Assembly (NCBI GenBank): GCA_002304445.1
Contig: NEVA01000015.1
Coordinates: 1 to 64,000 of the forward strand
Length of the DNA: 64,000 nucleotides
Direction of reading: 5' to 3'
Source: Opitutia bacterium Tous-C4FEB
GTDB taxonomy: Bacteria; Verrucomicrobiota; Verrucomicrobiia; Opitutales; Opitutaceae
The notes beneath the pieces were generated by a model. The model made no database searches, was not told the DNA's origin, and worked only from the letters and a program-made list of their open reading frames with translations. Position numbers and translations under genes: made by a program. Each line of letters opens with the position of its first letter. Position 1 is the first letter of the stretch. Shown here piece by piece: positions 1 through 64,000 of this stretch.

Positions 1-28
1 AATCCCGCGGCGGAAAGGGGCGCGGTCG

Positions 29-2224
29 TTACACCGGCTGACGGGCCGCGACGGAACTGCCGGCGCGACTGAAGCGGTGGTTGACGGCACGACTTTGATC
101 GGGCGTGAGCATCGGCAGCGGCGGGAGTGTGTCGGTTTTGGCGGTGGCGAGTTGCGTCCGGCAGAGGGCGCGAAACGTGTCCCAACGTTCGGCCAGAAAG
201 AGTTCGGCTTGGGCGCGGCGGTCTTGCCGCGTGGCGATGTCGGGGGCGAGCGTGATGGGCGCGGAGCGGGCCGTCTGGCGGAGCAGGCTGCGCCACTCGG
301 TGAGGAGCCGATCCACATCACCGCGGCCGGCGAATTCCTGGGCATCGACGACGAGGCGCGGGGACTCATGGGTTGCGATGATGGCGGAGACGACCTCGCT
401 GCCGCCAAAGCCATAGCCCGGCGGGAGACCTTCGTGGAGGTAGCCCTCGATGGTCGCGCGGCGATAGGTGCGCTCGCAGACGGCGGCGAGACGACCAAGA
501 CGGCGCGGGTTGGTGCCGGTGAAGCGGTCGGCGGAGAAGAGATTGGCGCAGTCGAAAAGCAGGGCATCGAGCGGGTAGCGCCGGTCTTCGAGCGCGGCGG
601 CGAGGGCGAGACCCTCAGGGCCGAGGTAGCATGCCACGATGGCGCCGCGGGCGGTGAGTTGGAGTTCGCGGTCGAGGACGCCGGCGCGTTGCCAGTGCCA
701 GAGCGGGGTGGGTTGGATGGAGAACGAAAGACACTCGGCGCGATGCAGACAGGTGAGGCAGCCGGGAAACGGATCGCGTTCGCGGCGGACGAGTCGGGCG
801 CGGCCGGTATCGGTGCGGTGGTGACACGGCAGCTCTGTGCCGGCCGGAAGCGAGGAGGTTTTTTCGGCACCGAAGACGACGGGGGTGTCGGTGAAGAAAC
901 GTTGTGCGCTGGCCGCGGCCAGCGCCGCGGTGGGTGCGCCGGGAAAAAGCTGGCGGAGAAAAAATGCCCACGGGAGAGGCGCGGCGCGCTTGAGGCGGAG
1001 CGGGGCCGCGCGGCGGAGTCGGGGCGTCGAGCTGCTCGCGAGAACGTAGCCGAATTCATCGAGCCCGCGGCGACCGGCGCGTCCGACCATCTGGAGCAGA
1101 TCGTGGGGCGGGATCTCGTGCTCGATCGGACCGAGGTTGAAATGCGAGGCGGTGATGAGGACGGAGCGGAGCGAGAAATTGATCCCGGCGCTGAGGCCGA
1201 GGGTGGCGAAGACGGCGCGGAGTTGCCCCGCCTTCGCCAAGGGCTCGATCAGGCCGGCGCGTTGAGCGTAGGCGAGGCCGCTGTGATGGAATGCGACGCG
1301 TTGACGGAGGAGTTTGGTGAGGGCGGGGCCGGCGAGTTGCTCCTGCTCGGGGGTGAGCGCGAGGGGCGCGGCGAGCGGAACCTCCCGGGCGAACTGGCGT
1401 GCGAGCCGTTCGGCATCGTGGCGATGCGGGGCGAAAATGAGCACGGGGCCCAAGCCCTCGCGCAGCGCGCCCGCGATGCGGCGCGACCAAAAGCCCTCGA
1501 TGGTGCGGGGAAGACCCGCGATCAAGTCGTCCACTTCGACTTCTTCGAGCGGCACGGGGCGTTCTTTATGGGAGACGACTTCGACCGTGCGGCCCAAGCG
1601 GAGGAGCCAAGTGGCGACATCGGCGGGATTGGCGACGGCACCGGAGAGCAGGAGCAGTTGGAGCCCGGGGGGCGCAGCGAGCAGGGCGCCCTCGTAGTGG
1701 TTGCCGCGGGCGGAGTCGGCGAGCCAGTGGTATTCGTCGACGACGAGCAGTTGAAACGGCGGCAAATCGTCGGCCCGGGGTGCGAGCGGGTTGGGGGCGG
1801 CGATTTGGCTTTGGACGGCTTCGAGGGTCGCGACGATCAGGGGGGCGGCCGGATCGATGGTGACGTCGCCCGTGATGATACCCACGCGCCAGCCACGGGC
1901 GCGCCATTCGGCGTATTTGTCGTTCGCGAGCGCGCGGGTGGGGACGGTAAAAAGGGCGCGGCGGGCAAAGTTGGTCTGCTCGATCCAGCGTTCGAAAACG
2001 TAGGTTTTTCCGGCCCCGGTGGGTGCGTCGATCACGACATCGCGGCCGGCATCAAGGGCGCGGATGGCATCGGCCTGCCAGCGGTCCGGCAGGACAAGTT
2101 TTTGAAGTCCGGCGAAGGCGTCGGTCAGCACAGTGAAGGACGGTGTTCGGCGCGGGCCGGCGGTCAAATCCCGGACGCGCTTCGCGGGTTTACGGCGAAT
2201 TTGAAACGCGAAGCGAGGGAACAT
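29..2224 (-). CDS. DExH-box superfamily 2 helicase (Ski2-like)
   Basis: This 731-residue protein is an ATP-dependent nucleic-acid helicase of superfamily 2. Visible motifs, in order: Walker A APTGAGKT near residues 67-74, the DExH box as DEYH near 163-166, a late motif with FHHSGL and ATLGLSAGINFS that resembles Ski2/Hel308 proteins, and motif VI QMVGRAGRRG near residue 400. A Cys/His cluster (CHH, then CLTC and a further Cys) follows at roughly 485-515 and could bind zinc. The ATG at 2224 is the first start in the frame; the true start may lie slightly downstream because the first ~40 residues are basic and low in complexity. It is transcribed alone, divergently from the MFS gene. RNA versus DNA substrate cannot be decided from sequence. 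Confidence 0.85.
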   Translation of the reverse strand: MFPRFAFQIRRKPAKRVRDLTAGPRRTPSFTVLTDAFAGLQKLVLPDRWQADAIRALDAGRDVVIDAPTGAGKTYVFERWIEQTNFARRALFTVPTRALANDKYAEWRARGWRVGIITGDVTIDPAAPLIVATLEAVQSQIAAPNPLAPRADDLPPFQLLVVDEYHWLADSARGNHYEGALLAAPPGLQLLLLSGAVANPADVATWLLRLGRTVEVVSHKERPVPLEEVEVDDLIAGLPRTIEGFWSRRIAGALREGLGPVLIFAPHRHDAERLARQFAREVPLAAPLALTPEQEQLAGPALTKLLRQRVAFHHSGLAYAQRAGLIEPLAKAGQLRAVFATLGLSAGINFSLRSVLITASHFNLGPIEHEIPPHDLLQMVGRAGRRGLDEFGYVLASSSTPRLRRAAPLRLKRAAPLPWAFFLRQLFPGAPTAALAAASAQRFFTDTPVVFGAEKTSSLPAGTELPCHHRTDTGRARLVRRERDPFPGCLTCLHRAECLSFSIQPTPLWHWQRAGVLDRELQLTARGAIVACYLGPEGLALAAALEDRRYPLDALLFDCANLFSADRFTGTNPRRLGRLAAVCERTYRRATIEGYLHEGLPPGYGFGGSEVVSAIIATHESPRLVVDAQEFAGRGDVDRLLTEWRSLLRQTARSAPITLAPDIATRQDRRAQAELFLAERWDTFRALCRTQLATAKTDTLPPLPMLTPDQSRAVNHRFSRAGSSVAARQPV

Positions 2225-2365
2225 TCCCCCTTGGATTGGCTCCGATGGGTAACGTGGCGGACCGCCGGCAATTTGTAACTTTTTGGCGGCAACGGGGTTT
2301 TCGCTCTAGCAAATTCGATTTTCAGGTCTCATGTTCTTCCGTTCGTCAGATACCAAACCAAACCA

Positions 2366-2485
2366 ATGATAGCTGCCTTGATCGTGATTACACTCTTAAC
2401 TGCCCTCGTGGCTACCGAGCCCGACACGCCCGCACCGGGCCGGGCTCCGGAGCCGGACCCCTTGTGTCCGTTGGGGAAAAAATAG
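2366..2485 (+). CDS. possible 39-residue membrane or secreted peptide
   Basis: The 368-base gap between the helicase and the MFS gene contains one small ORF that looks non-random. It starts at ATG 2366 and ends at TAG 2483-2485. The product begins MIAALIVITLLTALVATE, a hydrophobic segment of about 16 residues, followed by a Pro-rich acidic tail ending in GKK. No Shine-Dalgarno sequence is visible, which is common in this type of genome. It could be a small membrane protein or chance. Nothing else is recognised in this gap. Confidence 0.25.
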   Translation: MIAALIVITLLTALVATEPDTPAPGRAPEPDPLCPLGKK

Positions 2486-2592
2486 ACGGTGAGCGGGCGG
2501 AGAAGCTTGATCTACCCGGCCGCCGGGCGATTTGAAATTATGCGGGCCGGTCGCCTGATTGGGCGTGCCGCGTGCTCTCGGGTGCTGCCTTG

Positions 2593-3810
2593 ATGTCGGC
2601 TCTACCACATTTCCTTCGGGCGCTCGGTGGTCGCAATTACCGCGTCTATTTTGCGGGGCAATGCGTGTCGTTGTTGGGCAATTGGATGACGACGACGGCG
2701 GCCCTATGGCTCGCCTATCACCTTTCGGGGAGCCCGCTTACCGTGGGGATGGTGGCGTTTGCGAGTCAGATTCCTGTGCTGGTGTGCGCGCCATTTTTCG
2801 GGGTTTGGGTGGACCGGGTGGATTCGTTGCAGCTTGTGCGTTGGGCGCAGGTTTTGGCGATGGCCCAGTCGGCGGCTTTGGCGGTCTTCACGTTTTCCGG
2901 GCACATGACGGTGCCGTTGCTGCTCGGGCTCTGCTTCGTGCAGGGATTCATTAACGCCCTCGATTGGCCGGCGCGGCAGGCGCTGGTGTTCCGGTTGGCC
3001 GGCGACCGGGCGGTGTTGGACAACGTCATCGCGCTCAACTCGATCACGTTTAATCTCTGCCGGTTGGTCGGGCCGGCGATCGGGGGGCTGCTGATCGCGG
3101 CGTGGGGCCCGGGGGTCGTCTTTGCCTTGGATGCGGCGAGTTATTTGGCGGTGCTTGCGGCACTCGCAGCCGTGCGGCTGGCCCCGCCGGTCAAGCGGCT
3201 GCGGGTGGCGCATCCGTTGGTGGAACTGCGTGACGCGGTGCGCTATGCTTGGGCGCACCCGACAATCCGGCGGGTGTTGTCGGTGGTGCCGATAATCGGG
3301 CTCGTGGGCTTCGCCCATACGGTTCTCGCGCCGGTTTTTGCCCGCGATCTTTTTGGCGGCGATGCGCGCACGCTCGGCTTTTTGCTTTCGGCGACGGGCG
3401 CGGGCTCGTTGGCGGCCGGGATTTGGCTGAGTCTGGGGCGAAGCGCGGAAGGAATGGCGCGGGTGGTGGCCTGGGGCGCGTTGATCGGCGGGACGGGATT
3501 GGCCGTGATGGCCGCGCATTCCTCGTTGGCCTTGGCGCTGGTATGCTACGGGGCAGCCGGGTGCGGCGCGGCCTTGGTGATGGTGCCGAGCAATACGATT
3601 TTGCAGTCGAACGTGGATGACGACAAACGCGGCCGGGTGATGGCGCTCTTTACGATGGGGCAGAGTCTTTACCCGGTGGGCAGCCTGTTGATCGGAGCGC
3701 TGGCCGAGGGGGTGGGTCCGAAGGCGGCGGTCGCGGTATGCGGTGTGGTGTGCATCGCGACAGCGGCGACGTTTTGGCGGGCGAGCGCGGACGGGCGGGT
3801 GAGGGCATGA
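2593..3810 (+). CDS. MFS transporter, EntS/MFS_3-like exporter
   Basis: A 405-residue polytopic inner-membrane protein with about 12 hydrophobic segments. The N terminus (LGGRNYRVYFAGQCVSLLG followed by NWM) and the GVWVDRVD loop after the second helix are typical of MFS_3 exporters such as EntS, which export small molecules such as siderophores or drugs. I chose ATG 2593 over the in-frame GTG at 2572 because family members begin a few residues before the LGGRNYRVYF block. It is followed after about 95 bases by the metallo-beta-lactamase-fold gene, with no strong sign of cotranscription. The substrate is unknown. Confidence 0.8.
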   Translation: MSALPHFLRALGGRNYRVYFAGQCVSLLGNWMTTTAALWLAYHLSGSPLTVGMVAFASQIPVLVCAPFFGVWVDRVDSLQLVRWAQVLAMAQSAALAVFTFSGHMTVPLLLGLCFVQGFINALDWPARQALVFRLAGDRAVLDNVIALNSITFNLCRLVGPAIGGLLIAAWGPGVVFALDAASYLAVLAALAAVRLAPPVKRLRVAHPLVELRDAVRYAWAHPTIRRVLSVVPIIGLVGFAHTVLAPVFARDLFGGDARTLGFLLSATGAGSLAAGIWLSLGRSAEGMARVVAWGALIGGTGLAVMAAHSSLALALVCYGAAGCGAALVMVPSNTILQSNVDDDKRGRVMALFTMGQSLYPVGSLLIGALAEGVGPKAAVAVCGVVCIATAATFWRASADGRVRA

Positions 3811-3906
3811 CGGGTGTGCCGGGGTAAACCGGTCGGGGCGCGAAAGGTTACGGGGAATTTTGCGCCCCGGGATTGTCGACGGCATGGGGCTGGCTTTAGT
3901 CGGGGC

Positions 3907-4857
3907 ATGAACCGTCGTGATTTCATCGTTAACTCCTCGTTGCTCGCTTCCGCCGGGCTCGTCGCCCGCGCGCAATCCTCCGCTGCTGCCGGCTCTGTCA
4001 CGACCTCGGCCGCCAAAGCTCCCGCGACCGCGCCGGCGCCCACGGTGACCGAGTTTCGTCCGCTGCGGCGCGGCGTGGGGCTCTTCACGGCGCGCGGCGG
4101 CACCATCGGCTGGTTGGTCAATAAGGATGCGCTGGTGGCGGTGGACACGCAGTTTGCCGATACCGCGGCGATGTTTCTCGCCGGCCTACCGGGACGCGAC
4201 GGGCGAATGTTCGACGCGGTGATCAACACCCACCACCACGCCGACCACACCGGCGGCAACGCCGTCCTCAAGCCTTCCGCCAAGACGATCGTCGCGCACG
4301 CCAACGTCCCCAAACTGCAATTCGCCGCCGCCGAAAAGGCCAACACGCTCTCGAAGCAGGTCTACGCCGACACGACGTTTCCCGAGGTCTGGCGCCGCGC
4401 GCTTGGCGACGAGATCGTGACCGCGCAACACCACGGCGTCGCGCACACCAGCGGCGACGCGATCGTGTTTTTCGAAAAAGCCAACGTCGTCCATTTAGGC
4501 GACCTGATGTTCAACCGCATGTATCCCTTCATCGACCGCGGCGCCGGCGCGAGTTTCCGCGGCTGGATCAAAGTGCTCGAGGAGGCGGCGAAAACTTATC
4601 CGGCCGACGCGATCTACGTCTTCGGCCACGGGAATCCGAAGTTCGGTGTCACCGGCAAGCGCGGCGATCTCCTCGTGTTGCGCGACTACATCTCCGGCCT
4701 GCTGGCCCACGTCGAAAAACAGATCGCCGCCGGTGAGCCGAAGGAAAAAATCGTGGCGCTCGCCAACCTCGCCGGCTTCCCGGACTTCCACCTGCCGCTC
4801 CCCAACCGGCTCGGCATGAACCTCGGCGCGGCGTTCGACGAGCTGACAAGAAAATAG
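3907..4857 (+). CDS. Tat-exported metallo-beta-lactamase-fold hydrolase
   Basis: A 316-residue periplasmic hydrolase of the metallo-beta-lactamase superfamily. The N terminus MNRRDFIVNSSLLASAGLVA is a twin-arginine signal (RRDF followed by a hydrophobic stretch), so export of a folded, metal-loaded protein is expected. The zinc motif THHHADHTGG lies at residues 108-117; later metal ligands probably include the His in QHHGVAHTSGD, the Asp in HLGDLMF and the His in FGHGNP. The start at 3907 gives a complete Tat signal; the upstream open frame has no signal. The substrate is unknown; related proteins include quinoprotein-relay-like and cyclase-like hydrolases. It is followed immediately by the broken AraC gene. 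Confidence 0.85.
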   Translation: MNRRDFIVNSSLLASAGLVARAQSSAAAGSVTTSAAKAPATAPAPTVTEFRPLRRGVGLFTARGGTIGWLVNKDALVAVDTQFADTAAMFLAGLPGRDGRMFDAVINTHHHADHTGGNAVLKPSAKTIVAHANVPKLQFAAAEKANTLSKQVYADTTFPEVWRRALGDEIVTAQHHGVAHTSGDAIVFFEKANVVHLGDLMFNRMYPFIDRGAGASFRGWIKVLEEAAKTYPADAIYVFGHGNPKFGVTGKRGDLLVLRDYISGLLAHVEKQIAAGEPKEKIVALANLAGFPDFHLPLPNRLGMNLGAAFDELTRK

Positions 4858-4980
4858 TTGAGCCTCGGAAAACGGCAACGGGGATTGGCCGATGCCGAGG
4901 GAGTCGTTCCCCTGAAATTCTTCGAACCGAGGTTTGCGCGACGGTCTCGCGCATCTATCCATAAGGCGACGCTGTCCGCC

Positions 4981-5814
4981 TCCTCCAACCCTGGGAAGAT
5001 CGTCAAACTGACCAAAAGACTCCGCACCTCCGCGACGCTGCGGGTATTTTTCTGCGACGTGATCTATACGCCGGGTGGCACGTGCGGTCCGCGCGTCCAA
5101 TAGGACTACCAGATTGTGTCGCTCATCGAGGGCGAGATCGTCGTGACGGTCGACGAGAAGCCGCTGGTCCTCGCGGCCGGGGAGATGGCGTTGTTTCGGC
5201 CGGGCGGGAAGGAGCTGTTCCGCTTCTCGACGAAACGAAAAACCCACCACACCTGGTGAGCCCTGCTCCCGGAATTTATGCCGGCGGACGCCGTGGCCGC
5301 GATCAAGGCGGCGCCGGTGAAAGTGCGGCTGACCCGCCGCTTCGAGCAGGTGATGGAGCTCGGGCTTTCGCTGCCGCGAGGGGCGACCGAGCGGGCCGCC
5401 GGATTGATTGAGGCGCTCGGGCTCGCCGCCCTGCAGGAGTTCGTCTTCGCCGGTTTGGGCACCGGGGGCGCGATGGCGGCCGAACCCGATGCGTTGCGCC
5501 GGGCGATGGAGTGGATTGGGCAATCGGGCCACGAGCGCACGGATTTGCAGAGGCTCGCGCGCGAGGCCGGCGTGTCTCCCGCGCAGTTGGTCAAGCTGTT
5601 CAAGCAGCACCTCGATGCCACTCCGCTCCGCTCCGTATGGACCGAACGCACCCGGCGGGGCGTGCAGCTCTTGCGTGAGACGGGTCTGACCGTCGCCGAG
5701 GTGGCCGACCGCGCAGGTTTTAAGTCGCCGTTTCACTTTTCCCGCTGGGTGCGGGCGTTGCACGGCGCGCCTCCGCGCGCGGTCCGGGCGCAGGCGTGGG
5801 CGGCTCAATTGTGA
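4981..5814 (+). pseudogene. AraC-family regulator with two in-frame stop codons
   Basis: One reading frame carries an AraC-type regulator: an N-terminal cupin-like ligand domain (SATLRVFFCDVIYTPGGTCGP, then DYQIVSLIEGE and LAAGEMALFRPGG) and a C-terminal double helix-turn-helix (TDLQRLAREAGVSPAQLVKLF, then TVAEVADRAGFKSPFHFSRW). The frame is interrupted by TAG at 5101-5103 inside the cupin and TGA at 5257-5259 at the end of it, with homologous sequence continuing in the same frame on both sides. No convincing start codon precedes the cupin. A separate 178-residue product from ATG 5278 would keep both DNA-binding helices but lose the sensor domain. Most likely a decaying gene; a free DNA-binding domain is possible. 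It lies directly upstream of the TonB receptor. Confidence 0.75.
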
Positions 5815-5882
5815 CGAACAGATGACGGGATCGTGACGATCCGGTGACGGTATGAGTGGGGGCTTGACGGTGAATTTTGACT
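5812..5882 (+). promoter_or_regulatory. 11-bp-phased TGACG array, PHO-box-like operator
   Basis: TGACG begins at 5812, 5823, 5834 and 5845, exactly 11 bases apart, with further TGAC matches at 5865 and 5878. Read on the other strand the units are (C/T)CGTCA(C/T), close to the CTGTCAY half-site that repeats every 11 bp in enterobacterial PhoB boxes. The array sits 56-89 bases before the TonB receptor start and overlaps the stop codon of the AraC remnant. Because the downstream genes encode a receptor and a phytase, a phosphate-starvation operator is a reasonable inference. Confidence 0.6.
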
Positions 5883-5900
5883 GCGGGCACGGTCGGCTTC

Positions 5901-8681
5901 ATGACCTTGTTCCGCACCTTGCTACTACTCGCGCTGACCAGCGTGCTTGCCCACTCCGCCTCCGCCCAATCCGTCGCCACGGGCACGGTCGTCGGTCGCG
6001 TGACCGATGCATCCACCAAGCTCGCACTCTCCGGCGCGCGGGTCTCCATAACCGGATCTGCGTTGGAAACATTCGCTGGTCAGGGCGGCGATTATGTCTT
6101 GATGAACGTGCCGGTCGGAACGCAGTCCGTGGTCGTCAACTACGTGGGCTATCCGGAGAAGACCGAGTCGGTTTTGGTCGGCGCTGGCACGATCGTCACG
6201 CGCGATTTTGCGGCCGGAGGTGACACGGTGCGCATGGAAAAATTCGTGATCGAAGGTTCGGCCGTCGGCACCGCCCGCGCGCTCAACCAGCAGCGTGCAG
6301 CTTCCTCTTACACCAACATCGTGGCGGCCGATGAGATCGGTCGCTTCCCGGATCAAAATGCCGCTGAAAGCTTGCAACGTCTCCCGGGCGTTTCGCTCTA
6401 CCGCGATCAAGGTGAAGGACGTTTCATCGTCTTGCGCGGCCTGAATTACATTTACACTCCTGTGAGCTTGAACGGTGCCCGCGTCGCCAGTCCGGAACGC
6501 GGTGACCGTGCGGCGGCGCTCGATGTGATTCCCTCCGACGCTCTTGCCGCGCTTGAAGTAACCAAGGTGCTCACGCCGGATCAAGACGGGGAAGGCCTTG
6601 GTGGTGCGGTGAACATAAAATCGAAAAGCCCCTTTGATGCCGCCGGTCGCGACGCGCAGGTGAGTCTGCAAACCATCTACACCAGATTGACCGATGATTT
6701 CGGCCACAAAGGAAACGCGACCTTCTCCGATCTCTTTGCCGGCGGAAAACTTGGCCTGTTGGCTTCTGTTACCTGGCAAGAGCGTGACTTCGGCTCTTTC
6801 AATTTCGAAGAAGACGGTTACTCCCGGCGTGGCCTGAATGCCACGGCTCCGCAGTTCTTTGCCCTCGATAGCCTTGGTTTTCGTGATTACGTGATCCAGC
6901 GCGAGCGCTACGGCGCAAGCGGCACAGCGGAGTGGAAGCCCGACGCGTTCACGACGTTTTACGTTCGGGGTACCTACAACCGCTTCACCGACACCGAGGA
7001 CCGCCACCAGCTTTATGTGCCCTTCTCTCGCGGCGCCGTCGCCGCGATCAACGGTTCCTCGCTTGCCGTCACCGGCCTAAGCCGAGTGCGTCGGGATATT
7101 CGCATCCGAAAGAAAGATCAGGAACTCTCGGCCTTTTCCGCCGGATTCGAGAAGCAAGCGGGCGATTGGATCGTTGATGGCCGACTCGGTGTCTCGAAAG
7201 GCGAGGAAACTCGGCCCAACGAATTGACCGTGCGTTTGCGTCGCAACACCGCCGACACGGGACTTCGCTACGAGTTCAATGGTCACCCCTACGACCTTGC
7301 GCTCACTCAAACTGCGGGCGCGAGTTTGCTCGATCCCGCCAGCTACACCGCCGTCGACCGCATCGAACTCGTCAATGACGGTGGCGTCGAAAACGAGATG
7401 AACGCCGCAATCAACGTTCGTCATTCTCTTCAGGGGACGATGCCGGGATTCTTAAAATTCGGCGGGAGCTACCGGTCGAAAGACAAGGAAAGTTACAGCG
7501 ATGTTTCCCGCTTCGCGGCTCCAGCCTCGTTCACCTTTGTGAACCTCGCCGCGGCGGCCAACGCGGACTATCCGTTTGGCCTGAAGGTGCCGCGACTCAG
7601 CCGCGATGCGGTCCTGGCAGCCTTCAATGGCAACCGCTCGGCTTTCACCGGCACCGTGCAACAGAGCGACAGTCTGCTCGAAGATTGGGTCTCCGAAGAA
7701 GACGTGTTCGCCGGATACGGGCTGGCGAGTCTGACGACGGGTCGAAGCACGTGGTTGGCCGGCGTCCGTTACGAGCGCACCGATTTCAAGACTCGCGGAT
7801 TTCAGATTCGCGGTGCCGGGATTGCGCCAACCCGGGCCTCACGCGACTACGACCATGTCTTGCCTTCTGTCCACTTCCGACACGATTTCAGCAAGAACCT
7901 CGTTGCCCGCGCCGCCTATTCGACGTCGCTGGCCCGTCCGGCCTTTGGCGAAACCGCGATCTACCGAAATATCGCCGATAACGACCTCGAAGTCGTTGCC
8001 GGTAATCCGGATCTCCGTGCGCTCGAATCGAAGAATTGGGACGCCTCGGTCGAATACTACCTGCCGTCTTTGGGGGCGATCTCCGCCGCGGTGTTTCTTA
8101 AGGACGTCTCGAACTTCAGTTACGCCTTTACCGTTCCCGGCGGCGACGCGGCCTTCCCAACCTACGACCTTGTGACTTTCCGCAATGGCAGCGACGGTGA
8201 AATCAAGGGGCTCGAACTTGCCTGGGTGCAACCGCTCCGCCTTTTTGCCTCATCTCTCGATGGCGTGAGCTTTATGCTCAACGGCACGTTCGTTGACAGT
8301 GAAGCTAGGTATCCGACTCGCCCCCGCGAAAGCTTGGCCTTCATTGGGCAGAGCGATTTCACGGCTAACGCCGCGCTCACGTACGAGAAGCATCGTTTCT
8401 TTGCCCGCCTCGCGCTGAACTACCGCAGCGAGCACCTTCGCGAAGACGAACCGATCGGTGGCAACGTGAACGAGGACCGCTTCATAGATGATTTCACGCA
8501 GCTTGACCTCACGGTCAGCTACAAGTTCAACCGCAGATTTGAACTTTTTGGGGAAATCACCAACCTCACTAACGAGCCCTTCCGGGTCTTTTTTAAGAGC
8601 GACAACGGCCAGGGTGCCCGACTGGCGCAGTTCGAGGAATACAACTGGAGCGCCAACTTCGGTCTGCGCTGGAAGCTCTAA
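5901..8681 (+). CDS. TonB-dependent outer-membrane receptor
   Basis: A 926-residue outer-membrane active transporter. The start at ATG 5901 gives a signal peptide (hydrophobic MTLFRTLLLLALTSVLAHSA, cleavage likely after ASA at residue 22). A carboxypeptidase-regulatory-like beta domain follows (TGTVVGRVTDASTKLALSGA), then the plug (ADEIGRFPDQNAAESLQRLP, LRGLNYIYTPVSLNG, LEVTKVLTPDQDGEGLGG) and a long barrel ending in an aromatic-rich strand WSANFGLRWKL. The phytase gene begins 93 bases downstream, suggesting that the receptor imports phytate or a released inositol phosphate. A short inverted repeat (GGTCG/CGACC) lies between the two genes at about 8706-8720. Substrate assignment is inference from context. 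Confidence 0.92.
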   Translation: MTLFRTLLLLALTSVLAHSASAQSVATGTVVGRVTDASTKLALSGARVSITGSALETFAGQGGDYVLMNVPVGTQSVVVNYVGYPEKTESVLVGAGTIVTRDFAAGGDTVRMEKFVIEGSAVGTARALNQQRAASSYTNIVAADEIGRFPDQNAAESLQRLPGVSLYRDQGEGRFIVLRGLNYIYTPVSLNGARVASPERGDRAAALDVIPSDALAALEVTKVLTPDQDGEGLGGAVNIKSKSPFDAAGRDAQVSLQTIYTRLTDDFGHKGNATFSDLFAGGKLGLLASVTWQERDFGSFNFEEDGYSRRGLNATAPQFFALDSLGFRDYVIQRERYGASGTAEWKPDAFTTFYVRGTYNRFTDTEDRHQLYVPFSRGAVAAINGSSLAVTGLSRVRRDIRIRKKDQELSAFSAGFEKQAGDWIVDGRLGVSKGEETRPNELTVRLRRNTADTGLRYEFNGHPYDLALTQTAGASLLDPASYTAVDRIELVNDGGVENEMNAAINVRHSLQGTMPGFLKFGGSYRSKDKESYSDVSRFAAPASFTFVNLAAAANADYPFGLKVPRLSRDAVLAAFNGNRSAFTGTVQQSDSLLEDWVSEEDVFAGYGLASLTTGRSTWLAGVRYERTDFKTRGFQIRGAGIAPTRASRDYDHVLPSVHFRHDFSKNLVARAAYSTSLARPAFGETAIYRNIADNDLEVVAGNPDLRALESKNWDASVEYYLPSLGAISAAVFLKDVSNFSYAFTVPGGDAAFPTYDLVTFRNGSDGEIKGLELAWVQPLRLFASSLDGVSFMLNGTFVDSEARYPTRPRESLAFIGQSDFTANAALTYEKHRFFARLALNYRSEHLREDEPIGGNVNEDRFIDDFTQLDLTVSYKFNRRFELFGEITNLTNEPFRVFFKSDNGQGARLAQFEEYNWSANFGLRWKL

Positions 8682-8774
8682 GGCCGGTCCTTGGTGGCAT
8701 GGGCGGGTCGTCCCGACCATGTTGCTGCCCGGCGGGCTCGACCTCGGGGGCAAATTTAAAACTGCCCTCTACCG

Positions 8775-9830
8775 ATGAAATTCGCCCGCCTCCTCCCACT
8801 CTGCTCGCTGCTCGTCGCCGGCTGCGCCGGCCGCATCTTGCCCGATCCTGACGCTACCAACGTGGCGGTGAAGCCCCGCGTCGTGACCACGGCTCTGGCC
8901 CACGATACCGATGATCCGGCGATCTGGATCAACCGCGCCGACCCGGCGAAGAGCCTCGTCATCGGCACCGACAAAGACACGGCCGGTGGTCTCTACGCCT
9001 TCGATCTCGCGGGCAAAATCGTGCGCCAGACGCCGACGCTGAAACGCCCCAACAACGTCGATATTCTCACCGGCATGATGCTCGATGGGAAGCCCGTTGA
9101 CATCGTCGTCACCACGGAGCGCGAGGAACAGCGCCTGCGCGTTTTCAGCCTGCCCGATTTCGCGCCGCTGGACAACGGCGACCTGGTTGTCTTCGACGGT
9201 GACCGCACCCGCGGTCCGATGGGCTTGGCGCTCTATCGTCGCCCCGGCGACGGCGCCGTGTTCGCCATCGTTGGCGGCAAAAGCGGCCCGGCTGACGGCT
9301 ACTTGTGGCAATACCGCCTCGAAGACGACGGCACCGGCAAAGTGAAGATGACCAAGGTCCGCGCCTTCGGTCGTTACAGCGCGAAGAAAGAAATCGAAGC
9401 CATCGCGGTCGATGCCGAGCTGGGTTATGTCTATTGCAGTGACGAACAATTTGGCGTGCGCAAATACCGAGCCGATCCGGCGGCGCCCGATGCGGCGGAG
9501 GAACTCGCGCTCTTTGGCACGACGGGTTTTGCGAGCGACCATGAAGGGATTTCGATTTACCCGCAGGCGGGTGGACAGGGCTACATCCTCGTCTCGAACC
9601 AACAGGCCGACACCTTTCGGATTTTCCCAAGGGCCGGAACACCGGGGAAGCCGCACGACCATCCGCTCTTGGCGAGCGTGCGGGTGAGCAGCCGCGAAAG
9701 CGATGGCAGTGAAGTCACGGCCGAGGCGCTCCCCGGATTTCCGGGCGGTCTCTTCGTGGCGATGAGCACCGACCGCACATTTCACTACTACGCGTGGGAC
9801 GACATCGCCGCCGCCGCGAAGTTGAAGTGA
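8775..9830 (+). CDS. beta-propeller phytase (3-phytase), lipoprotein
   Basis: A 351-residue secreted phosphatase that removes phosphate from phytate. It starts with a lipoprotein signal (lipobox LVAGC, Cys17), so it is probably anchored in a membrane facing the periplasm or outside. The beta-propeller phytase signature HDTDDPAIWI is at residues 43-52, followed by GTDKDTAGGLYAFDLAGK, the NNVDI block near residue 77, and DHEGISIY near 255, all characteristic calcium-binding or phosphate-binding parts of the six-bladed propeller. Length matches the family. It follows the TonB receptor and the PHO-box-like array, so phosphate-regulated expression is likely. Confidence 0.9.
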   Translation: MKFARLLPLCSLLVAGCAGRILPDPDATNVAVKPRVVTTALAHDTDDPAIWINRADPAKSLVIGTDKDTAGGLYAFDLAGKIVRQTPTLKRPNNVDILTGMMLDGKPVDIVVTTEREEQRLRVFSLPDFAPLDNGDLVVFDGDRTRGPMGLALYRRPGDGAVFAIVGGKSGPADGYLWQYRLEDDGTGKVKMTKVRAFGRYSAKKEIEAIAVDAELGYVYCSDEQFGVRKYRADPAAPDAAEELALFGTTGFASDHEGISIYPQAGGQGYILVSNQQADTFRIFPRAGTPGKPHDHPLLASVRVSSRESDGSEVTAEALPGFPGGLFVAMSTDRTFHYYAWDDIAAAAKLK

Positions 9831-9845
9831 GCTCTCGTCTCCGAA

Positions 9846-9872
9846 AGTAGGACGGGCCTCCGACCCGCCTTC
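9846..9872. repeat. interspersed palindrome, GGGTC-GACCC family
   Basis: GTAGGACGGGCCTCCGACCC followed by GCC lies just after the phytase stop. It is one of several related palindromes in the window whose core is a GC-rich inverted repeat around TCTCCGA or TCTCTGA. Confidence 0.55.
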
Positions 9873-9904
9873 GTGCTGGATTTTTCGAGCGCTCCGCGCC
9901 TTTG

Positions 9905-10726
9905 CTACGACTCGTCGCTCGCGAAACAGTCACCGTCGAGCGGCGATTTCTCTGCGTAGGGCGCTTGGTCCTCGTGCAACGTGCCGTCGAATCGCGAGGC
10001 CTCCGCTTCGCTGGCGAGGTGAGCGGCGAGTCGGGTCATTAAATTTCGAAACGAAGTGTGGGCCGAGAGACTGCCATGATCGCCGGTCGCGGGATCGTTG
10101 GACGCGGTCAACACCGCGGCGCTGGCATACAGCTGTTGTTGGATCATGCGCTCGCACATGATCTGCATGCGTTCCTGATAAGACGCACCCTTGAAGCGAG
10201 GATCGGTGGCGAAATGGGGCGACCTTGCGTTGACCGGCTCGCGGGAGCCGACCGCATCTTCCACCAGAATGAAGTATCCGAGGAACGGTGCCGCGCCCGC
10301 CCCAAACAGTCCCTCGCTCTGGGCCTTTCTAAAATCGTAGGCGCTGCCGAGGGCTTCCTCGCAGCGGTTGTTGGCGTTGTTGCCGAAAGAAGGTCCGCAA
10401 AGAGATTTCAGCTCCAGCGCGACCAAGAGCCGATCGCGGTGGACGGCGAGGACATCCCATTGCTTGGTCGGGCGAAAAAATCCCGGCAGCACGACCAAGG
10501 ACTTGTCCCGATGAATCGTGAGGTCTTTGGGCCCGTTGCGTTTGATCACGTCGACGATCATTTCACGGAAGGAATCCATCGTCTTTCCACCGGTGACCAT
10601 TCCCCGATTCCCTTGGTCGCGCCTGCCTCCGGTCCGTTGCTTCGTCGCCGCAGCGTCGCGGCCGTGCCAAAAGCGGCGCACGGCTTGGCGCAGGCGAAGA
10701 TCAAAAGAGATGCGGGGCGAACTCAT
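9905..10726 (-). CDS. XhoI/PaeR7I-like type II restriction endonuclease
   Basis: A 273-residue endonuclease resembling the XhoI/PaeR7I family, which cuts CTCGAG. Conserved blocks are [13 protein letters not shown] near residues 41-53, the PD-(D/E)xK active site with D91 in QWDVLAVH and E105-x-K107 in ALELKS, and [11 protein letters not shown] just after it. The start at 10726 is preferred because the longer open frame upstream lies inside the methyltransferase gene; it overlaps the methyltransferase stop as ATGA, implying translational coupling. PaeR7I is about 246 residues, so the length fits. The recognition sequence is inferred from homology. Confidence 0.85.
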
Positions 10727-12426
10727 GATTCTGTCGTCGGGGCAGTGGCCGGTCGTCTGGCTTGGCCGAGAAGTTTCCAGGTTGCCTCGTCGAAAGCATA
10801 GAGCTCCCGCACGGCAGAATCGGCCAGCGCTGCGTCCGATTCTATCGCCGCGGCACTGAGTTTTCGACGCAGAGCCAAGTTCACGTTCGCCCATTCAGGG
10901 ATGCGGATGCGGCGCAGGTATTGCGCCTGAAAGCGGAGGTTTCCGCCGCGCATTCGCGGACTGTAGGCCGTGATAAATGCCAGTGCGAGGCGGCTGGAAA
11001 GCACCGTCTGAAGCGCGCGCAGATCCCAAGTCTCGGACGTGATGTGGTAGAGGTTATGGTGGGGGTAAAGTTTGCCCTCTTCGTAGACGACGTGGGCCGA
11101 GCCCTTGATGTCGGGAATGAGCAACTTTGGGCGCCAGGTGAGCGACTCGTGGATGCGGTCGATCGTGCGGAACCAGCCGTGGGGATTGCGTGCCGCCACG
11201 TTGCGTTGGCCAATTCGTTCGCGGTGTTTTTCGAGGTAGGCGGCAAATCGTGGATAAGACGCGAGTTCGACCAGCCGACCGTCGGCTTCGAAAGGATTCA
11301 GCACCCACTCGCCGCGCCATTCTACTTGGCCGCTGCGGATGTCGCGGGTGGTGACCAACGGCAGCTTCCTGGAATCTTCCACGTCGAGATCGCGGCCGAT
11401 AAAGACAGCATCCGCCCCCGTCGCCACGCCGATGCCGACACGCACGCCGGCCGCTTCTAAAGCGGGCAAGGTTGTCTCCAACCGGCGGATCGCCGCCATG
11501 CAGCCATCCTCGTCAAACGCCCAAGACTGATCGCCGACGGCGACATCAAATCTCACGGTCACGGCCGGGTTGGTGGTCTCGCCTCGCAGGGCTTTCGCCA
11601 GAGGCAACAAGGCGCTCTCTGAAATCTCGGGCCGGAAAGCGGTGTAGGTTTTTGCTCCCAAGCCGCGCCGCAAAACGGTCACGGCGGGATAGGCATCGAC
11701 CTCGTCGAAGAATGCCGGGCAACCCGTTAAGTCCACGTAGGATTCCAAGTGAAACGAAGCCGAGACCAAGGCGCGGAGCGGCCCGCCGTAGCGGTTCTTC
11801 ATCCAGCGGTCGGCGCAGATGAAACTCAGCCGCCCTTCCGGTCGCAGTAACCCGAGGGATTTCTCAATGAACGCCACGTAGAGATCGGCCCGGTCGAACA
11901 ACGACCTCCATTGGCTCCGATACAAATGGAGCAAATCCTTGGGTAAGTTCTCTAGCCGCAAATAAGGAGGATTACCGACGATGTGGGTGAAGTGGGCCGG
12001 CAACGGCAGAGTCAGGAAATCAGCGTGCACCAACCATTCGCCGAGCAATTGCTCGCTCTTGAGTCGGCTCCAGCCGCGCTCGCTCAGCAGTTCGTGCAGG
12101 CGCTCGCGGCAAACCGCTAGGGCCCCGAGGTTCACCTCGACTGCACGGATGCAGGGAGCGATTTCGAGATCGTCCGGTTTGACTCCGGCCAACAGGCGAC
12201 GGGCGGCAGGGACCAGAAAGTCGCCCTCGCCGGCTGAAGGTTCGAGGAGGCGTGCGCGCAACAGGTCTGGGCCGCTCTGCCACCCCGTCAGATCGAGGAT
12301 AAACCCGGAGACTTCGGGTCGGGTGTGAATTGCCCCTCTCGTTTCGGCCGAGGCCTCCGAGAAATACGCCACCGCGTCCTTGGCCGGAGCGGATGCCTCA
12401 AAGAATTCGGTTTGGACGGGACGCAT
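10723..12426 (-). CDS. N6-adenine DNA methyltransferase of the XhoI-like system
   Basis: A 567-residue class-gamma adenine methyltransferase. SAM-binding motif I appears as [10 protein letters not shown] at residues 61-70 and catalytic motif IV as NPPY at 152-155. The C-terminal half (target recognition) resembles Eco57I/PaeR7I-type enzymes. It is the first gene of a two-gene operon: its TGA overlaps the ATG of the endonuclease, so the protecting enzyme is made first. It presumably methylates the adenine of CTCGAG. A perfect inverted repeat lies 12-30 bases before its start. CTCGAG sites occur in this window (for example at 4576), so the genome is not free of targets and needs protection. Confidence 0.9.
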
Positions 12427-12437
12427 GACGTGGGAAG

Positions 12438-12456
12438 CTAACTGAGCCGCAGTTAG
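12438..12456 (-). promoter_or_regulatory. perfect inverted repeat before the methyltransferase start
   Basis: CTAACTG, a 5-base spacer, then CAGTTAG. The 7-bp arms are perfect and the element lies 12-30 bases upstream of the methyltransferase ATG. It could be an operator, for instance for methyltransferase autoregulation, or a leader hairpin. No separate controller gene is visible. Confidence 0.45.
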
Positions 12457-12572
12457 GTTTGTTCAGAACGGCGAAGCAAGGAGTGATGCGGCGTCGATTA
12501 CGCCTCCGCACATTTCCATTTGCACGCCCGCGCGGCGGGGGCTTACTCCGTCTCCGACCCGATTCCGCCCCC

Positions 12573-12836
12573 ATGAACTTTGCCACGTTTCTCAAGACCC
12601 TCGTTATCCTCGCCGTGCTTTTTGTCATGCTCTACGTGGGCATGAACAACACCCACGAGATCAACTTCTTCTTCCCCATCGCCGGCACCACGGCGAAGAA
12701 GCCGATCCACGAATCGGCCGCGCTCATCTTCTTCGGCATCTTTGCCATCGGCGTTTTGGCCGGCACGATGCTGCACGGTGGCGGCGGCAAGGGCGGCTCC
12801 GCCAAGAAGGGCGGCAACGACCGGAAGGACAAGTAG
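12573..12836 (+). CDS. small LapA/DUF1049-like membrane protein
   Basis: An 87-residue protein with two predicted membrane segments (FLKTLVILAVLFVMLYVG and ALIFFGIFAIGVLAGTML) joined by a short loop containing NNTHEINFFFP, and a Lys/Gly-rich cytoplasmic tail ending NDRKDK. The two-helix layout with N-x-x-x-I-x-F-x-F between the helices matches the LapA (DUF1049) family, whose E. coli member acts in lipopolysaccharide regulation. It stands alone between the divergent methyltransferase and the convergent parA gene. A short GGTTCGTTGTTGAACC hairpin follows its stop and may end transcription. Confidence 0.6.
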   Translation: MNFATFLKTLVILAVLFVMLYVGMNNTHEINFFFPIAGTTAKKPIHESAALIFFGIFAIGVLAGTMLHGGGGKGGSAKKGGNDRKDK

Positions 12837-12885
12837 CCAGGTTCGTTGTTGAACCGACCGCCGTTCGGGCCTGCAACGCGTAGCG

Positions 12886-13722
12886 TTATAGGCGGCCGAC
12901 AATCTCGGTCGCCAAGTCGCGGAAGGCTTCCGCGCCGGACGCCGAACCGTCGTAGAGCGCGATTGGTTTCGCGCTCATCGGGGCTTCGCTGATCGCGATG
13001 TTCTCCGGGATCACGGTCGTGAAGAAATGTAGTTTCTTAAAGGCCTTTTCTTCGGGGAGCCGTTCCATCGTCTCCTGGTGAAATGCGACGTGGCGCCGCA
13101 CCCGCGTAAAGACGACGCCGAGACACTTGATCTTAAATTCCAGCTCCGACTTCAGGTAATCAAGCCGATCGAGCAACAGACCGAGACCCACGGACGAGAG
13201 GTAGTCGGGCTGCATCGGCACGAGGAAATAGTCGCTCGCGTAGAGGGCGTTTTGCGTGGCGGTCTGGAGGTTCGGTGGGCAGTCGCAGAGGATCACGTCG
13301 TAGTCGCCCAGGACTTTGTCGAGTTTGCGGCCGAGAATGCGCTCGCGGCCGGGCCGCGCCGCCAAGTCGAGGTCGAGGAACGTGAGTTTGAGGTGGCTTG
13401 GGATGAGATCGAGGCCGGGGATCTCCGGGACAACGTTGTGGACGATGCAGTCCTTGAACTTGTGGGGATCGTCGTGCTTGCCCCGTTTGCCCTCGCCGCC
13501 GACTTCGAAGATGTCGGCCATCGTGCCGTGCTCCGCCGCCCACGCGGACCAGGCTTTTTCGGGCATGAGGGAGAGGGAGGCGTTGGTTTGCGGATCGAGG
13601 TCGACGAGGAGCACGCGCTTGCCGTGATCGCGGGCGAGGTAGGCAGCGAGGTTGACGGCGACGGTCGTCTTGCCGACGCCGCCTTTCATGTTGAGGAGCG
13701 AGGTGACGACGGCTTTGGACAT
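12886..13722 (-). CDS. ParA/MinD-family ATPase (orphan)
   Basis: A 278-residue deviant Walker A ATPase. KGGVGKTT occupies residues 13-20, the Walker A' region reads VLLVDLDPQTNASL, and Walker B reads VILCDCPPNLQTAT. These proteins move chromosomes, plasmids or large complexes by ATP-driven dimer cycling on DNA or membranes. The start MSKAVVTSLLNMKGG at 13722 places the nucleotide loop at the usual distance from the N terminus; the longer open frame upstream is basic and low-complexity. No ParB gene lies beside it, so it is either an orphan positioning ATPase or a chromosomal partitioning protein whose partner is elsewhere. Confidence 0.88.
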   Translation of the reverse strand: MSKAVVTSLLNMKGGVGKTTVAVNLAAYLARDHGKRVLLVDLDPQTNASLSLMPEKAWSAWAAEHGTMADIFEVGGEGKRGKHDDPHKFKDCIVHNVVPEIPGLDLIPSHLKLTFLDLDLAARPGRERILGRKLDKVLGDYDVILCDCPPNLQTATQNALYASDYFLVPMQPDYLSSVGLGLLLDRLDYLKSELEFKIKCLGVVFTRVRRHVAFHQETMERLPEEKAFKKLHFFTTVIPENIAISEAPMSAKPIALYDGSASGAEAFRDLATEIVGRL

Positions 13723-13928
13723 GGTCGGGAGGGGATTGGAGGTAACAGCATCAAGTCTGCCGCAGCTGGAGCGGTCCGCAATCTTCCGTCGTGAATTTTG
13801 CGTAACATCGGCGCGTCGCACGTTTCGCCCCGGTCCCCGTGGCCCGGTCGTTCTTTTGCCTTGGTTTGCGCCCGGCGCCACATTGGCTCCTATCGAGCTC
13901 CTTCCGCCGCGCGTTCGCCTTCGTCACC

Positions 13929-16900
13929 ATGTGGATCGTCCTTTTTGCCCTTCGCTATAAATACACCGTCGCCGTCTTTGCGATTTTGATCGCGCTGTTC
14001 GGCGGACTGGCGATTCAGCGCACGTCCACCGATATCATGCCGCGGGTGGACAGCCCCGAGGTCATGCTCGTCTGGTCTTACGGCGGGTTGAATCCCACCG
14101 AGATGGCCGCGAAGATCACGTCCTTCTCCGAGACGGCCTCGCTCAACAACGTCGACGATGTGCTCGAACTCCGCTCTGAGACCATCAACGGCGTCGCGAT
14201 CGTGCGGCTGCGGTTCCAGCCCGGGGTAAACATCGAGCGCGCGCTCTCCCAGGTCACCGCCATCTCGCAGACGATTTTGCGCCGGATGCCTGCCGGTACC
14301 GTGCCGCCGATCATTGTCCAATCGAGCCCTTCGAGCGTGCCGATCATCCAGCTCGTGTTGTCGTCCGATACGCTCACCGACGGTGCGATCTTCGATTTTG
14401 CCCGGCTGACCATGCGAGCCCAGTTGCAGGAAATCGCCGGCCTGCGCCTCACCTTGCCCTACGGCGGCGCCCAGCGGCAGATCATGGTCGATTTGGATCC
14501 CGATGCGCTCAACGCCTACGGACTCTCCGCTTCGGATGTGAGCCGCGCCCTCGCCGCGCAGAACCAGACGCTGCCTTCCGGTTCCCTCCGCGCCGGTGGC
14601 CGTGATCTCGCGGTCGGCGTCAACGCCAGCCCCGTCTCCATCCCCGAGTTTCTCGACCTGCCGGTGCGCAACATCGATGGCCGGATCATTCTGCTGCGCG
14701 ATGTCGCCAACGTCCGCGACGGCGAGGCTTTCGGCACCAACATCGCCCGGCTTAACGGCCAAAACGCCGTCATCGTCACCGCCCTGAAACTCGGGAACAC
14801 GTCGACGCTCGAAATCATCGACGGGATCATGGCCCGCCTGCCGGCCATCCGCGCGTCCGCGCCTCCCGGCGTCAAGGTCGAGCCCATCTTCGACCAATCC
14901 GTCTTTGTCCGGTCGGCCGTCGACAACATCCTGCGCGAGATCGCCCTCGTGGGTGCGCTCGTGGCCCTCGTCGTTTTGCTGTTTCTCGGATCGTGGCGCT
15001 CGACGTTGATCGTCCTCACCTCGATTCCGCTCGCGCTGCTCTGCTCGATTTTTGGCCTCAGTCTCGCCGGCGCCACGTTCAATCTGATGTCCCTCGGCGG
15101 CCTCGCGCTCGCCATCGGTATCCTGGTGGACAACGCCCTCGTCGAAATCGAAAACATCAAGCGCCAGATCGCCTCCGGTAAAATCGTGCGCGATGCCATC
15201 GTCGACGGCGCACAACAGGTCGCCTTCCCCGAGTTCGTTTCCACCACCGGCATCTGCATCGTGTTTCTGCCGATCTTTCTGCTCTCCGGGACCGCCGCGT
15301 TTGTTTTCAAGCCTCTCGCGCTCGCCGTGATCTTTGCGATGGTCGCGAGCTACCTGCTCTCGCGCACGCTCGTGCCCACGCTCGCCTCGCTGCTGCTGCC
15401 CGCCGAGACCCGCGCCGAACGCGCCGACGCCGGTCGGGCGCCCCGAGGCTTGATGCGGCTGCATTACGCCATTGAACACGCCATCACCGCCCTTTCCGCC
15501 CGGCAGCACCGCATGCTCGATGTCCTCGTGGCGCGGCGTTGGATCATTCCGGTCATCGTGCTCGCGGTCGCGGGCCTCGGCGGCGTCGCCTGGAAATTTC
15601 TTGGCCGCGAGTTTTTCCCCGCCACCGATGCCGGACTCATGCGCGTCTTCGTGCGCCTGCCCGGCGGCACCCGCGTGGAAGAGACCGCGCGCCGTTTTGC
15701 CGACATCCAGCGCGCCATCCGCTCCGTGATTCCTCCGGCGGAACTCCGTTTCGTGGTCGAAAACATCGGGCCACCGACCGCGATCAATCTCGCTTGGGTC
15801 GAGAGCACCGTCGTCGGTCCCTACGACGGCGAGATTCTCATCCAACTCGCACCCGGTCATGCGCCCGTCGTCGGATACACGGAAAAATTGCGGCGGCTGC
15901 TTGCCGAGCAATTCCCCGAGGCGCAGTCGTTTTTCCGGCCGGCCGACACTACCAGCCAGACGCTCTCCGGCGGGGCGCCGACCGCGTTCGAAGTCCGCTT
16001 CGTCGGCCGCGATATTCCCGGGAACCTCGCGCTGGCCCAACGTCTCCGCGAGCGTCTCCGGGCCGTGCCGGGCGCCGTCGATGTGACGCTGCGCGAACTC
16101 CTCGGCGTGCCCGAATACTATTTCGAAATCGACCGCGTGCGTGCGGCCCGCTTTGGCCTCACCCAACAGGATATCGCCGGCGCACTCCTGACCGCGCTGG
16201 GCTCCGGGGGCAGCGTGGCGCCCACGTTCTGGGCCGATCCGAAAACCGGTTCATCCTACGAAGTGCAAGTTCAGGTGCCGCCCGCGCTCTTCCGCGACGC
16301 GGAGCAACTGCTCACCTTGCCCATGCGCCCCGCCGCCGGGGGACCACCGGTGATTTTCGGCGCGTTTGCCAAACTCAGCGAACGCCAGTCGCCCTCAAGT
16401 GTGTCGCGCACGACCTTGCTGCCCACGTTTACCGTGCTCGCCAACGTGCAGGGCACCGACCTGGGCTCCGTGCTCGACCGGCTCAATCCGATCCTCGCCG
16501 AGTTGCGCAAAGAGCAGAAACACGGCAATCGGATCGTCATCGCCGGCCAAGCCGCGCTGATGGAGTCGGCCTACCGTGAGCTCTTCGGCGGCCTCATTTT
16601 GTCCGCCGTGCTGATCTTCCTCGTGATGGTGGTGAACTTCCAATCGTGGGCGTTACCCTTGGCCGCGATCAGTGGTCTGCCGGTGGCCATCGCCGGGGCG
16701 TTCGTGGCGCTTTGGGTGACCGGCACCAACTTGAGCATCCCGGCGCTGATGGGGCTCATTATGGTCGTCGGTGTGTCCACAGCCAACAGCGTGCTGGTCA
16801 CTTCCTTCGCCCGCGATCTTTGGGCGGCCGGCGCGACCGGTGCCGAGGCCGCGATCACCTCCGCGACGACCCGCCTGCGCCCCGTCACGATGACGGCCCT

Positions 16901-17090
16901 CGCGATGATTCTCGGGGTGTTGCCCATGGCGCTCGGCCACGGCGAGGGCGGCGAGCAAAACGCCCCGCTCGGCCGCGCCGTGATCGGCGGTCTGCTCTTC
17001 GGCACGCTCGCCTCGCTCTTCGTCGTGCCTTTCATGTTCTCCGTCCTCAAGCGCCGCCCACCCGCGCCTGTCCCTCCTTCCGCGCCATGA
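13929..17090 (+). CDS. RND-family inner-membrane efflux transporter
   Basis: A 1053-residue proton-driven transporter with the RND plan: one N-terminal helix, a large periplasmic porter loop, a central helix bundle, a second large loop and a second bundle. The helix-4 motif reads GILVDNALVEIENI, where the first Asp of the usual DD proton-relay pair is kept and the second is Asn, as in many hydrophobe/amphiphile exporters. The ATG at 13929 gives MWIVLFALRYKYTVAVFAIL, the standard first helix. Its stop overlaps the start of the membrane-fusion gene (ATGA at 17087-17090). No outer-membrane channel gene is adjacent, so a channel elsewhere is probably used. Substrate unknown. Confidence 0.92.
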   Translation: MWIVLFALRYKYTVAVFAILIALFGGLAIQRTSTDIMPRVDSPEVMLVWSYGGLNPTEMAAKITSFSETASLNNVDDVLELRSETINGVAIVRLRFQPGVNIERALSQVTAISQTILRRMPAGTVPPIIVQSSPSSVPIIQLVLSSDTLTDGAIFDFARLTMRAQLQEIAGLRLTLPYGGAQRQIMVDLDPDALNAYGLSASDVSRALAAQNQTLPSGSLRAGGRDLAVGVNASPVSIPEFLDLPVRNIDGRIILLRDVANVRDGEAFGTNIARLNGQNAVIVTALKLGNTSTLEIIDGIMARLPAIRASAPPGVKVEPIFDQSVFVRSAVDNILREIALVGALVALVVLLFLGSWRSTLIVLTSIPLALLCSIFGLSLAGATFNLMSLGGLALAIGILVDNALVEIENIKRQIASGKIVRDAIVDGAQQVAFPEFVSTTGICIVFLPIFLLSGTAAFVFKPLALAVIFAMVASYLLSRTLVPTLASLLLPAETRAERADAGRAPRGLMRLHYAIEHAITALSARQHRMLDVLVARRWIIPVIVLAVAGLGGVAWKFLGREFFPATDAGLMRVFVRLPGGTRVEETARRFADIQRAIRSVIPPAELRFVVENIGPPTAINLAWVESTVVGPYDGEILIQLAPGHAPVVGYTEKLRRLLAEQFPEAQSFFRPADTTSQTLSGGAPTAFEVRFVGRDIPGNLALAQRLRERLRAVPGAVDVTLRELLGVPEYYFEIDRVRAARFGLTQQDIAGALLTALGSGGSVAPTFWADPKTGSSYEVQVQVPPALFRDAEQLLTLPMRPAAGGPPVIFGAFAKLSERQSPSSVSRTTLLPTFTVLANVQGTDLGSVLDRLNPILAELRKEQKHGNRIVIAGQAALMESAYRELFGGLILSAVLIFLVMVVNFQSWALPLAAISGLPVAIAGAFVALWVTGTNLSIPALMGLIMVVGVSTANSVLVTSFARDLWAAGATGAEAAITSATTRLRPVTMTALAMILGVLPMALGHGEGGEQNAPLGRAVIGGLLFGTLASLFVVPFMFSVLKRRPPAPVPPSAP

Positions 17091-18148
17091 ATTCTCTCCG
17101 CCTCGCCGCTCTGTTTGTCGTGCTCCTGCCTGTCGCCGCTTCGGCGCAGGGGAACCTCCAATTTGTGAAGCCTGAAGTGGCTCCGCCCGCCGAACCGCTC
17201 CGCCTGCCGGTGCGTACCGCGCCAGCCGAGCAGGCTTACATTTATTCCCGGGCCACCGGCCTGCTCGCCGAGCGCCGGGTGGATCTCGGCGATATCGTCC
17301 AAGCCGGTGACGTGCTCGCGGTCATCGCCGCGCCCGAGATCCAGCGCGCGGCCGAGCGCGCCGCCGCCGCCGTTGCCCAAGCCACTGCCCGCGCGGAACT
17401 CGCCGAGGCCAACGTCCGCCGCACCCGCGCCCTCGGCGAAAAAGCGGTCCTTTCCAACGCTGAGGCCGAGATCGGCGAGGCCAACGCCAAGACCGCCGCC
17501 GCCGATTTGCTGGCGGCGCAGGCCGATGCGAAGCGCCTCACCGAACTCGTCGCCTTCCAGCAGATCCGCGCGCCCTTCGATGCCCTCGTGGTCAACCGCC
17601 AGTTCGACCGCGGCGATTTCATCCCCGGCGATTCGACGACCAACGGTCGTTGGCTCTTCCATCTCGCGCGCGTCAACGAACTCCGCGGTCTGCTCGACGT
17701 CGCCCCCGCCACCGCCCTCGCGCTGCGTCCCGGCCAAGCCGCCGTGGTTGAATTCACCGAACTGCCGGGCAAAAAGTTTCCCGCCAAAGTCGCGCGCGCC
17801 GCCGGCCTGATTGACGCCGCTTCCGGCACGATGCGCGTCGAACTCACCTTGCCCAATCCCGAGCGCCAGATTCCCGCCGGGCTCAACGGCGTCGCGCTCA
17901 TCACGCCCGCCGGCGCGAACGCCCGCCTGCTGCGCGTGCCCGTAAACGCCATCGTCGTGCGCGATGGTCGCCAGCACGTCGCGATTGTGCGCGAGGGCAA
18001 AGTGGCCTTCGTCCCCGTGCGCACTGGGCGCAATACCGGCGCCCGCATCGAGGTGATCGAGGGCCTCGCGGCGGACGCCTCGATCATTGTGAACCCCAAC
18101 GGCCTCCTCCAAGAGGGCCAGCCCGTCCCGGCAGCGCCATCGCCTTAA
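17087..18148 (+). CDS. RND periplasmic adaptor (membrane-fusion protein)
   Basis: A 353-residue HlyD/AcrA-type adaptor linking the RND pump to an outer-membrane channel. It has a cleavable signal (MNSLRLAALFVVLLPVAASA), a biotinyl-lipoyl-like half-motif (ATGLLAERRVDLGDIVQAGD), a long Ala-rich coiled-coil hairpin from about residue 84 to 145, the second lipoyl half (IRAPFDALVVNRQFDRGDFI), a beta-barrel and a C-terminal MP domain. It overlaps the pump gene by four bases, so the two are cotranslated. The order pump then adaptor is the reverse of the common acrAB order. Confidence 0.9.
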   Translation: MNSLRLAALFVVLLPVAASAQGNLQFVKPEVAPPAEPLRLPVRTAPAEQAYIYSRATGLLAERRVDLGDIVQAGDVLAVIAAPEIQRAAERAAAAVAQATARAELAEANVRRTRALGEKAVLSNAEAEIGEANAKTAAADLLAAQADAKRLTELVAFQQIRAPFDALVVNRQFDRGDFIPGDSTTNGRWLFHLARVNELRGLLDVAPATALALRPGQAAVVEFTELPGKKFPAKVARAAGLIDAASGTMRVELTLPNPERQIPAGLNGVALITPAGANARLLRVPVNAIVVRDGRQHVAIVREGKVAFVPVRTGRNTGARIEVIEGLAADASIIVNPNGLLQEGQPVPAAPSP

Positions 18149-18288
18149 CAACAAACGCCCGCCGCGTGGGCATGGTTGGGCGGAGCCGGTGCTCGGAGCG
18201 GTTCGCTGTAACAGCATCGTCACCGTCACGCGCTTCCTAGGCCTCGCGGCGCGGTTAAGTTTCCGTCACTCTCCGAGCGGATCCCGTC

Positions 18289-20124
18289 ATGCGTTTTTCG
18301 ACCTCATTTCGCCGCCGCCTCCAGCTGCTCAACCTGCCGGGCGCGCTGCTGCTGTTGCTTCTCCAACGCACCCCGGTTCTCCGGCTGTTGGTCGCGACTG
18401 AGCCCGCGGTCGTCGCCGCCCCAGCGGGTGCAGTGCTGAAATCCTCCGTCGCCGGTCTCGTGGGTCTCGGCGCGCTCCACTCGCGCGCGGGTGCGACCGA
18501 ACTCGTGACCAACGAACCGAGCCCCCTGCGCGCCACCGTCGGCGTCGCTGTTTCCACCGCGGCTTTTAGCCTCTCCGGCACCCAGACCCAGCCTTCGATT
18601 TGGAACGTCACCGGCTCCCTCCCCCCGGGTTTGTCGATTAACGGTCGCGCGACGCTCGGCACCTTTGCCGCGTCGGTGCTCGAGTTGACGGGCACCCCCA
18701 CCGCTGCCGGCACGTTTCAGCTCGGGATATCCGGTTCCGACCGCGGCTACACGTCGCCGTCGCTCCCGTATACAATCACCGTGGTCGCCGCCGGCACTCC
18801 GGCCACTTTCCCCGTGTTCTCCACGCAGCCAGTATCGGTGACCGTAGCGGCCGGCGCTTCGGTCACATTGACCGCGGCGGTCGCCGGTTCGCCGGCGCCC
18901 ACCTATCAATGGCGGCGATTCGGCTCAAACCTCGGTGGCCAGACGTCCGCCACGCTCATCCTCACCAATGTCCAACCTGCGGATGCCGGCGCCTACACGT
19001 TGGTTGCCACCAATTCCGCCGGCACCGCGACCAGCAACGCCGCGATTCTCACGGTCACCTCCGCCCCGGCCGGAGCGGCCCCCGTCGTCACGCTGCAGCC
19101 GGTCAGCATCACGGCGGCCCTCGGCGCACCTGTCGTGCTGACCGTGGCCGCGACCGGCGCACCGACGATTCAGTGGCGCAAGAACGGCGTGAATCTCCCC
19201 GGCGCAACCGCCGCGACCCTCGCCTTTTCCGCGCTCACCGCCGCCGACACCGCCAGCTACGACGCCGTGCTCACCAACGCCGCCGGCACGGAGTTCAGCG
19301 GCACCGCCGTGGTGATTGCCACCACCCCGCTCACCGCCCGCCTGCGCAACCTCTCGGTCCGCACCACCCTCGCCGCCGAGCAGATTCTCTTTGTCGGGCT
19401 CAACCTGGCGGGCGGCTCTAAAGACGTGCTGCTCCGCGCCGCCGGGCCCGGTCTCGGGGCTCTGGGTGTGGGCGGCACGATGGCCGATCCCCGGCTTGCG
19501 GTGTTCACGACAGACGCTCCTCCCGTACAGATCGCGCAGAACAACGACTGGTCCGGCAACGCTGCCGTCCGCGCGGCGAACGCCGCTCTTGGGGCTTTTC
19601 CCTTTCCCTCTGACGCAAGCCTCGACGCGGCTCTCCTCACTCCCATCGCCGGTGGTCGCACCGTGCAGGTTTCCGGCCCGACCGCTGGCGGCGTCATCGT
19701 GGAAGCCTACGACAACGGCTCGGGCAACGCCGTCCGCTTCACGAGCCTCTCTGCCCGCAACCTCGTCGGCACCGGCGCCGATCTGCTGTTCGTCGGGTTC
19801 ACCATCGACGGCCCCGGCACCAAGAATCTGCTCTTCCGTGCCGCGGGTCCCAGCTTGGGCGCCCTCGGCGTGCCGAACACACTCGTTGATCCCAAGCTCG
19901 AATTGTTCACGACGTCCACGCCGGCCGCGAAAATCGCGGAGAACGACACCTACGCCGCCGCGCTCGCGCCGCTTTTCCGGACCTTGGGTGCCTTCGACTT
20001 TGTGCCCGGGGCGAAGGATGCCGCGCTGGTTCTCAGCCTGCCTGCCGGCAGCTACACCGTCCAAGTCTCGGGTGCGAACAATGGCACCGGTGATGCTATC
20101 GTCGAAGTCTACGAGCTGCCGTAA
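18289..20124 (+). CDS. Ig-like domain surface protein A with tandem C-terminal module
   Basis: A 611-residue exported protein. The N terminus has a hydrophobic stretch (LLNLPGALLLLLLQRTP) and a second weakly hydrophobic segment ending HSRAGA before TEL, a plausible signal-peptidase AxA site about 70 residues in. Then come a putative-Ig domain (SLPPGLSI, LTGTPTAAGTFQLGISGSD), two I-set-like Ig domains (TLTAAVAGSPAPTYQWRR; VAATGAPTIQWRKNG) and two copies of a ~120-residue beta module (LFVGLNLAGGSKDVLLRAAG; LFVGFTIDGPGTKNLLFRAA) ending exactly at VEVYELP. It is a paralogue of the protein at 23342 and precedes the DUF3570 gene by 81 bases, so it may belong to that operon. Probably a surface or periplasmic scaffold; function unknown. 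Confidence 0.8.
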   Translation: MRFSTSFRRRLQLLNLPGALLLLLLQRTPVLRLLVATEPAVVAAPAGAVLKSSVAGLVGLGALHSRAGATELVTNEPSPLRATVGVAVSTAAFSLSGTQTQPSIWNVTGSLPPGLSINGRATLGTFAASVLELTGTPTAAGTFQLGISGSDRGYTSPSLPYTITVVAAGTPATFPVFSTQPVSVTVAAGASVTLTAAVAGSPAPTYQWRRFGSNLGGQTSATLILTNVQPADAGAYTLVATNSAGTATSNAAILTVTSAPAGAAPVVTLQPVSITAALGAPVVLTVAATGAPTIQWRKNGVNLPGATAATLAFSALTAADTASYDAVLTNAAGTEFSGTAVVIATTPLTARLRNLSVRTTLAAEQILFVGLNLAGGSKDVLLRAAGPGLGALGVGGTMADPRLAVFTTDAPPVQIAQNNDWSGNAAVRAANAALGAFPFPSDASLDAALLTPIAGGRTVQVSGPTAGGVIVEAYDNGSGNAVRFTSLSARNLVGTGADLLFVGFTIDGPGTKNLLFRAAGPSLGALGVPNTLVDPKLELFTTSTPAAKIAENDTYAAALAPLFRTLGAFDFVPGAKDAALVLSLPAGSYTVQVSGANNGTGDAIVEVYELP

Positions 20125-20205
20125 GATTCCTGCGACCTGCTCATCGCCGTCGCCCGCAGGCTTGCGGATCTCTTTTTTGTAACTCATTTCCGAAGCAATC
20201 GTTCG

Positions 20206-21366
20206 ATGACCCCTCCGCCCTCATCCCGCTCTGCCCGCGCCCTGCTGATTGCCTCAACCCTTGCGGTGCTCGCACCCCGAGGCGCCGTGGCCGAAAGCTC
20301 CGTCGCTTATAAATACTCCGACTACCGCGAGTCCGGCGGCCGCGTGGTGGTCGAGACGCAGACCGCGCTCATCGAGCAGACGTTTGGGATCGATTATCGC
20401 GCCCGCTTCACCGGCACGATCGACGCGATCGCCGGCGCCACGCCCACCGGCGAACCGGCGCCCGCCGGCAGCGATCAGGTCCGCCTCTCCCGGCTCAGCG
20501 ATCGGCGCAAGGCCTGGACCGGCGACCTCTCGCGCCAATTTTCCCGCGTCAACCTCGCCCTCGGTTTTGGCAACTCCCGCGAGAGCGACTACGTTTCCAA
20601 CGGCTGGTCGGTCAACGCGCTCACCGATTTCAACGGCAAAAACACCACGCTCCTCACCGGCGTCGCCGGCACCGCTGACGACGTGAAAGTATTCTTCCAA
20701 ACCGACCGCGAAAAGAAGCGCACCAACGATGTGATCGTCGGTGTCACCCAACTCCTCGATCCGCGCACCTCCGTCACGTTTAACCTCAGCTACGGCCGCT
20801 ACTCCGGTTACCTGAGCGATCCTTACAAACTCGTCGAAAAGCGGATCGAGGTCCTGCCCGGGATTTTTCTCCGGCAGACGTTTGGCGAAAACCGCCCGCG
20901 CGAACGCGAAAAACTCATCGCGCTCGCCGCGCTCAACCGCGCCTTTCCCACGCTTCACGGGGCCATCGACGGCAGCTACCGCTTTTTCGGCGACACCTTC
21001 GGCACCCAGGCCCACACCGTCGACCTCGCTTGGTTTCAGCGTTTGGGCGAAAAGGTGATTCTGCGGCCGGGCTTTCGCTTCTACGACCAGTCCGCCGCCG
21101 ATTTCTACATTTACCGCCTCGACGGGACCGCGGTGACCCCGGTGCGCAATCCCTCGCCGGCCGGTCCGTATTACTCGTCCGACTTTCGGGTGTCCGCGTT
21201 TCGTAGTTACAACACGGGCTTGAAGCTGATCTGGAATCCGACTCCCGCTTTGCAATTCGACGCCTTGCTGGAGCGCTACGAAATGCGCGGCCGCGATGGC
21301 GTGACCCCTGCCAGCGCCTACGTCCGCGCCACGGTCCTGACTCTCGGCGCCCGCTTCGCCTGGTAA
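20206..21366 (+). CDS. DUF3570 outer-membrane beta-barrel protein
   Basis: A 386-residue exported protein with a signal peptide ending GAVAES and the DUF3570 pattern: AYKYSDYRESGGRVVVE at the mature N terminus, alternating beta strands throughout, and a C-terminal aromatic strand YVRATVLTLGARFAW, typical of outer-membrane barrels. DUF3570 has no established function. It is followed by apbE-like, tlpA-like and DUF4266 genes on the same strand with short gaps (46, 60 and 47 bases), an arrangement I recognise as recurrent in Gram-negative genomes. The barrel may be the outer-membrane part of a flavin- or thiol-based envelope redox system. Confidence 0.8.
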   Translation: MTPPPSSRSARALLIASTLAVLAPRGAVAESSVAYKYSDYRESGGRVVVETQTALIEQTFGIDYRARFTGTIDAIAGATPTGEPAPAGSDQVRLSRLSDRRKAWTGDLSRQFSRVNLALGFGNSRESDYVSNGWSVNALTDFNGKNTTLLTGVAGTADDVKVFFQTDREKKRTNDVIVGVTQLLDPRTSVTFNLSYGRYSGYLSDPYKLVEKRIEVLPGIFLRQTFGENRPREREKLIALAALNRAFPTLHGAIDGSYRFFGDTFGTQAHTVDLAWFQRLGEKVILRPGFRFYDQSAADFYIYRLDGTAVTPVRNPSPAGPYYSSDFRVSAFRSYNTGLKLIWNPTPALQFDALLERYEMRGRDGVTPASAYVRATVLTLGARFAW

Positions 21367-21412
21367 ATTTCCGGCGATCATAAAGCGAAATTCATAAATC
21401 GGAATTTCTACC

Positions 21413-22402
21413 GTGCCACTCGTCCTTCCCAGTCACCGCGCCCCTCCGCCGCCCGCCGCCCAGGCGACGACCGATGTGCCGTTGCGCGTGTTGGCTTGGA
21501 CCGCGCTGGGCACGCGTTGCTCGGTCCAATACTCGGCCACCTCCGCGGCTCAGGCGCAGGCGTTCGAGACCGCTGCGGTCGGCTGGGTCGCGGCGTTTGA
21601 AGCGAAGTATTCCCGTTTCCGCCCCGACAGTCTGCTTTCCCGCATCAACGCCGCTGCCGGCCTCGCGCCCGTCGCCATCGACGCCGAGATGGAAGGCCTG
21701 CTCGCGCTCTGTGACCGGCTGCATTTCATGACGCAGGGCGTGCTCGATCCCACCGCGTTGCCGTTGCTGCGGCTCTGGGATTACAAGGCCGTGAATCCAC
21801 GCCTGCCCACCGAAGATGAACTCGTCGCAGCCCGTCGACTCGTCGGCTGGAAAAAAGTGCAACGTACTCCCGGCCACGTCTTCCTGCCCGAGCGTGGCAT
21901 GGCGCTCGACTTCGGCGGCTTTGGCAAAGAGTGGGCCGTGGACATCGTCGCCCAGATCGCGCGCGACCACGGGCTGCCGGCGGCGTTGGTTGATTTCGGC
22001 CACGATCTCCGCGCGTTCGGCGTGCCGCCCGGTCGCCCCGCGTGGCACATCGGTCTGGAAGATCCGGCCAATCCCGGTGCGACCAAGGGCAGTCTCGCGC
22101 TCACGCAAGGGCAGGGCGTCGCCTCGTCCGGTGATTATCTCCGCCGGGTCCTCATCGACGGCGTGCGTTACGGCCACATCGTCGACCCGCGCTCCGGCCG
22201 GCCGGTGGCCAACGGCTGCCTGCAAGCGACCGTCATCGCGCCCACCTGTCTCCAGGCCGGCGTGCTCGCGACCGCCGCCTTCGTCCTCGGTGTGACGCCC
22301 GGCCTCGAACTCATCCAAGCCCAGCCCGGCACCCACGGCCAGATTCTCACCGAAAAAACCCGCGCCCAAACCCGCGGCTTCTTTAATTACGTCGCCTCAT
22401 GA
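21413..22402 (+). CDS. FAD:protein FMN transferase-like (ApbE family)
   Basis: A 329-residue ApbE-family protein. ApbE enzymes attach FMN to Thr/Ser of extracytosolic redox proteins. Family marks are LGTRCSVQY near residue 31, FEAKYSRFRPDSLLSRIN near residue 60, the DFGGFGKEWAVD motif near 165-176 and HIVDPRSGRP near 254. Two departures stand out. The usual A-D-A-L-(A/S)-T motif, whose Asp binds magnesium, reads AGVLATA near residue 285, so that Asp is missing. The GTG start at 21413 gives no signal peptide or lipobox, and a TAA precedes it in frame, whereas most ApbE proteins are exported. Either it is a divergent active subfamily or it does something other than flavinylation. Confidence 0.8.
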   Translation: MPLVLPSHRAPPPPAAQATTDVPLRVLAWTALGTRCSVQYSATSAAQAQAFETAAVGWVAAFEAKYSRFRPDSLLSRINAAAGLAPVAIDAEMEGLLALCDRLHFMTQGVLDPTALPLLRLWDYKAVNPRLPTEDELVAARRLVGWKKVQRTPGHVFLPERGMALDFGGFGKEWAVDIVAQIARDHGLPAALVDFGHDLRAFGVPPGRPAWHIGLEDPANPGATKGSLALTQGQGVASSGDYLRRVLIDGVRYGHIVDPRSGRPVANGCLQATVIAPTCLQAGVLATAAFVLGVTPGLELIQAQPGTHGQILTEKTRAQTRGFFNYVAS

Positions 22403-22417
22403 CCTCTCCCGCAGTTG

Positions 22418-22523
22418 CCCACGAAAACACGAAAAATACGAAAAAATCCCCGACCTAAACCGATGAATTCATTCTGCTTCAGCCCTGTATTTTCCTCCTC
22501 CGCCTTTCGTGTCTTTCGTGGTG
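22418..22523. repeat. inverted repeat CCACGAAA-TTTCGTGG spanning the tlpA start
   Basis: The left arm (22418-22447, CCCACGAAAACACGAAAAAT then ACGAAAAAAT) is complementary, with a few mismatches, to the right arm (22502-22523, GCCTTTCGTGTCTTTCGTGG then TG). The right arm is translated as part of the TlpA-like signal peptide. A sister element with CACGGAA units is at 54938-55007. Confidence 0.65.
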
Positions 22524-22999
22524 CCTTCCTCGCCGCGCTCGCTCTCGCCCTTGCCGCCGGCGCCCGCGCCGAGATCAAAGTCGGCGGAGTTTTCCCGTCG
22601 CTCGCCTCCGTCGGACTCATCGGCGAGGTGCCCGACACCAAGGGCAAGATTTTGGTCGTCGATTTCTGGGCGTCGTGGTGCGCGCCGTGCAAAGCTGCGT
22701 TTCCTGCGCTCGGGAAAATCAACGCCGACTACGCGGCCCGCGGCGTTGTTCTGGTCGGCATCAGCGTCGATGAAAAACCCGCCGCCTATGCCGACTTCGT
22801 GAAGAAAATGGCCCCGACGTTTCTCACCTTGCACGACGCCTCGCAAACACTGGTGCGGGCCGTGGCGGTGCCCGCGATGCCCACGACCTATCTGATCGGT
22901 CGCGACGGCAAAGTGCGCTTCATCCACGCGGGCTACCAAGGCGAATCCACGGACAGGATCCTTCGCACCCAAATCGACAAGCTTCTCGCCGCGAATTAG
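22463..22999 (+). CDS. TlpA/ResA-like thioredoxin, exported
   Basis: A 178-residue thioredoxin-fold protein for thiol-disulfide exchange in the periplasm. After an N-terminal signal with hydrophobic core FLAALALALAAGARA it has VVDFWASWCAPCKAAFPAL, with the active-site WCAPC near residues 72-76, the central insertion GISVDEKPAAYADFVKK of TlpA/ResA proteins, and the cis-Pro loop AVPAMPTTYLIGRDGK. The ATG at 22463 is the only reasonable start; the codons for AFRVFRGAF in the signal come from a dispersed repeat arm. It sits between apbE-like and DUF4266 genes, where it could keep the terminal Cys pair of the DUF4266 lipoprotein reduced. That link is inference. Confidence 0.88.
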   Translation: MNSFCFSPVFSSSAFRVFRGAFLAALALALAAGARAEIKVGGVFPSLASVGLIGEVPDTKGKILVVDFWASWCAPCKAAFPALGKINADYAARGVVLVGISVDEKPAAYADFVKKMAPTFLTLHDASQTLVRAVAVPAMPTTYLIGRDGKVRFIHAGYQGESTDRILRTQIDKLLAAN

Positions 23000-23046
23000 T
23001 CGCTCGATCCGCTTTCTCCGCTATCCTCTTTCCCAACTCCAAAAAA

Positions 23047-23277
23047 ATGCGCTCCCGTCTCCTCCTCGCCCTGTTTGTCGCCTCGGCCGCCGCGTTGTTT
23101 TCCGGCTGCTCCACCGCCGTCCGCGTGCAACCGTGGGAACGCGCCACGCTCACCGATTACACGATGCGGCCCGACCGCGACCCGCTCGCCGTCGCCCTCG
23201 CCGAGCACACCTATTTCTCCCGCGAGTCGGCCACGGGCGGTCGCGGCGTGGGCGGCAGTGGCTGCGGTTGCAATTGA
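23047..23277 (+). CDS. DUF4266 small lipoprotein with Cys-rich tail
   Basis: A 76-residue lipoprotein: signal peptide with lipobox LFSGC (Cys21), then VQPWERATLTDYTMRPDRDP, a helical LAVALAEHTYFSRESA, and a glycine-rich tail GGRGVGGSGCGCN that ends with two cysteines. This is the DUF4266 pattern, usually encoded beside DUF3570 proteins. Function is not established. The C-terminal CxC could bind a metal or exchange disulfides with the TlpA-like protein encoded 47 bases upstream. It is the last of four closely spaced genes; the second Ig protein follows after 64 bases. Confidence 0.82.
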   Translation: MRSRLLLALFVASAAALFSGCSTAVRVQPWERATLTDYTMRPDRDPLAVALAEHTYFSRESATGGRGVGGSGCGCN

Positions 23278-23341
23278 GCCCGTTCCCTCCGGGCCGCGCG
23301 GCTGATAACATCGCTTTCTTTTCTCACCCTCATTCCTCCCC

Positions 23342-25189
23342 ATGAAATTCTCCCCTGCCTCCCTCCGTCGCCTGCACTGGTTGAACCTTCCCGGCACGCT
23401 CCTCATCGCCTTGCTCCAGCGCACGCCCGCGGTGCGCGTGGTCGCGACCGCTGCGGATACGGTCCTCTCATCGCCGGCGACTTCCGTGTTGAAGGCGGCC
23501 GTGGCTGGGCTCGGCTCTTTAGGGGCTTTGCACAGCCTCGCGGGCGCGACCGCACTGAGTCCTTCCGAACCGAGCCCGGCGACAGCGATGGCCGGCGTGG
23601 GCACGACCTTGGTGTTCGCTGTCACCGGGGCGCCAGCCTCGCCCCAATCGTATACGGTCGGCGGCAGCGTTCCGCCGGGGCTGACCTTTCGGGCCCTCGG
23701 TGGCGGGGGTGCCGGCGTGACGAGCGGGATCATCAACGCGTCGACAATTCAGCTTAGCGGCACGCCGACGGCTGCCGGCACTTTCACGATGTCCATCGTC
23801 GGGTGGCGAGGGGCTAACGGCACGTCTAATCAGTATAGCGCAAGCTACACAGTCGTTGTGTCTGGCCCGGCAAACACCGCGCCTTCAATTACTACGCAGC
23901 CCCTTGCGGGGACGGTCGCAGTCGGCTCGCCGGCTGCCTTGATCGCCGCCGTCGCGGGTACGCCGACGCCCACGCTGCAGTGGTTCAAAAATTCCGTGGC
24001 AATCCCCGGCGCGACGACCGAGCTGCTCACGTTTGCTTCGGCCACGCTCGCCGACGCCGGCAGCTACACCTTGGTCGCGACTAATTCCCAAGGCTCCGTG
24101 ACGAGCAATGCCGCGACGCTTACGGTGACTGGGGGCGTCGCGCGGCCTGAGGTCGTGGCCCATCCGACCAGCGTAGTACGCCCCTTGGGCGCTGGGGCGG
24201 CCTTAGCGATCGTGGCAACGGGCTCGCCGACTTACCAATGGCGGAAAAATGGCGTAGCTGTCGCTGGCGCTACCGCGGCGACCTTGTCGTTCGCCGCGCT
24301 CGCGGCGGCCGATACCGCCAGTTACGACGTCGTACTTACCAACGCCGCGGGCTCGATCACCAGCGACTCCGCCACCGTTGTCGTGGCGGCGCCCCTGACC
24401 GCAGTCCTGCGGAATCTCTCAGTCCGCACGACACTCGCAGCGAATCAAATTCTGATTGTCGGCGTCAATATGTCCGGCGCGGGCAAAGAGGTGCTTGTGC
24501 GTGCGGTGGGTCCGAGCCTCGGCGTTTTTGGTGTGCCTGGCACCATGGCCGATCCGCAGCTCGCCGTGTTTACGGCCGCGACGCCGCCGGTGCAGATCGC
24601 GCAAAACGATAACTGGGGCGGCAACGCCGCCGTCGCGGCGGCGAATCTTCGCCTTGGTGCGTTCGCACTGACCCCGAATACGAGTTTGGACGCCGCCCTC
24701 GTGACAACGATTGCGGGCGGACGTACCGTGCAAGTTTCCGGCCCGACTGCGGGCACGGTGATCGTGGAAGCCTACGACGCCGGGGCGGGCAACGCAGCCC
24801 GCTTCACCAGCGTGGCGGCGCGCAACCTCGTGGGTACGGGGGGTGATGTTTTGATTGCGGGCTTCACAGTTGATGGCACCGGCTCGAAAAACCTGCTGAT
24901 CCGCGCCGCCGGCCCCAGCCTCGGTGCGCTCGGAGTACCCGGCACACTCGTTGATCCCAAGCTCGAAATTTTCACGGCGACTACGGTGCCGGTGAAGGTG
25001 GCGGAAAATGACAACTTCTCGGGTGCTGTAGATACGTTGGCCAGAACGCTCGGAGGGTTTGGCTTTGTACCCGGTGCGAGGGACGCGGCGATTCTCGTCA
25101 GTCTGCCCGCCGGGGGTTACACCGTGCAAGTTTCCGGCCTCAACAACGGCACCGGCGAAGCGATCATCGAAGTCTACGAAGTGCCGTAA
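23342..25189 (+). CDS. Ig-like domain surface protein B with tandem C-terminal module
   Basis: A 615-residue paralogue of the protein at 18289. The N terminus repeats the same layout: LNLPGTLLIALLQRTPAVRV, then SVLKAAVAGLGSLGALHSLAGA before TALS. It carries a putative-Ig domain (QLSGTPTAAGTFTMSIVGW), two Ig-like domains (LIAAVAGTPTPTLQWFKNS; AIVATGSPTYQWRKNGVAV) and two copies of the C-terminal module (ILIVGVNMSGAGKEVLVRAV; VLIAGFTVDGTGSKNLLIRA), ending IEVYEVP. Codon use in the middle (23700-24400) is less GC-rich than in its paralogue, hinting at independent history or relaxed constraint. With protein A it brackets the DUF3570 cluster. Function unknown; probably surface-exposed. Confidence 0.8.
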   Translation: MKFSPASLRRLHWLNLPGTLLIALLQRTPAVRVVATAADTVLSSPATSVLKAAVAGLGSLGALHSLAGATALSPSEPSPATAMAGVGTTLVFAVTGAPASPQSYTVGGSVPPGLTFRALGGGGAGVTSGIINASTIQLSGTPTAAGTFTMSIVGWRGANGTSNQYSASYTVVVSGPANTAPSITTQPLAGTVAVGSPAALIAAVAGTPTPTLQWFKNSVAIPGATTELLTFASATLADAGSYTLVATNSQGSVTSNAATLTVTGGVARPEVVAHPTSVVRPLGAGAALAIVATGSPTYQWRKNGVAVAGATAATLSFAALAAADTASYDVVLTNAAGSITSDSATVVVAAPLTAVLRNLSVRTTLAANQILIVGVNMSGAGKEVLVRAVGPSLGVFGVPGTMADPQLAVFTAATPPVQIAQNDNWGGNAAVAAANLRLGAFALTPNTSLDAALVTTIAGGRTVQVSGPTAGTVIVEAYDAGAGNAARFTSVAARNLVGTGGDVLIAGFTVDGTGSKNLLIRAAGPSLGALGVPGTLVDPKLEIFTATTVPVKVAENDNFSGAVDTLARTLGGFGFVPGARDAAILVSLPAGGYTVQVSGLNNGTGEAIIEVYEVP

Positions 25190-25193
25190 TTGG

Positions 25194-25284
25194 GCAGGTA
25201 GGGACGACTCTCCGAGTCGTCCGTCTGTTGAGGCTTCCCGCGGGTTCACGAATGCGGACGTCTCGGAGACACGTCCCTACCTAT
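25194..25284. repeat. nested inverted repeats after Ig protein B
   Basis: AGGTAGGGACG near 25196 pairs with CGTCCCTACCT near 25273. Inside are a perfect hairpin GACGACTC-TCC-GAGTCGTC (25203-25221) and GGACGT...ACGTCC (25257-25277). It probably ends transcription of the Ig gene in both directions and belongs to the same class of intergenic palindromes seen elsewhere in the window. Confidence 0.6.
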
Positions 25285-25304
25285 GTCCCGAGATAGCGTC
25301 CGTC

Positions 25305-25499
25305 TCAGTGCGACTCGAGGTGACTCGTGAGCGTGTGCCGCTCGAGCACTTCCTGCATCAGCCTGGGCTCCGTGCGGCGCAGGGTGGTGAGGGCTGCGCG
25401 CATGGCGGCGGCGACCACTGCGGGATCGGTCAAATGTCGGTGGCCAGTGAAGCGGACGAGCGCGTGGCGCCGAGCGCCGAACGATTCGAAACGTAGGGC
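25305..25499 (-). pseudogene. possible fragment of a GHR-containing (SLOG-like) protein
   Basis: The 393-base gap before the M16 gene contains a minus-strand open stretch that looks coding: ALRFESFGARRHALVRFTG, HRHLTDPAVVAAAMRAAL and a tail ending TSHLESH. The TGHR-L-dp pattern resembles the start of SLOG-fold nucleotide-sensing proteins, but no start codon of normal position and no remainder of the domain are present. Most likely a remnant, possibly chance. Palindromic repeats flank it. Confidence 0.22.
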
Positions 25500-25500
25500 A

Positions 25501-25570
25501 AAAGGGTCTTTGACCCGCCCCGATGCGAGACGTGGACGCGGAGGGCGGGTCGGAGACCCCGCCCTGCTTC
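25501..25570. repeat. interspersed palindrome pair before the M16 gene end
   Basis: GGGTCTTTGACCC (25504-25516) and GGGCGGGTCGGAGACCCCGC followed by CCT (25544-25566), two units of the GGGTC/GACCC palindrome family, just past the stop codon of the M16 protease gene. Confidence 0.6.
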
Positions 25571-25582
25571 GGGACGCGCGCT

Positions 25583-28405
25583 TTACTGATACGTGCGCGT
25601 GGCTTTCCAGGTGTTGCGATCGGTGAAGGTCGGCACGATGGGCGCGGCGGGCGGATTGTTTTTGCTGTGGAGCAAGATCGTGCGACGGCGGGCGGTCTCG
25701 GGCGCGAGCGTCTGCGTGAGGAGCGCGGCGGCGTCTTGGCGGGTCAGGGTCGCCAGCGCGGCGAGCGCGGCTTGGCTGCGGTCCCACTCGCCGTCGAAGG
25801 TGTAGGCGAGGGTGAAAAACGCATCGGCTTTCTCCGCGATGTTTTTGGGTTTCTCCTCCAAGGTCGAACGTACGCCGGCCAGCAGTGTCTTCCAATCCTC
25901 GTCGCCGAGCGCGGCGAGGGCGGCGGGGAGTGTCGCGATGAACGTCTCGGCGCGTTTGCGCAGATCGTCGGGCGCGTAGCCGCTGGCCTGGATGACAAAG
26001 GTGAAGTAGCGCTGGCGCAGGGAGGCGCTGGCGTTGGCGCCGACTATGTAGCCAAGCTGTTGTTTGGTGCGCAGCTCGGAGAAAAACGGCTCGCCGAGGA
26101 AATTGCCGAGCACGAGGGCGGCGGCGCGGGTGGCGGGCGAGTCGTCGGGCAGGAGGCGGTCTTGTACGAAGGCCGAGTTCACGCCGGCGATAAGACCGGC
26201 ATCGACGATGTCTTCTCCGGCGCCGAGCCCGACGTGGCGGCGACGGAGCAGGGCGGATTCCGGCGCGGCGGTGGCGCCGATTTTCCCCGCGATGGTACGC
26301 GTGGCGGCGATGGCGGCGTCGGGCGTGAGGTGACCGTGGACGAGGACTTCGACTTTGCCGGCAGTGAAGAAGGTTTGGGCAAAGGCCTGCACATCGGCCC
26401 AAGTGGCGGCGGTGGCCGGCGCGAGCAGTTCGTCGGGCGGAAAGACGAACTCGCGCGAGAGGGCGTCGCGGCGATCTTGGGCGAGTTTGTAGGCTTCGGT
26501 CTCGGGGTAGCTGCGCAGGCCGCGGAGGAGCGAGTCCTTCACCGCCTCGAACCGCTCCGGGGTCAGCGTGAACGCGCGGAGTTGCGCGGCGAGATCGGTC
26601 GCGTAGAGCACGGGCGAGTCGCCAAAACCGGTGACCTTTACCCGGACGCCCTCGAGGGTGGCCTCAGTGGCGACCGTAAGTCCCGCGAGGGCGGCTGCGT
26701 CGGCGTCGGCGGCGAGCGCGTCGCTGAGGCACGCGCCGTAGAGCGAGAGGAGCGCGGCGTTTTGGGCGGTGGCCATCGCGCGAACGGGGACGAAGCGATA
26801 GATCAGCGCGGTCTGCGGCCGGAGAAATTCGGTTTCACCGGCGTAGAAAAGATGCAGGCCGGCCTCGGCGATCAAGGGCAACGGGCGCTCGGGCAGGAGC
26901 GCAGTGCTCGTGGGCATGAAGCGGTTGGCCGTCGGCAAGGAGAAGGCGACCTTGGCCGGCTGCTTAAGGGCGGCGTAGGCCGCGCCGGAGTCTTCGCTGT
27001 AAGAGTAGGCCGTGCCGTAGATGCGCTCGGTCTTATCGGTCGGGACGTCCTTGGCCATGAGGGTGACGAGCAGGTTGTCGGGGGTGAGGACGTTGAGCAG
27101 GCGGCGGTAGGCGGCTTCGTCGGGGGCGCCCCACACGGCGGTCGCGCGCTCGGCAACTTCGAGCGGGTAGAACAGGGCTTGGTTGGCGAGTTGGGTCGCG
27201 AGCTCGGATCCCTCGCCGCGGTCGCCGTAGGTCTCGTTGAGGGCGGCGATGCGCGCGCGGTCGCGGTAGTAGTCGGCGGGAAATGGGGCCGCCCGGAGGT
27301 GATCGAGGTAACTGAAAATCAGGCCGAGCACGCGGGTGGTGTTTTCGCGACCGGCGGGCGTGAGCGAGACGCTGACGATGAGCGAACCGTAGGCGCTCGT
27401 GCGCTCCCAGAAATCCGCGCTGATGCTGTTGGCGAGGCCCTCGGTCTTGAGCAGCGTCTCGAGGCCACCGGGGCCGGCGTAGCCGATGAGCTGGGTGAGG
27501 AGCTCGTCGGGCTTACCCGCGAAATCGGGGCGCGTGGCCGGCATGGCGAACTCGAGTTTGAGCTGGCGGACTTCCTTGATGGGCTTGATCTGGGCGAGGC
27601 GAAGGGCGGCTTTGCGTGGCAGAAAATCGGGCGAGCGGGCGACGGTGGGCGCGGCGCGTCGGAGAATCGGGCCGAAGAGCGTACGGGCGAGTTTCTCGAG
27701 TTCGTCGAGCGAGGCCTTGCCGGCGAGGCTGAGGGCCATGCGGTCGGACGTGTAGTGTTGCTCGTAGAAGGCGCGGACGTGGGCGGGCGTGGTGCCGGCG
27801 AGCGTGTCCTTGTTGCCTGCGGAAAATTTACTCTCGTTGCTGCCGGGGGCGTAGAGTTCACGGGCCACGCCGCTCTCGCGCCGAAAATCGTTTTGCACGT
27901 GGCGCATGGCCTCGTTGTGGACGGCGTTGATTTCGCGCCCGGTGAACTCGGGGCTGAACTTCGGCGCGATGAAGAACTGGGCGAAACGATCGAGCGCGCC
28001 GGCGAACGCCTCGTGGCGGATGTCGAACTGGTAGTTCGTATGGTCGCTGGCGGTGTAGGCGTTGTTCATCCCGCCGTTTTGGCTGAGGTAGGTGTCAAAG
28101 TCGGAGACGTTGGGATATTTCTCCGTGCCGAGGAACAGCATGTGCTCGAGGAAGTGGGCGAGGCCCTCACGATCGGCGGGGTCGTCGATCTGGCCGACGT
28201 TCACGACGAGAGCGGCGCCGGACTTGTTGAATTTTTGGTCGGAGACGAGCAAGACGCGCAGGCCGTTATCGAGGACGAAGCGGCGGAACTGCGCGGTGTC
28301 GGTAGGCGCGACGACGCGGGGCGGTAGCGCGGGCGCAGGTACGGCGGTAAATCCGGCGGCGGGGAACAAGGCGAGGGCGGCGGCGAGAACAAGAGGCAGG
28401 CGCAT
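25583..28405 (-). CDS. M16-family zinc metalloprotease (pitrilysin/insulinase-like)
   Basis: A 940-residue exported protease. The start at 28405 gives a signal peptide MRLPLVLAAALALFPAAGFT; the long open frame upstream has no signal and overlaps noncoding sequence. The inverted zinc motif HxxEH appears as HFLEHMLFLG near residue 90, with the distal Glu in the EINAVHNEAMRH block, as in pitrilysin and insulysin. Length and the four-homologous-domain plan (active half, then middle and C-terminal inactive halves) match full-length pitrilysin. It degrades peptides and small proteins in the periplasm or outside. Transcribed alone; palindromic repeats lie immediately beyond its stop. Confidence 0.92.
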   Translation of the reverse strand: MRLPLVLAAALALFPAAGFTAVPAPALPPRVVAPTDTAQFRRFVLDNGLRVLLVSDQKFNKSGAALVVNVGQIDDPADREGLAHFLEHMLFLGTEKYPNVSDFDTYLSQNGGMNNAYTASDHTNYQFDIRHEAFAGALDRFAQFFIAPKFSPEFTGREINAVHNEAMRHVQNDFRRESGVARELYAPGSNESKFSAGNKDTLAGTTPAHVRAFYEQHYTSDRMALSLAGKASLDELEKLARTLFGPILRRAAPTVARSPDFLPRKAALRLAQIKPIKEVRQLKLEFAMPATRPDFAGKPDELLTQLIGYAGPGGLETLLKTEGLANSISADFWERTSAYGSLIVSVSLTPAGRENTTRVLGLIFSYLDHLRAAPFPADYYRDRARIAALNETYGDRGEGSELATQLANQALFYPLEVAERATAVWGAPDEAAYRRLLNVLTPDNLLVTLMAKDVPTDKTERIYGTAYSYSEDSGAAYAALKQPAKVAFSLPTANRFMPTSTALLPERPLPLIAEAGLHLFYAGETEFLRPQTALIYRFVPVRAMATAQNAALLSLYGACLSDALAADADAAALAGLTVATEATLEGVRVKVTGFGDSPVLYATDLAAQLRAFTLTPERFEAVKDSLLRGLRSYPETEAYKLAQDRRDALSREFVFPPDELLAPATAATWADVQAFAQTFFTAGKVEVLVHGHLTPDAAIAATRTIAGKIGATAAPESALLRRRHVGLGAGEDIVDAGLIAGVNSAFVQDRLLPDDSPATRAAALVLGNFLGEPFFSELRTKQQLGYIVGANASASLRQRYFTFVIQASGYAPDDLRKRAETFIATLPAALAALGDEDWKTLLAGVRSTLEEKPKNIAEKADAFFTLAYTFDGEWDRSQAALAALATLTRQDAAALLTQTLAPETARRRTILLHSKNNPPAAPIVPTFTDRNTWKATRTYQ

Positions 28406-28490
28406 GGTTGGTGATTTGATTGGGTTGAAGGTGGGCGGTGCGCGCGGAAACGCCAAGCGGTTAGCGGTGAAAGGTGCGGGAGCGGGATAA

Positions 28491-28802
28491 AAGGACAGCT
28501 GCGGGATAGCGGCAGCTTCACCGAACTTCGATTTTTTTGATGTTACCGCATGCGGCGGCCCGACGGCGCTTCTCCAGACGACGCTGTTCGATTTCCAGAG
28601 CAAGCGCGGGCTGGGCCGGCTGGACGAGACCCGCGCGCTTAACCGCGCTTTTGTGGAGTTCATCCCCCGGCCGATCTTGCTCTCGCTGGTCGGCGGTTGG
28701 TTCTTCAGTCCGACGGCGTCGAGCCTGCTGCTGGAGGACCGTTCGCTGGCGCTCACCTTGCTGTTCGCGGAGCCGGACGCGAAGGCGAAGAGCGAGCGGT
28801 GA
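28491..28802 (+). pseudogene. coding-like ORF of unknown origin, no start codon
   Basis: An open frame between TAA 28488-28490 and TGA 28800-28802 has strong GC at third positions and protein-like composition (TTLFDFQSKRGLGRLDETR, ALNRAFVEFIPRPILLSLVG, FFSPTASSLLLEDRSLALTL). No ATG, GTG or TTG occurs in its first two thirds, and the likely beginning is missing. It may be the 3' remnant of a lost gene or use an unusual start. I do not recognise the family. It converges on the small minus-strand gene at 28824. Confidence 0.35.
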
Positions 28803-28823
28803 ACGGCGGAACGGGCCGGACGC

Positions 28824-28979
28824 TCAACGCGGAACGTTGGCCTTGGAACGTTTGGTTTTCTTGGCGGGAGGGGTGACCGGGGTGACGCGGCGCACGTGGC
28901 GATTGGGGCGGCGCTTGATCGCGGCGTGGTGGGCGGGGTCGAGGGAGACGCCGAAGAGTTGGAGGCATTCGAGGCACAT
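28824..28979 (-). CDS. 51-residue basic protein with N-terminal CxxC
   Basis: A small ORF from ATG 28979 to TGA 28824-28826. The product begins MCLECLQLFGVSLDPAHHAA and continues with a strongly basic tail rich in Lys, Arg and Pro (PPAKKTKRSKANVPR). Third codon positions are GC-rich, consistent with coding. The CLEC pair could bind metal, and the tail could bind nucleic acid, but no family is recognised. It lies between the pectate-lyase-fold gene and the startless ORF. Confidence 0.45.
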   Translation of the reverse strand: MCLECLQLFGVSLDPAHHAAIKRRPNRHVRRVTPVTPPAKKTKRSKANVPR

Positions 28980-29035
28980 GGACGGACGTTTTATCGGGCT
29001 TGGCTTGGGCGGGGAGGGCGAGGGCGCGGACTTGG

Positions 29036-29070
29036 GCGCGGAGGGCGGGTCAGAGACCCTGCCCTACTTT
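29036..29070. repeat. interspersed palindrome containing a stop codon
   Basis: GCGGAGGGCGGGTCAGAGAC then CCTGCCCTACTTT. The repeat supplies the TAG stop (29064-29066) of the minus-strand pectate-lyase-fold gene. Confidence 0.6.
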
Positions 29071-30614
29071 TTTTCGGAGAGGCGGCGGGCGAATTGGGCG
29101 GCGTGGAGGTTGGCGGGCTCGAGGCTGGCGGGACTGATCGCTTCCCACCACGGGGCAGTGCCGTCGAGTTTGCTCGGGTGCTTCGTGCGCACGCCGACGA
29201 AATTCATCGTCACGGGGCCCCAGCCTTTGGGCGGGGGCGCGATGAAACCGGCGGCGCGGATGTTCCAGAACGTGCTCCACCCGGCGCTCGGGCGACCGAG
29301 GCTCGGGCCGCCGCCGTTGCGCCAGACGCGGGTGCCGCGGCCGCAGTCGATGTCGGTGAAGAGGTTTTCGTAAGGCGTGTCTTTGTGATGGTCGAAGTTG
29401 AGGTCGGTGCCGCGGCCTTGGGCGAAAACGTTGCCCGAGGCCCGTTCGACGCTGAGGTCGTGCACGTAGGGCGCGCGGACGTCGAAGTTGGTCACGAGAT
29501 TGTCCTCGGAGTTCTTGAGCTGGATCGCGTGGTGGCCGGTGCAGTCGGGCACGCCGCCTTCAACGGTGCCGCGGGCGATGTCGGCGGTGAGCAAAATGCC
29601 GTCGAGGGTGTTGCCGCTGGCCACGACGTTGACGCCGAGGTCGCCGTTGTGGATGGCGACGTCGCGGACCCAGCAGTTGAAGACGGCGCGGAGTTCGATG
29701 GCGTTGTGGCCGTCCTCCTTGAAGTGGCCGCGATACTTGGTGCCGGGAAACGCGAAGCCGAGGTGCTCGATGCCGGACTCGGTCACGGTGGGCTTGAAGG
29801 CGCGAAGTTCGGGACGCCACTCGGTGCGGGTCTCGAAGCGGAGGGGGCGGTCAAGCGTCACGCGCAGGCCGGCGATCGCGGTGATACGGAAGAGCTGCTG
29901 GGTGTCGCGTTGCTTGCCCTTGGCGATGTCGCCGGGGTCGCCGTTGTAGAGGTAAGTTTTGAGGCTTTGGTCGGGGGTCTCGCGGACGACGAGGAGGACG
30001 AGTTGGCCGACGCTGAGATCGGCGGCGCGGTCGACTTCGATTTCGCGGTCGCCACGTCGGGCGAGGGCGGTGATGGCGGAGAGTTTCTTGGACTGGTAGT
30101 TGCCATCGAGGGTCACGAAGGCGCCGTCGAAGGAGTAGCCGCTGGCGGGGCCGCCGGTGGCGGTTTTGCGGGCGCGAGGGTGGATCGCGTCGAGGCCGCG
30201 CGGAAACCAGAGGATGGTCTCGGTGGGACCGGCGCCGCGAAGCACGACGCCACTGCGCGTGATGCGGATGAAGTCGGAAACGAGGTAACGGCCGGGCGGG
30301 AGATAGACCGCGCCGGCGGGCGTGGCGTCGATGGCGGCTTGGATGGCCTTGGTGTCGTCGGTGGTGCCGTCGCCGAGCGCGCCGAAATCGCGGACGTTGG
30401 TCGCGCGCGGGAGCTCGGGGATGGGACGCTCGCCCTGGTGGTAACCGGCGCGGGAAAAATCGGGCAGCCGGCCCGCGGCGGATCCTATTTCGCCGGCTTC
30501 GCCCCAGAGTTGGGAGTAGGCCGGGGCGGCGGGGAGGAAGGCGGCGGTGACAAGAAAAGCGATGAGGGAGCTGATGATCCGCGCCGAGGGGATTGCAGAT
30601 TTAGGGGGAGGCAT
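29064..30614 (-). CDS. exported pectate-lyase-3-like parallel beta-helix protein
   Basis: A 516-residue exported protein. The start at 30614 (MPPPKSAIPSARIISSLIAF) gives a signal peptide ending PAAPAYS. The domain begins with ATNVRDFGALGDGTTDDTKA and AIQAAIDATPAGAVYLPPGR, the hallmark N terminus of the pectate_lyase_3/GH28-like right-handed beta-helix, followed by many Asn/Asp-rich rungs (GNTLDGILLTADIARGTVEG; HHAIQLKNSEDNLVTN). Catalytic residues cannot be assigned, so lyase, glycosidase or epimerase activity is open. A polysaccharide substrate is likely and a pectin methylesterase gene lies 21 kb away. It is divergent from the hsdMS gene. Confidence 0.8.
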   Translation of the reverse strand: MPPPKSAIPSARIISSLIAFLVTAAFLPAAPAYSQLWGEAGEIGSAAGRLPDFSRAGYHQGERPIPELPRATNVRDFGALGDGTTDDTKAIQAAIDATPAGAVYLPPGRYLVSDFIRITRSGVVLRGAGPTETILWFPRGLDAIHPRARKTATGGPASGYSFDGAFVTLDGNYQSKKLSAITALARRGDREIEVDRAADLSVGQLVLLVVRETPDQSLKTYLYNGDPGDIAKGKQRDTQQLFRITAIAGLRVTLDRPLRFETRTEWRPELRAFKPTVTESGIEHLGFAFPGTKYRGHFKEDGHNAIELRAVFNCWVRDVAIHNGDLGVNVVASGNTLDGILLTADIARGTVEGGVPDCTGHHAIQLKNSEDNLVTNFDVRAPYVHDLSVERASGNVFAQGRGTDLNFDHHKDTPYENLFTDIDCGRGTRVWRNGGGPSLGRPSAGWSTFWNIRAAGFIAPPPKGWGPVTMNFVGVRTKHPSKLDGTAPWWEAISPASLEPANLHAAQFARRLSEKK

Positions 30615-30724
30615 CGGTGACGGCCCACGTTGCGCGATGGCGGGAGGCACTCAAGCGAGGATCCGGCGATTCGCCCAAACCAGCATTGCCGCGCCGCGCC
30701 GCATCTCACCACTCTTGCCGTCCC

Positions 30725-33166
30725 GTGCTCACCTCCGAAACCAAGCGCCGCCTCGACGCCTGCCGCAACCTGCTCGTCGGCAAACTCCCTCTCCCCACCG
30801 ATCAGGTCGAGCTCATCACCCTCGCACTCATCTACAAGTTCATGGACGACCTCGACGAGGAGTCCGTGGCGATGGGCGGCAAGCGCTCCTTCTTCACCGG
30901 CCCGCTCGCCCCCTACCGCTGGCGCGCCCTCCTGCCGCAGACCGTCTCCGGCGACGAGCGCGTCGCCCTCTTCTCCGAAGGCGTCGAGGCCATCGGCAAC
31001 GCCAAGACCGGCGCGCATCTGCCCGAGCTTTTTCGCGACATCTTCCGCAACGCCTTCCTGAAATTCCGCGACGGCCGCATCCTCACGCTCTTTCTCAACG
31101 AGGTGAACGGCTTCGCCTACTCGCACAGCGAGGAGCTGGGCAACGCCTTCGAATACCTCCTCCAGTGCATGGGCACGCAGGGCGAAAACGGCCAGTTCCG
31201 CACGCCCCGCCACATCATCGACTGGATCGTCGCCTGCCTCGATCCCCAGCCCACCGACCGGATCCTCGACCCCGCCTGCGGCACCGGCGGCTTCCTGGTC
31301 TCCGCCTACCGGCATATCCTCCAAAAACACACCTCGCCCGGCTCCAAGCTGCCCGGCGACCGGCTCGGCCACGAGCAGCGCCAGCGCCTCTACGCCAACT
31401 TCACCGGCTACGACATCACCGACCTCATGGTGAAGCTGAGCAAGGTGAACCTCTTCCTCCACCAGTTCCCCAGCCCCGCGATCCACATCTACGACTCGCT
31501 CAGCAACGACGCCCGCTGGTCGGAAAAAGCCGACCTCATCCTCGCCAACCCGCCGTTCATGACGCCGAAGGGCGGCGTCACCCCGCACACCAAGTTCCGC
31601 GTCCCCGCCAAGAAAGCCGAGGTCCTCTTCACCGACTACATCGCCGAGCACCTCACGCCCGACGGCCGCGCCGGCATCATCGTGCCCAACGGCATTGTCG
31701 CCACCACGCAGAACGCCTACGTGAGCCTTCGCCGCTTCCTCGTCGAGGACAGCCTCGTCGCCGTGGTCAGCCTGCCCGCCGGCGTCTTCAAGCCCTACAG
31801 CGGCGTGAAGACGAGCATCCTGCTGCTCGACAAAAAACTCGCCCGCCGCACCGACAAAATCCTCTTCTTGAAGATCGCCGCCGACGGTTTTGATTTGGGC
31901 GATCAGCGCCGGGAAATCGCGGCGAACGATCTGCCCGAAGCGGAGCGCGTGATGAAGGCGTGGTTCAACGGAAAGCTCAGTTCTGATTTCGCCAGCCCGC
32001 TGGCATGGAAGCTCGTCGAGAAACGGGAGCTGCTGGCTCAGCACGGCTGTAATCTCGATGTCAGTGAGATCGGAGTCGGTAAGGCCTCAGAAAACGGTGA
32101 GATGCCGTTCTTCAAAATCTCAGACCTGCTCCAAGGCGTGCGCATGTCGAACAAAGTTCAGAAGAATCAATTTCTTTCAGCAGGCCGATATCCAATCGTC
32201 GCTCAGTCGGAAAACTTCATCGCTGGCTATTGGAACGATGACGCGGACGTCTTTCGCGTAAAAACGCCACTCGTTCTTTTCGGTGACCACACCCGACGGT
32301 TCAAATACGTGGATTTCGACTTCGTGCTCGGAGCCGACGGAGTGAAGGTGCTCCAATTTGATGAACGCGTTCTGCCTCGCTACGCCTACTTTGCGCTGAA
32401 CACACTCAAGCTCCGAAATCTCGGCTACTCGCGGCACTACAAAGAACTGCTCAGCCACGAAATCCCCCTGCCGCCGCTGGAGGAACAGCGGCGGATCGTG
32501 GCGGAGATCGAGGGCTACCAGCAGGTCATCGACGGCGCCCGCCAGATCCTCGCCGCCTATGGCCCGCGAATCGCAGTCGATCCCGAGTGGGAGACGGTCA
32601 CGATTGGCTCGGTTGCGCGCGTCGTCAGCGGCCACGCGTTCTCATTGGATCAACAGGGGAAGACCGATGAGGAGATTCCTTTCTACAAGGTGAGTGACAT
32701 GAACCTTCCCGGAAACGAGAGCTTCATGATCAGCCATAACAATGCTGTTTCCCGGAAGACGCTTTCGTTGCTCAAAGCCAAGGCGCATCCAGCCGGAACG
32801 ATCATCTTTCCAAAAGTCGGCGCGGCAATTGCGACCAATAAAAAACGAATCCTCACGCGCGAGGCGACTTTCGACAATAACGTCATGGGCATCGTTCCAA
32901 GCGAAAAGCTTATGTCGCGATTCCTGCACACTTGGCTCGCGGGTTTCGACCTCAGCAAGTGGGCAAGCGAGTCGCATCCCCCATCGATGCGCCAAGGAAC
33001 CGTTGAAGACCAAGAAATCCCCCTGCCCCCGCTGCCCGAGCAGAGGCGAATCGTGGCGGAGCTGGACGCGGAGGCGGCGGAGGTAGCGGCCGTGCGCGCG
33101 CTGATCCCCCGCTACGAAGCCAAAATCCAGCGCGTCCTCGCCCGCGTCTGGGGCACGGCGACCTGA
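30725..33166 (+). CDS. type I restriction HsdM-HsdS fusion protein
   Basis: An 813-residue fusion of the modification and specificity subunits of a type I restriction system. The N-terminal part is an N6-adenine methyltransferase: motif I DPACGTGGFL at residues 182-191 and NPPF at 275-278. From about residue 445 two target-recognition domains follow, each ending in a conserved helix, EIPLPPLEEQRRIVAEIEGY near 580 and EIPLPPLPEQRRIVAELDAE near 766. The GTG start at 30725 begins VLTSETKRRLDACRNLLVGK, the usual HsdM N terminus. HsdM and HsdS are normally separate; here one polypeptide provides both. HsdR is encoded downstream after the Abi gene. The recognition sequence is not predictable by eye. 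Confidence 0.92.
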   Translation: MLTSETKRRLDACRNLLVGKLPLPTDQVELITLALIYKFMDDLDEESVAMGGKRSFFTGPLAPYRWRALLPQTVSGDERVALFSEGVEAIGNAKTGAHLPELFRDIFRNAFLKFRDGRILTLFLNEVNGFAYSHSEELGNAFEYLLQCMGTQGENGQFRTPRHIIDWIVACLDPQPTDRILDPACGTGGFLVSAYRHILQKHTSPGSKLPGDRLGHEQRQRLYANFTGYDITDLMVKLSKVNLFLHQFPSPAIHIYDSLSNDARWSEKADLILANPPFMTPKGGVTPHTKFRVPAKKAEVLFTDYIAEHLTPDGRAGIIVPNGIVATTQNAYVSLRRFLVEDSLVAVVSLPAGVFKPYSGVKTSILLLDKKLARRTDKILFLKIAADGFDLGDQRREIAANDLPEAERVMKAWFNGKLSSDFASPLAWKLVEKRELLAQHGCNLDVSEIGVGKASENGEMPFFKISDLLQGVRMSNKVQKNQFLSAGRYPIVAQSENFIAGYWNDDADVFRVKTPLVLFGDHTRRFKYVDFDFVLGADGVKVLQFDERVLPRYAYFALNTLKLRNLGYSRHYKELLSHEIPLPPLEEQRRIVAEIEGYQQVIDGARQILAAYGPRIAVDPEWETVTIGSVARVVSGHAFSLDQQGKTDEEIPFYKVSDMNLPGNESFMISHNNAVSRKTLSLLKAKAHPAGTIIFPKVGAAIATNKKRILTREATFDNNVMGIVPSEKLMSRFLHTWLAGFDLSKWASESHPPSMRQGTVEDQEIPLPPLPEQRRIVAELDAEAAEVAAVRALIPRYEAKIQRVLARVWGTAT

Positions 33167-33192
33167 CCGGGTCGCCAGTCCGGCTATGTGTG

Positions 33193-33258
33193 TAGAAAAA
33201 CGACGGCGCCACTAAACTACGGATTTGCAGCGAGTTCTTATTTGTTTAGAAAAACGAC
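33193..33258 (+). repeat. direct repeat TAGAAAAACGAC in the hsdMS-abi gap
   Basis: The 12-mer TAGAAAAACGAC occurs at 33193-33204 and 33247-33258, 54 bases apart, in a gap (33167-33437) that is noticeably more AT-rich than its surroundings. It could be a regulatory site for the Abi gene or a trace of insertion. A short inverted repeat TGGAG-CTCCA follows near 33325-33341. No other feature is seen in the gap. Confidence 0.4.
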
Positions 33259-33437
33259 ATGGGCGTTTCCGGTCAGAATTCTGCCAGCAGATCGTTCCTC
33301 CACGGGACGAAACGGTCGCTTGACTTGGAGATCATAGCTCCAGACGTTTTCGCCAGTATATCCGCCAGGCTGAGGTTCTCGGGGTTTCCTCGGGAGCATG
33401 CCCAAATGTGGCGGATTTTTCTTTTTCAGCCGCCGGC

Positions 33438-34334
33438 ATGAACTACACGAAGCAGGCGCTCACCTTTGGCCAGCAAGCCGCGCAGATGCAGTCTCGAGGC
33501 CTGGTCGCCGCGACGACGGCCGAGATCGAAGCCCGGCTTCGCGATGTGAGCTACTATCGGCTTAGCGCGTATTGGCATCCCTTCAAGCGCCCGGACGAAT
33601 CACTGGTTCCCGGCACGACGTTGGACCAAGTGTGGCGGCGCTACGTCTTTGACCGTCATCTGCGCCTGCTGGTGATGGATGCCATCGAACGCGTCGAAGT
33701 GGCGATCCTGCGGACCCGGATGGTCGAGCAGTTCACCGTGCTCCACGGCCCCTTCGGCCATCGGATCTGGAATAATTTCAAACCCGACTTCAAGCCGTCC
33801 GAACACACCAAGCTAATGCTCGACCTCGATCAATCGGCCGAGCGCAGCAACGAGGTTTTTGTGGAAAGCTTCCGGACGAAATATACCGCCGAACCTCATC
33901 TGCCGCTATGGATGGCCGCCGAGATCATGTCCTTCGGGCAACTCTTCCTTTTCTTTCGCCAACTTAATCGAGCCGAGCAGCAGCAACTCTCGGCGGAATT
34001 CGGCGTGTTGCCGCCCGTGCTCGAATCGTGGCTGCGCTGCCTGAACTACGTGCGCAACGCCTGTGCGCATCATGCCCGGCTGTGGAACCGGGAGCTGCCG
34101 ATCCGCCCTTTTGTGCCGGATAAGAAACACCAGCCTGATTGGCATCTGTCCACGACGCCGGCGAATGATCGGATTTACGCCGTGCTGCTTTTGCTGCGGC
34201 ACCTGCTCCGCCATGTGGCGCCCAACACCCATTGGAAAGATCGCCTGCTCAAGCTGCTCGCGAATTATCCGGAAGTGCCCACGGCGTCCATGGGCTTTCC
34301 CGTCAATTGGCAGACCTGCCCGATCTGGAGCTAA
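33438..34334 (+). CDS. Abi_2/AbiF-like abortive-infection protein (HEPN)
   Basis: A 298-residue protein of the Abi_2 (AbiD/AbiF) family. The start gives MNYTKQALTFGQQAAQMQSR, then SYYRLSAYWHPF near residue 40 and, near the C-terminal third, RNACAHHARLWNRE, with the HEPN-type Rx4-6H arrangement (R206, H211/H212) expected of a metal-independent ribonuclease. Such proteins are thought to block phage growth by cleaving RNA. It lies inside the type I operon, 18 bases before hsdR, a common position where it may act if restriction fails. A 271-base AT-richer gap precedes it, so it may have its own promoter. Confidence 0.88.
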   Translation: MNYTKQALTFGQQAAQMQSRGLVAATTAEIEARLRDVSYYRLSAYWHPFKRPDESLVPGTTLDQVWRRYVFDRHLRLLVMDAIERVEVAILRTRMVEQFTVLHGPFGHRIWNNFKPDFKPSEHTKLMLDLDQSAERSNEVFVESFRTKYTAEPHLPLWMAAEIMSFGQLFLFFRQLNRAEQQQLSAEFGVLPPVLESWLRCLNYVRNACAHHARLWNRELPIRPFVPDKKHQPDWHLSTTPANDRIYAVLLLLRHLLRHVAPNTHWKDRLLKLLANYPEVPTASMGFPVNWQTCPIWS

Positions 34335-34352
34335 AACAACCTTTTCGTCCCC

Positions 34353-36929
34353 ATGCCCTCCGAAGCCCAAGCCCGGATCACGATCAACAAGCTGTTGGAG
34401 GCGGCGGGGTGGCGGTTTCTGCCGGATGCGACCGGGCGGCGGGAAAACATCGTCTGCGAGCAGCGAGTTTCCAAAAAGGTCTTCGCGCCCAATCTCGATC
34501 TCGGGGCGGACTTCGAGCACGTGCCGGGTGGGTTTGTCGATTATGTGTTGCTCAACATCGACGGCCGGCCGGTCGCGGTGGTCGAGGCGAAGAAGGAAGG
34601 CATCGAACCGCTCGCGGCCAAGGAGCAGGCGCGGGCGTATGCGCTCGGGCTGGGCGTCAGCCATGTTTTCCTGAGCAACGGGCTCGTGCACTATTACTGG
34701 AATCTCCGGCAGGGGAATCCGGTGCGCGTATCGCGGTTTCTGCCGCTGGAGGAATTGGGCAAGGCGGCGGAGTGGCGGCCCGACTCCGCGCGGCTTGCGG
34801 CGGTCGTGGTGGACGAAAATTACATCGCCGTTTCGCAAGACGCGGCCTGGCCGACCTACTCGGCGACCGAGCGCACGACGGCGATGATGAACAAGAAAAT
34901 CCGCCTGCTGCGCGACTACCAGCTCGCGGCGGTCCGGGCACTCCAGCAAGTGGCGCTGCCGGGCAAGCATCGCTTCCTCTTCGAAATGGCGACGGGCACG
35001 GGCAAGACGCTTCTCAGCGCAGCCATCGCCAAGCTCTACCTACGCACGGAGAACGCCCACCGCGTCCTCTTCCTAGTGGACCGTCTGGAGCTGGAGCGGC
35101 AGGCGGAGAAGAACTTCACGGCCTACCTCGCGGCTGACGGCATCTCGACGGTCATCTATAAACAGAAGCGGCAGGATTGGACGAAGGCGCAGGTGGTGGT
35201 GACGACGATCCAGAGCCTCGCGACCAACAACCGGTTTCTCACGGATTTCGCGCCGACGGATTTCCAGCTTATCATCAGCGACGAGGCGCACCGCACGATC
35301 TCCGGCAACAACCGCGCGATCTTCGAATATTTTGTCGGCGCCAAGCTCGGGCTCACCGCGACGCCGCGCGATTACCTGAAAGGCGTGACCGACGAGGAAG
35401 CCAAGGAAGACCCGTTGGCCTACGAACGGCGGCTGCTCCTCGACACGTGGCGGACGTTTGGCTGCGACGACGGCAAGGCGACGTTTAGTTATGGCCTGCT
35501 CGACGCCGTCCGCCACAAGCCCACGCCGTATCTCGTCAACCCCGTCGCCATCGACGCGCGGACGGACATCACGACCCAAATGTTGGCCAAGGGCTTCAAG
35601 GTAACGGTCACGGCCAGCGAAGACGGGCAGGAAACGGAACTCGTCTTCGCGGGCCGCGATTTCGAGCGGAAGTTTTTTTCTGACGAAACGAACCGTAGCT
35701 TCACAGGCTGCTTCTTCGACCACGCCAAGCGCGACCCGCTTACAGCAGAAATCGGGAAAACCATCTGCTTCGCGGTGAGCCGCAAGCACGCGACCAAGCT
35801 CGTGACCTTGCTCAACTCCGAAGCGACGCGGCGCTGGCCCGAGGTGTATGGCGCGGGTTCGGATTTTGCGGTGCAGGTGACGTCGGATCAGCCCGGCGCG
35901 CAGCAGATGACGATCGATTTCGCGAACAACAACCTGAACGGAAAATCCCGGTGGCGTGCGGCGGAGTTTCGCGATTACGACACGAGCCGCACGCGCGTCT
36001 GCGTGACCGTGGGCATGATGACCACCGGCTACGACTGCGAAGACCTGCTCAACGTGGTGCTCGCGCGACCGATCTTTTCGCCGACGGATTTCGTGCAGAT
36101 CAAGGGGCGGGGCACCCGGCTCTTCACCTTCAAGCATCACGACAGCGCGAGCGAGCGCACGGCGGCCAAGGACGGGTTTGTGCTCTTCGATTTCTTCGCG
36201 AACTGCGAATTCTTCGAGACGACGTTTAACTACGACCGGAAGATCGCGCTGCCAAAGGGACTGCCCGGCCCGGGACCGGAAACGGGAACAACCGGGGGCA
36301 CGGGCGGAACCGGGCCGGCCAAGCCGGCGACCTACACGAATACGTCGTCGGATCCGCTGGCAGCTATCGCACATGAGCTGATCGGCGACGACGGGATGAG
36401 AATCGACCGCGAGATGTATCGCGCGCGCTTCACCACGCAGGCGCAGGAGCTGGCGGCGAAGCATCCCGCGCTGAGCGAAGCGGTGGCGGCGGAGAACTGG
36501 CCGGAAGCCGAGGCTATCGCGGCGCAACTGCTCCTGGAGAAGCCGAAGGAGTTTTGGAATCTGCTTAAACTCCAGCAGGTCTTCCGGTCCGATCGGAACC
36601 CGAGCCTGCGGGAGATCCTACGGGTGATTTTTGGTTTTCAGTCCGAGGTGGCGAAGCGGGAGCAACTCGCCGCCGAGTGTTTTGCGAAATACCTCGCGGC
36701 GACGGCGACGGATGCGACCAAGACGCGCGAGCTCCGGCATGTCTTCAACGCGCTCGTCCTCGACGGTCCGGTGTGCGGGTTGATCGAGCGGGGCGAGTTT
36801 GCGCAGATTCGCTCGATGGACGCCGGGCTTTATCAGGCGATCAAGACGGTAGGCGCGGAGGAGTTGAAGGCGCTGGCGGCTTACGTCGCCGCCCATGTGG
36901 CGAAGGATGATTTCGTGCGCGTGGCGTGA
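34353..36929 (+). CDS. hsdR: type I restriction endonuclease subunit R (EcoEI-like)
   Basis: An 858-residue HsdR motor and nuclease subunit. The N-terminal domain carries a PD-(D/E)xK-like nuclease block (LDLGADFEHVPGGFVDYVLL, VAVVEAKKEG), then superfamily 2 helicase motifs: ATGTGKT near residues 212-218, DEAHRTISG near 310, TATPRDYLKG near 330, and QIKGRGTRLF in the second RecA lobe. The C-terminal segment (LEKPKEFWNLLKLQQVFRSD and following) matches EcoEI_R_C. It associates with the HsdM-HsdS fusion to translocate and cut unmodified DNA. A Gly/Pro/Thr-rich linker lies near residue 640. Last gene of the island. Confidence 0.93.
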   Translation: MPSEAQARITINKLLEAAGWRFLPDATGRRENIVCEQRVSKKVFAPNLDLGADFEHVPGGFVDYVLLNIDGRPVAVVEAKKEGIEPLAAKEQARAYALGLGVSHVFLSNGLVHYYWNLRQGNPVRVSRFLPLEELGKAAEWRPDSARLAAVVVDENYIAVSQDAAWPTYSATERTTAMMNKKIRLLRDYQLAAVRALQQVALPGKHRFLFEMATGTGKTLLSAAIAKLYLRTENAHRVLFLVDRLELERQAEKNFTAYLAADGISTVIYKQKRQDWTKAQVVVTTIQSLATNNRFLTDFAPTDFQLIISDEAHRTISGNNRAIFEYFVGAKLGLTATPRDYLKGVTDEEAKEDPLAYERRLLLDTWRTFGCDDGKATFSYGLLDAVRHKPTPYLVNPVAIDARTDITTQMLAKGFKVTVTASEDGQETELVFAGRDFERKFFSDETNRSFTGCFFDHAKRDPLTAEIGKTICFAVSRKHATKLVTLLNSEATRRWPEVYGAGSDFAVQVTSDQPGAQQMTIDFANNNLNGKSRWRAAEFRDYDTSRTRVCVTVGMMTTGYDCEDLLNVVLARPIFSPTDFVQIKGRGTRLFTFKHHDSASERTAAKDGFVLFDFFANCEFFETTFNYDRKIALPKGLPGPGPETGTTGGTGGTGPAKPATYTNTSSDPLAAIAHELIGDDGMRIDREMYRARFTTQAQELAAKHPALSEAVAAENWPEAEAIAAQLLLEKPKEFWNLLKLQQVFRSDRNPSLREILRVIFGFQSEVAKREQLAAECFAKYLAATATDATKTRELRHVFNALVLDGPVCGLIERGEFAQIRSMDAGLYQAIKTVGAEELKALAAYVAAHVAKDDFVRVA

Positions 36930-36959
36930 GGAGTTTGGGGCGCAGCGAAGTGGGGTGAC

Positions 36960-37448
36960 TTACGCCCGCAGGGAACGAAAGGCCCGGTCGGGCGAATTCA
37001 TGCCCAGGGCCGAGAGTGGGGTCTCGGCCAGTCGCAGCGACAGCTCCACCGGCGATTTGTCGCCTGCGTCGAGGTGGTATTTGGCCATGATCATCAGGTC
37101 ATTCATGGTGCCCAGGACGGAGCGCGAGGGAATCGGCGCCCATTGCACGGTGCCTAACTCGGGTGCGATCCAGCGTTGATAGGAAAATTCCAATTCGGTG
37201 CCACCCATGACGAGTTTGAGACCGTCGGCCAGCCGCAGGATGAGATCGTGGTCGTCGCGTACGCCGCGTCCGTGCACGAGCACGGGTAGAAACGTCGCCG
37301 TGTGCCAAAACAACAAGTAACGGTGGCGCTGGGCGGTGAATTCGTGCGCGCACCAATCAGCCACGCGGTTGGCCGCGGGCGGCGGTGCAGCGGGCACCGG
37401 CAGTTGCAGGCGCCGGGCGAGCATCTTGGTGGGTCGGAGGGTTAGCAT
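36960..37448 (-). CDS. DUF6933-like protein of unknown function
   Basis: A 162-residue protein starting MLTLRPTKMLARRLQLPVPA. The LRPTK-LARRL opening, WCAHEFTAQRHRYLLFWHTA, and ILRLADGLKLVMGGTELEFS followed by LGTMNDLM match a small family of unknown function that I recall as DUF6933, often found as single genes in mobile or accessory regions. The ATG at 37448 is preferred to a TTG two codons upstream. No catalytic residues are evident. It lies between hsdR and recD2, convergent with the restriction island. Confidence 0.65.
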   Translation of the reverse strand: MLTLRPTKMLARRLQLPVPAAPPPAANRVADWCAHEFTAQRHRYLLFWHTATFLPVLVHGRGVRDDHDLILRLADGLKLVMGGTELEFSYQRWIAPELGTVQWAPIPSRSVLGTMNDLMIMAKYHLDAGDKSPVELSLRLAETPLSALGMNSPDRAFRSLRA

Positions 37449-37484
37449 CGGCAAAGGGTCGGCTCGTTGGGCAAATGGCGCGGG

Positions 37485-37517
37485 CGTGGAGGGCGGGTCT
37501 GAGACGCCGCCCTAAGG
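37485..37517. repeat. interspersed palindrome containing the recD2 stop codon
   Basis: CGTGGAGGGCGGGTCTGAGA then CGCCGCCCTAAGG. The repeat provides the TAG stop of recD2 at 37512-37514. Confidence 0.6.
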
Positions 37518-39869
37518 CGAACCGGTGGCAGTAATTTTTTCGCGGAGGTGGGTGGTGCGGGTCTTCGATTCGGCGTTGCGGACGGCCATGGCGTAGGCGG
37601 CGGGTTCGCCGACGATGAAGACTTTTTTCCGGCCGCGGGTGATGGCGGTGTAGATCAGGTTTCGCTGGAGCATCATGAAATGCGCTTTGAGCAGAGGGAT
37701 GATGACCACGGGGTATTCGCTGCCCTGCGATTTGTGGATGCTCACGGTGTAGGCGAGGGCGAGGTCGCCGAATTCGCCTCGCTCGAACGTGTGCACATCG
37801 CCGTCGAAATCGGCGACGAATGTGCCGGCCTCGGCATCGATGGATTTGATGACGCCGATGTCGCCGTTGAAGAGGTTTTTATCGTAGTTGTTGCGGAGCT
37901 GGATGAGTTTGTCGCCGGCACGGAATTCGCCGGCGGGCGTGCGGAGCGCGCGGGCGTGGGGCGGCTGGGGGTTGAGCGCGGCTTGGAGCTGGACGTTGAA
38001 ATTGCCGACGCCGGCGACGCCTTTGTGCATCGGTGCAAGAACCTGCACATCGCGGATCGGGTGCGGCCATTTCAGTTTTTGCGGGATGAATGACGTGACG
38101 AGCTCGAGGGTTTTGCGGACGCAGTCCTCGGCGTTTTCGGCGACAATGAAGGTGAGGTCGGCCCAGACTTGCGTGGCGGAGACCTCGTTGACGGCGGGCG
38201 GGAGCGACGGGTCGCCGGCGTTGATGGCGTGGGCAGTAGTGACGATCTGGCTCTGGCCTTGCTGGCGGTAGATGACGGAGAGCCGCGTCACCGCGGGCGG
38301 TGACGCGGCGGTTGAGAGTTGAGCGTTGAGGGTTGAGAGACCGGAGTCGGAGGTGGCGATCAGGTCTTTGAGGACGTTGCCGGCGCCGACGCTGGGGAGT
38401 TGGTCGGTGTCGCCGACGAGCAGGAGATGGGCGCGCGACGGAACGGCCTGGAGGAGGGCGGAGGCGAGGCGGTTGTCGAGCATCGAGGCCTCGTCGACGA
38501 TGAGGAAATCGGTGGCGAGGGGCGCGGATTCGTTCGCGACGAAGCCGCCGCCGGCGGGGTCGTATTTGAGTAGACGGTGAATCGTGGTGGCGAAGCCGCC
38601 GGTGGTCTGGGCGAGGCGTTGCGCGGCGCGGCCGGTGGGCGCGGCGAGATGGACGCGGACTTTCTTGGCTTTCAGGATTTCAACGAGGGCGCGGAGGATC
38701 GTGGTTTTTCCCGTTCCAGGTCCGCCGGTGAGGATCGTGAACTTGTGGGTGAGGGCGTTTTTGACGGCGGTGCGCTGGAGTTCGTGGAAGGTGAAGCCGG
38801 CTTTGTCTTCGGCCCATTTGACGGCGGCGTCGGTCTTGATGGGCGGGAGGGCGCTGCTGACGCGGCCGAGGCGGGCGATGGCGGCGGCGATTTTTTGTTC
38901 GGCGTGGTCGTGGTGCGGAAGCTGGATGAGGGCGGAGCCGGGGAGGGGCGTGGATGAAGCCGGGCTCGGTGAGCCCGGACCGGGGTCAGCGACCCCGGCT
39001 ACAACGGGCCAGTGGCGGGACAGAGTTTTGGCGGTGACGAGGGCGTCGATGCGGGCGGCGATGTGATCGCCGCTGGTTTCGAGCATCGTGGCGGCGTAGT
39101 CTTGGAGATCGGCTTCGCGGTAGGCGGTGTGGCCTTCGTCTTGGAGCGTCTCGAGGGCGTAGATGAGGCCGGCGTCGAGGCGGGGCGGGGCGTCGTTGGC
39201 GAAGCCGAGGTTGATGGCGATGCGGTCGGCGGTCTTGAAGCCGATGCCGTCGATCTCACGGGCGACGCGGTAGGGTTGCTCAAGGAGGATGGGCTTGGAC
39301 TGGGCGCCGTAGCGCTCGACGAGTTTCACGCACTGGCTGGGCGTAACGCCGTAGGTCTGGAGGAAAATGTAGAGTTCGCGCTCGGTGCGCTTGGCGTCCC
39401 AAGCAGCTTTGATGGCGGTGGCGCGTTTGGGGCCGATGCCGGGGACGTCGCGGAGTTTGCCGGATTCTTCAGAGAGGACGCGGAAGGTATCGGTGCCGAG
39501 AGCGTCGACGATCTTGTTGGCGTAGGCTTTGCCGATGCCGGGGACGAGGCCGCTGCCGAGGTATTTGCGGATGCCGTAGACGCTGGCGGGGAGCTCGCTT
39601 TTGAACGCGGCGATTTTGAACTGGGCGCCGTGCTGGCTGTGCTGCGTCCACTCGCCGGTGAGGTGAAGGGTTTCGCCGCACTCAACGCTGGGGAGGGCGC
39701 CGACGATGGTAACTTTTTCAATTTTCTCGTCGGAGGCGACCGGAGTTTTTATGGCCGCGGGGCGCGTGTCGGGGCGAAACTCCGCGATGGTGTAATGGTT
39801 TTCCTCGTTGTGGAAAATGATGCGTTCGAGGACGCCGGTGAGGACGGCGCTGGGGGCGGGCGGAGGCAC
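37512..39869 (-). CDS. recD2: RecD2-like superfamily 1B DNA helicase
   Basis: A 785-residue 5'-3' DNA helicase of the RecD2 type, which works without RecBC. Helix-hairpin-helix segments lie near 108-114 (VPGIGKA) and 142-148 (VPGIGPK), Walker A TGGPGTGKTT at 381-390, DEASMLD at 459-465, GDTDQLPSVG at 487-496, and the UvrD-like C-terminal TVSIHKSQGSEYP. Two stretches look foreign: residues 289-307 (VVAGVADPGPGSPSPASST) are encoded by back-to-back GC palindromes, and residues 510-523 (GLSTLNAQLSTAAS) by an ACT-type repeat; both are loops between conserved blocks and stay in frame. The stop codon also lies in a palindrome. Downstream neighbour of vapBC on the same strand. Confidence 0.93.
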   Translation of the reverse strand: MPPPAPSAVLTGVLERIIFHNEENHYTIAEFRPDTRPAAIKTPVASDEKIEKVTIVGALPSVECGETLHLTGEWTQHSQHGAQFKIAAFKSELPASVYGIRKYLGSGLVPGIGKAYANKIVDALGTDTFRVLSEESGKLRDVPGIGPKRATAIKAAWDAKRTERELYIFLQTYGVTPSQCVKLVERYGAQSKPILLEQPYRVAREIDGIGFKTADRIAINLGFANDAPPRLDAGLIYALETLQDEGHTAYREADLQDYAATMLETSGDHIAARIDALVTAKTLSRHWPVVAGVADPGPGSPSPASSTPLPGSALIQLPHHDHAEQKIAAAIARLGRVSSALPPIKTDAAVKWAEDKAGFTFHELQRTAVKNALTHKFTILTGGPGTGKTTILRALVEILKAKKVRVHLAAPTGRAAQRLAQTTGGFATTIHRLLKYDPAGGGFVANESAPLATDFLIVDEASMLDNRLASALLQAVPSRAHLLLVGDTDQLPSVGAGNVLKDLIATSDSGLSTLNAQLSTAASPPAVTRLSVIYRQQGQSQIVTTAHAINAGDPSLPPAVNEVSATQVWADLTFIVAENAEDCVRKTLELVTSFIPQKLKWPHPIRDVQVLAPMHKGVAGVGNFNVQLQAALNPQPPHARALRTPAGEFRAGDKLIQLRNNYDKNLFNGDIGVIKSIDAEAGTFVADFDGDVHTFERGEFGDLALAYTVSIHKSQGSEYPVVIIPLLKAHFMMLQRNLIYTAITRGRKKVFIVGEPAAYAMAVRNAESKTRTTHLREKITATGSP
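38301..38342 (-). repeat. in-frame ACT/GTTGAG-type repeat inside recD2
   Basis: On the plus strand GTTGAGAGTTGAGCGTTGAG continues as GGTTGAGAG. It is a degenerate tandem repeat of GTTGAG units encoding LSTLNAQLST in RecD2. Similar tracts occur in gcvP. Confidence 0.6.
38949..39005. repeat. palindromic repeat pair inserted in recD2 coding sequence
   Basis: CCGGGCTCGGTGAGCCCGG (38960-38978) is followed by CCGGGGTCAGCGACCCCGG (38980-38998) and CTACAAC. The TGTAGCCGGGGTCGCTGACC orientation resembles the intergenic GTAGGGCGGGTCTCTGACCC family, here lying inside a gene without breaking the frame. Confidence 0.7.
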
Positions 39870-39884
39870 GGCGGATGGGACCGA

Positions 39885-40286
39885 TCAGGCGGATTGCCAG
39901 TCTTCGACTTTGAGGCCGGGGACGCGGGAGAATTCGCGGTGGTTGTGCGTGACAATGGTCGCACCGAGGCGGAGGGCTTGGGCGGCGATGAGGAGATCGT
40001 AGGGACCGATCAATTCACCGCGACGGGCAAGGAACGTGCGGAGGCGGCCGAACTCGATGGCGTCGGCGAGGGTGAAGGGCTCGGTGGGCAGGGCGGAAAG
40101 GAGGGTATCGAGGCGAGTGCGTTGCGAGGGAACGCCGCTTTTTACTGCGCCGTATTCCAGCTCGGCGATGACGATAGACGAGGCTCGCACATGGTCGAAG
40201 GCGGAGACGAAGTGTGCGACCAAAGGGCGGTCCGCGCCGCGCAGATAGCGGGACAGCGCGTTAGTATCGGGCAGGAACAGGCTCAC
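39885..40286 (-). CDS. vapC: VapC-type PIN-domain toxin
   Basis: A 133-residue PIN-domain ribonuclease. Acidic catalytic positions appear as D7 in LPDTNALS, E42 in AELEYG and D97 in [12 protein letters not shown]; the C-terminal [18 protein letters not shown] completes the fold. Toxins of this type cut tRNA or rRNA and are held inactive by VapB. Its start codon overlaps the vapB stop by four bases, the standard coupling that makes antitoxin first. It is the distal gene of a compact two-gene operon. Confidence 0.92.
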
Positions 40287-40525
40287 CAGGTGAGGTCGCG
40301 CGGCACATCCTTGACGGGATTCGGCTCGCTGAGGGGAAAATCGGGGCAGGAGCCGGCGAGTTTGATGAAGCGGGCGCGTCGTTCCTCAAGGTCGTCGTGG
40401 GGCGTGATGAGGACGCCCTTAGCCGTGCGGCGGAGGGTGACGGTTTTGCCGGGGAAGCGGAACTCCTTCGGCAGGCGCACGGCTTGGGATCCGCCGGTGG
40501 AGAAGAGTTTGGCGGTTTTGGTCAT
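40283..40525 (-). CDS. vapB: VapB-type AbrB/SpoVT-fold antitoxin
   Basis: An 80-residue antitoxin. The N-terminal half ([20 protein letters not shown], then [17 protein letters not shown]) is a swapped-hairpin AbrB-type DNA-binding domain; the C-terminal half ([20 protein letters not shown]) is the toxin-binding tail. It should neutralise the adjacent VapC and repress the operon. A perfect GTAGCTAC palindrome lies 4 bases upstream of the ATG and is a candidate operator. Confidence 0.92.
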
Positions 40526-40528
40526 CGT

Positions 40529-40536
40529 GTAGCTAC
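40529..40536 (-). promoter_or_regulatory. palindrome upstream of vapB, candidate operator
   Basis: GTAGCTAC is a perfect 8-base palindrome 4 bases before the vapB start, in the 91-base divergent gap shared with the DUF2721 gene. VapBC complexes bind such sites, but its short length makes this tentative. Confidence 0.3.
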
Positions 40537-40616
40537 GGTGTAGGCATGAGCGGGGGCGTCAAGGGGGGCGGAAAGCGGAGGGTTGCGCGGACCGCGGCGG
40601 CACCCACGCTGCGGGC

Positions 40617-41084
40617 ATGGTATCGATTGTCCCCAGTTCGTTTTTGGAGGTGATTCAGTTGGCGATCACGCCGGTGATTTTGTTGAGCGGCGTCGGTGGG
40701 CTCATGATCACGCTCACCAACCGCATGGCGCGCGTGGTGGACCGCACGCGGGCGTTGGCAGGGCAGGTCCGCACGGCTGCGGCGGATGCGAGTGACGAGC
40801 GGGTCCACTTGGAGTCGCAGCTCGAGATTTTGTGGCGGCGGGCGCGGCTCGTGCAACGGGCGGTGATGTGCGCGGGATTGAGCATGCTGCTCGCGTGCGT
40901 GCTCGTGATGGTGATTTTCGTGGACGCGGTGATGGAGCGGGAATTCGCGGTCGAGATGGTCGTGATCTTCGTCGCGAGCATTCTTTGCCTGATCGCGGCG
41001 CTTGCGGCGTTTCTGCGCGACATCGTGGTGTCGTTGCGCGCCCTGAAACTGGAAGTCGTGAGGGTGCGCGGGATCAGTCGCTGA
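40617..41084 (+). CDS. DUF2721 membrane protein
   Basis: A 155-residue membrane protein with three hydrophobic segments (VIQLAITPVILLSGVGGLMI near the N terminus, then MCAGLSMLLACVLVMVIFVD and VVIFVASILCLIAALAAFLR) and a central polar helix NRMARVVDRTRALAGQVRTA with repeated Arg/Glu. This is the DUF2721 pattern; its function is unknown. Single gene between divergent vapBC and convergent HAD phosphatase. Confidence 0.8.
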   Translation: MVSIVPSSFLEVIQLAITPVILLSGVGGLMITLTNRMARVVDRTRALAGQVRTAAADASDERVHLESQLEILWRRARLVQRAVMCAGLSMLLACVLVMVIFVDAVMEREFAVEMVVIFVASILCLIAALAAFLRDIVVSLRALKLEVVRVRGISR

Positions 41085-41108
41085 AGGCGGCGTGGTCTTT
41101 CGGCCTAT

Positions 41109-41130
41109 CGCCCGCAAGCGGGCTCCTACA
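41109..41130. repeat. short palindrome GCCCGC-AA-GCGGGC with CTCCTACA tail
   Basis: CGCCCGCAAGCGGGCTCCTA then CA. The GCGGGCTCCTACA tail is typical of REP-like intergenic elements. A related GCGGCT-TAA-AGCCGC with CTCCTGCAG lies at 57851-57874. Confidence 0.5.
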
Positions 41131-41141
41131 AGGGTGTCTCT

Positions 41142-41786
41142 CTAGGACTCCCCGAGGGCGGCTTGAAGCGCGGGGAGGTCGGAAAAGACGCGGGTGGCGC
41201 CGGCGGCGGTGAGCTCGGCGGCGGTATGCGTGCCGGTGGTGACGGCCCAGCAGGGAAAGCCGGCATTGAGCGCGGCCTGCACATCGAAGGGCGAGTCTCC
41301 GACCATGAGCGTGGTCGCGGCTTCGGCGTGGAGTTGGGCGAGGAGGTGCGCGGTGAAAGCGGGGTCGGGCTTGAGCCAAGCGGTGTCTTGGGCGCCGAGG
41401 TTGGCCTGCAAGAACGGAGAAAACCCTAGGTGGTCGGCGATCAGGCGGGAGGAGGGGCCGTGTTTGTTGGTGAAGATCGCGAGTTGGGCGCCGCGGGCGT
41501 GGAGCGCGCGCAGGATATCGAGGGCGCCGGGGAGGGCGGCGACGTCCTGAAGCATGGTGGCGTTCCAATAAGGGCGGTAGATCGCGACGGCGGCGGCGAC
41601 TTGGTCGGGGCGGACGAAGTTGAGCATCGCGTTTTCGAGGCCACCGCCGACGGCCGCGCGAACTTGGGCGAGGGTGGGGGCGGGGAGGCCGAGCTGGGGC
41701 AGGGTGTGCGCGTAGGCGCGGTGGATCGCGGCGAAGTGGTCGATGAGCGTGCCATCGAGATCGAAGAGGAAGGTGCGGAACGGCAT
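41142..41786 (-). CDS. HAD-superfamily phosphatase (phosphoglycolate phosphatase-like)
   Basis: A 214-residue HAD hydrolase. Motif I is FLFDLDGTL at residues 6-14, motif II FTNKHG near 110, motif III Lys in WLKPDPAF near 145 and motif IV VGDSPFDVQAA near 170. An alpha-helical cap after motif I places it in subfamily IA with phosphoglycolate phosphatase (Gph) and pyrophosphatase PpaX. The start at 41786 places motif I at the usual distance from the N terminus; the frame stays open upstream over the divergent MlaE gene but without homology. The substrate is not certain. Confidence 0.88.
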   Translation of the reverse strand: MPFRTFLFDLDGTLIDHFAAIHRAYAHTLPQLGLPAPTLAQVRAAVGGGLENAMLNFVRPDQVAAAVAIYRPYWNATMLQDVAALPGALDILRALHARGAQLAIFTNKHGPSSRLIADHLGFSPFLQANLGAQDTAWLKPDPAFTAHLLAQLHAEAATTLMVGDSPFDVQAALNAGFPCWAVTTGTHTAAELTAAGATRVFSDLPALQAALGES

Positions 41787-41892
41787 GAAGGAGGAAAGGT
41801 TGGCGGGGGTGACCGGCCGGACGCACGGAAATTTTCGGGCGGAGTTCTTTTTGGGGTTTGGCTTTGGCGGGCGAGCGTTACAACCGGGGGAG

Positions 41893-43020
41893 ATGTCCGA
41901 CGTCACCGAGCAACTTCCGCCGCGAGTATCCGTGCGGACGCACGCGGACGGACTCGAGGTGGCGTTGAGCGGGGTGTGGCGGATCACCGACGCAAGGCCG
42001 AGTTGGGCGGAACTGATGGGCGCGAACCCACCGCGCCGGGTGAGCGTGCAGATGGAGGCGGTGGAAAAATGGGATTCGTCGCTATTGCTGTTTGTTTTTG
42101 AGCTGCAGGAGGCGTGTCGGACGGGCGGGGTCGATTGTGACGTGTCGGCGATGCCGGCGAAGGTGCGGACGCTGTTGGGGCAGTTGGCGACGTCGCACAA
42201 TTCGAGCGTCCCGTTAGACCGGACGGAGAGTTTTCTGACCGGGGTGGGCAATGCGACGGTGGACGCGTGGTCGAAGGCGAAAGAGATCGTGCAATTCGTC
42301 GGTGAGTGCGTGCTCAGCGGGGTGCGGCTGGTGCGGCTGCCGCACAAGTTTCGTTGGAAAGACTGCGTGGACGAGATGCAGCAGTGCGGGGCGATGTCGC
42401 TGCCGATCGTGAGCCTGATCAGTTTCCTCGTGGGTGTGATCATGGCGTATCAGGCGGCGGTGCAGCTGCGGCAATTTGGGGCGGATATTTACGTGGCGGA
42501 TCTGGTGGGTTTGGCGGTGGTGCGAGAGATGGGGCCGATGATGGCGGCGATCGTGCTGGCCGGGCGCACCGGGGCGGCGTTTGCGGCGACGCTCGGCAAC
42601 ATGAAGGCGAATGAGGAAATCGACGCGTTGTCCGCGCTGGGGATTTCGCCGGTGGATTTTTTGGTGATGCCGCGGATCGTGGCGCTGGGGCTGATGATGC
42701 CGTTGCTCGCGCTCTATGCGAACGGCGTGGGCATCATGGGCGGTATGGTGGTGGCCTCCATCATTCTGGAAATTCCGCCCACGGCGTATTGGATCGAGAC
42801 GCAGAGCATCGTGGATTTGTCGGACGTCGGCACGGGGCTGTTCAAGGCGCTGACGTTTGGTTTGCTGATCGGGCTCTCGGGCTGCTTGCGGGGCTTGCAG
42901 GCGGAGCGGAGCGCAATGGGCGTGGGTCGGGCGGCAACCTCGGCGGTGGTGACGGCGATTTTGCTGATCATCGTGGCGAACACGTTTTTCGCGGTGGCGT
43001 TTAACATTCTCGGCGTCTGA
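41893..43020 (+). CDS. MlaE-type ABC transporter permease fused to a STAS domain
   Basis: A 375-residue inner-membrane permease for lipid transport between membranes. Residues 1-100 form a STAS-like domain (GLEVALSGVWRIT, WDSSLLLFVFELQEA), the role played by the separate MlaB protein in E. coli. The rest is the MlaE permease with conserved LVGVIMAYQAAVQLRQFGAD, REMGPMMAAIVLAGRTGAAF and EEIDALSALGISPVDFLVMP blocks. ATG 41893 follows a GGGGGAG ribosome-binding sequence. First gene of a four-gene operon: mlaF starts 3 bases after its stop. Confidence 0.9.
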   Translation: MSDVTEQLPPRVSVRTHADGLEVALSGVWRITDARPSWAELMGANPPRRVSVQMEAVEKWDSSLLLFVFELQEACRTGGVDCDVSAMPAKVRTLLGQLATSHNSSVPLDRTESFLTGVGNATVDAWSKAKEIVQFVGECVLSGVRLVRLPHKFRWKDCVDEMQQCGAMSLPIVSLISFLVGVIMAYQAAVQLRQFGADIYVADLVGLAVVREMGPMMAAIVLAGRTGAAFAATLGNMKANEEIDALSALGISPVDFLVMPRIVALGLMMPLLALYANGVGIMGGMVVASIILEIPPTAYWIETQSIVDLSDVGTGLFKALTFGLLIGLSGCLRGLQAERSAMGVGRAATSAVVTAILLIIVANTFFAVAFNILGV

Positions 43021-43023
43021 CCC

Positions 43024-43809
43024 ATGCCGACGAACGAAGCCCAACTGCTAGGTCCGGCCGTCGAAGTGACGGGGCTGGAGTGCGGCTACGATGATAAGGT
43101 GATCTTGAAGGACGTCTCGTTCACGGTGGCGCGCGGGGAGATTTTCTTTGTCATCGGCGGCTCGGGCTGCGGGAAGAGCACGCTGTTGCGGCACATGGTG
43201 GGATTGAATCCGCCCAGGAAGGGCGAGGTGAGGTTTCTGGGTGCGCCGTTTTCGGCGGCGGACGCGGCGACGCGGCGGGCGCAGCAGAAAAACTTCGGAC
43301 TGCTTTTTCAAAGCGGGGCGCTTTGGAGCTCGCTGACGTTGCGGCAGAATGTGGCGCTGCCGCTCGAAGAATACACGACGCTCAACCGCCGCGAGATCTC
43401 GGAGCTGGCGGCGTTGAAGCTCGGGCAAGTGGGGCTGGCCGGTTATGAGGACTATTTTCCGGCGGAGATTTCGGGCGGGATGAAGAAGCGCGCGGGATTG
43501 GCGCGGGCGCTGGCCCTGGATCCGGCGATCTTGTTTTTCGACGAACCATCGGCGGGTTTGGACCCGGTGACCTCGCGGAAGTTGGACGAGCTGATCGTCG
43601 AGATCCGTGAGTTGTTTGGCACGACGATCGTGGTGGTGTCGCACGAACTGGCCTCGATTTACGATATCGCCGACCGGGTGATCATGTTGGAGAAGCAGGC
43701 GCAGGGGATCGTGGCGGAAGGCGCCCCGAAAGCGCTGGCGACGACGAGCAACGATCCACGGGTGAAGGAGTTTCTCACGCGCGGCACGGGGAGGATTCCG
43801 CACCTATGA
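43024..43809 (+). CDS. MlaF-type ABC transporter ATPase
   Basis: A 261-residue ABC ATPase. Walker A is IGGSGCGKSTLLRHMVGLNP near residue 45, the signature EISGGMKKRAGLARAL near 148, Walker B ILFFDEPSAGLDPVTS near 170, and the H-loop VVVSHELASIYDIADR near 200. The extended C-terminal part matches MlaF. It powers lipid transport through the STAS-MlaE permease encoded 3 bases upstream and the MCE protein downstream. Confidence 0.92.
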   Translation: MPTNEAQLLGPAVEVTGLECGYDDKVILKDVSFTVARGEIFFVIGGSGCGKSTLLRHMVGLNPPRKGEVRFLGAPFSAADAATRRAQQKNFGLLFQSGALWSSLTLRQNVALPLEEYTTLNRREISELAALKLGQVGLAGYEDYFPAEISGGMKKRAGLARALALDPAILFFDEPSAGLDPVTSRKLDELIVEIRELFGTTIVVVSHELASIYDIADRVIMLEKQAQGIVAEGAPKALATTSNDPRVKEFLTRGTGRIPHL

Positions 43810-43900
43810 AATATCGGGCAAAGTGCGAGTCGGGGAGCGATATGAAATCACGTCCGCTTCCTGCTGTCCTTTTAATCGTTTCTCTCTCAATACCCTCCTC

Positions 43901-44902
43901 GTGAAAACCAAGGTCAGTCCAGCGGTTGTCGGAGCGTTCGCGTTGGGTGCGTTTGCGCTCGGTGTGATCGCGTTGTTGGCGTTTGGCGGGGTGAACCTCT
44001 TTTCCAGGCCGCAGCGGTTCGTGGTGTATTTTGACGAATCGATCCACGGCCTTGATCTGGGGTCGCCGGTGAAGTTGCGCGGCGTGCGGGTGGGCCGCGT
44101 GGCGGATCTGGTCGTGCGCTACGATCAGGCGAAGAACCGCTCGGTTGTGGTGGTGACGTGCGAGTTCAGTCGCAATACGCTCACGAACAGCTCGGGCGCG
44201 GTGATCGACGTGGCGGACCGGGGCGAATTGCAGACCCTGATTGACCAAGGGCTGCGGGCGCAGTTGGGCGTGCAAGGGCTCGCGACGGGCCTCCTGTTCG
44301 TGGAGCTCAATTTTGTGAATCCCAAGGAGTATCCGGCCGACAATCGAATGATCGAGGTGAGGTATGCGGTCGTGCCGGCGATGCCCTCGGCGATCTCGGA
44401 GTTTCAAGCCAGCGCGAGTGAGATTCTTTCCAAGATCAGGCGGATTGATTTCGAAGGTTTGACGGGCGAGTTGAAGTTGTTGCTCGGCGACTCGCGGAAG
44501 CAGGTGGCCGGGTTGGACCTGAAGGGCGTGAGCGCGCAGTGGCAGCGCACGGGGGCGGCGATCGAGACGCTCGTGGCCTCACCCGAAATCAAGCAGACTT
44601 TCGTGACGCTCAACGCGACGTTGGTCGATCTGAGGGCGACGTTGGCCAAGCTTGACGGACAGGTGGCGGCGACTGGAACCGACGTGCAGGCGACGCTCGC
44701 CCAGACCCAGGCGACGCTCCAGAATTTCAGCGCGACGGCGACCACGCTGCGGAATTTCATCAATGCGCAGCAGGGGCTGGGCGAAGGGGCGGGTGAGGCG
44801 TTTGGCAAGCTGGCCGAGGCGGCGGATGCGGTGCAGCGCTTGGCGGATTTCCTCGAGCGTAATCCGAACGCCCTGCTCACCGGGAAAAAAGCACCGCGCT
44901 GA
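43901..44902 (+). CDS. MlaD/MCE-domain lipid-binding protein
   Basis: A 333-residue periplasmic MCE protein anchored by one N-terminal helix (VVGAFALGAFALGVIALLAF). The MCE domain follows (FVVYFDESIHGLDLGSPVKL, RGVRVGRVADLVV), and a long amphipathic helical tail carries tandem segments such as QVAATGTDVQATLAQTQATL that may form a needle-like assembly. The GTG at 43901 is the best start because it places the helix directly at the N terminus; a longer frame to 43823 reads through a non-hydrophobic leader. Third gene of the Mla-type operon. Confidence 0.88.
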   Translation: MKTKVSPAVVGAFALGAFALGVIALLAFGGVNLFSRPQRFVVYFDESIHGLDLGSPVKLRGVRVGRVADLVVRYDQAKNRSVVVVTCEFSRNTLTNSSGAVIDVADRGELQTLIDQGLRAQLGVQGLATGLLFVELNFVNPKEYPADNRMIEVRYAVVPAMPSAISEFQASASEILSKIRRIDFEGLTGELKLLLGDSRKQVAGLDLKGVSAQWQRTGAAIETLVASPEIKQTFVTLNATLVDLRATLAKLDGQVAATGTDVQATLAQTQATLQNFSATATTLRNFINAQQGLGEGAGEAFGKLAEAADAVQRLADFLERNPNALLTGKKAPR

Positions 44903-44952
44903 ACCCCGGCGGATTTTTGACACGCAACCACGAGACTCTCCTGACACCCAAA

Positions 44953-45612
44953 ATGAACGCTGTTCCATCATCAGGCCGGTTGACCGCACGGGGCGCGATC
45001 GGGAGCGGACTGGTCGCGGTGATGCTCTTCGCCGCGGGCTGTAATCTCATCCCGTCGCCCACCCCGGATTCGACCCGTTATTACGTCCTTGCGGGGCCGG
45101 CATTGGGGGCGGCGGGCGTGCAACCGGTGACGGGCGTGCTGCGCCTCGGCCTGCGGAATGTGGAAGTGGCGCCTTATTTGAAGAAAGGTTCGTTGGTCGT
45201 GCGCACGGGCGAAAACGAAGTGCGCTTCCCCGACGAAGCGCGCTGGGGCGACCCGCTGGAGCGGGAGATTTTGAGTTCGCTGCGCGGTCAATTGTTGGTG
45301 GCGCCCGCGGTGGGCCGGGTGTTTGTGCAGCCGTTTCCGTTCGACGAACCGCGGGATTACGATGTGAGCGTGCGGGTGATCCGCTGCGAAGGCGTGGACC
45401 CGGCGGGCGGAGGCAAGGCCTCCGTGAGCTTCGCCGCGATGCTGGAAATCACGACGAGCGGAGCGGCGGGCGAGGTCGTGGCGCGCAGGCGGTTTGTCGC
45501 CCCGGAAGCGGCTTGGGACGGCAAAGATTTTGGCCGCTTGGCGGCAGAATTGAGCAACGCGGTGGCGGCGTTGAGTCAGGAAGTCGTGGCGGCTCTGCCG
45601 GCGAAGCCGTAG
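44953..45612 (+). CDS. ABC-type transport auxiliary lipoprotein (PqiC-like)
   Basis: A 219-residue outer-membrane lipoprotein with lipobox FAAGC (Cys30). The mature part starts STRYYVLAGP and contains RLGLRNVEVAPYLKKGSLVV and WGDPLEREILSSLRGQLLVA, the ABC_trans_aux (PqiC/YmbA) pattern. PqiC joins MCE complexes to the outer membrane, so here it probably serves the MlaD-like protein encoded 50 bases upstream. The ATG at 44953 gives the shortest complete lipoprotein signal. Last gene of the operon. Confidence 0.87.
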   Translation: MNAVPSSGRLTARGAIGSGLVAVMLFAAGCNLIPSPTPDSTRYYVLAGPALGAAGVQPVTGVLRLGLRNVEVAPYLKKGSLVVRTGENEVRFPDEARWGDPLEREILSSLRGQLLVAPAVGRVFVQPFPFDEPRDYDVSVRVIRCEGVDPAGGGKASVSFAAMLEITTSGAAGEVVARRRFVAPEAAWDGKDFGRLAAELSNAVAALSQEVVAALPAKP

Positions 45613-45674
45613 GGTGAGCGGGCGTTTCGGCAGGCGGCGGGACGGAGATGTAAGCGACGGTTTGGTGCTGAAAC

Positions 45675-45708
45675 GAAAAAGCCGACCGGCGGGTTAAGCG
45701 GGTCGGCT
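45675..45708 (-). terminator. rho-independent terminator of dapL
   Basis: On the minus strand AGCCGACC, a 13-base loop, GGTCGGCT and TTTTTCGTTTC form a stable 8-bp stem followed by a T-rich tract. It lies about 50 bases beyond the dapL stop. Confidence 0.8.
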
Positions 45709-45718
45709 CGGGCGCGGG

Positions 45719-45750
45719 CGCGGAGGGCGGGTCGGAGACCGCGCCCTACG
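45719..45750. repeat. interspersed palindrome after dapL
   Basis: CGCGGAGGGCGGGTCGGAGA then CCGCGCCCTACG, another GGGTC/GACC repeat, between the dapL stop and its terminator. Confidence 0.6.
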
Positions 45751-45756
45751 TTCCGA

Positions 45757-46983
45757 TCACTTTAGGGCGGCGGCGATGCGCTGGAGGGCGGATTCGACGT
45801 TGGCGCGGGAGTTGAAGGCGCTGATGCGCACGTGGCCCTCGCCGCACTTGCCGAAGCCGGCACCGGGGGTGCAGACGACTTGGGCGTTGTTTAGCAGCAG
45901 ATCGAAGAACTCCCAGGAGTCGCGACCGGTGTTGACCCAGATGTAGGGGGCGTTGTCGCCGCCGACGCAGCTGAGGCCGAGGTTTTTTACCGCGGTGCGG
46001 ATGAGCGCGGCGTTGGCGAGGTAGAAGTCGGTCATGGCCTTCACCTGTGCTTTGCCCTCGGGGGTGTAAATGGCGGCGGCGGCCTTTTGGATGGGGTAGG
46101 CCACGCCGTTGAATTTCGTCGTGTGGCGGCGGTTCCAGAGGGCGTGCACCGAATGCGTCTGGCCGGCGAGATCGTAGGCGAGCAGCGATTTCGGCACGAC
46201 GGTGTAGGCGCAACGTGTGCCGGTGAAGCCGGCGGTTTTGGAGAAACTGCGGAACTCGATGGCGACCTCGCGGGCGCCGGGAATCTCGTAAATCGAGTGC
46301 GGGATGGCGGGATCGCGGATGTAGGCCTCGTAGGCGGAGTCGAAGAGGATGATGGCCTTGTTGGCCTTCGCGTAGGCGACCCAAGCGACGAGCTGCTCGC
46401 GGGTGGCGACGGCGCCCGTGGGATTGTTGGGGAAGCAGAGGTAGATGAGGTCGGTCGCGGCCGACGGAATCGCGGGCACGTAGCCGTTGGCGGGGGTGCA
46501 ATCGAGGTAGGTGATGCCGGCGTAGCGTCCCTCGACGTTGGGCCCGGTGCGGCCAGCCATGACGTTGGTGTCGATGTAAACGGGATAAACCGGATCGGGG
46601 ATCGCGAGCTTCAATTCCTCGGTGGCGAAGATTTCCTGGATGTTGCCACAGTCGCATTTTGACCCGTCTGAGATGAAGATTTCGTCGGCATCGATGGCGC
46701 AGCCCCGGGCGGCGTAGTCGTGCTGGGCGACGGCTTCGCGGAGGAAGGCGTAGCCCTGCTCGGGGCCGTAGCCTTTAAAGGTGGCGCGCACGGCCATCTC
46801 GTCGGTCGCGGCGTGGAGGGCGGCGGTGCAGACGGCGGGGAGGGGTTCGGTGACGTCGCCGATGCCGAGGCGGATGACCGGTTTTTGAGGGTTGGCGGCG
46901 ACGTAGGCACCGACGCGCTTGGCGATGTCGGCGAACAAGTAGGAGGCCTTGAGCTTGGTGTAGTTTTCGTTGATGCGGATCAT
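45757..46983 (-). CDS. dapL: LL-diaminopimelate aminotransferase
   Basis: A 408-residue class I/II PLP aminotransferase that makes LL-diaminopimelate from tetrahydrodipicolinate in one step for lysine and peptidoglycan. The N terminus [20 protein letters not shown] followed by IGDVTEPLP is characteristic of DapL, and the PLP lysine lies in [16 protein letters not shown] near residue 240. DapL replaces the succinylase route in Verrucomicrobia, plants and Chlamydiae, supporting the lineage assignment. Transcribed alone, divergent from the panC-like gene, with a clear terminator downstream. Confidence 0.95.
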
Positions 46984-47114
46984 GGGAGGAAGCGGTTTTG
47001 CGGTGTGAAAGGGATGGGAAAGGTGGCCGGGGACTGGCGAAAAACTTGAACAAACGCGGCGGGCCCGGTTTGTTCAAGCCCGACGTTGCCCCGAATGACG
47101 TCGAACAACCACCT

Positions 47115-47957
47115 ATGAAGAAGATCGAATCAGTGGCCGAGATGAGCGCAGTGGCGGCGGAACTCCGTGCGAGCGGCAAGACGGTGGCGCTGGTCCCGAC
47201 GATGGGCGCGTTGCACGCGGGGCAGGATGCGTTGATCCGGGCCGCCGCGGCCAAGGCGGACGTCGTGGTGGTGTCGATTTTTCTGAATCCGTTGCAATTC
47301 GGACCGAGTGAATTGGTGGAGCGATACCCGCGCTCACCGGTCGAGGATCTGGCGATTTGTGAGGCGGCCGGTGTGCCGTTTGTTTTTGTGCCACCGCTGG
47401 AGGCGATGTTCCCCCGCGGGCATGCATCGTTCGTGAGCGAAGAGGGGACGAGCAAGCCCCTCTGCGGAGCGTCGAGACCCGGGCATTTCCGAGGCATTGC
47501 GACCGTGATGGCGAAGCTGTTCAACATCATGCGGCCGAATTTCGTGTTCTTCGGTCAAAAGACGGCGCAGCGGGCGGCGGTGGTCCGGCGAATGGCGGAC
47601 GAACTCAGTTTTGGCGTCGAGGTGATTTTGGTCCCGACCGTGCGCGATCTCGACGGCCTCGCGTGGGGCGTGCGTAACCGCGATTTTACCACGAGCCAGC
47701 GGCAGGAGGCTCTCGCGCTGAGCAAGGCGCTGAAGCGCGCCAAGGAAATGGCCGACAGCGGCGTGCGTAGCCCGGACCGCCTCATCGCCGAGGCGACCCA
47801 CATTTTGGGCCAACATCGCCGGGTCCGCGTCATCTACGTCGCGATCGTGGACGGGCTCACGATGGAGATGATGCGCGAGGTCGTGCCGGGCAAGAGCATG
47901 CTGGCGATCTCGGCGTGGATCGACGAGGTCCGGCTGATCGATAACGTGATGTTGTGA
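47115..47957 (+). CDS. panC: PanC-like pantoate-beta-alanine ligase with altered motifs
   Basis: A 280-residue homologue of pantothenate synthetase, which joins pantoate and beta-alanine using ATP. The overall alignment is clear: VALVPTMGALH, VSIFLNPLQF, YPRSPVEDL, ASRPGHFRGIATVMAKLFN and IDEVRLIDNVM. Several active-site positions differ. The HxGH nucleotide motif reads H34-A-G-Q37, GEKDxQQ reads GQKTAQR at 147-153, and the DGLAxSSRN block reads DGLAWGVRN at 180-188. These changes could mean weak or different activity, or a lineage-specific variant. The start at 47115 gives the usual MKKIESVAEM opening. Confidence 0.85.
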   Translation: MKKIESVAEMSAVAAELRASGKTVALVPTMGALHAGQDALIRAAAAKADVVVVSIFLNPLQFGPSELVERYPRSPVEDLAICEAAGVPFVFVPPLEAMFPRGHASFVSEEGTSKPLCGASRPGHFRGIATVMAKLFNIMRPNFVFFGQKTAQRAAVVRRMADELSFGVEVILVPTVRDLDGLAWGVRNRDFTTSQRQEALALSKALKRAKEMADSGVRSPDRLIAEATHILGQHRRVRVIYVAIVDGLTMEMMREVVPGKSMLAISAWIDEVRLIDNVML

Positions 47958-48035
47958 GTCCTGCGGACAGGGGTTTTGCCGATTGGTAGATTTTGGTGGA
48001 ATCTGCCAGAATCTCCCATTTGGCTAACGCTTCCC

Positions 48036-48818
48036 ATGGCTAAACGTGCTGCTATATCGGCCGATCCCACCCCGCTTGAGCGGTTGTTGGCGTTGTCTCA
48101 CAATCTCGGGCGTGAAGACCGGAAGCTGGCGATTCTGGGCGAGGGCAACACCTCGGCGAGGATCTCGGCCGACTCGTTTTTGGTGAAGGCGAGCGGATCG
48201 AATTTGGCTTCATTGACGGCCGGCGGAGTCACGGCCTGTCGCATTGAGCCTCTGGTTGCGCTGCTTGATGCCAAGGGTCTGGCGGACTCGGCGGTGGACG
48301 ACCGTTTGCTTTCCGCGCGCGTTGATCCGGCGAGCAAGAAGCCGTCGGTCGAGGCGATGTTTCACGCGTGGCTCCTCACACTCCCCGGCGTGAACTTCGT
48401 CGGTCACACGCATCCGGTCGCGGTCAACGCCATCCTGTGCACAAAGCACGCGCGGACCTTTGCCACGCGCCGGATGTGCCCGGACGAGATCGTGTGCTGC
48501 GGGGCGGAGTTTGTTTTTGTGCCCTATGTCGATCCCGGCCTGAAACTCGCGCAAGCGATTCGCCGCGCCGTGCTCGCTTTCGTGAAACGCCTCGCCCGCC
48601 CGCCCCGCGTGATCGTGCTCGAGAACCACGGGCTGATTGCCCTCGGTGCGACGCCCGAGGCCGTGATGGCGGCGACGTTGATGGCGGTGAAGGCCGCCGA
48701 GATTTTCGCGGGCGCGGTCGCAGTGGGTTCACCCCAGTTTCTCTCCGGTGCCGTCGCCGCCCGTATCGCCGGTCGCCCCGACGAACTCTACCGCGAGAAA
48801 ATGCTGGGGCTCCGTTAA
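48036..48818 (+). CDS. class II aldolase/adducin-family protein
   Basis: A 260-residue class II aldolase-fold protein. Metal-site residues are visible in GHTHPVAVNAIL (HxH near residue 129) and ENHGLIALG near 202, and the catalytic Glu may be in KPSVEAMFHAWLL near 107; GEGNTSARIS near residue 35 is the substrate-phosphate loop. The family includes fuculose-phosphate and rhamnulose-phosphate aldolases and ribulose-phosphate epimerases. It starts 21 bases before the bifunctional rhamnulose-phosphate aldolase gene on the same strand, so it probably works in deoxy-sugar breakdown. Exact substrate unknown. Confidence 0.8.
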   Translation: MAKRAAISADPTPLERLLALSHNLGREDRKLAILGEGNTSARISADSFLVKASGSNLASLTAGGVTACRIEPLVALLDAKGLADSAVDDRLLSARVDPASKKPSVEAMFHAWLLTLPGVNFVGHTHPVAVNAILCTKHARTFATRRMCPDEIVCCGAEFVFVPYVDPGLKLAQAIRRAVLAFVKRLARPPRVIVLENHGLIALGATPEAVMAATLMAVKAAEIFAGAVAVGSPQFLSGAVAARIAGRPDELYREKMLGLR

Positions 48819-48839
48819 TTTCTGAAAAACTCAAACTCC

Positions 48840-51032
48840 ATGAAATCCTACAAATTCGTTAACTTCTCCTGGGACGACGCCAAGGCCGCCGCCCTCGATC
48901 CGGTCGGTCGCCTCGTCTATCGCTCCAACATCCTCGGCGGCGACCAACGCATCACCAACACCGGCGGCGGCAACACCTCCTCGAAGATCGTCGAGAAAGA
49001 CCCGCTCACCGGTCAGGCGACCGAGGTGCTTTGGGTCAAGGGTTCCGGCGGCGACCTGCGCACCAGCACGCGCGAGAATTTCTCCTCTCTCTATCAGCAG
49101 AAACTGCTCGATATGCAGAAGCTCTACGCCGCGCGGCCCGACAAGGGCCTAAAGGCGCCCGCCGAGGACGACATGGTCGGCATGCAGGCCCATGCGACGT
49201 TCAACCTGAACCCGCGCGCCTCTTCGATCGACACGCCGTTGCACAGCTTCATCCCGGCAAAGTTCGTCGACCACATGCATCCAAATGCGATCATCTCGAT
49301 CGCAGCGTCGAAGCACTGCGAAAAGCTCACGCAGGAAATCTTCGGCGGCGAGATGGCCTACGTGCCGTGGATGCGCCCCGGTTTCGAACTCGGCCTCGCG
49401 ATGCAGGCCATCGTGCAGAAGAACCCGGCCGTGAAGTCCATCATGATGGGCCAGCACGGCTTCATCTCTTGGGATAACGAAGAAAAAGCCTGCTACACTT
49501 ACACGCTCGACTGCATCGAGAAGACATCGGCCTTCATCGAAGCCAAATACCAGGCCAAGGGCGGCGACGCCGCTGCCTTTGGCGGCGCGAAATACGCCAC
49601 GCTCACGCCCGAGCAGCGCCGCGCGACGTTCGCCGCGATCCTCCCGTGGTTCCGCGGTCAGGTTTCCAAAGCCAAGCGCTTCATCGGCACGGTGCAGGAC
49701 GACGAGAAGATCCTGCGCTTTGTGAATTCGAAGGACGCCGCCCGCCTCGCCGAACTTGGCACGAGCTGCCCTGACCATTTCCTCCGCACCAAGATCAAGC
49801 CGCTCTACGTGGACTGGAATCCGCAAGCCGAGGACACCGCTGCGTTGAAGAAGAAACTCGCCGCCGGCCTCGAGGCCTACCGCGCCGACTACGCCGCCTA
49901 CTACGCGAAGTGCAAACACGCCAACTCGCCCGCAATGCGCGATCCGAACCCGACCGTGGTGCTCATCCCTGGCGTCGGTATGATCGCTTGGGGCAAAGAC
50001 AAGTCCGAGAGCCGCGTCACCGCCGAGTTCTACAACTGCGCGGTCGAAGTCATGCGCGGCGCCGAGGCGATCGACACCTACATTTCCCTCCCGCAACAGG
50101 AAGCCTTCGACATCGAATACTGGCTCTTGGAAGAGGCGAAGTTGAAGCGCATGCCCGCTGAGAAAGAGCTCGCGCGCCAAGTCATCATCGTCGTCGGCGC
50201 CGGCTCCGGCATCGGCAAGGAGACCGCCCACCGCCTCGTCAAAGAAGGCGCGCACATCGTGTGCGTCGACATGAAGGTCGAGACGGCGCAGGCCACCGCC
50301 AAAGAGATCACCGATAAACACGGCCTCGGCATCGGCGTCGCCGGCACGGGCCTTTCCTCCTGCGGCCCGGCGCTCGGGCTCGCCGCCAACATCACCGACC
50401 GCGCGAGCGTGCGCGCGATGCTCGACGACGTGGCGCTCGCCTACGGCGGCTTTGACTCGATCTGCGTCACCGCCGGCGTGTTCTGGCCGAGCGACACCAC
50501 CGGCCACATTCCCGACGACAAGTGGGCCTTCACCTTCGGCGTCAACGTCACCGGCAGCTACATCGTCGGCGACGAGGCGCTCAAGACCTGGAAAGAGCAG
50601 GGCCTCAAGGGTCAGCTCGTCCTCACGACCTCGGCCAACGCCGCCGTCGCGAAGAAAGGCTCGCTCGCCTACGATTGCTCGAAGGCCGCCGCCAACCATC
50701 TCGTGCGCGAACTCGCGATGGAGCTCGCGCCGCTCGTGCGCGTGAACGGCGTCGCCCCCGCGACCGTCGTGCAAGGCTCCGCGATGTTCCCGCGCGACCG
50801 CGTGATTGGCTCGCTCGCGAAATATAACATTCCTTATACCGACGACGAGGCGACCGATTCGCTCGTGCGCAAGTTGGCGCAATTCTACGCCGACCGCACG
50901 CTCACCAAGGCGCCAATCACGCCCGCCGACCAAGCCGAGGCGTATTTCCTCCTCGTCTCGCAGCGCCTCAGCAAGACCACCGGCCAGATCGTCACGGTCG
51001 ACGGCGGCCTGCACGAAGCGTTCCTGCGGTGA
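48840..51032 (+). CDS. bifunctional rhamnulose-1-phosphate aldolase / lactaldehyde dehydrogenase-type SDR
   Basis: A 730-residue fusion enzyme of L-rhamnose catabolism (RhaEW-type). The N-terminal part (to ~ residue 430) is a class II aldolase with TGGGNTSSKI near 41, metal ligands in FVDHMHPNAI near 143 and MGQHGFISW near 203. The C-terminal part is a short-chain dehydrogenase with the NAD loop GAGSGIG near residue 452 and the YxxxK active site in AYDCSKAAANHL near 610. The aldolase splits rhamnulose-1-phosphate into dihydroxyacetone phosphate and lactaldehyde, which the dehydrogenase part is expected to oxidise. A strong terminator follows. Rhamnulokinase is encoded 2.5 kb away. Confidence 0.9.
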   Translation: MKSYKFVNFSWDDAKAAALDPVGRLVYRSNILGGDQRITNTGGGNTSSKIVEKDPLTGQATEVLWVKGSGGDLRTSTRENFSSLYQQKLLDMQKLYAARPDKGLKAPAEDDMVGMQAHATFNLNPRASSIDTPLHSFIPAKFVDHMHPNAIISIAASKHCEKLTQEIFGGEMAYVPWMRPGFELGLAMQAIVQKNPAVKSIMMGQHGFISWDNEEKACYTYTLDCIEKTSAFIEAKYQAKGGDAAAFGGAKYATLTPEQRRATFAAILPWFRGQVSKAKRFIGTVQDDEKILRFVNSKDAARLAELGTSCPDHFLRTKIKPLYVDWNPQAEDTAALKKKLAAGLEAYRADYAAYYAKCKHANSPAMRDPNPTVVLIPGVGMIAWGKDKSESRVTAEFYNCAVEVMRGAEAIDTYISLPQQEAFDIEYWLLEEAKLKRMPAEKELARQVIIVVGAGSGIGKETAHRLVKEGAHIVCVDMKVETAQATAKEITDKHGLGIGVAGTGLSSCGPALGLAANITDRASVRAMLDDVALAYGGFDSICVTAGVFWPSDTTGHIPDDKWAFTFGVNVTGSYIVGDEALKTWKEQGLKGQLVLTTSANAAVAKKGSLAYDCSKAAANHLVRELAMELAPLVRVNGVAPATVVQGSAMFPRDRVIGSLAKYNIPYTDDEATDSLVRKLAQFYADRTLTKAPITPADQAEAYFLLVSQRLSKTTGQIVTVDGGLHEAFLR

Positions 51033-51059
51033 TTCGTTGAGGTGACGCGGATTGGAGCC

Positions 51060-51088
51060 TAGGGCGGGTCTCTGACCCGCCCTTTTTT
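51060..51088 (+). terminator. repeat-derived terminator after the rhamnulose-phosphate aldolase gene
   Basis: GGGCGGGTC-TCT-GACCCGCCC (51062-51082) is a perfect 9-bp stem followed by TTTTTT. It is also the clearest member of the interspersed GTAGGGCGGGTC palindrome family. Confidence 0.8.
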
Positions 51089-51157
51089 GCGTTCCCAAGG
51101 CCGGTCTCTTGACCTGCGCGCGACGTCGACGCTGACTCGGTTTAGCCTCCAGCCCCG

Positions 51158-53335
51158 ATGTTTGCCGCCCGTCTTTTCCGCCGGCTCGTTCTCTGCACGG
51201 CCGTAGTTTGCCTCGTTCCGCCGAGCCTGCTCGCTGCGCTCGGCGTGAGCTCGTTGTTTCCCGCCAACGCCGCTACCGGCGTGTGCATCGACACACCGCT
51301 CCGGGTGACCTTCGACGCGGTGCCCACGGTCGGCACCTCCGGTCGCATCATTGTGATCAACTCCGGCGGCACTGTGGTTGATACGATCGACCTCTCGTCT
51401 GCCACGCAGACGCGCACGATCGGCGGCACGGTTTACAACTACCGACCGGTGATCGTCGCCGGGAATACCGCGATTATTACGTTGCGCACCGCGGTGCTCG
51501 CCTACGGCCAGACCTATCGCGTGACGGTCGAGGGCGAGGCGCTGCGCGACACTTCCGGCTCGGCGTTTGCCGGCATCAGTGCGGGCGCCTGGAGTTTTTC
51601 GACGAAGTCCGCCGGGCCCGCCGCCGGCACGAGCAGCCTCACGGTGGCCGCCGATGGCACGGGTGACTTCGCGAGCGTGCAGGGCGCGTTCGACTTTGTG
51701 CCGGTGAACAATTCGAAGCCCGTCTTGATCAATCTCCGCAATGGCACCTACCACGAGATTCTCCTGCTGCGGAACCGTCCATTCGTCACGCTGCGCGGCG
51801 AAGACCGCCGCCAGACGGTCATCACCTACGCCAACAACGCCAATTTCAACGCCGGCAACAATCGAGCCATGGTCGGAATCGACTCGAACGACTTCACGCT
51901 CGAGCGCCTTACCCTCCGCAACAGCACGCCCATCGGCGGTTCCCAAGCCGAGGCGCTGCGCACGAACAGCACGCGCTGCTTCGCGAGCAACTGCGACTTC
52001 TCCAGCTATCAGGATACCTTGCTGATCAACGGCGCGGTTTATTTCTCCAACTGCTACATCGAAGGCGATGTCGATTTTATCTGGGGCAGCGGGGTCGCGT
52101 ATTTCTACCGCTGTGAAACGCGCGCGCTGCGCCGCGGCTACAACGTCCAGTCCCGCAGCACGGCCGGCAGATACGGGTTCATCTTTGTCGAGTGCGCGGT
52201 GACCGCCGCCGACGGCGTGACCAACCACGTGCTCGCGCGCACCGACACCACTTCGTTTCCCAACTGCGAAGTAGTTTTCCTCGATTGCGTGCTCGGCCCT
52301 CACCTCACCGCGGCCGGCTGGCTCGTCACGGGGACCGGCGGCACTGCCGGTCTGCGCTTCCTTGAATACCGCAGCAAGAACCTCGTCGGCGCGCTGATCG
52401 ATACGAGCCAACGCGCGGTCGGCTCGCGCCAGATGACCGACGCCGAAGCTGAATTTTACCGCGTGCCGGCCAACGTTCTTGGCGGCTGGGCCCCGCCCGT
52501 TTCGACGGACACGAGCTCACCCGCGGGCCTCGTGACCGCGTCTCCCGCCGGTTCGAGCACGCGTCTCGTCAGTCTCGCGGTGCGCTCCTTTGCGGGCGCG
52601 GGGGAGCAGACTCTCATAGCCGGTTTCGGGCTCTCCGGCACGGGCACGAAAGACGTACTCATCCGCGGCATAGGCCCAACGCTCGCCGAGTTCGGAGTGC
52701 CCGGCGTGCTCGCCGATCCGAGCCTGAAGTTGCAGCAGGGGGCGGTGGTCTTGGCCGAGAACGACAACTGGGGCAACGCACCTGCTTTGCTGGCGGCCTC
52801 GCAGTCGGTCGGGGCGTTTGCGCTCGCGGCTACCGCGAAGGATGCCGCGCTTCTCGCCGGGGTTGGCGCGACCAGCTACTCCGCGCAGATCAACAGCGCG
52901 GACACGGGCGTGGCCCTCATCGAGGTCTATGATGCGGCGACCGCGAATCGGAATCTTGGGCTGGCAAGTCTCTCTGCACGCACGGTCCTCGCTGCGGACG
53001 ACGTCTTGATCGCGGGCTTTGTTCTTAGTGGCACGGGGAATCGCCTCGTGCTGATTCGTGGCGTCGGACCGACGCTCACCGAGTTTGGCGTCGGCGGCGT
53101 TCTCACCAATCCGCGGATCGAAGTGTTTGGCGCTTCGGGGAAGATCTACGAAAATGACGACTGGACGGCGGAGATCAGGTCGGTCGTCGCGCGGGTCGGC
53201 GCATTCACGTTGCCGGCGGGAAGCAAGGATGCGGCGCTGCTGGTGTCACTCGCGCCCGGCAGCTACAGCGTGCATGTGCGCGGACCGGCCGGCGTCGGCG
53301 GAGTGGTGCTCGTCGAGCTCTACGACGTGCCGTGA
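51158..53335 (+). CDS. secreted pectin methylesterase with C-terminal modules
   Basis: A 725-residue exported pectinesterase (carbohydrate esterase family 8), which removes methyl groups from homogalacturonan. After a signal peptide ending PSLLA comes a Big_5-like domain (VSSLFPANAATGVCIDTPLR, about residues 28-150), then the beta-helix catalytic domain from VAADGTGDFASVQGAFD: catalytic Gln in GGSQAEALR near 265, Asp in FSSYQDTLLING near 285 and Asp in EGDVDFIWGSG near 306. The C terminus is two copies of the same ~120-residue module found in the two Ig proteins (LIAGFGLSGTGTKDVLIRGI; LIAGFVLSGTGNRLVLIRGV), ending VELYDVP. Expected to start pectin breakdown outside the cell. Confidence 0.93.
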   Translation: MFAARLFRRLVLCTAVVCLVPPSLLAALGVSSLFPANAATGVCIDTPLRVTFDAVPTVGTSGRIIVINSGGTVVDTIDLSSATQTRTIGGTVYNYRPVIVAGNTAIITLRTAVLAYGQTYRVTVEGEALRDTSGSAFAGISAGAWSFSTKSAGPAAGTSSLTVAADGTGDFASVQGAFDFVPVNNSKPVLINLRNGTYHEILLLRNRPFVTLRGEDRRQTVITYANNANFNAGNNRAMVGIDSNDFTLERLTLRNSTPIGGSQAEALRTNSTRCFASNCDFSSYQDTLLINGAVYFSNCYIEGDVDFIWGSGVAYFYRCETRALRRGYNVQSRSTAGRYGFIFVECAVTAADGVTNHVLARTDTTSFPNCEVVFLDCVLGPHLTAAGWLVTGTGGTAGLRFLEYRSKNLVGALIDTSQRAVGSRQMTDAEAEFYRVPANVLGGWAPPVSTDTSSPAGLVTASPAGSSTRLVSLAVRSFAGAGEQTLIAGFGLSGTGTKDVLIRGIGPTLAEFGVPGVLADPSLKLQQGAVVLAENDNWGNAPALLAASQSVGAFALAATAKDAALLAGVGATSYSAQINSADTGVALIEVYDAATANRNLGLASLSARTVLAADDVLIAGFVLSGTGNRLVLIRGVGPTLTEFGVGGVLTNPRIEVFGASGKIYENDDWTAEIRSVVARVGAFTLPAGSKDAALLVSLAPGSYSVHVRGPAGVGGVVLVELYDVP

Positions 53336-53484
53336 GGCAAGATTTCGGCGCGGCAATCTGACCGAGTTCGGGGCTAGCAGGCGCCCGTTGAGGCTTTGCA
53401 TTTTCGGCCGCCAAGACCGTCAACAAACGCAGCCGGGGGGGACCGGCGCCAGCACGCCACGGAGGCAAGTTGTCCGTGCCAGAT

Positions 53485-54918
53485 TCAGAGGTGCGGCGCG
53501 TAAACGGTCTGCTTGAGATTCGCGGCGAGGTGGCGGCGGAAGGTGGGGAGGTCTTTGACGGCTTTGAGCGCGATGAGCTGGCTCGCGAGGTTGCCGACGG
53601 CGGTGCCTTCGAGGGCGAAGGACACGACCGGGAGGCCGGCGGCGTCGGCGGTGGCTTGGCAGAGCAGGCGGTTTTTGGAACCGCCGCCGACGATGAGGAT
53701 GCGCTTAAATTTCTTGCCGGCCATTTTTTCGAAGGCGCGCATGGCGTCGGCGTGGCCGCGGCCGAGGGAGTCGCAGATGAGGCGGGTGTAGGCGGCGAGG
53801 TTCTTGGGCGCGGCGAGTTTCCGGCGTTTCAGTTGGGCGTCGATCGCGGCCTTCATCGAAGCCGGATTGGTGAACGCGGGGTCGGTGACGTCGAGCAGGG
53901 CGGCGGGCGCGGGGAGTTTTTCGGCGGCGGTGATGAGGGCGGCCCAGGCTTTGTCATCGGACGGGCGCGAGGCGAAGTCCTTCATCGTGCCTTCGAGGAG
54001 CCAGAGGCCGATGACATTGGTGAGCGGCCGATAGCGGCCGTCGCCAATGCGCTCGTTGGAGATACGGGCGGCGAGAGCTTCGGCGCCCAGGATAGGTTTA
54101 TCGCTTTCGAAGCCGACGAGGGACCACGTGCCGGAGCTGAGGAAGAGATCGGTCCCGTCGGGCGACGCGGGCATCGCATCGTAGGCGGCGGCGGTGTCGT
54201 GGCCGGGGACGGCGACGACTTGCACGCCGGCGAGCTCGGGGAAGTTTTTCACCGCGCCGAGGCGGGTGCCGGATTTAATCGGCTTGGAGAACCACTGGGG
54301 CGGAAGGCGAAAGTGCTTCAGCGCGGCGGGCGACCAGTCGGTGGAGTGGACATCGAGGAGCTGGCTCGTGCTGGCGACGGTGAGTTCGTTCTCCATGCGG
54401 CCGGAGAGAAGGAAATTAAAATAGTCGGGCAGAAAGAGGCAGCGCGTCGCGAGGTCGGTGATGGCAGGGCAGCTGGCGACGGTTTCTTCGAGGTGGAGCG
54501 AGGAGTTGTAGAAAACGTTGGGGATGCCGGTGGCGGCGTAGATGCGGGCAAGAGCGGCGCGGGTGTTGGCGAGGCGTTTGAGGCCGGGCTGCGAGCGGGC
54601 GTCACGGTACGCGTGGACGGGGAAGACCAGACGACCGGCGTCATTGACGAGAGCGAAATCGACGCCCCACACATCGACGCCGACAGAGGCGAGTTTCGCG
54701 CCGCGGGGGAGGGCGGCGACGGCTTTGCGCAGGCCGGTTTGGGCCTCGCGCCAAAGCGTGCCGAGGTCCCAGTAATCGTGGCCCGCGAGGGTGCGGAAGG
54801 TGTTGGGGAAGCGGTGAACTTCGTTGAGCGTAAGTTTGTTTTTCGACCAAGAGCCGAGGATAACGCGGCCACTGGTGGCGCCGAAATCGACGGCGGCGGT
54901 GTAGATCGTGGAAGACAT
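53485..54918 (-). CDS. rhaB: rhamnulokinase
   Basis: A 477-residue FGGY-family kinase that phosphorylates L-rhamnulose. The N-terminal phosphate loop is AAVDFGATSGRVILG at residues 7-21; DVWGVDFALVND near 85, GIPNVFYNSSLHLEE near 140, VPGHDTAAAY near 240 and the ATP-site block RILIVGGGSKNRLLCQATAD near 420 match RhaB. Its product is the substrate of the aldolase encoded at 48840 on the other strand. The start at 54918 (MSSTIYTAAVDFG) places the loop at the normal distance; the longer frame begins in a repeat element. An inverted repeat separates it from mqo. Confidence 0.93.
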   Translation of the reverse strand: MSSTIYTAAVDFGATSGRVILGSWSKNKLTLNEVHRFPNTFRTLAGHDYWDLGTLWREAQTGLRKAVAALPRGAKLASVGVDVWGVDFALVNDAGRLVFPVHAYRDARSQPGLKRLANTRAALARIYAATGIPNVFYNSSLHLEETVASCPAITDLATRCLFLPDYFNFLLSGRMENELTVASTSQLLDVHSTDWSPAALKHFRLPPQWFSKPIKSGTRLGAVKNFPELAGVQVVAVPGHDTAAAYDAMPASPDGTDLFLSSGTWSLVGFESDKPILGAEALAARISNERIGDGRYRPLTNVIGLWLLEGTMKDFASRPSDDKAWAALITAAEKLPAPAALLDVTDPAFTNPASMKAAIDAQLKRRKLAAPKNLAAYTRLICDSLGRGHADAMRAFEKMAGKKFKRILIVGGGSKNRLLCQATADAAGLPVVSFALEGTAVGNLASQLIALKAVKDLPTFRRHLAANLKQTVYAPHL

Positions 54919-54937
54919 GGTGAGGATTCGGAAAGGG

Positions 54938-55007
54938 CCCACGGAATACACGGAAGACACGGAAACCGGAGGGGATTTTCTTCCGTGTATTCCGTGTGTT
55001 CCGCGGG
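54938..55007. repeat. inverted repeat of CACGGAA units between mqo and rhaB
   Basis: The left arm CCCACGGAATACACGGAAGA then CACGGAA (54938-54964) is complementary to TTCCGTGTATTCCGTGTGTT then CCGCGGG (54981-55007). A dispersed hairpin element, related in style to the CACGAAA repeat at 22418. It lies in the leader of rhaB. Confidence 0.75.
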
Positions 55008-55014
55008 CGAAAAA

Positions 55015-56514
55015 CTAAGCGAGGCCGAGGATTTTTTCGGCTCGGTCGCTGTGGGTTTTGAAGAAGGCGGCGTGTTCGGGGAGTTTGATGTCCACGTCGT
55101 GGGTGGGAATCATTTCTTTCAGGCGCGCGCGGCCTTCGGTGGACGAAATCAAGTCGGGGAAACACTGCTTGATGACGTCGAGCACGATGTGGACGCAGAC
55201 CGAGGCGCCGGGCGACGCGCCGAGGAGGGCCGAGATCGTGCGTTCGGGATTGGTGATGACCTCGGTGCCGTAGTGGACGATGCCGGCTTCGCCGTCGGTC
55301 TTCTTGATCGCCTGCACGCGGATGCCGGCGTCGATGAGTTTCCAGTCGGAGGCGTTGGCGGTCGGATAGAAAATGCGGAGGACCTTCATGCGGTCGGCCA
55401 TGCTCTGGGTGCCCTGTTGCACGAGGTAGCGCACGAGACCGAGATTGCTCGCGCCGATTTTGAGGAGCGTGGTGAGGTTATGCGGCTTCACGGAGCCGGG
55501 GAGGTCGAACACGCTGCCCTGGCGGTGGAGGAACTTCGTGGTCCACGCGGCGAACGGGCCGAAGAGCAGGGTCTTTTTGCCGTCGAGCAGGCGGGAATCG
55601 AGATGGGGCACGGCCATCGTGGGCGCGGTGTCGAGGTTTTGCCCGTAGACTTTGGCGTGGTGGCGGGCGACGATCTTGGGGTCGTCGCAGACGAGCCACT
55701 GGCCGCCGATGGGGAAACCGCCGAGCCCGCGGGCTTCGGCGATACCGGATTTTTGGAGCAGATGGAGACTGCCGCCGCCGGCGCCGACGAAGACAAATTT
55801 GGCTCGGTTCTGGCGAAGCTGGCCGGTGGCGAGGTCTTGGATGCTCACGTCCCAGCCGGTGGCGGTTTTGGTGAGGTCGACGACGCGATGGTGGGAGGCG
55901 ATGCCGCAGCCCTCTTGGCGGGCGAGCCAGCCGAGGAGTTTGCGGGAAAGATTGCCGAAATTCACGTCGGTGCCGCAGTCCATTTTGGTCGCGGCGATGG
56001 GACCTTCGGCGCGGCCCTCGGTGAGGAGGGGTGCCCATGAACCGATCGTGGCGCGGTCGGTGCTAAACTCGATGCCCTTGAAAAAATGGTGCGCGGCCAG
56101 TCCGGCATGGCGGGCTTTGAGGTAGGCGACCTGGGCCTCGCCGTGAACGAAGCTGAGGTGTTGCACGGGATTGATGAACTCTGTCGGCCGGTCGATCATG
56201 CCGGAGGCGAGCGCGTAGCTCCAAAACTGTTTCGTGCGCTCAAACTGCTCGAAGATCTTGATGGCGTTGGCGACGTTGACGGTGCCGTCGGTTTCGCGGT
56301 GGGGCGTGTAGCTGAGTTCACAGATGCCGGCGTGACCGGTGCCGGCGTTGTTCCAGCCATGGGAACTTTCTTGGGCGAGATCGGACGTGACCTCGTAGAC
56401 TTGGATTTTGAGGGTCGGCTGGAGGCGCTTGAGCAGCGCGGCGAGGTTGGCCGACATGACGCCGGAGCCGACCAAAATGATATCCGGGTTCTCGATGTGC
56501 GTGGAATAATTCAT
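55015..56514 (-). CDS. mqo: malate:quinone oxidoreductase
   Basis: A 499-residue FAD-dependent membrane-associated enzyme that oxidises malate to oxaloacetate and passes electrons to quinone. The FAD-binding fold begins PDIILVGSGVMSANLAALLK, followed by SSHGWNNAGTGHAGICELSY, both diagnostic of Mqo, and the C terminus contains LLGASPGASVCVHIVLDVIK. Length matches the family. It is upstream of rhaB on the same strand, but a hairpin repeat lies between, so cotranscription is uncertain. Divergent from the SMP-30 gene. Confidence 0.95.
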   Translation of the reverse strand: MNYSTHIENPDIILVGSGVMSANLAALLKRLQPTLKIQVYEVTSDLAQESSHGWNNAGTGHAGICELSYTPHRETDGTVNVANAIKIFEQFERTKQFWSYALASGMIDRPTEFINPVQHLSFVHGEAQVAYLKARHAGLAAHHFFKGIEFSTDRATIGSWAPLLTEGRAEGPIAATKMDCGTDVNFGNLSRKLLGWLARQEGCGIASHHRVVDLTKTATGWDVSIQDLATGQLRQNRAKFVFVGAGGGSLHLLQKSGIAEARGLGGFPIGGQWLVCDDPKIVARHHAKVYGQNLDTAPTMAVPHLDSRLLDGKKTLLFGPFAAWTTKFLHRQGSVFDLPGSVKPHNLTTLLKIGASNLGLVRYLVQQGTQSMADRMKVLRIFYPTANASDWKLIDAGIRVQAIKKTDGEAGIVHYGTEVITNPERTISALLGASPGASVCVHIVLDVIKQCFPDLISSTEGRARLKEMIPTHDVDIKLPEHAAFFKTHSDRAEKILGLA

Positions 56515-56801
56515 GAAAATGACTGTGGGAAAATATCGCCCGGAGCGGACCGTTGGCCAGAGGAATGTCGGCGCGTTTTTTCGCCCGCCGCCCCGGGCGG
56601 AAAACGCTCTCGCGCGGTGGTGCCGGCAGGACGCCGGATGTTAGTTTTGTGCGGAAGGGACCGCGCCCGGAGGTGAACAAGGGCCGGGTCGGGAGAAAGG
56701 AAAAAAGAAACGCCCGCCGCCGGCGCCGTGAACTGGGTTGCGGCAGGGCGCGCAGTTGGGGATTGAAGCGGAGAAAGCGGTGCCTAGACCCGAGACACCC
56801 T

Positions 56802-57800
56802 ATGAAAAACCTCTTCTGCTTCCTTGTGGTGTTTCCCTTCGCGGTGTTTGCCGCTGCGCCCAGTCCGCTGCCAACCGTGGGAACGGTTGAGCGGCTCGAT
56901 CCGGCGTTCGATGCGCTGATCGCGGCCGACGCGAAGCTCGAAAAACTCGCCGAAGGCTTCAAGTGGTCCGAGGGGCCGGTTTGGTATGATGGTGCGGTGG
57001 TGTTTTCGGATGTGCCGCAGAATATCGCGTATCGCTGGAAGGAAGGCATGACCTCCGCCGAGGTGTTTTTGAAGCCGAGCGGACTGTTGAATCCGACGCC
57101 GGGATTTCGCGAGCAAGGCAGCAACGGTCTCGCGCTCGACCTGCAGGGCAAATTGTTGCTCTGCCAGCACGGGGAACGGCAGGTGGCGCGCTATGAAAAC
57201 GGCAAATTTACGCCGCTCGCGACGCGCTTTGACGGCAAGCGCTTCAACAGCCCCAACGACCTCGCCCTGCGGCGCAACGGCGACATCTATTTTACGGATC
57301 CCTCTTACGGTTTGGAAAAAGGGAATGATTCGCCGCTGAAGGAACTGCCGTTCAACGGAGTCTTTCGTCTCACCCCGGACGGCAAAGTCACGCTGCTGAC
57401 GAAGAGCATTAATTTTCCGAACGGTATCGCGTTCTCGCCCGACGAAAAAGTGCTCTACGTCGCGGTCAGCGACGGCAAAGCGCCGCGGATCATGGCCTAC
57501 GATGTGACGGCGGACGGCGGGATCGCGGGCGAGCGGGTGTTCTTCGATGCGCTCGCGCTCAAGACGGCCGGCGGCAAAGGTTCGTGCGACGGATTGAAGA
57601 TCGATCGCGCAGGAAATCTCTGGGCGACGGGTCCGGGCGGCGTGCTGGTGATTTCGCCGTCGGGCAAACATCTCGGTACACTCGCGACCGGTGTGCCCAC
57701 GGCCAACTGCGGTTGGGGCGACGACGGCAGCACGCTCTACATTACTGCGAATAACATGCTGCTGCGCGTGAAGACGAAGACCAAGGGCGCGGGCTGGTGA
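56802..57800 (+). CDS. exported SMP-30/gluconolactonase-family lactonase
   Basis: A 332-residue six-bladed beta-propeller protein with a signal peptide MKNLFCFLVVFPFAVFAAAP. SMP-30 metal-site regions are visible: EGFKWSEGPVWYDG near 45, SNGLALDLQGKL near 108, RFNSPNDLALRRNGDIYFTD near 150 and FPNGIAFSPDEK near 205. The family hydrolyses sugar lactones such as gluconolactone or rhamnonolactone. Next to rhamnose genes, a sugar-lactone substrate is plausible but not demonstrated. The upstream open frame to 56553 is Arg-rich and noncoding in appearance. Confidence 0.88.
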   Translation: MKNLFCFLVVFPFAVFAAAPSPLPTVGTVERLDPAFDALIAADAKLEKLAEGFKWSEGPVWYDGAVVFSDVPQNIAYRWKEGMTSAEVFLKPSGLLNPTPGFREQGSNGLALDLQGKLLLCQHGERQVARYENGKFTPLATRFDGKRFNSPNDLALRRNGDIYFTDPSYGLEKGNDSPLKELPFNGVFRLTPDGKVTLLTKSINFPNGIAFSPDEKVLYVAVSDGKAPRIMAYDVTADGGIAGERVFFDALALKTAGGKGSCDGLKIDRAGNLWATGPGGVLVISPSGKHLGTLATGVPTANCGWGDDGSTLYITANNMLLRVKTKTKGAGW

Positions 57801-57850
57801 GGCTGGGTCGGCTGTGGGCGCAGCCTCACGCCGCGACCGATCGACGGAAT

Positions 57851-57874
57851 CGCGGCTTAAAGCCGCTCCTGCAG
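57851..57874. repeat. short palindrome GCGGCT-TAA-AGCCGC with CTCCTGCAG tail
   Basis: CGCGGCTTAAAGCCGCTCCT then GCAG follows the SMP-30 gene. Same class as the element at 41109. The remainder of the 222-base gap to 58023 shows nothing further. Confidence 0.45.
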
Positions 57875-58022
57875 TCCCATTTGTTGGAGTCGGGAGAGTG
57901 GAAATAATCGACGGCAGGGTCATCGGCAACCGGGAGGTAACGCACCTCGTCGGAGCCGGTGTTGGTCGATTACGTTCGGAGCCAAGAAAGGAGCGAAGTG
58001 TGATGGGGTGCGGGCGCGGGCT

Positions 58023-58229
58023 TTAACGCCACGTTTTCTGCCACGCAGTGAATTCGTCGGGGCGCACGCGGTAGCGCGCGAAGTTGCCCTCGTGCAGGCT
58101 CGTGAGCTCGGTCTCGGCGAGGGTGGCGAAGTGGGCGCGCTCGCCTGGCTCGGGCAGTTTGGCGGCCTCGCGCCGGATGAAGGCGGAGGCGGCCGGCTTG
58201 TCCCAGCCCTGGCGCACGACGTCTCCCAC
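58023..58229 (-). CDS. 68-residue C-terminal-like fragment, unknown family
   Basis: The frame reads MGDVVRQGWDKPAASAFIRR, then EAAKLPEPGERAHFATLAET, ELTSLHEGNFARYRVRPDEF and TAWQKTWR. Composition and GC-rich third positions indicate coding, and homologous-looking sequence (FFLRDRLKQV) continues upstream of the GTG at 58229 to a TGA near 58262, so it is probably the 3' end of a gene truncated by the adjacent repeats. The family is not recognised with confidence. Confidence 0.4.
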   Translation of the reverse strand: MGDVVRQGWDKPAASAFIRREAAKLPEPGERAHFATLAETELTSLHEGNFARYRVRPDEFTAWQKTWR

Positions 58230-58270
58230 GACCTGCTTCAGCCGGTCGCGGAGGAAGAAAACTAAAAATC

Positions 58271-58325
58271 AGCGAAATCGCGCCACGATAAGCAATGTTG
58301 TGGCGCGAAAGCGAAATCGCGCCAC
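58271..58325. repeat. 16-bp direct repeat enclosing a palindrome
   Basis: AGCGAAATCGCGCCAC occurs at 58271-58286 and 58310-58325, 39 bases apart. Between them GTGGCGCG (58300-58307) is the reverse complement of the repeat end CGCGCCAC, so hairpins can form with either copy. It abuts the truncated gene fragment at 58023. Confidence 0.7.
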
Positions 58326-58370
58326 TCGCTCACACTCGCGGCTGCAAGAGGGTGAGATGAAGGAAGTGAC

Positions 58371-59759
58371 TTACAGCCCGGCGATTTCCCAGCCCTTACG
58401 ATACGTGCGGCGGACGTGGGCATTGGCGGCTTTTTCGTTTTCGAACTGGAGCTTGGCGGCGTTCCACTTGAGGTCGGTCTGCGGGAAGCGCACGGCGACG
58501 CTGCCGAGCAGGACGGCTTCGGTGAGCGGGCCGGAGTAGTCGAAGGGCGCGAGCGGCTTGGCGGGGCCGCCGACGATCGCTTCGGCCCAATCGCTCCAGT
58601 GATGCGAGCCGGCGATCTCGGGGATCTTGTAATCGGCGAACTTCACTTCGGGGAAAAGTTTTGGCGTCGCGATATGCGGCACGAGCAGCACGCCCTCGGT
58701 GCCGATGATGATCGAACCCTGGTCGGGTTCGCCCTGACGCTTCGCTTTACCGGCGCGGCCGACGTCGTCGACGGTGGTCATCGTCGTGGCGTTCTTCGTG
58801 GCCACGAGCGCGCGGATCTCGGCGGGCGGACGTTGGTCGCCGTCATACCACGTGACCGCGACGGTTTTTTCCGCGGTGAATTTCGTGCCGGGAAAAACGT
58901 AGCGGATGACCGCGTCGGTCGACCAATTCCACGCGTCGGGCGCGGCACCCTCGGAGCGCACGGTGAGCGGAGCGGTGAGGGCAAGCGCCTCGAAGACCGG
59001 GTCAAAAATGTGGCAGCCCATGTCGCCAAACGTGCCGGTGCCGAAGTCCAGACGCTTGCGCCAGTTGCCGGGATGGAAATGGCCGGGGACATAGGGCCGG
59101 GTGGCGGCGTTGCCGAGCCACATGTCCCAGTTGAAATCGGCCGACGGCGGCGTGGTCGGGGCCGGCGGGGCGCCGAGATCGCCCCACTTCTTGCTGCTCC
59201 AGGTATGAACCTCCTTCACCTTGCCAATGGCGCCGCTCTGCACGATGGCGACGGCCTGCCGGTAAACTTTCTGCGAGTGAATCTGGATGCCCATCTGCGT
59301 GATGAGTTTCTTTTCGCGGGCGAGCTCGGTGAGGACGCGCGTCTCGTGGATGTCGTGGGCGAGGGGCTTTTGGCAGTAGACGTGTTTGCCGAGCTGCATC
59401 GCGGAGTAGGCGATGGGCGCGTGCATATGGTCGGGCGTGGAGACGTTGCAGGAGTCGAAGTTGTTGGCCTCTTTTTCGAGGAGCTGGCGCCAGTCCTGGT
59501 AGACGCGCACCTCGGGAAAGCGGGTCTTCACGTCGGCGACACGGCCCAGATCGACATCGGCGACGGCGACGAGCTGCACGAAGGGATTGCTGGCGATCGC
59601 CTGGATGTCGGCCCACGCCATGCCGGAGGCGCCGAAGCTGACGTGGCGGAGAATCTTGCTCGGCTGGGCCGCGAGAAGGCTGCGTGAGATGAACGGAAAG
59701 GCGAGGCCGGCGGTGCCGACGGTTTTGAGGAAGCTGCGGCGGGCGAGGGGAGATTTCAT
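58371..59759 (-). CDS. Tat-exported Gfo/Idh/MocA-family oxidoreductase
   Basis: A 462-residue NAD(P)-dependent oxidoreductase. The N terminus MKSPLARRSFLKTVGTAGLA is a twin-arginine signal, so the enzyme is exported folded with its cofactor. The Rossmann part follows (HVSFGASGMAWADIQAIASN, VQLVAVADVDLGRVADVK), with the family motif QKPLAHDIHE near residue 133 (EKP-like, Glu replaced by Gln) and MGIQIHSQKVYRQAV. Planctomycetes and Verrucomicrobia encode many such exported paralogues, thought to act on sugars in the periplasm. Substrate unknown. Its start lies 73 bases after the stop of the FAH-family gene. Confidence 0.88.
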   Translation of the reverse strand: MKSPLARRSFLKTVGTAGLAFPFISRSLLAAQPSKILRHVSFGASGMAWADIQAIASNPFVQLVAVADVDLGRVADVKTRFPEVRVYQDWRQLLEKEANNFDSCNVSTPDHMHAPIAYSAMQLGKHVYCQKPLAHDIHETRVLTELAREKKLITQMGIQIHSQKVYRQAVAIVQSGAIGKVKEVHTWSSKKWGDLGAPPAPTTPPSADFNWDMWLGNAATRPYVPGHFHPGNWRKRLDFGTGTFGDMGCHIFDPVFEALALTAPLTVRSEGAAPDAWNWSTDAVIRYVFPGTKFTAEKTVAVTWYDGDQRPPAEIRALVATKNATTMTTVDDVGRAGKAKRQGEPDQGSIIIGTEGVLLVPHIATPKLFPEVKFADYKIPEIAGSHHWSDWAEAIVGGPAKPLAPFDYSGPLTEAVLLGSVAVRFPQTDLKWNAAKLQFENEKAANAHVRRTYRKGWEIAGL

Positions 59760-59832
59760 GGGGAGGAGTAAACGGTAAAAGGGTAAGATTTCGGGACGGA
59801 AGGAGGGCGAGGCGAGGCGAAAGACAAGCCGA

Positions 59833-60636
59833 TCAGACGGGCTCGTTGATGACGGGGTTGGTGAGTGTGCCGATTTTTTCGATTTCGATGCTCACGGTGT
59901 CGCCCGCTTTGAGGAAGACGGGCGGGTTGCGGGCGAAGCCGACGCCGTGCGGGGTGCCGGTGAGAATCACGGTGCCCGGCAGCAGGGTGGTGCTGGCGCT
60001 GAGAAACTCGATGATCGCGGGCACATCGAAGATCATATCGTCGGTGCTCCAGTCTTGCATCGTCTCGCCGTTGAGAACCGTGCGGATGCGCAGGGCGTTC
60101 GGATTTGGAATCTCGTCACGCGTGACGAGGACCGGGCCGAGCGGGGCGAAGGTGTCGAAGCTCTTGCCCCGGCACCATTGACCACCGCCGGCGTTGCGTT
60201 GCCAGTCGCGGGCGGAGACATCGTTGGCGCAGGTGTAGCCGAGCACGTAGTCGAGGGCGGTGGCCCGGGAGACGTTCTTGCACCGCCGGCCGATGATCAC
60301 GGCGAGCTCGCACTCGTAGTCGACGGAGGCGCTGGGGAGCTTTTGCGGGAGCTCGATGGGGTCGCCGGGGTTTTGGGTGTTGGCGGGATTCTTGACGAAG
60401 AGCACGGGGTGGGGCGGGAGCGGGCTGTTGCTCTCGGCGGCGTGCTTTTTGTAATTAAGGCCGATGCACGGCAGGTAGACGGGCTCGATCGGGGCGAGAA
60501 GTTTGCCGGGGACGACAACGTGTTCCGTGACGCGGAAGTCGCCGAAGATATCGCCGGTGATTGCGCGGGCTGAGCCGTCGGCTTGGAGTGAGGCGTAGGC
60601 GGGGCCGGCCGGGGTGAGATGGCGGATGATTTTCAT
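59833..60636 (-). CDS. fumarylacetoacetate hydrolase-family protein
   Basis: A 267-residue FAH-fold enzyme. Metal and substrate blocks: CIGLNYKKHAAE near residue 57, SVDYECELAVIIGRRCKNVS near 104 (acidic metal ligands in the YECELA part), YTCANDVSARDWQR near 133 and LTGTPHGVGFARNPP near 230. Family members act as acylpyruvate hydrolases, ureidoglycolate lyases or 2,4-diketo-3-deoxy-sugar acid hydrolases; the last would fit the rhamnose context. Its start overlaps the stop of the truncated PIN-domain ORF by four bases. Confidence 0.88.
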   Translation of the reverse strand: MKIIRHLTPAGPAYASLQADGSARAITGDIFGDFRVTEHVVVPGKLLAPIEPVYLPCIGLNYKKHAAESNSPLPPHPVLFVKNPANTQNPGDPIELPQKLPSASVDYECELAVIIGRRCKNVSRATALDYVLGYTCANDVSARDWQRNAGGGQWCRGKSFDTFAPLGPVLVTRDEIPNPNALRIRTVLNGETMQDWSTDDMIFDVPAIIEFLSASTTLLPGTVILTGTPHGVGFARNPPVFLKAGDTVSIEIEKIGTLTNPVINEPV

Positions 60637-60839
60637 GAGGATGCTGAGGAAATGATGTCGATGCCTTTGAGGCCGAAGCGGGGTGCGGCGGCGAGGAGGT
60701 GGCGGTCGTGGCTGTAGATTGCTTTAAGGCCGGCATCGGCGGCGCAGGCAAGGTGGAGTGCGTCGGCTGCGCGGAGGAAGACGGTGGGCGGGAGCCGTGT
60801 CAGGGTGGCGCAAGCGTCGTTAATCAGCCGGGAGGGCAC
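60633..60839 (-). pseudogene. truncated PIN-domain (VapC-like) toxin
   Basis: A 68-codon remnant carrying only the C-terminal half of a PIN domain: VFLRAADALHLACAADAG with one catalytic Asp, then YSHDRHLLAAAPRFGLKG. The N-terminal half with the first acidic residues is absent: a TAA lies just upstream and gcvP ends 65 bases away. No antitoxin gene is present. Likely the relic of a vapBC locus deleted between gcvP and the FAH-family gene. Confidence 0.7.
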
Positions 60840-60903
60840 CGGTTACACCTTGGTCAATACGGGTGTGCAAACGGCGATGGCAGAGGGGTGGCGCGGGAGG
60901 TCC

Positions 60904-63807
60904 TTAGGCTTTCGCCTCGGCGTAGGCGGCCATGCCGATGCAGCTGCAGACAAGATTGCGGTCGCCATAGACGTTATCCACGCGGCCGACACTCGGCCAA
61001 AATTTGGCTTGTCGGGCAAAGGCGCTAGGGAAGGCGGCCAGCTCGCGGGAGTACGGTCGATCCCACTCGTCGCCGCATACCACCTTGGCCGTGTGCGGGG
61101 CGTGCTTGAGGGGGTTGTTGGTTTTGTCGGACTCGCCGTTTACCACGGCCTGCATCTCGCCGTGGATCGAGATCATCGCGTCGCAGAAGCGGTCGAGCTC
61201 GCATTGGGCTTCGCTCTCCGTGGGCTCGATCATAAAGGTGCCGGGGACGGGGAACGACATCGTCGGCGCGTGATAGCCGTAGTCCATGAGACGCTTGGCG
61301 GCGTCTTCAACTTCGATGCCGGATTTTTTCCAGGCGCGGAGATCGATGATGCACTCGTGGGCGATGAGGCCGGCGTTGCCGCGGTAAAGCACGGGGAAGA
61401 ATTTCTCCAAGCGCTTGGCCATGTAGTTGGCTTTGAGGATGGCGTGCTTCGTCGCTTCGGTGAGGCCGTCGGGGCCCATCATGCGGATATACATCCAGGA
61501 AATGACGAGAATGCTGGCGGAGCCATAGGGCGCGGCGGAGACGGCGCCGATGCGCTGAGAGCCGAGAGTTGAGAGCTGAGAGTGAGGCGGCGAAACGACG
61601 TGGCCCGGGAGGAAGGGCACGAGGTGTGCGGCGACGCCGATGGGGCCCATCCCGGGGCCGCCGCCGCCGTGGGGAATGCAAAACGTTTTGTGCAGATTGA
61701 GGTGGCAGACGTCGGCGCCGATGTGGCCGGGGGAGGTGAGGCCGACTTGGGCGTTCATGTTGGCCCCGTCCATGTAGACTTGGCCGCCGTGCGCGTGGAT
61801 CGTGGCGCAGATGTCTTTGATCGCGGACTCGAAGACGCCGTGCGTCGACGGGTAGGTGATCATGAGCGCGGCGAGATCGTCGGAGTGCGCGGTGGCTTTC
61901 GCGGTGAGGTCGGCGACGTCGATGTTGCCTTGGGCATCGCAGGCGACGGGCACGACGGTGAAGCCGCACATCGCGGCGCTGGCGGGGTTGGTGCCGTGGG
62001 CACTGGTCGGAATCAGGCAGATGTGGCGGTGGCCTTGGCCGCGCGCCTCGTGGTAGGCGCGGATGACGAGCAGGCCGGCGTATTCACCTTGGGATCCGGC
62101 GTTGGGCTGAAGGGAAACGCCGGCAAAACCGGTGATATCGGACAGCCAGGCCTCAAGATTTTTGAAAAGCTTGGCGTAGCCGCGGGTCTGTTCGGGCGGC
62201 GCGAAGGGGTGGAGTTTGCCGAATTCGGGCCATGAGACCGGAAACATCTCGCTCGTGGAGTTGAGCTTCATCGTGCACGAGCCGAGCGAGATCATCGAGT
62301 GGCAGAGCGAAAGGTCTTTGGCCTCGAGCCGCTTGATGTAGCGGAGCATCTCGTGCTCGGTGTGGTAGCGGTTGAACGTCGGGTGGGTGAGAAACGCCGA
62401 CGTGCGCGCGAAGGGCGCGGGGAAGACAGAAAGTTGATCGCTGAGAGTTGAGAGCTGAGAGCTGAGGGACGCAGACTCGCTGAAGAAGGTGAGCAGCGTC
62501 TGGACTTCTTCGACGGTGGTGGTCTCGTCGAGGGAAAGGCCGACGGTCATGGCGTCGACGCGGCGGAGGTTGATTTTCTTCGCCTCGGCGGCGGCGTGGA
62601 CGCGGGCGGCGGAGACGTTGGAGATCGTGAGCGTGTCGAAGACGGGCTCGGCGTTGACCTTGGCGCCGGCGGCGCGGAGGCCGGCGGCGAGAAGCTCGGT
62701 CAGAAGTTTGACGCGGCCGGCGATTTTCTTGAGGCCGGCGGGGCCGTGATAGACGGCATACATCGAGGCCATCACGCCGAGGAGAACCTGGGCGGTGCAG
62801 ATGTTCGACGTCGCCTTGTCGCGGCGGATGTGTTGCTCGCGGGTGCCGAGGGCGAGGCGCATGGCGGGGTCGCCTTGGGCGTCTTTGGAAACACCGACGA
62901 GCCGGCCGGGCATCTGGCGCTTGAAGGCGTCTTTCGTGGCGAGGAAGCCAGCGTGCGGTCCGCCGAAGCCGAGGGGAACGCCGAAGCGTTGGGCGGAGCC
63001 GACAGCGACATCGGCGCCGAATTCGCCGGGGGCACGCAGGAGGGTGAGCGCGAGCAGATCGGTGGCGACGATGGTGTAGGCGCCGGCGGCGTGGGCGGCG
63101 GCGAAGAAGTTTTCGAAATCGTGGATCGAGCCGGTGGTGTCGGGGTATTGCACGAGTACGCCGAAGCAATCCGCGGCGGGCGCAAAGGTGCGGTGGTCGC
63201 CAACGACGACCGCGATGCCGAGCGGGACCGCGCGGGTCTTGACGATGTCGATCGTCTGCGGGTGGCACTTATCGGAAACGAAGAAGACGCGATGGGCGTC
63301 GGCGTGGCCGTCTTTGAGACGGTGACACATCATCATGGCCTCGGCGGCGGCGGTGCCCTCGTCGAGCATGGAGGCGTTGGCGATTTCGAGACCGGTGAGA
63401 TCGGTGACGACCGTCTGAAAGTTGAGCAGCGCTTCAAGGCGGCCCTGGGAAATCTCGGCTTGGTAGGGCGTGTAGGCGGTATACCAGCCGGGGTTCTCGA
63501 GGATGGTGCGCTGGATGACGCCGGGGGTGGCAGTATCGTAGTAACCGGTGCCGATAAAATTGCGGAAAATCTTGTTCTCGCTCGCGAGGCTGCGGAGTTC
63601 GGCGAGGGCGGCGGTTTCGCCGAGGGCGGCGGGGACGTTGAGCGCGGCGCGACGGATGTGCGGGGGCACGGCGGCATCGACGAGCGCATCGACCGACGAG
63701 TAGCCGAGCAGCGCGAGCATGGCGGCGGTCTCGGTCGCGCTGTCGCCGGTGTGGCGACGGGCGAAGCTATCAGCGGGGGCGAGCAAGACGGCAGCAGGCG
63801 AAGACAT
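60904..63807 (-). CDS. gcvP: glycine dehydrogenase (decarboxylating), P protein
   Basis: A 967-residue full-length PLP enzyme of the glycine cleavage system; it decarboxylates glycine and loads the aminomethyl group on the H protein. The N-terminal half contains [20 protein letters not shown] and [12 protein letters not shown]; the PLP lysine is in [18 protein letters not shown] near residue 705. The start at 63807 is preferred because upstream residues are unrelated. Two in-frame tracts look inserted: residues 446-460 ([15 protein letters not shown]) at the junction of the two halves, and [13 protein letters not shown] near residue 740, both encoded by GAGAGTTGAGAGCTGA-type repeats. No gcvT or gcvH is visible in the window. 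No glycine riboswitch was recognised upstream. Confidence 0.95.
61555..61593 (-). repeat. in-frame GAGAGTTGAGAGCTGAGAG repeat in gcvP
   Basis: Plus-strand GCTGAGAGCCGAGAGTTGAG continues AGCTGAGAGTGAGG. It encodes [11 protein letters not shown] in GcvP, in a surface-loop position after the active-site lysine. Confidence 0.65.
62428..62472 (-). repeat. in-frame GAGAGTTGAGAGCTGAGAG repeat at the gcvP half junction
   Basis: Plus-strand GCTGAGAGTTGAGAGCTGAG continues AGCTGAGGG. It encodes [12 protein letters not shown] between the two homologous halves of GcvP. The same unit type occurs in recD2 at 38301. Confidence 0.7.
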
Positions 63808-64000
63808 GGGGCGAAAACGTAGAAGCGGAGAACATTCATGCAACCGTGATTTGGAGAAAGGTCGGTCAATTTGGGTTTGTTTTTGGCGGGGAAGCGCGGC
63901 TGTTTTGGCGCGAAATGCCGCCAACCCGAAGCGCCGCCGGAGCCAAGCCGTTTTGCACCCGGGTGGAGCGCGCGGCGTTTGTGGACCGGAGGCTCGCGGA

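Follow-up and report, generated by a model that had tools for sequence, protein, structure and literature searches.

The window analysed here is a stretch of 64,000 nucleotides from Opitutia bacterium Tous-C4FEB (contig NEVA01000015.1). Between positions 18289 and 25189 it carries six forward-strand genes in the order Ig-A, DUF3570, ApbE, TlpA, DUF4266 and Ig-B, separated by gaps of 81, 46, 12, 47 and 64 bases. Such a same-strand run with short gaps had been predicted earlier from the DNA, and the present work confirmed its positions and Pfam families:

18289..20124, + strand: Ig-A, with an N-terminal region ending in HSRAGAT, two Ig_3 domains (Pfam) and C-terminal repeats
20206..21366, + strand: DUF3570 outer-membrane barrel (PF12094, Pfam E 3.6e-61)
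21413..22402, + strand: ApbE, FAD:protein FMN transferase (PF02424, Pfam E 2.9e-68)
22415..22999, + strand: TlpA/ResA-like exported thioredoxin (Pfam Redoxin, 1.5e-18)
23047..23277, + strand: DUF4266, small predicted lipoprotein (Pfam E 4.4e-21)
23342..25189, + strand: Ig-B, a paralogue of Ig-A (Ig_3, Pfam)
23342..23560, + strand: N-terminal QRTP...GAT region of Ig-B, with the motif HSLAGAT

The core proteins

The window operon holds DUF3570 beside ApbE, a thioredoxin-like protein and a CxC-ended DUF4266, as judged from Pfam and the sequence. As the original prediction had proposed, this core set recurs, and because it does so in many relatives the grouping is more than chance. Its statement that extracytosolic flavinylation surveys mention the set, with no defined function, also proved correct: the survey includes the set and, as far as its account goes, leaves the end function undefined (PMC8238504). 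Since the survey names the set, the set as such is not undescribed.

The model of the window DUF3570 is a barrel of 18 strands (mean pLDDT 94.5), and the 50 Foldseek matches shown are generic outer-membrane barrels with nothing functional among them. Sequence alignment places one flavinylation-like site in this protein, DAIAGATP, with T79 (codon 20440-20442) as the candidate acceptor; a second flavin site was looked for by sequence and alignment and none was found. DUF3570 was also recorded on plasmids in four cases, three from Vibrio and one from Hymenobacter, the Vibrio stretch being without annotation in the table. The thioredoxin has the active site WCAPC and an uncertain TTG start, and it matches the NCBIfam ResA model below the cut-off. 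DUF4266, of which a single copy was found in the genome, starts with a lipobox-like LFSGC (by eye) and ends in GCGCN, the CxC of its C-terminus.

The operon ApbE has no signal peptide, lipobox or N-terminal hydrophobic stretch; among 15 other ApbEs examined, 12 have a signal peptide or lipobox by eye and 10 pass a hydropathy rule. This feature, on which the original prediction was silent, implies that the flavin would be attached before export, and we know of no precedent for an ApbE acting before Sec export. A DsbD was found neither among the scanned window genes nor, as DsbD_TM, in the source genome. A genuine lack is made less credible by the DsbD of 128 of the 141 relatives, two of which (G079 and G085) carry it no more than about 10 kb away from the operon, and since so many relatives have one, its absence from the source genome may be an assembly gap.

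The N-terminal region of the Ig proteins

Ig-A and Ig-B share an N-terminal region of about 75 residues that is not an Ig domain and was likewise passed over by the original prediction. It follows the pattern QRTP...[HDNQ]xx[ASTV]GA[TS], with the QRTP and GAT blocks about 40 residues apart, and is found in one to four proteins per genome. No Pfam or NCBIfam family matches the region, and residues 1-176 of Ig-B are without a Pfam match. Foldseek searches with the Ig model returned generic Ig folds, with nothing functional among the 50 matches shown. The candidate flavin acceptor is T70 in both proteins, within HSRAGAT in Ig-A (codon 18496-18498) and HSLAGAT in Ig-B (codon 23549-23551).

The motif is conserved across 134 unique regions aligned to a profile that itself includes it: position 1 is H, D, N or Q and the acceptor position T or S in 134/134, residue -2 is G in 132/134, and GA[ST] stands at the region end in 131/134, the three broken copies reading SAAT, SAAT and TGSS. 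The relaxed motif with its T/S acceptor is thus present in 131/134, and the regions are linked to an apbE. The strict ApbE consensus D-x-x-[S/T]-G-A-[S/T] occurs in 5/134, and the window copies, whose positions 1 and 4 are H and A, fit the relaxed form only. One copy from DG1235 has R at position 1. Diverged copies recognised solely by their adjacency keep the motif in 15 of 19 loci (L148-L158, L160, L162, L179 and L194; it is missing from L201, L202, L207 and L220). Four of these copies (L160, L162, L179 and L194) satisfy the strict consensus, and the full form is seen in sequences such as GIDTLSGAS, YDTVTGAT and CDTLSGAT. In four diverged partners SGQT or SGQS takes the place of the motif.

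Signal peptidase could also cut at the candidate site (AGA|T). The view of AGAT as merely one A-x-A end among many was rejected by controls that are themselves crude. [STAV]GA[TS] stood at the first AxA in 0/231 other signal-peptide-like frames, which were drawn mechanically and include many spurious ones, and residue -2 was variable in the DUF3570 (21 sites in 31 anchorable frames of about 160) and TlpA (123/128) proteins of the same loci.

Linkage of the region to the system

In three locus sets, the first two of which overlap by way of genomes reached by two routes and all of which include related, non-independent genomes, the gene immediately downstream of DUF4266 bears the region in 41/61, 56/73 and 9/26 loci, and one elsewhere in the same DUF4266 locus does so in 10, 6 and 0; profile A1 was built from regions adjoining DUF4266, so that re-finding the region there is partly built in. 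Among the 141 relatives, region and DUF4266 occur together in 51 genomes, DUF4266 alone in 6, the region alone in 2 and neither in 82 (Fisher 5e-29, relatedness not corrected). An ApbE is present in 53/53 of these genomes with the region versus 48/88 without it. Eight region genomes have exactly one ApbE, and six of them are without an FMN_bind protein, the other two being G072 and G047. Linkage and co-occurrence together reject the Ig genes as chance neighbours.

Where the adjacent partner is missing, the region is often found at a distance. In a check set beforehand, 4/4 genomes without an adjacent partner (three Pelagicoccus and one DG1235) carry the region elsewhere, and the same holds for five of seven partnerless loci of the relatives and for five of nine in the named set, of which all but L182 were followed up. 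L159 and L174, taken as the genomes G135 and G096 of family f8, are partnerless loci of this kind. L036 has a diverged copy of the region below threshold, and no partner was found in the genomes of L092 (G042) and L143 (G489). The 17 partnerless loci of the phylum set consist of ten with a two-site DUF3570, L240 and six of a distant type.

The Ig proteins are thus more than incidental neighbours: they are lineage-specific, occur in several families of the phylum and nearly always accompany the system. Because of this near-constant company and the apparent flavin site they look like a working part of it. The earlier suggestion of a lineage-specific surface addition was therefore sound as to lineage and understated the rest.

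Site number in DUF3570

Two sites were found solely in the longer DUF3570s of other lineages, where the second is a candidate equivalent of the published second site. In the phylum sample the region is present in 0/10 two-site genomes versus 25/26 genomes of one-site lineages. The ten include three whose second site reads AAT instead of GAT and one gene split over frames (L231), and the 26 include G009, whose DUF3570 lies off its contig, unseen. No partner was found in the one-site genome G342. Region-model matches in G350 and G393 contain in-frame stops, come without DUF4266 and were taken as false; the phylum test counts both genomes as having the region alone, and the 25/26 leaves them out.

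The sites of the two proteins also bear comparison within loci. Where position 4 of DUF3570 is A or V, the partner has S or T there in 0/41 groups, and clustering at 65% identity gives 24/7/0/12 for the comparison, the fairer counts given that the locus set overlaps and contains related genomes and that the genome of each unlinked pair was assigned manually. In family f8 the DUF3570 sites are unusual (GSTP and GTTP), and the partners do not mirror them but keep GA[TS]. Among Akkermansiaceae-like loci both proteins are variable at position 6 with no within-locus match, Q in DUF3570 occurring with A in the partner and E or M with Q.

Proposed mechanism and alternatives

The DUF3570/DUF4266 flavinylation system is probably, though with considerable reservation, represented at this locus by a Verrucomicrobial form in which the Ig partners serve as additional flavinylated electron carriers. 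The signal-less ApbE would attach FMN in the cytoplasm to a threonine on two kinds of preprotein, namely T79 of DUF3570, its one site, and T70 of the Ig proteins, where their hydrophobic N-terminal region ends, and both would then be exported. In the outer membrane, folded DUF3570 would carry its flavin at the outward end of strand 3, and the Ig proteins would show theirs on an Ig-like stalk, at its N-terminus. Electrons, probably from a DsbD-type donor, are surmised to reach both flavins through TlpA and DUF4266, the CxC lipoprotein, and the flavins may pass them on to an acceptor located either at the envelope or beyond it.

The main rival is a conserved signal-peptide end, whereby the N-terminal region does no more than serve as an extended, specialised signal peptide that is cleaved at AGA|T and the Ig proteins are co-expressed, flavin-free surface proteins. 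[SATV]GA|T does obey the signal-peptidase rule, most copies have a basic residue and a hydrophobic run before the motif, and the AF2 model of Ig-B residues 1-176 shows helix at low confidence as far as residue 66, followed from about residue 70 by an Ig domain modelled with confidence. However, signal peptidase is not expected to fix the G at -2 or the T/S acceptor, positions that the crude count found variable in the accompanying DUF3570 and TlpA proteins. This rival also leaves unexplained the tie to ApbE and DUF3570, the complementarity with two-site DUF3570 and the fact that several deeper lineages have D at position 1, and it is on balance rather unlikely.

A second alternative keeps the flavins and reverses the flow, so that envelope flavins would oxidise thiols or an outside donor, for example in forming disulfides or in oxidative defence. 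The chemistry of flavins and of CxC/CxxC pairs is reversible, and the want of a DsbD in the window cluster and the source genome is in keeping with this direction. It is nevertheless an unlikely one: the thioredoxin resembles the ResA/TlpA type, albeit below cut-off, and such thioredoxins are usually reducing. The DsbD of most relatives argues the same way, as do the clusters with DsbD reported in the survey (PMC8238504). That QRTP...GAT is a dedicated N-terminal processing or sorting signal for some peptidase, its likeness to the ApbE motif being convergent, would suit two spaced blocks in so few proteins per genome but is very improbable, as a Pfam scan of the six operon genes finds no peptidase or sortase, the M16 peptidase whose gene converges on Ig-B in the window recurs in just two of 62 loci (L051 and L054), and the operon has an ApbE that the motif fits.

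Under the favoured reading of flavinylated Ig partners, a wider proposition may be entertained tentatively, namely that these proteins represent a new natural flavin-tagged class, Ig-like envelope proteins with a linear ApbE site that are flavinylated before Sec, replace the second flavin borne in a loop by other DUF3570 proteins and form a surface electron route with the DUF3570 flavin on the barrel's outer face. If true, protein flavinylation would gain a new substrate class, covalent flavin could, it is suggested, be attached before crossing the inner membrane, and a system of little-known purpose would acquire a partner protein and clear tests. QRTP...GAT is a simple search mark for such proteins in Verrucomicrobiota.

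Comparison with known systems

The DUF3570/ApbE/thioredoxin/DUF4266 core is described as a flavinylation and thiol electron-transfer system of uncertain purpose, and the DUF3570 of Chlorobium luteolum is flavinylated by its ApbE (Meheust et al., eLife 2021, PMC8238504). The survey groups the set with DsbD as 'DsbD systems', DsbD being present in a subset of the published clusters. These systems and the window share the four core families, an ApbE-type site in DUF3570 and a CxC-ended DUF4266; they differ in that the published DUF3570 has two flavinylation motifs and that of the window one, and in that the window ApbE is signal-less and DsbD lies outside the cluster (PMC8238504). An Ig partner with a flavin-like site is a feature of the window that is absent from the survey's account of these systems (PMC8238504).

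Known ApbE substrates include FMN_bind-domain proteins, NqrC, RnfG, NosR, PceC, DUF2271, Flavodoxin_4 and FMN_red (PMC8238504, PMC12052999, PMC11334425). Like the Ig partner they carry a short motif resembling [S/T]GA[S/T] and have a cognate apbE nearby, whereas the N-terminal region of the partner matches no Pfam family and its motif closes a hydrophobic stretch that precedes an Ig-like domain. That a linear motif suffices, and works best terminally, is known from the Flavin-tag, an engineered 7-residue ApbE tag at the protein terminus (PMC12052999), of which the Ig site would be a natural counterpart relaxed at positions 1 and 4. In Klebsiella a cytosolic ApbE flavinylates the soluble fumarate reductase (PMC12052999); this enzyme and the window ApbE are both without a signal peptide, but the Klebsiella substrate is soluble, whereas the proposed substrates of the window ApbE are exported.

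Gene set and genomic setting

All six genes of the original prediction were found on one strand with short gaps, and every family assignment was borne out by Pfam. The genome is a 3.76 Mb draft of 39 contigs with a completeness of 96.3%. The operon and its flanks comprise:

13839-18148, + strand, RND pump with its HlyD-type adaptor, shortly before the operon
18289-20124, + strand, Ig-A
between Ig-A and Ig-B, + strand, DUF3570, ApbE, TlpA and DUF4266
23342-25189, + strand, Ig-B
downstream of the six-gene set, opposite strand, M16 peptidase

Among 62 loci of relatives, many of whose stretches end within about 10 kb, the pump pair recurs at high identity in locus L051 only, with weak matches in L064, and the M16 peptidase is seen again only in L051 and L054. 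The C-terminal domains of Ig-A and Ig-B weakly resemble NCBIfam NF038127 (DVUA0089 family), scoring below its cut-off. A search of the genome found no DsbD, which is probably a gap since 128 of 141 relatives have one.

Conservation of the Ig partners

Ig-A and Ig-B are alike over about 75 residues at the N-terminus, referred to here as the region. With its profile 61 copies were detected, spread over 52 of the relatives' 62 loci, all of these loci having been fetched around DUF4266 matches.

Position of the Ig partner at loci where DUF4266 was matched (relatives; named loci; phylum sample)
Directly downstream of DUF4266: 41 of 61; 56 of 73; 9 of 26
Elsewhere in the locus: 10; 6; 0
Position lost to contig end: 3; 2; 0
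Not seen at the locus: 7; 9; 17

Across the 141 relatives, a profile of 49 regions placed the region in 53 genomes and DUF4266 in 57, with both in 51. Three of the six DUF4266-only genomes (G115, G124, G132) carry diverged partner copies beside the operon; in G028 DUF4266 is partial and close to a contig end, in G058 its match falls under the family cut-off, and in G042 no partner lies in the 1.1 kb past DUF4266. Completeness is 81% and 84% for the two genomes that have the region but no DUF4266. In the phylum sample of 387 genomes, 42 carry DUF4266 and 27 the region, the profile being made from DUF4266-linked copies such that unlike copies may escape it; two of these 27 have in-frame stops and no DUF4266, and the remaining 25 all have DUF4266. 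By linkage and co-occurrence with DUF4266 the Ig partners are a conserved part of the system. DUF3570-ApbE-Ig partner trios also occur at loci L137 (genome G019), L186, L189 and L190, with no TlpA or DUF4266 found in the fetched stretch.

A flavinylation-like motif in the partners

At its end the region reads [HDNQ]-x-x-[ASTV]-G-A-[TS]. The ApbE motif is given in section 8 of a review as D-x-x-[S/T]-G-A-[S/T], where mutation of D to A has a minor effect on flavinylation, G to A and A to V lower it (the degree stated as about 50%) and T to A abolishes it (PMC12052999). In the profile alignment of 134 unique regions, position 1 is H in 84, D in 22, N in 20 and Q in 8, position 4 is A in 86, S in 22, T in 19 and V in 7, the G and A are kept in 132 and 133 respectively, and the acceptor is T (123) or S (11). 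Only five of the 134 carry the strict motif, from which the window's Ig-A and Ig-B copies also depart. The DUF3570 proteins of the same loci, whose family includes a demonstrated ApbE substrate (PMC8238504), are relaxed in the same way (71 of 143 ungapped rows strict, 122 relaxed; 40 of 160 rows with A as the fourth residue). Otherwise diverged N-termini directly downstream of DUF4266 retain the motif, as THALSGATTEV and similar in marine Opitutales and as GID[STR]LSGAS in records of Akkermansiaceae and of Verrucomicrobiales. Judging from these sequences the Ig proteins look like ApbE substrates; they are not classed as such because the window copies depart from the strict substrate motif.

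AF2 models DUF3570 as a barrel of 18 strands (mean pLDDT 94.5); the site lies where strand 3 (model residues 40-56) ends, ahead of a 13-residue loop. Even-numbered strands are followed by turns of 2-5 residues, odd-numbered ones by loops of 5, 13, 2, 8, 7, 5, 4, 36 and 11. Outer-membrane barrels usually have their termini and short turns inside, and by this rule the strand list places the modelled site at the outer end of the barrel. In the model of Ig-B residues 1-176 the first 66 form low-confidence helices and a confident Ig-like domain starts from about T70, a prediction that fits an anchor and a cleaved signal alike.

Complementarity and coupling of sites

DUF3570 of the window and of its relatives has one site. 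Longer versions in other Verrucomicrobial families have a second after the first (GAT in seven of ten, AAT in three), which in the four sequences displayed sits in a proline- and alanine-rich insertion. The region was found by model A1, its profile, in none of the ten two-site genomes, and the motif is absent from the listed frames that follow DUF4266 in them; in the same phylum sample, 25 of 26 genomes of one-site lineages have the region. The exception, G342, has in the partner's place, right after DUF4266, a frame of 1564 residues (locus L240, 9093-13784) with one CxxCH haem motif close to its N-terminus, a single case suggestive of haem perhaps standing in for flavin. The adjacent partner is missing beside the one-site DUF3570 of three Pelagicoccus genomes and of Verrucomicrobiae bacterium DG1235; in this exception set, chosen beforehand for checking, a genome-wide search found one to three region copies in each of the four. 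The same search found two copies in the genome of locus L163 and none in that of L143, the partners of L160 and L201 being too diverged for the model.

Where position 4 of DUF3570 is A or V, the partner has S or T there in 0 of 41 cases, against 57 of 92 otherwise; clustering at 65% identity gives 0 of 12 against 24 of 31 (Fisher 3e-6) and at 55% 0 of 3 against 14 of 16 (p 0.01). This coupling fits a single enzyme that would read both proteins, with shared ancestry contributing too. In Akkermansiaceae-like loci position 6 varies in DUF3570 and partner, not in step. DUF3570 sites of the SGQT, SGET or SGMT type, with Q, E or M replacing the alanine before the acceptor, occur in the Akkermansiaceae- or Verrucomicrobiales-type records L160, L162, L179, L194, L201, L202, L207 and L220.

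ApbE without a signal peptide

The open frame of the window's ApbE begins 15 bases ahead of its GTG and contains no hydrophobic stretch. A simple hydropathy rule is passed by 12 of the 159 ApbE frames in the loci, seven of them being of a distant type (L241, L244-L246), from Hymenobacter (L260) or non-operon (L081, L261) and the other five belonging to the 152 operon-type frames (L063, L154, L208, L216, L223). Ten of the 15 other ApbEs of the window's and related genomes pass the same rule, and 12 of the 15 have a signal peptide or lipobox as judged by eye, including L270 and L271, two of four additional copies in the window's genome. L270 (G000:C34:26889-28801) is a second flavinylation locus, with a signal-peptide ApbE near an FMN_bind protein. 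In eight genomes with the region ApbE is present once only, and in all of them except G039 this copy is the operon's own; an FMN_bind protein was found in two of these eight and in none of the other six. Export through Sec can accommodate a protein bearing a bulky adduct like FMN.

A Vibrio ApbE adjoining DUF3570 likewise has no signal peptide by eye. This stretch (L259, megaplasmid NZ_CP045356.1, about 1409826) holds TlpA-like, DUF4266, DUF3570 and signal-less ApbE frames, and the plasmid table lists no gene there.

Comparison with known systems

The system had been put forward as a candidate for an undescribed one, but its core is of a known kind, already covered in passages of PMC8238504, where C. 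luteolum DUF3570 is flavinylated by its own ApbE at two motifs, clusters of DsbD, a thioredoxin-like protein and DUF4266 are reported, 316 clusters without DsbD are counted and the function is termed uncertain. A word search of the main text of that paper returned no "Verrucomicrob", the literature match for flavinylation and Verrucomicrobi concerns another phylum judging by its title, and neither DUF3570 nor immunoglobulin appears in the term counts and passages of PMC11334425. In the literature searched, which excludes subscription papers and preprints, the Ig partners were not found described as flavoproteins. New here are the Ig partner family, which carries a candidate flavin tag, the complementarity in site number and the signal-less ApbE.
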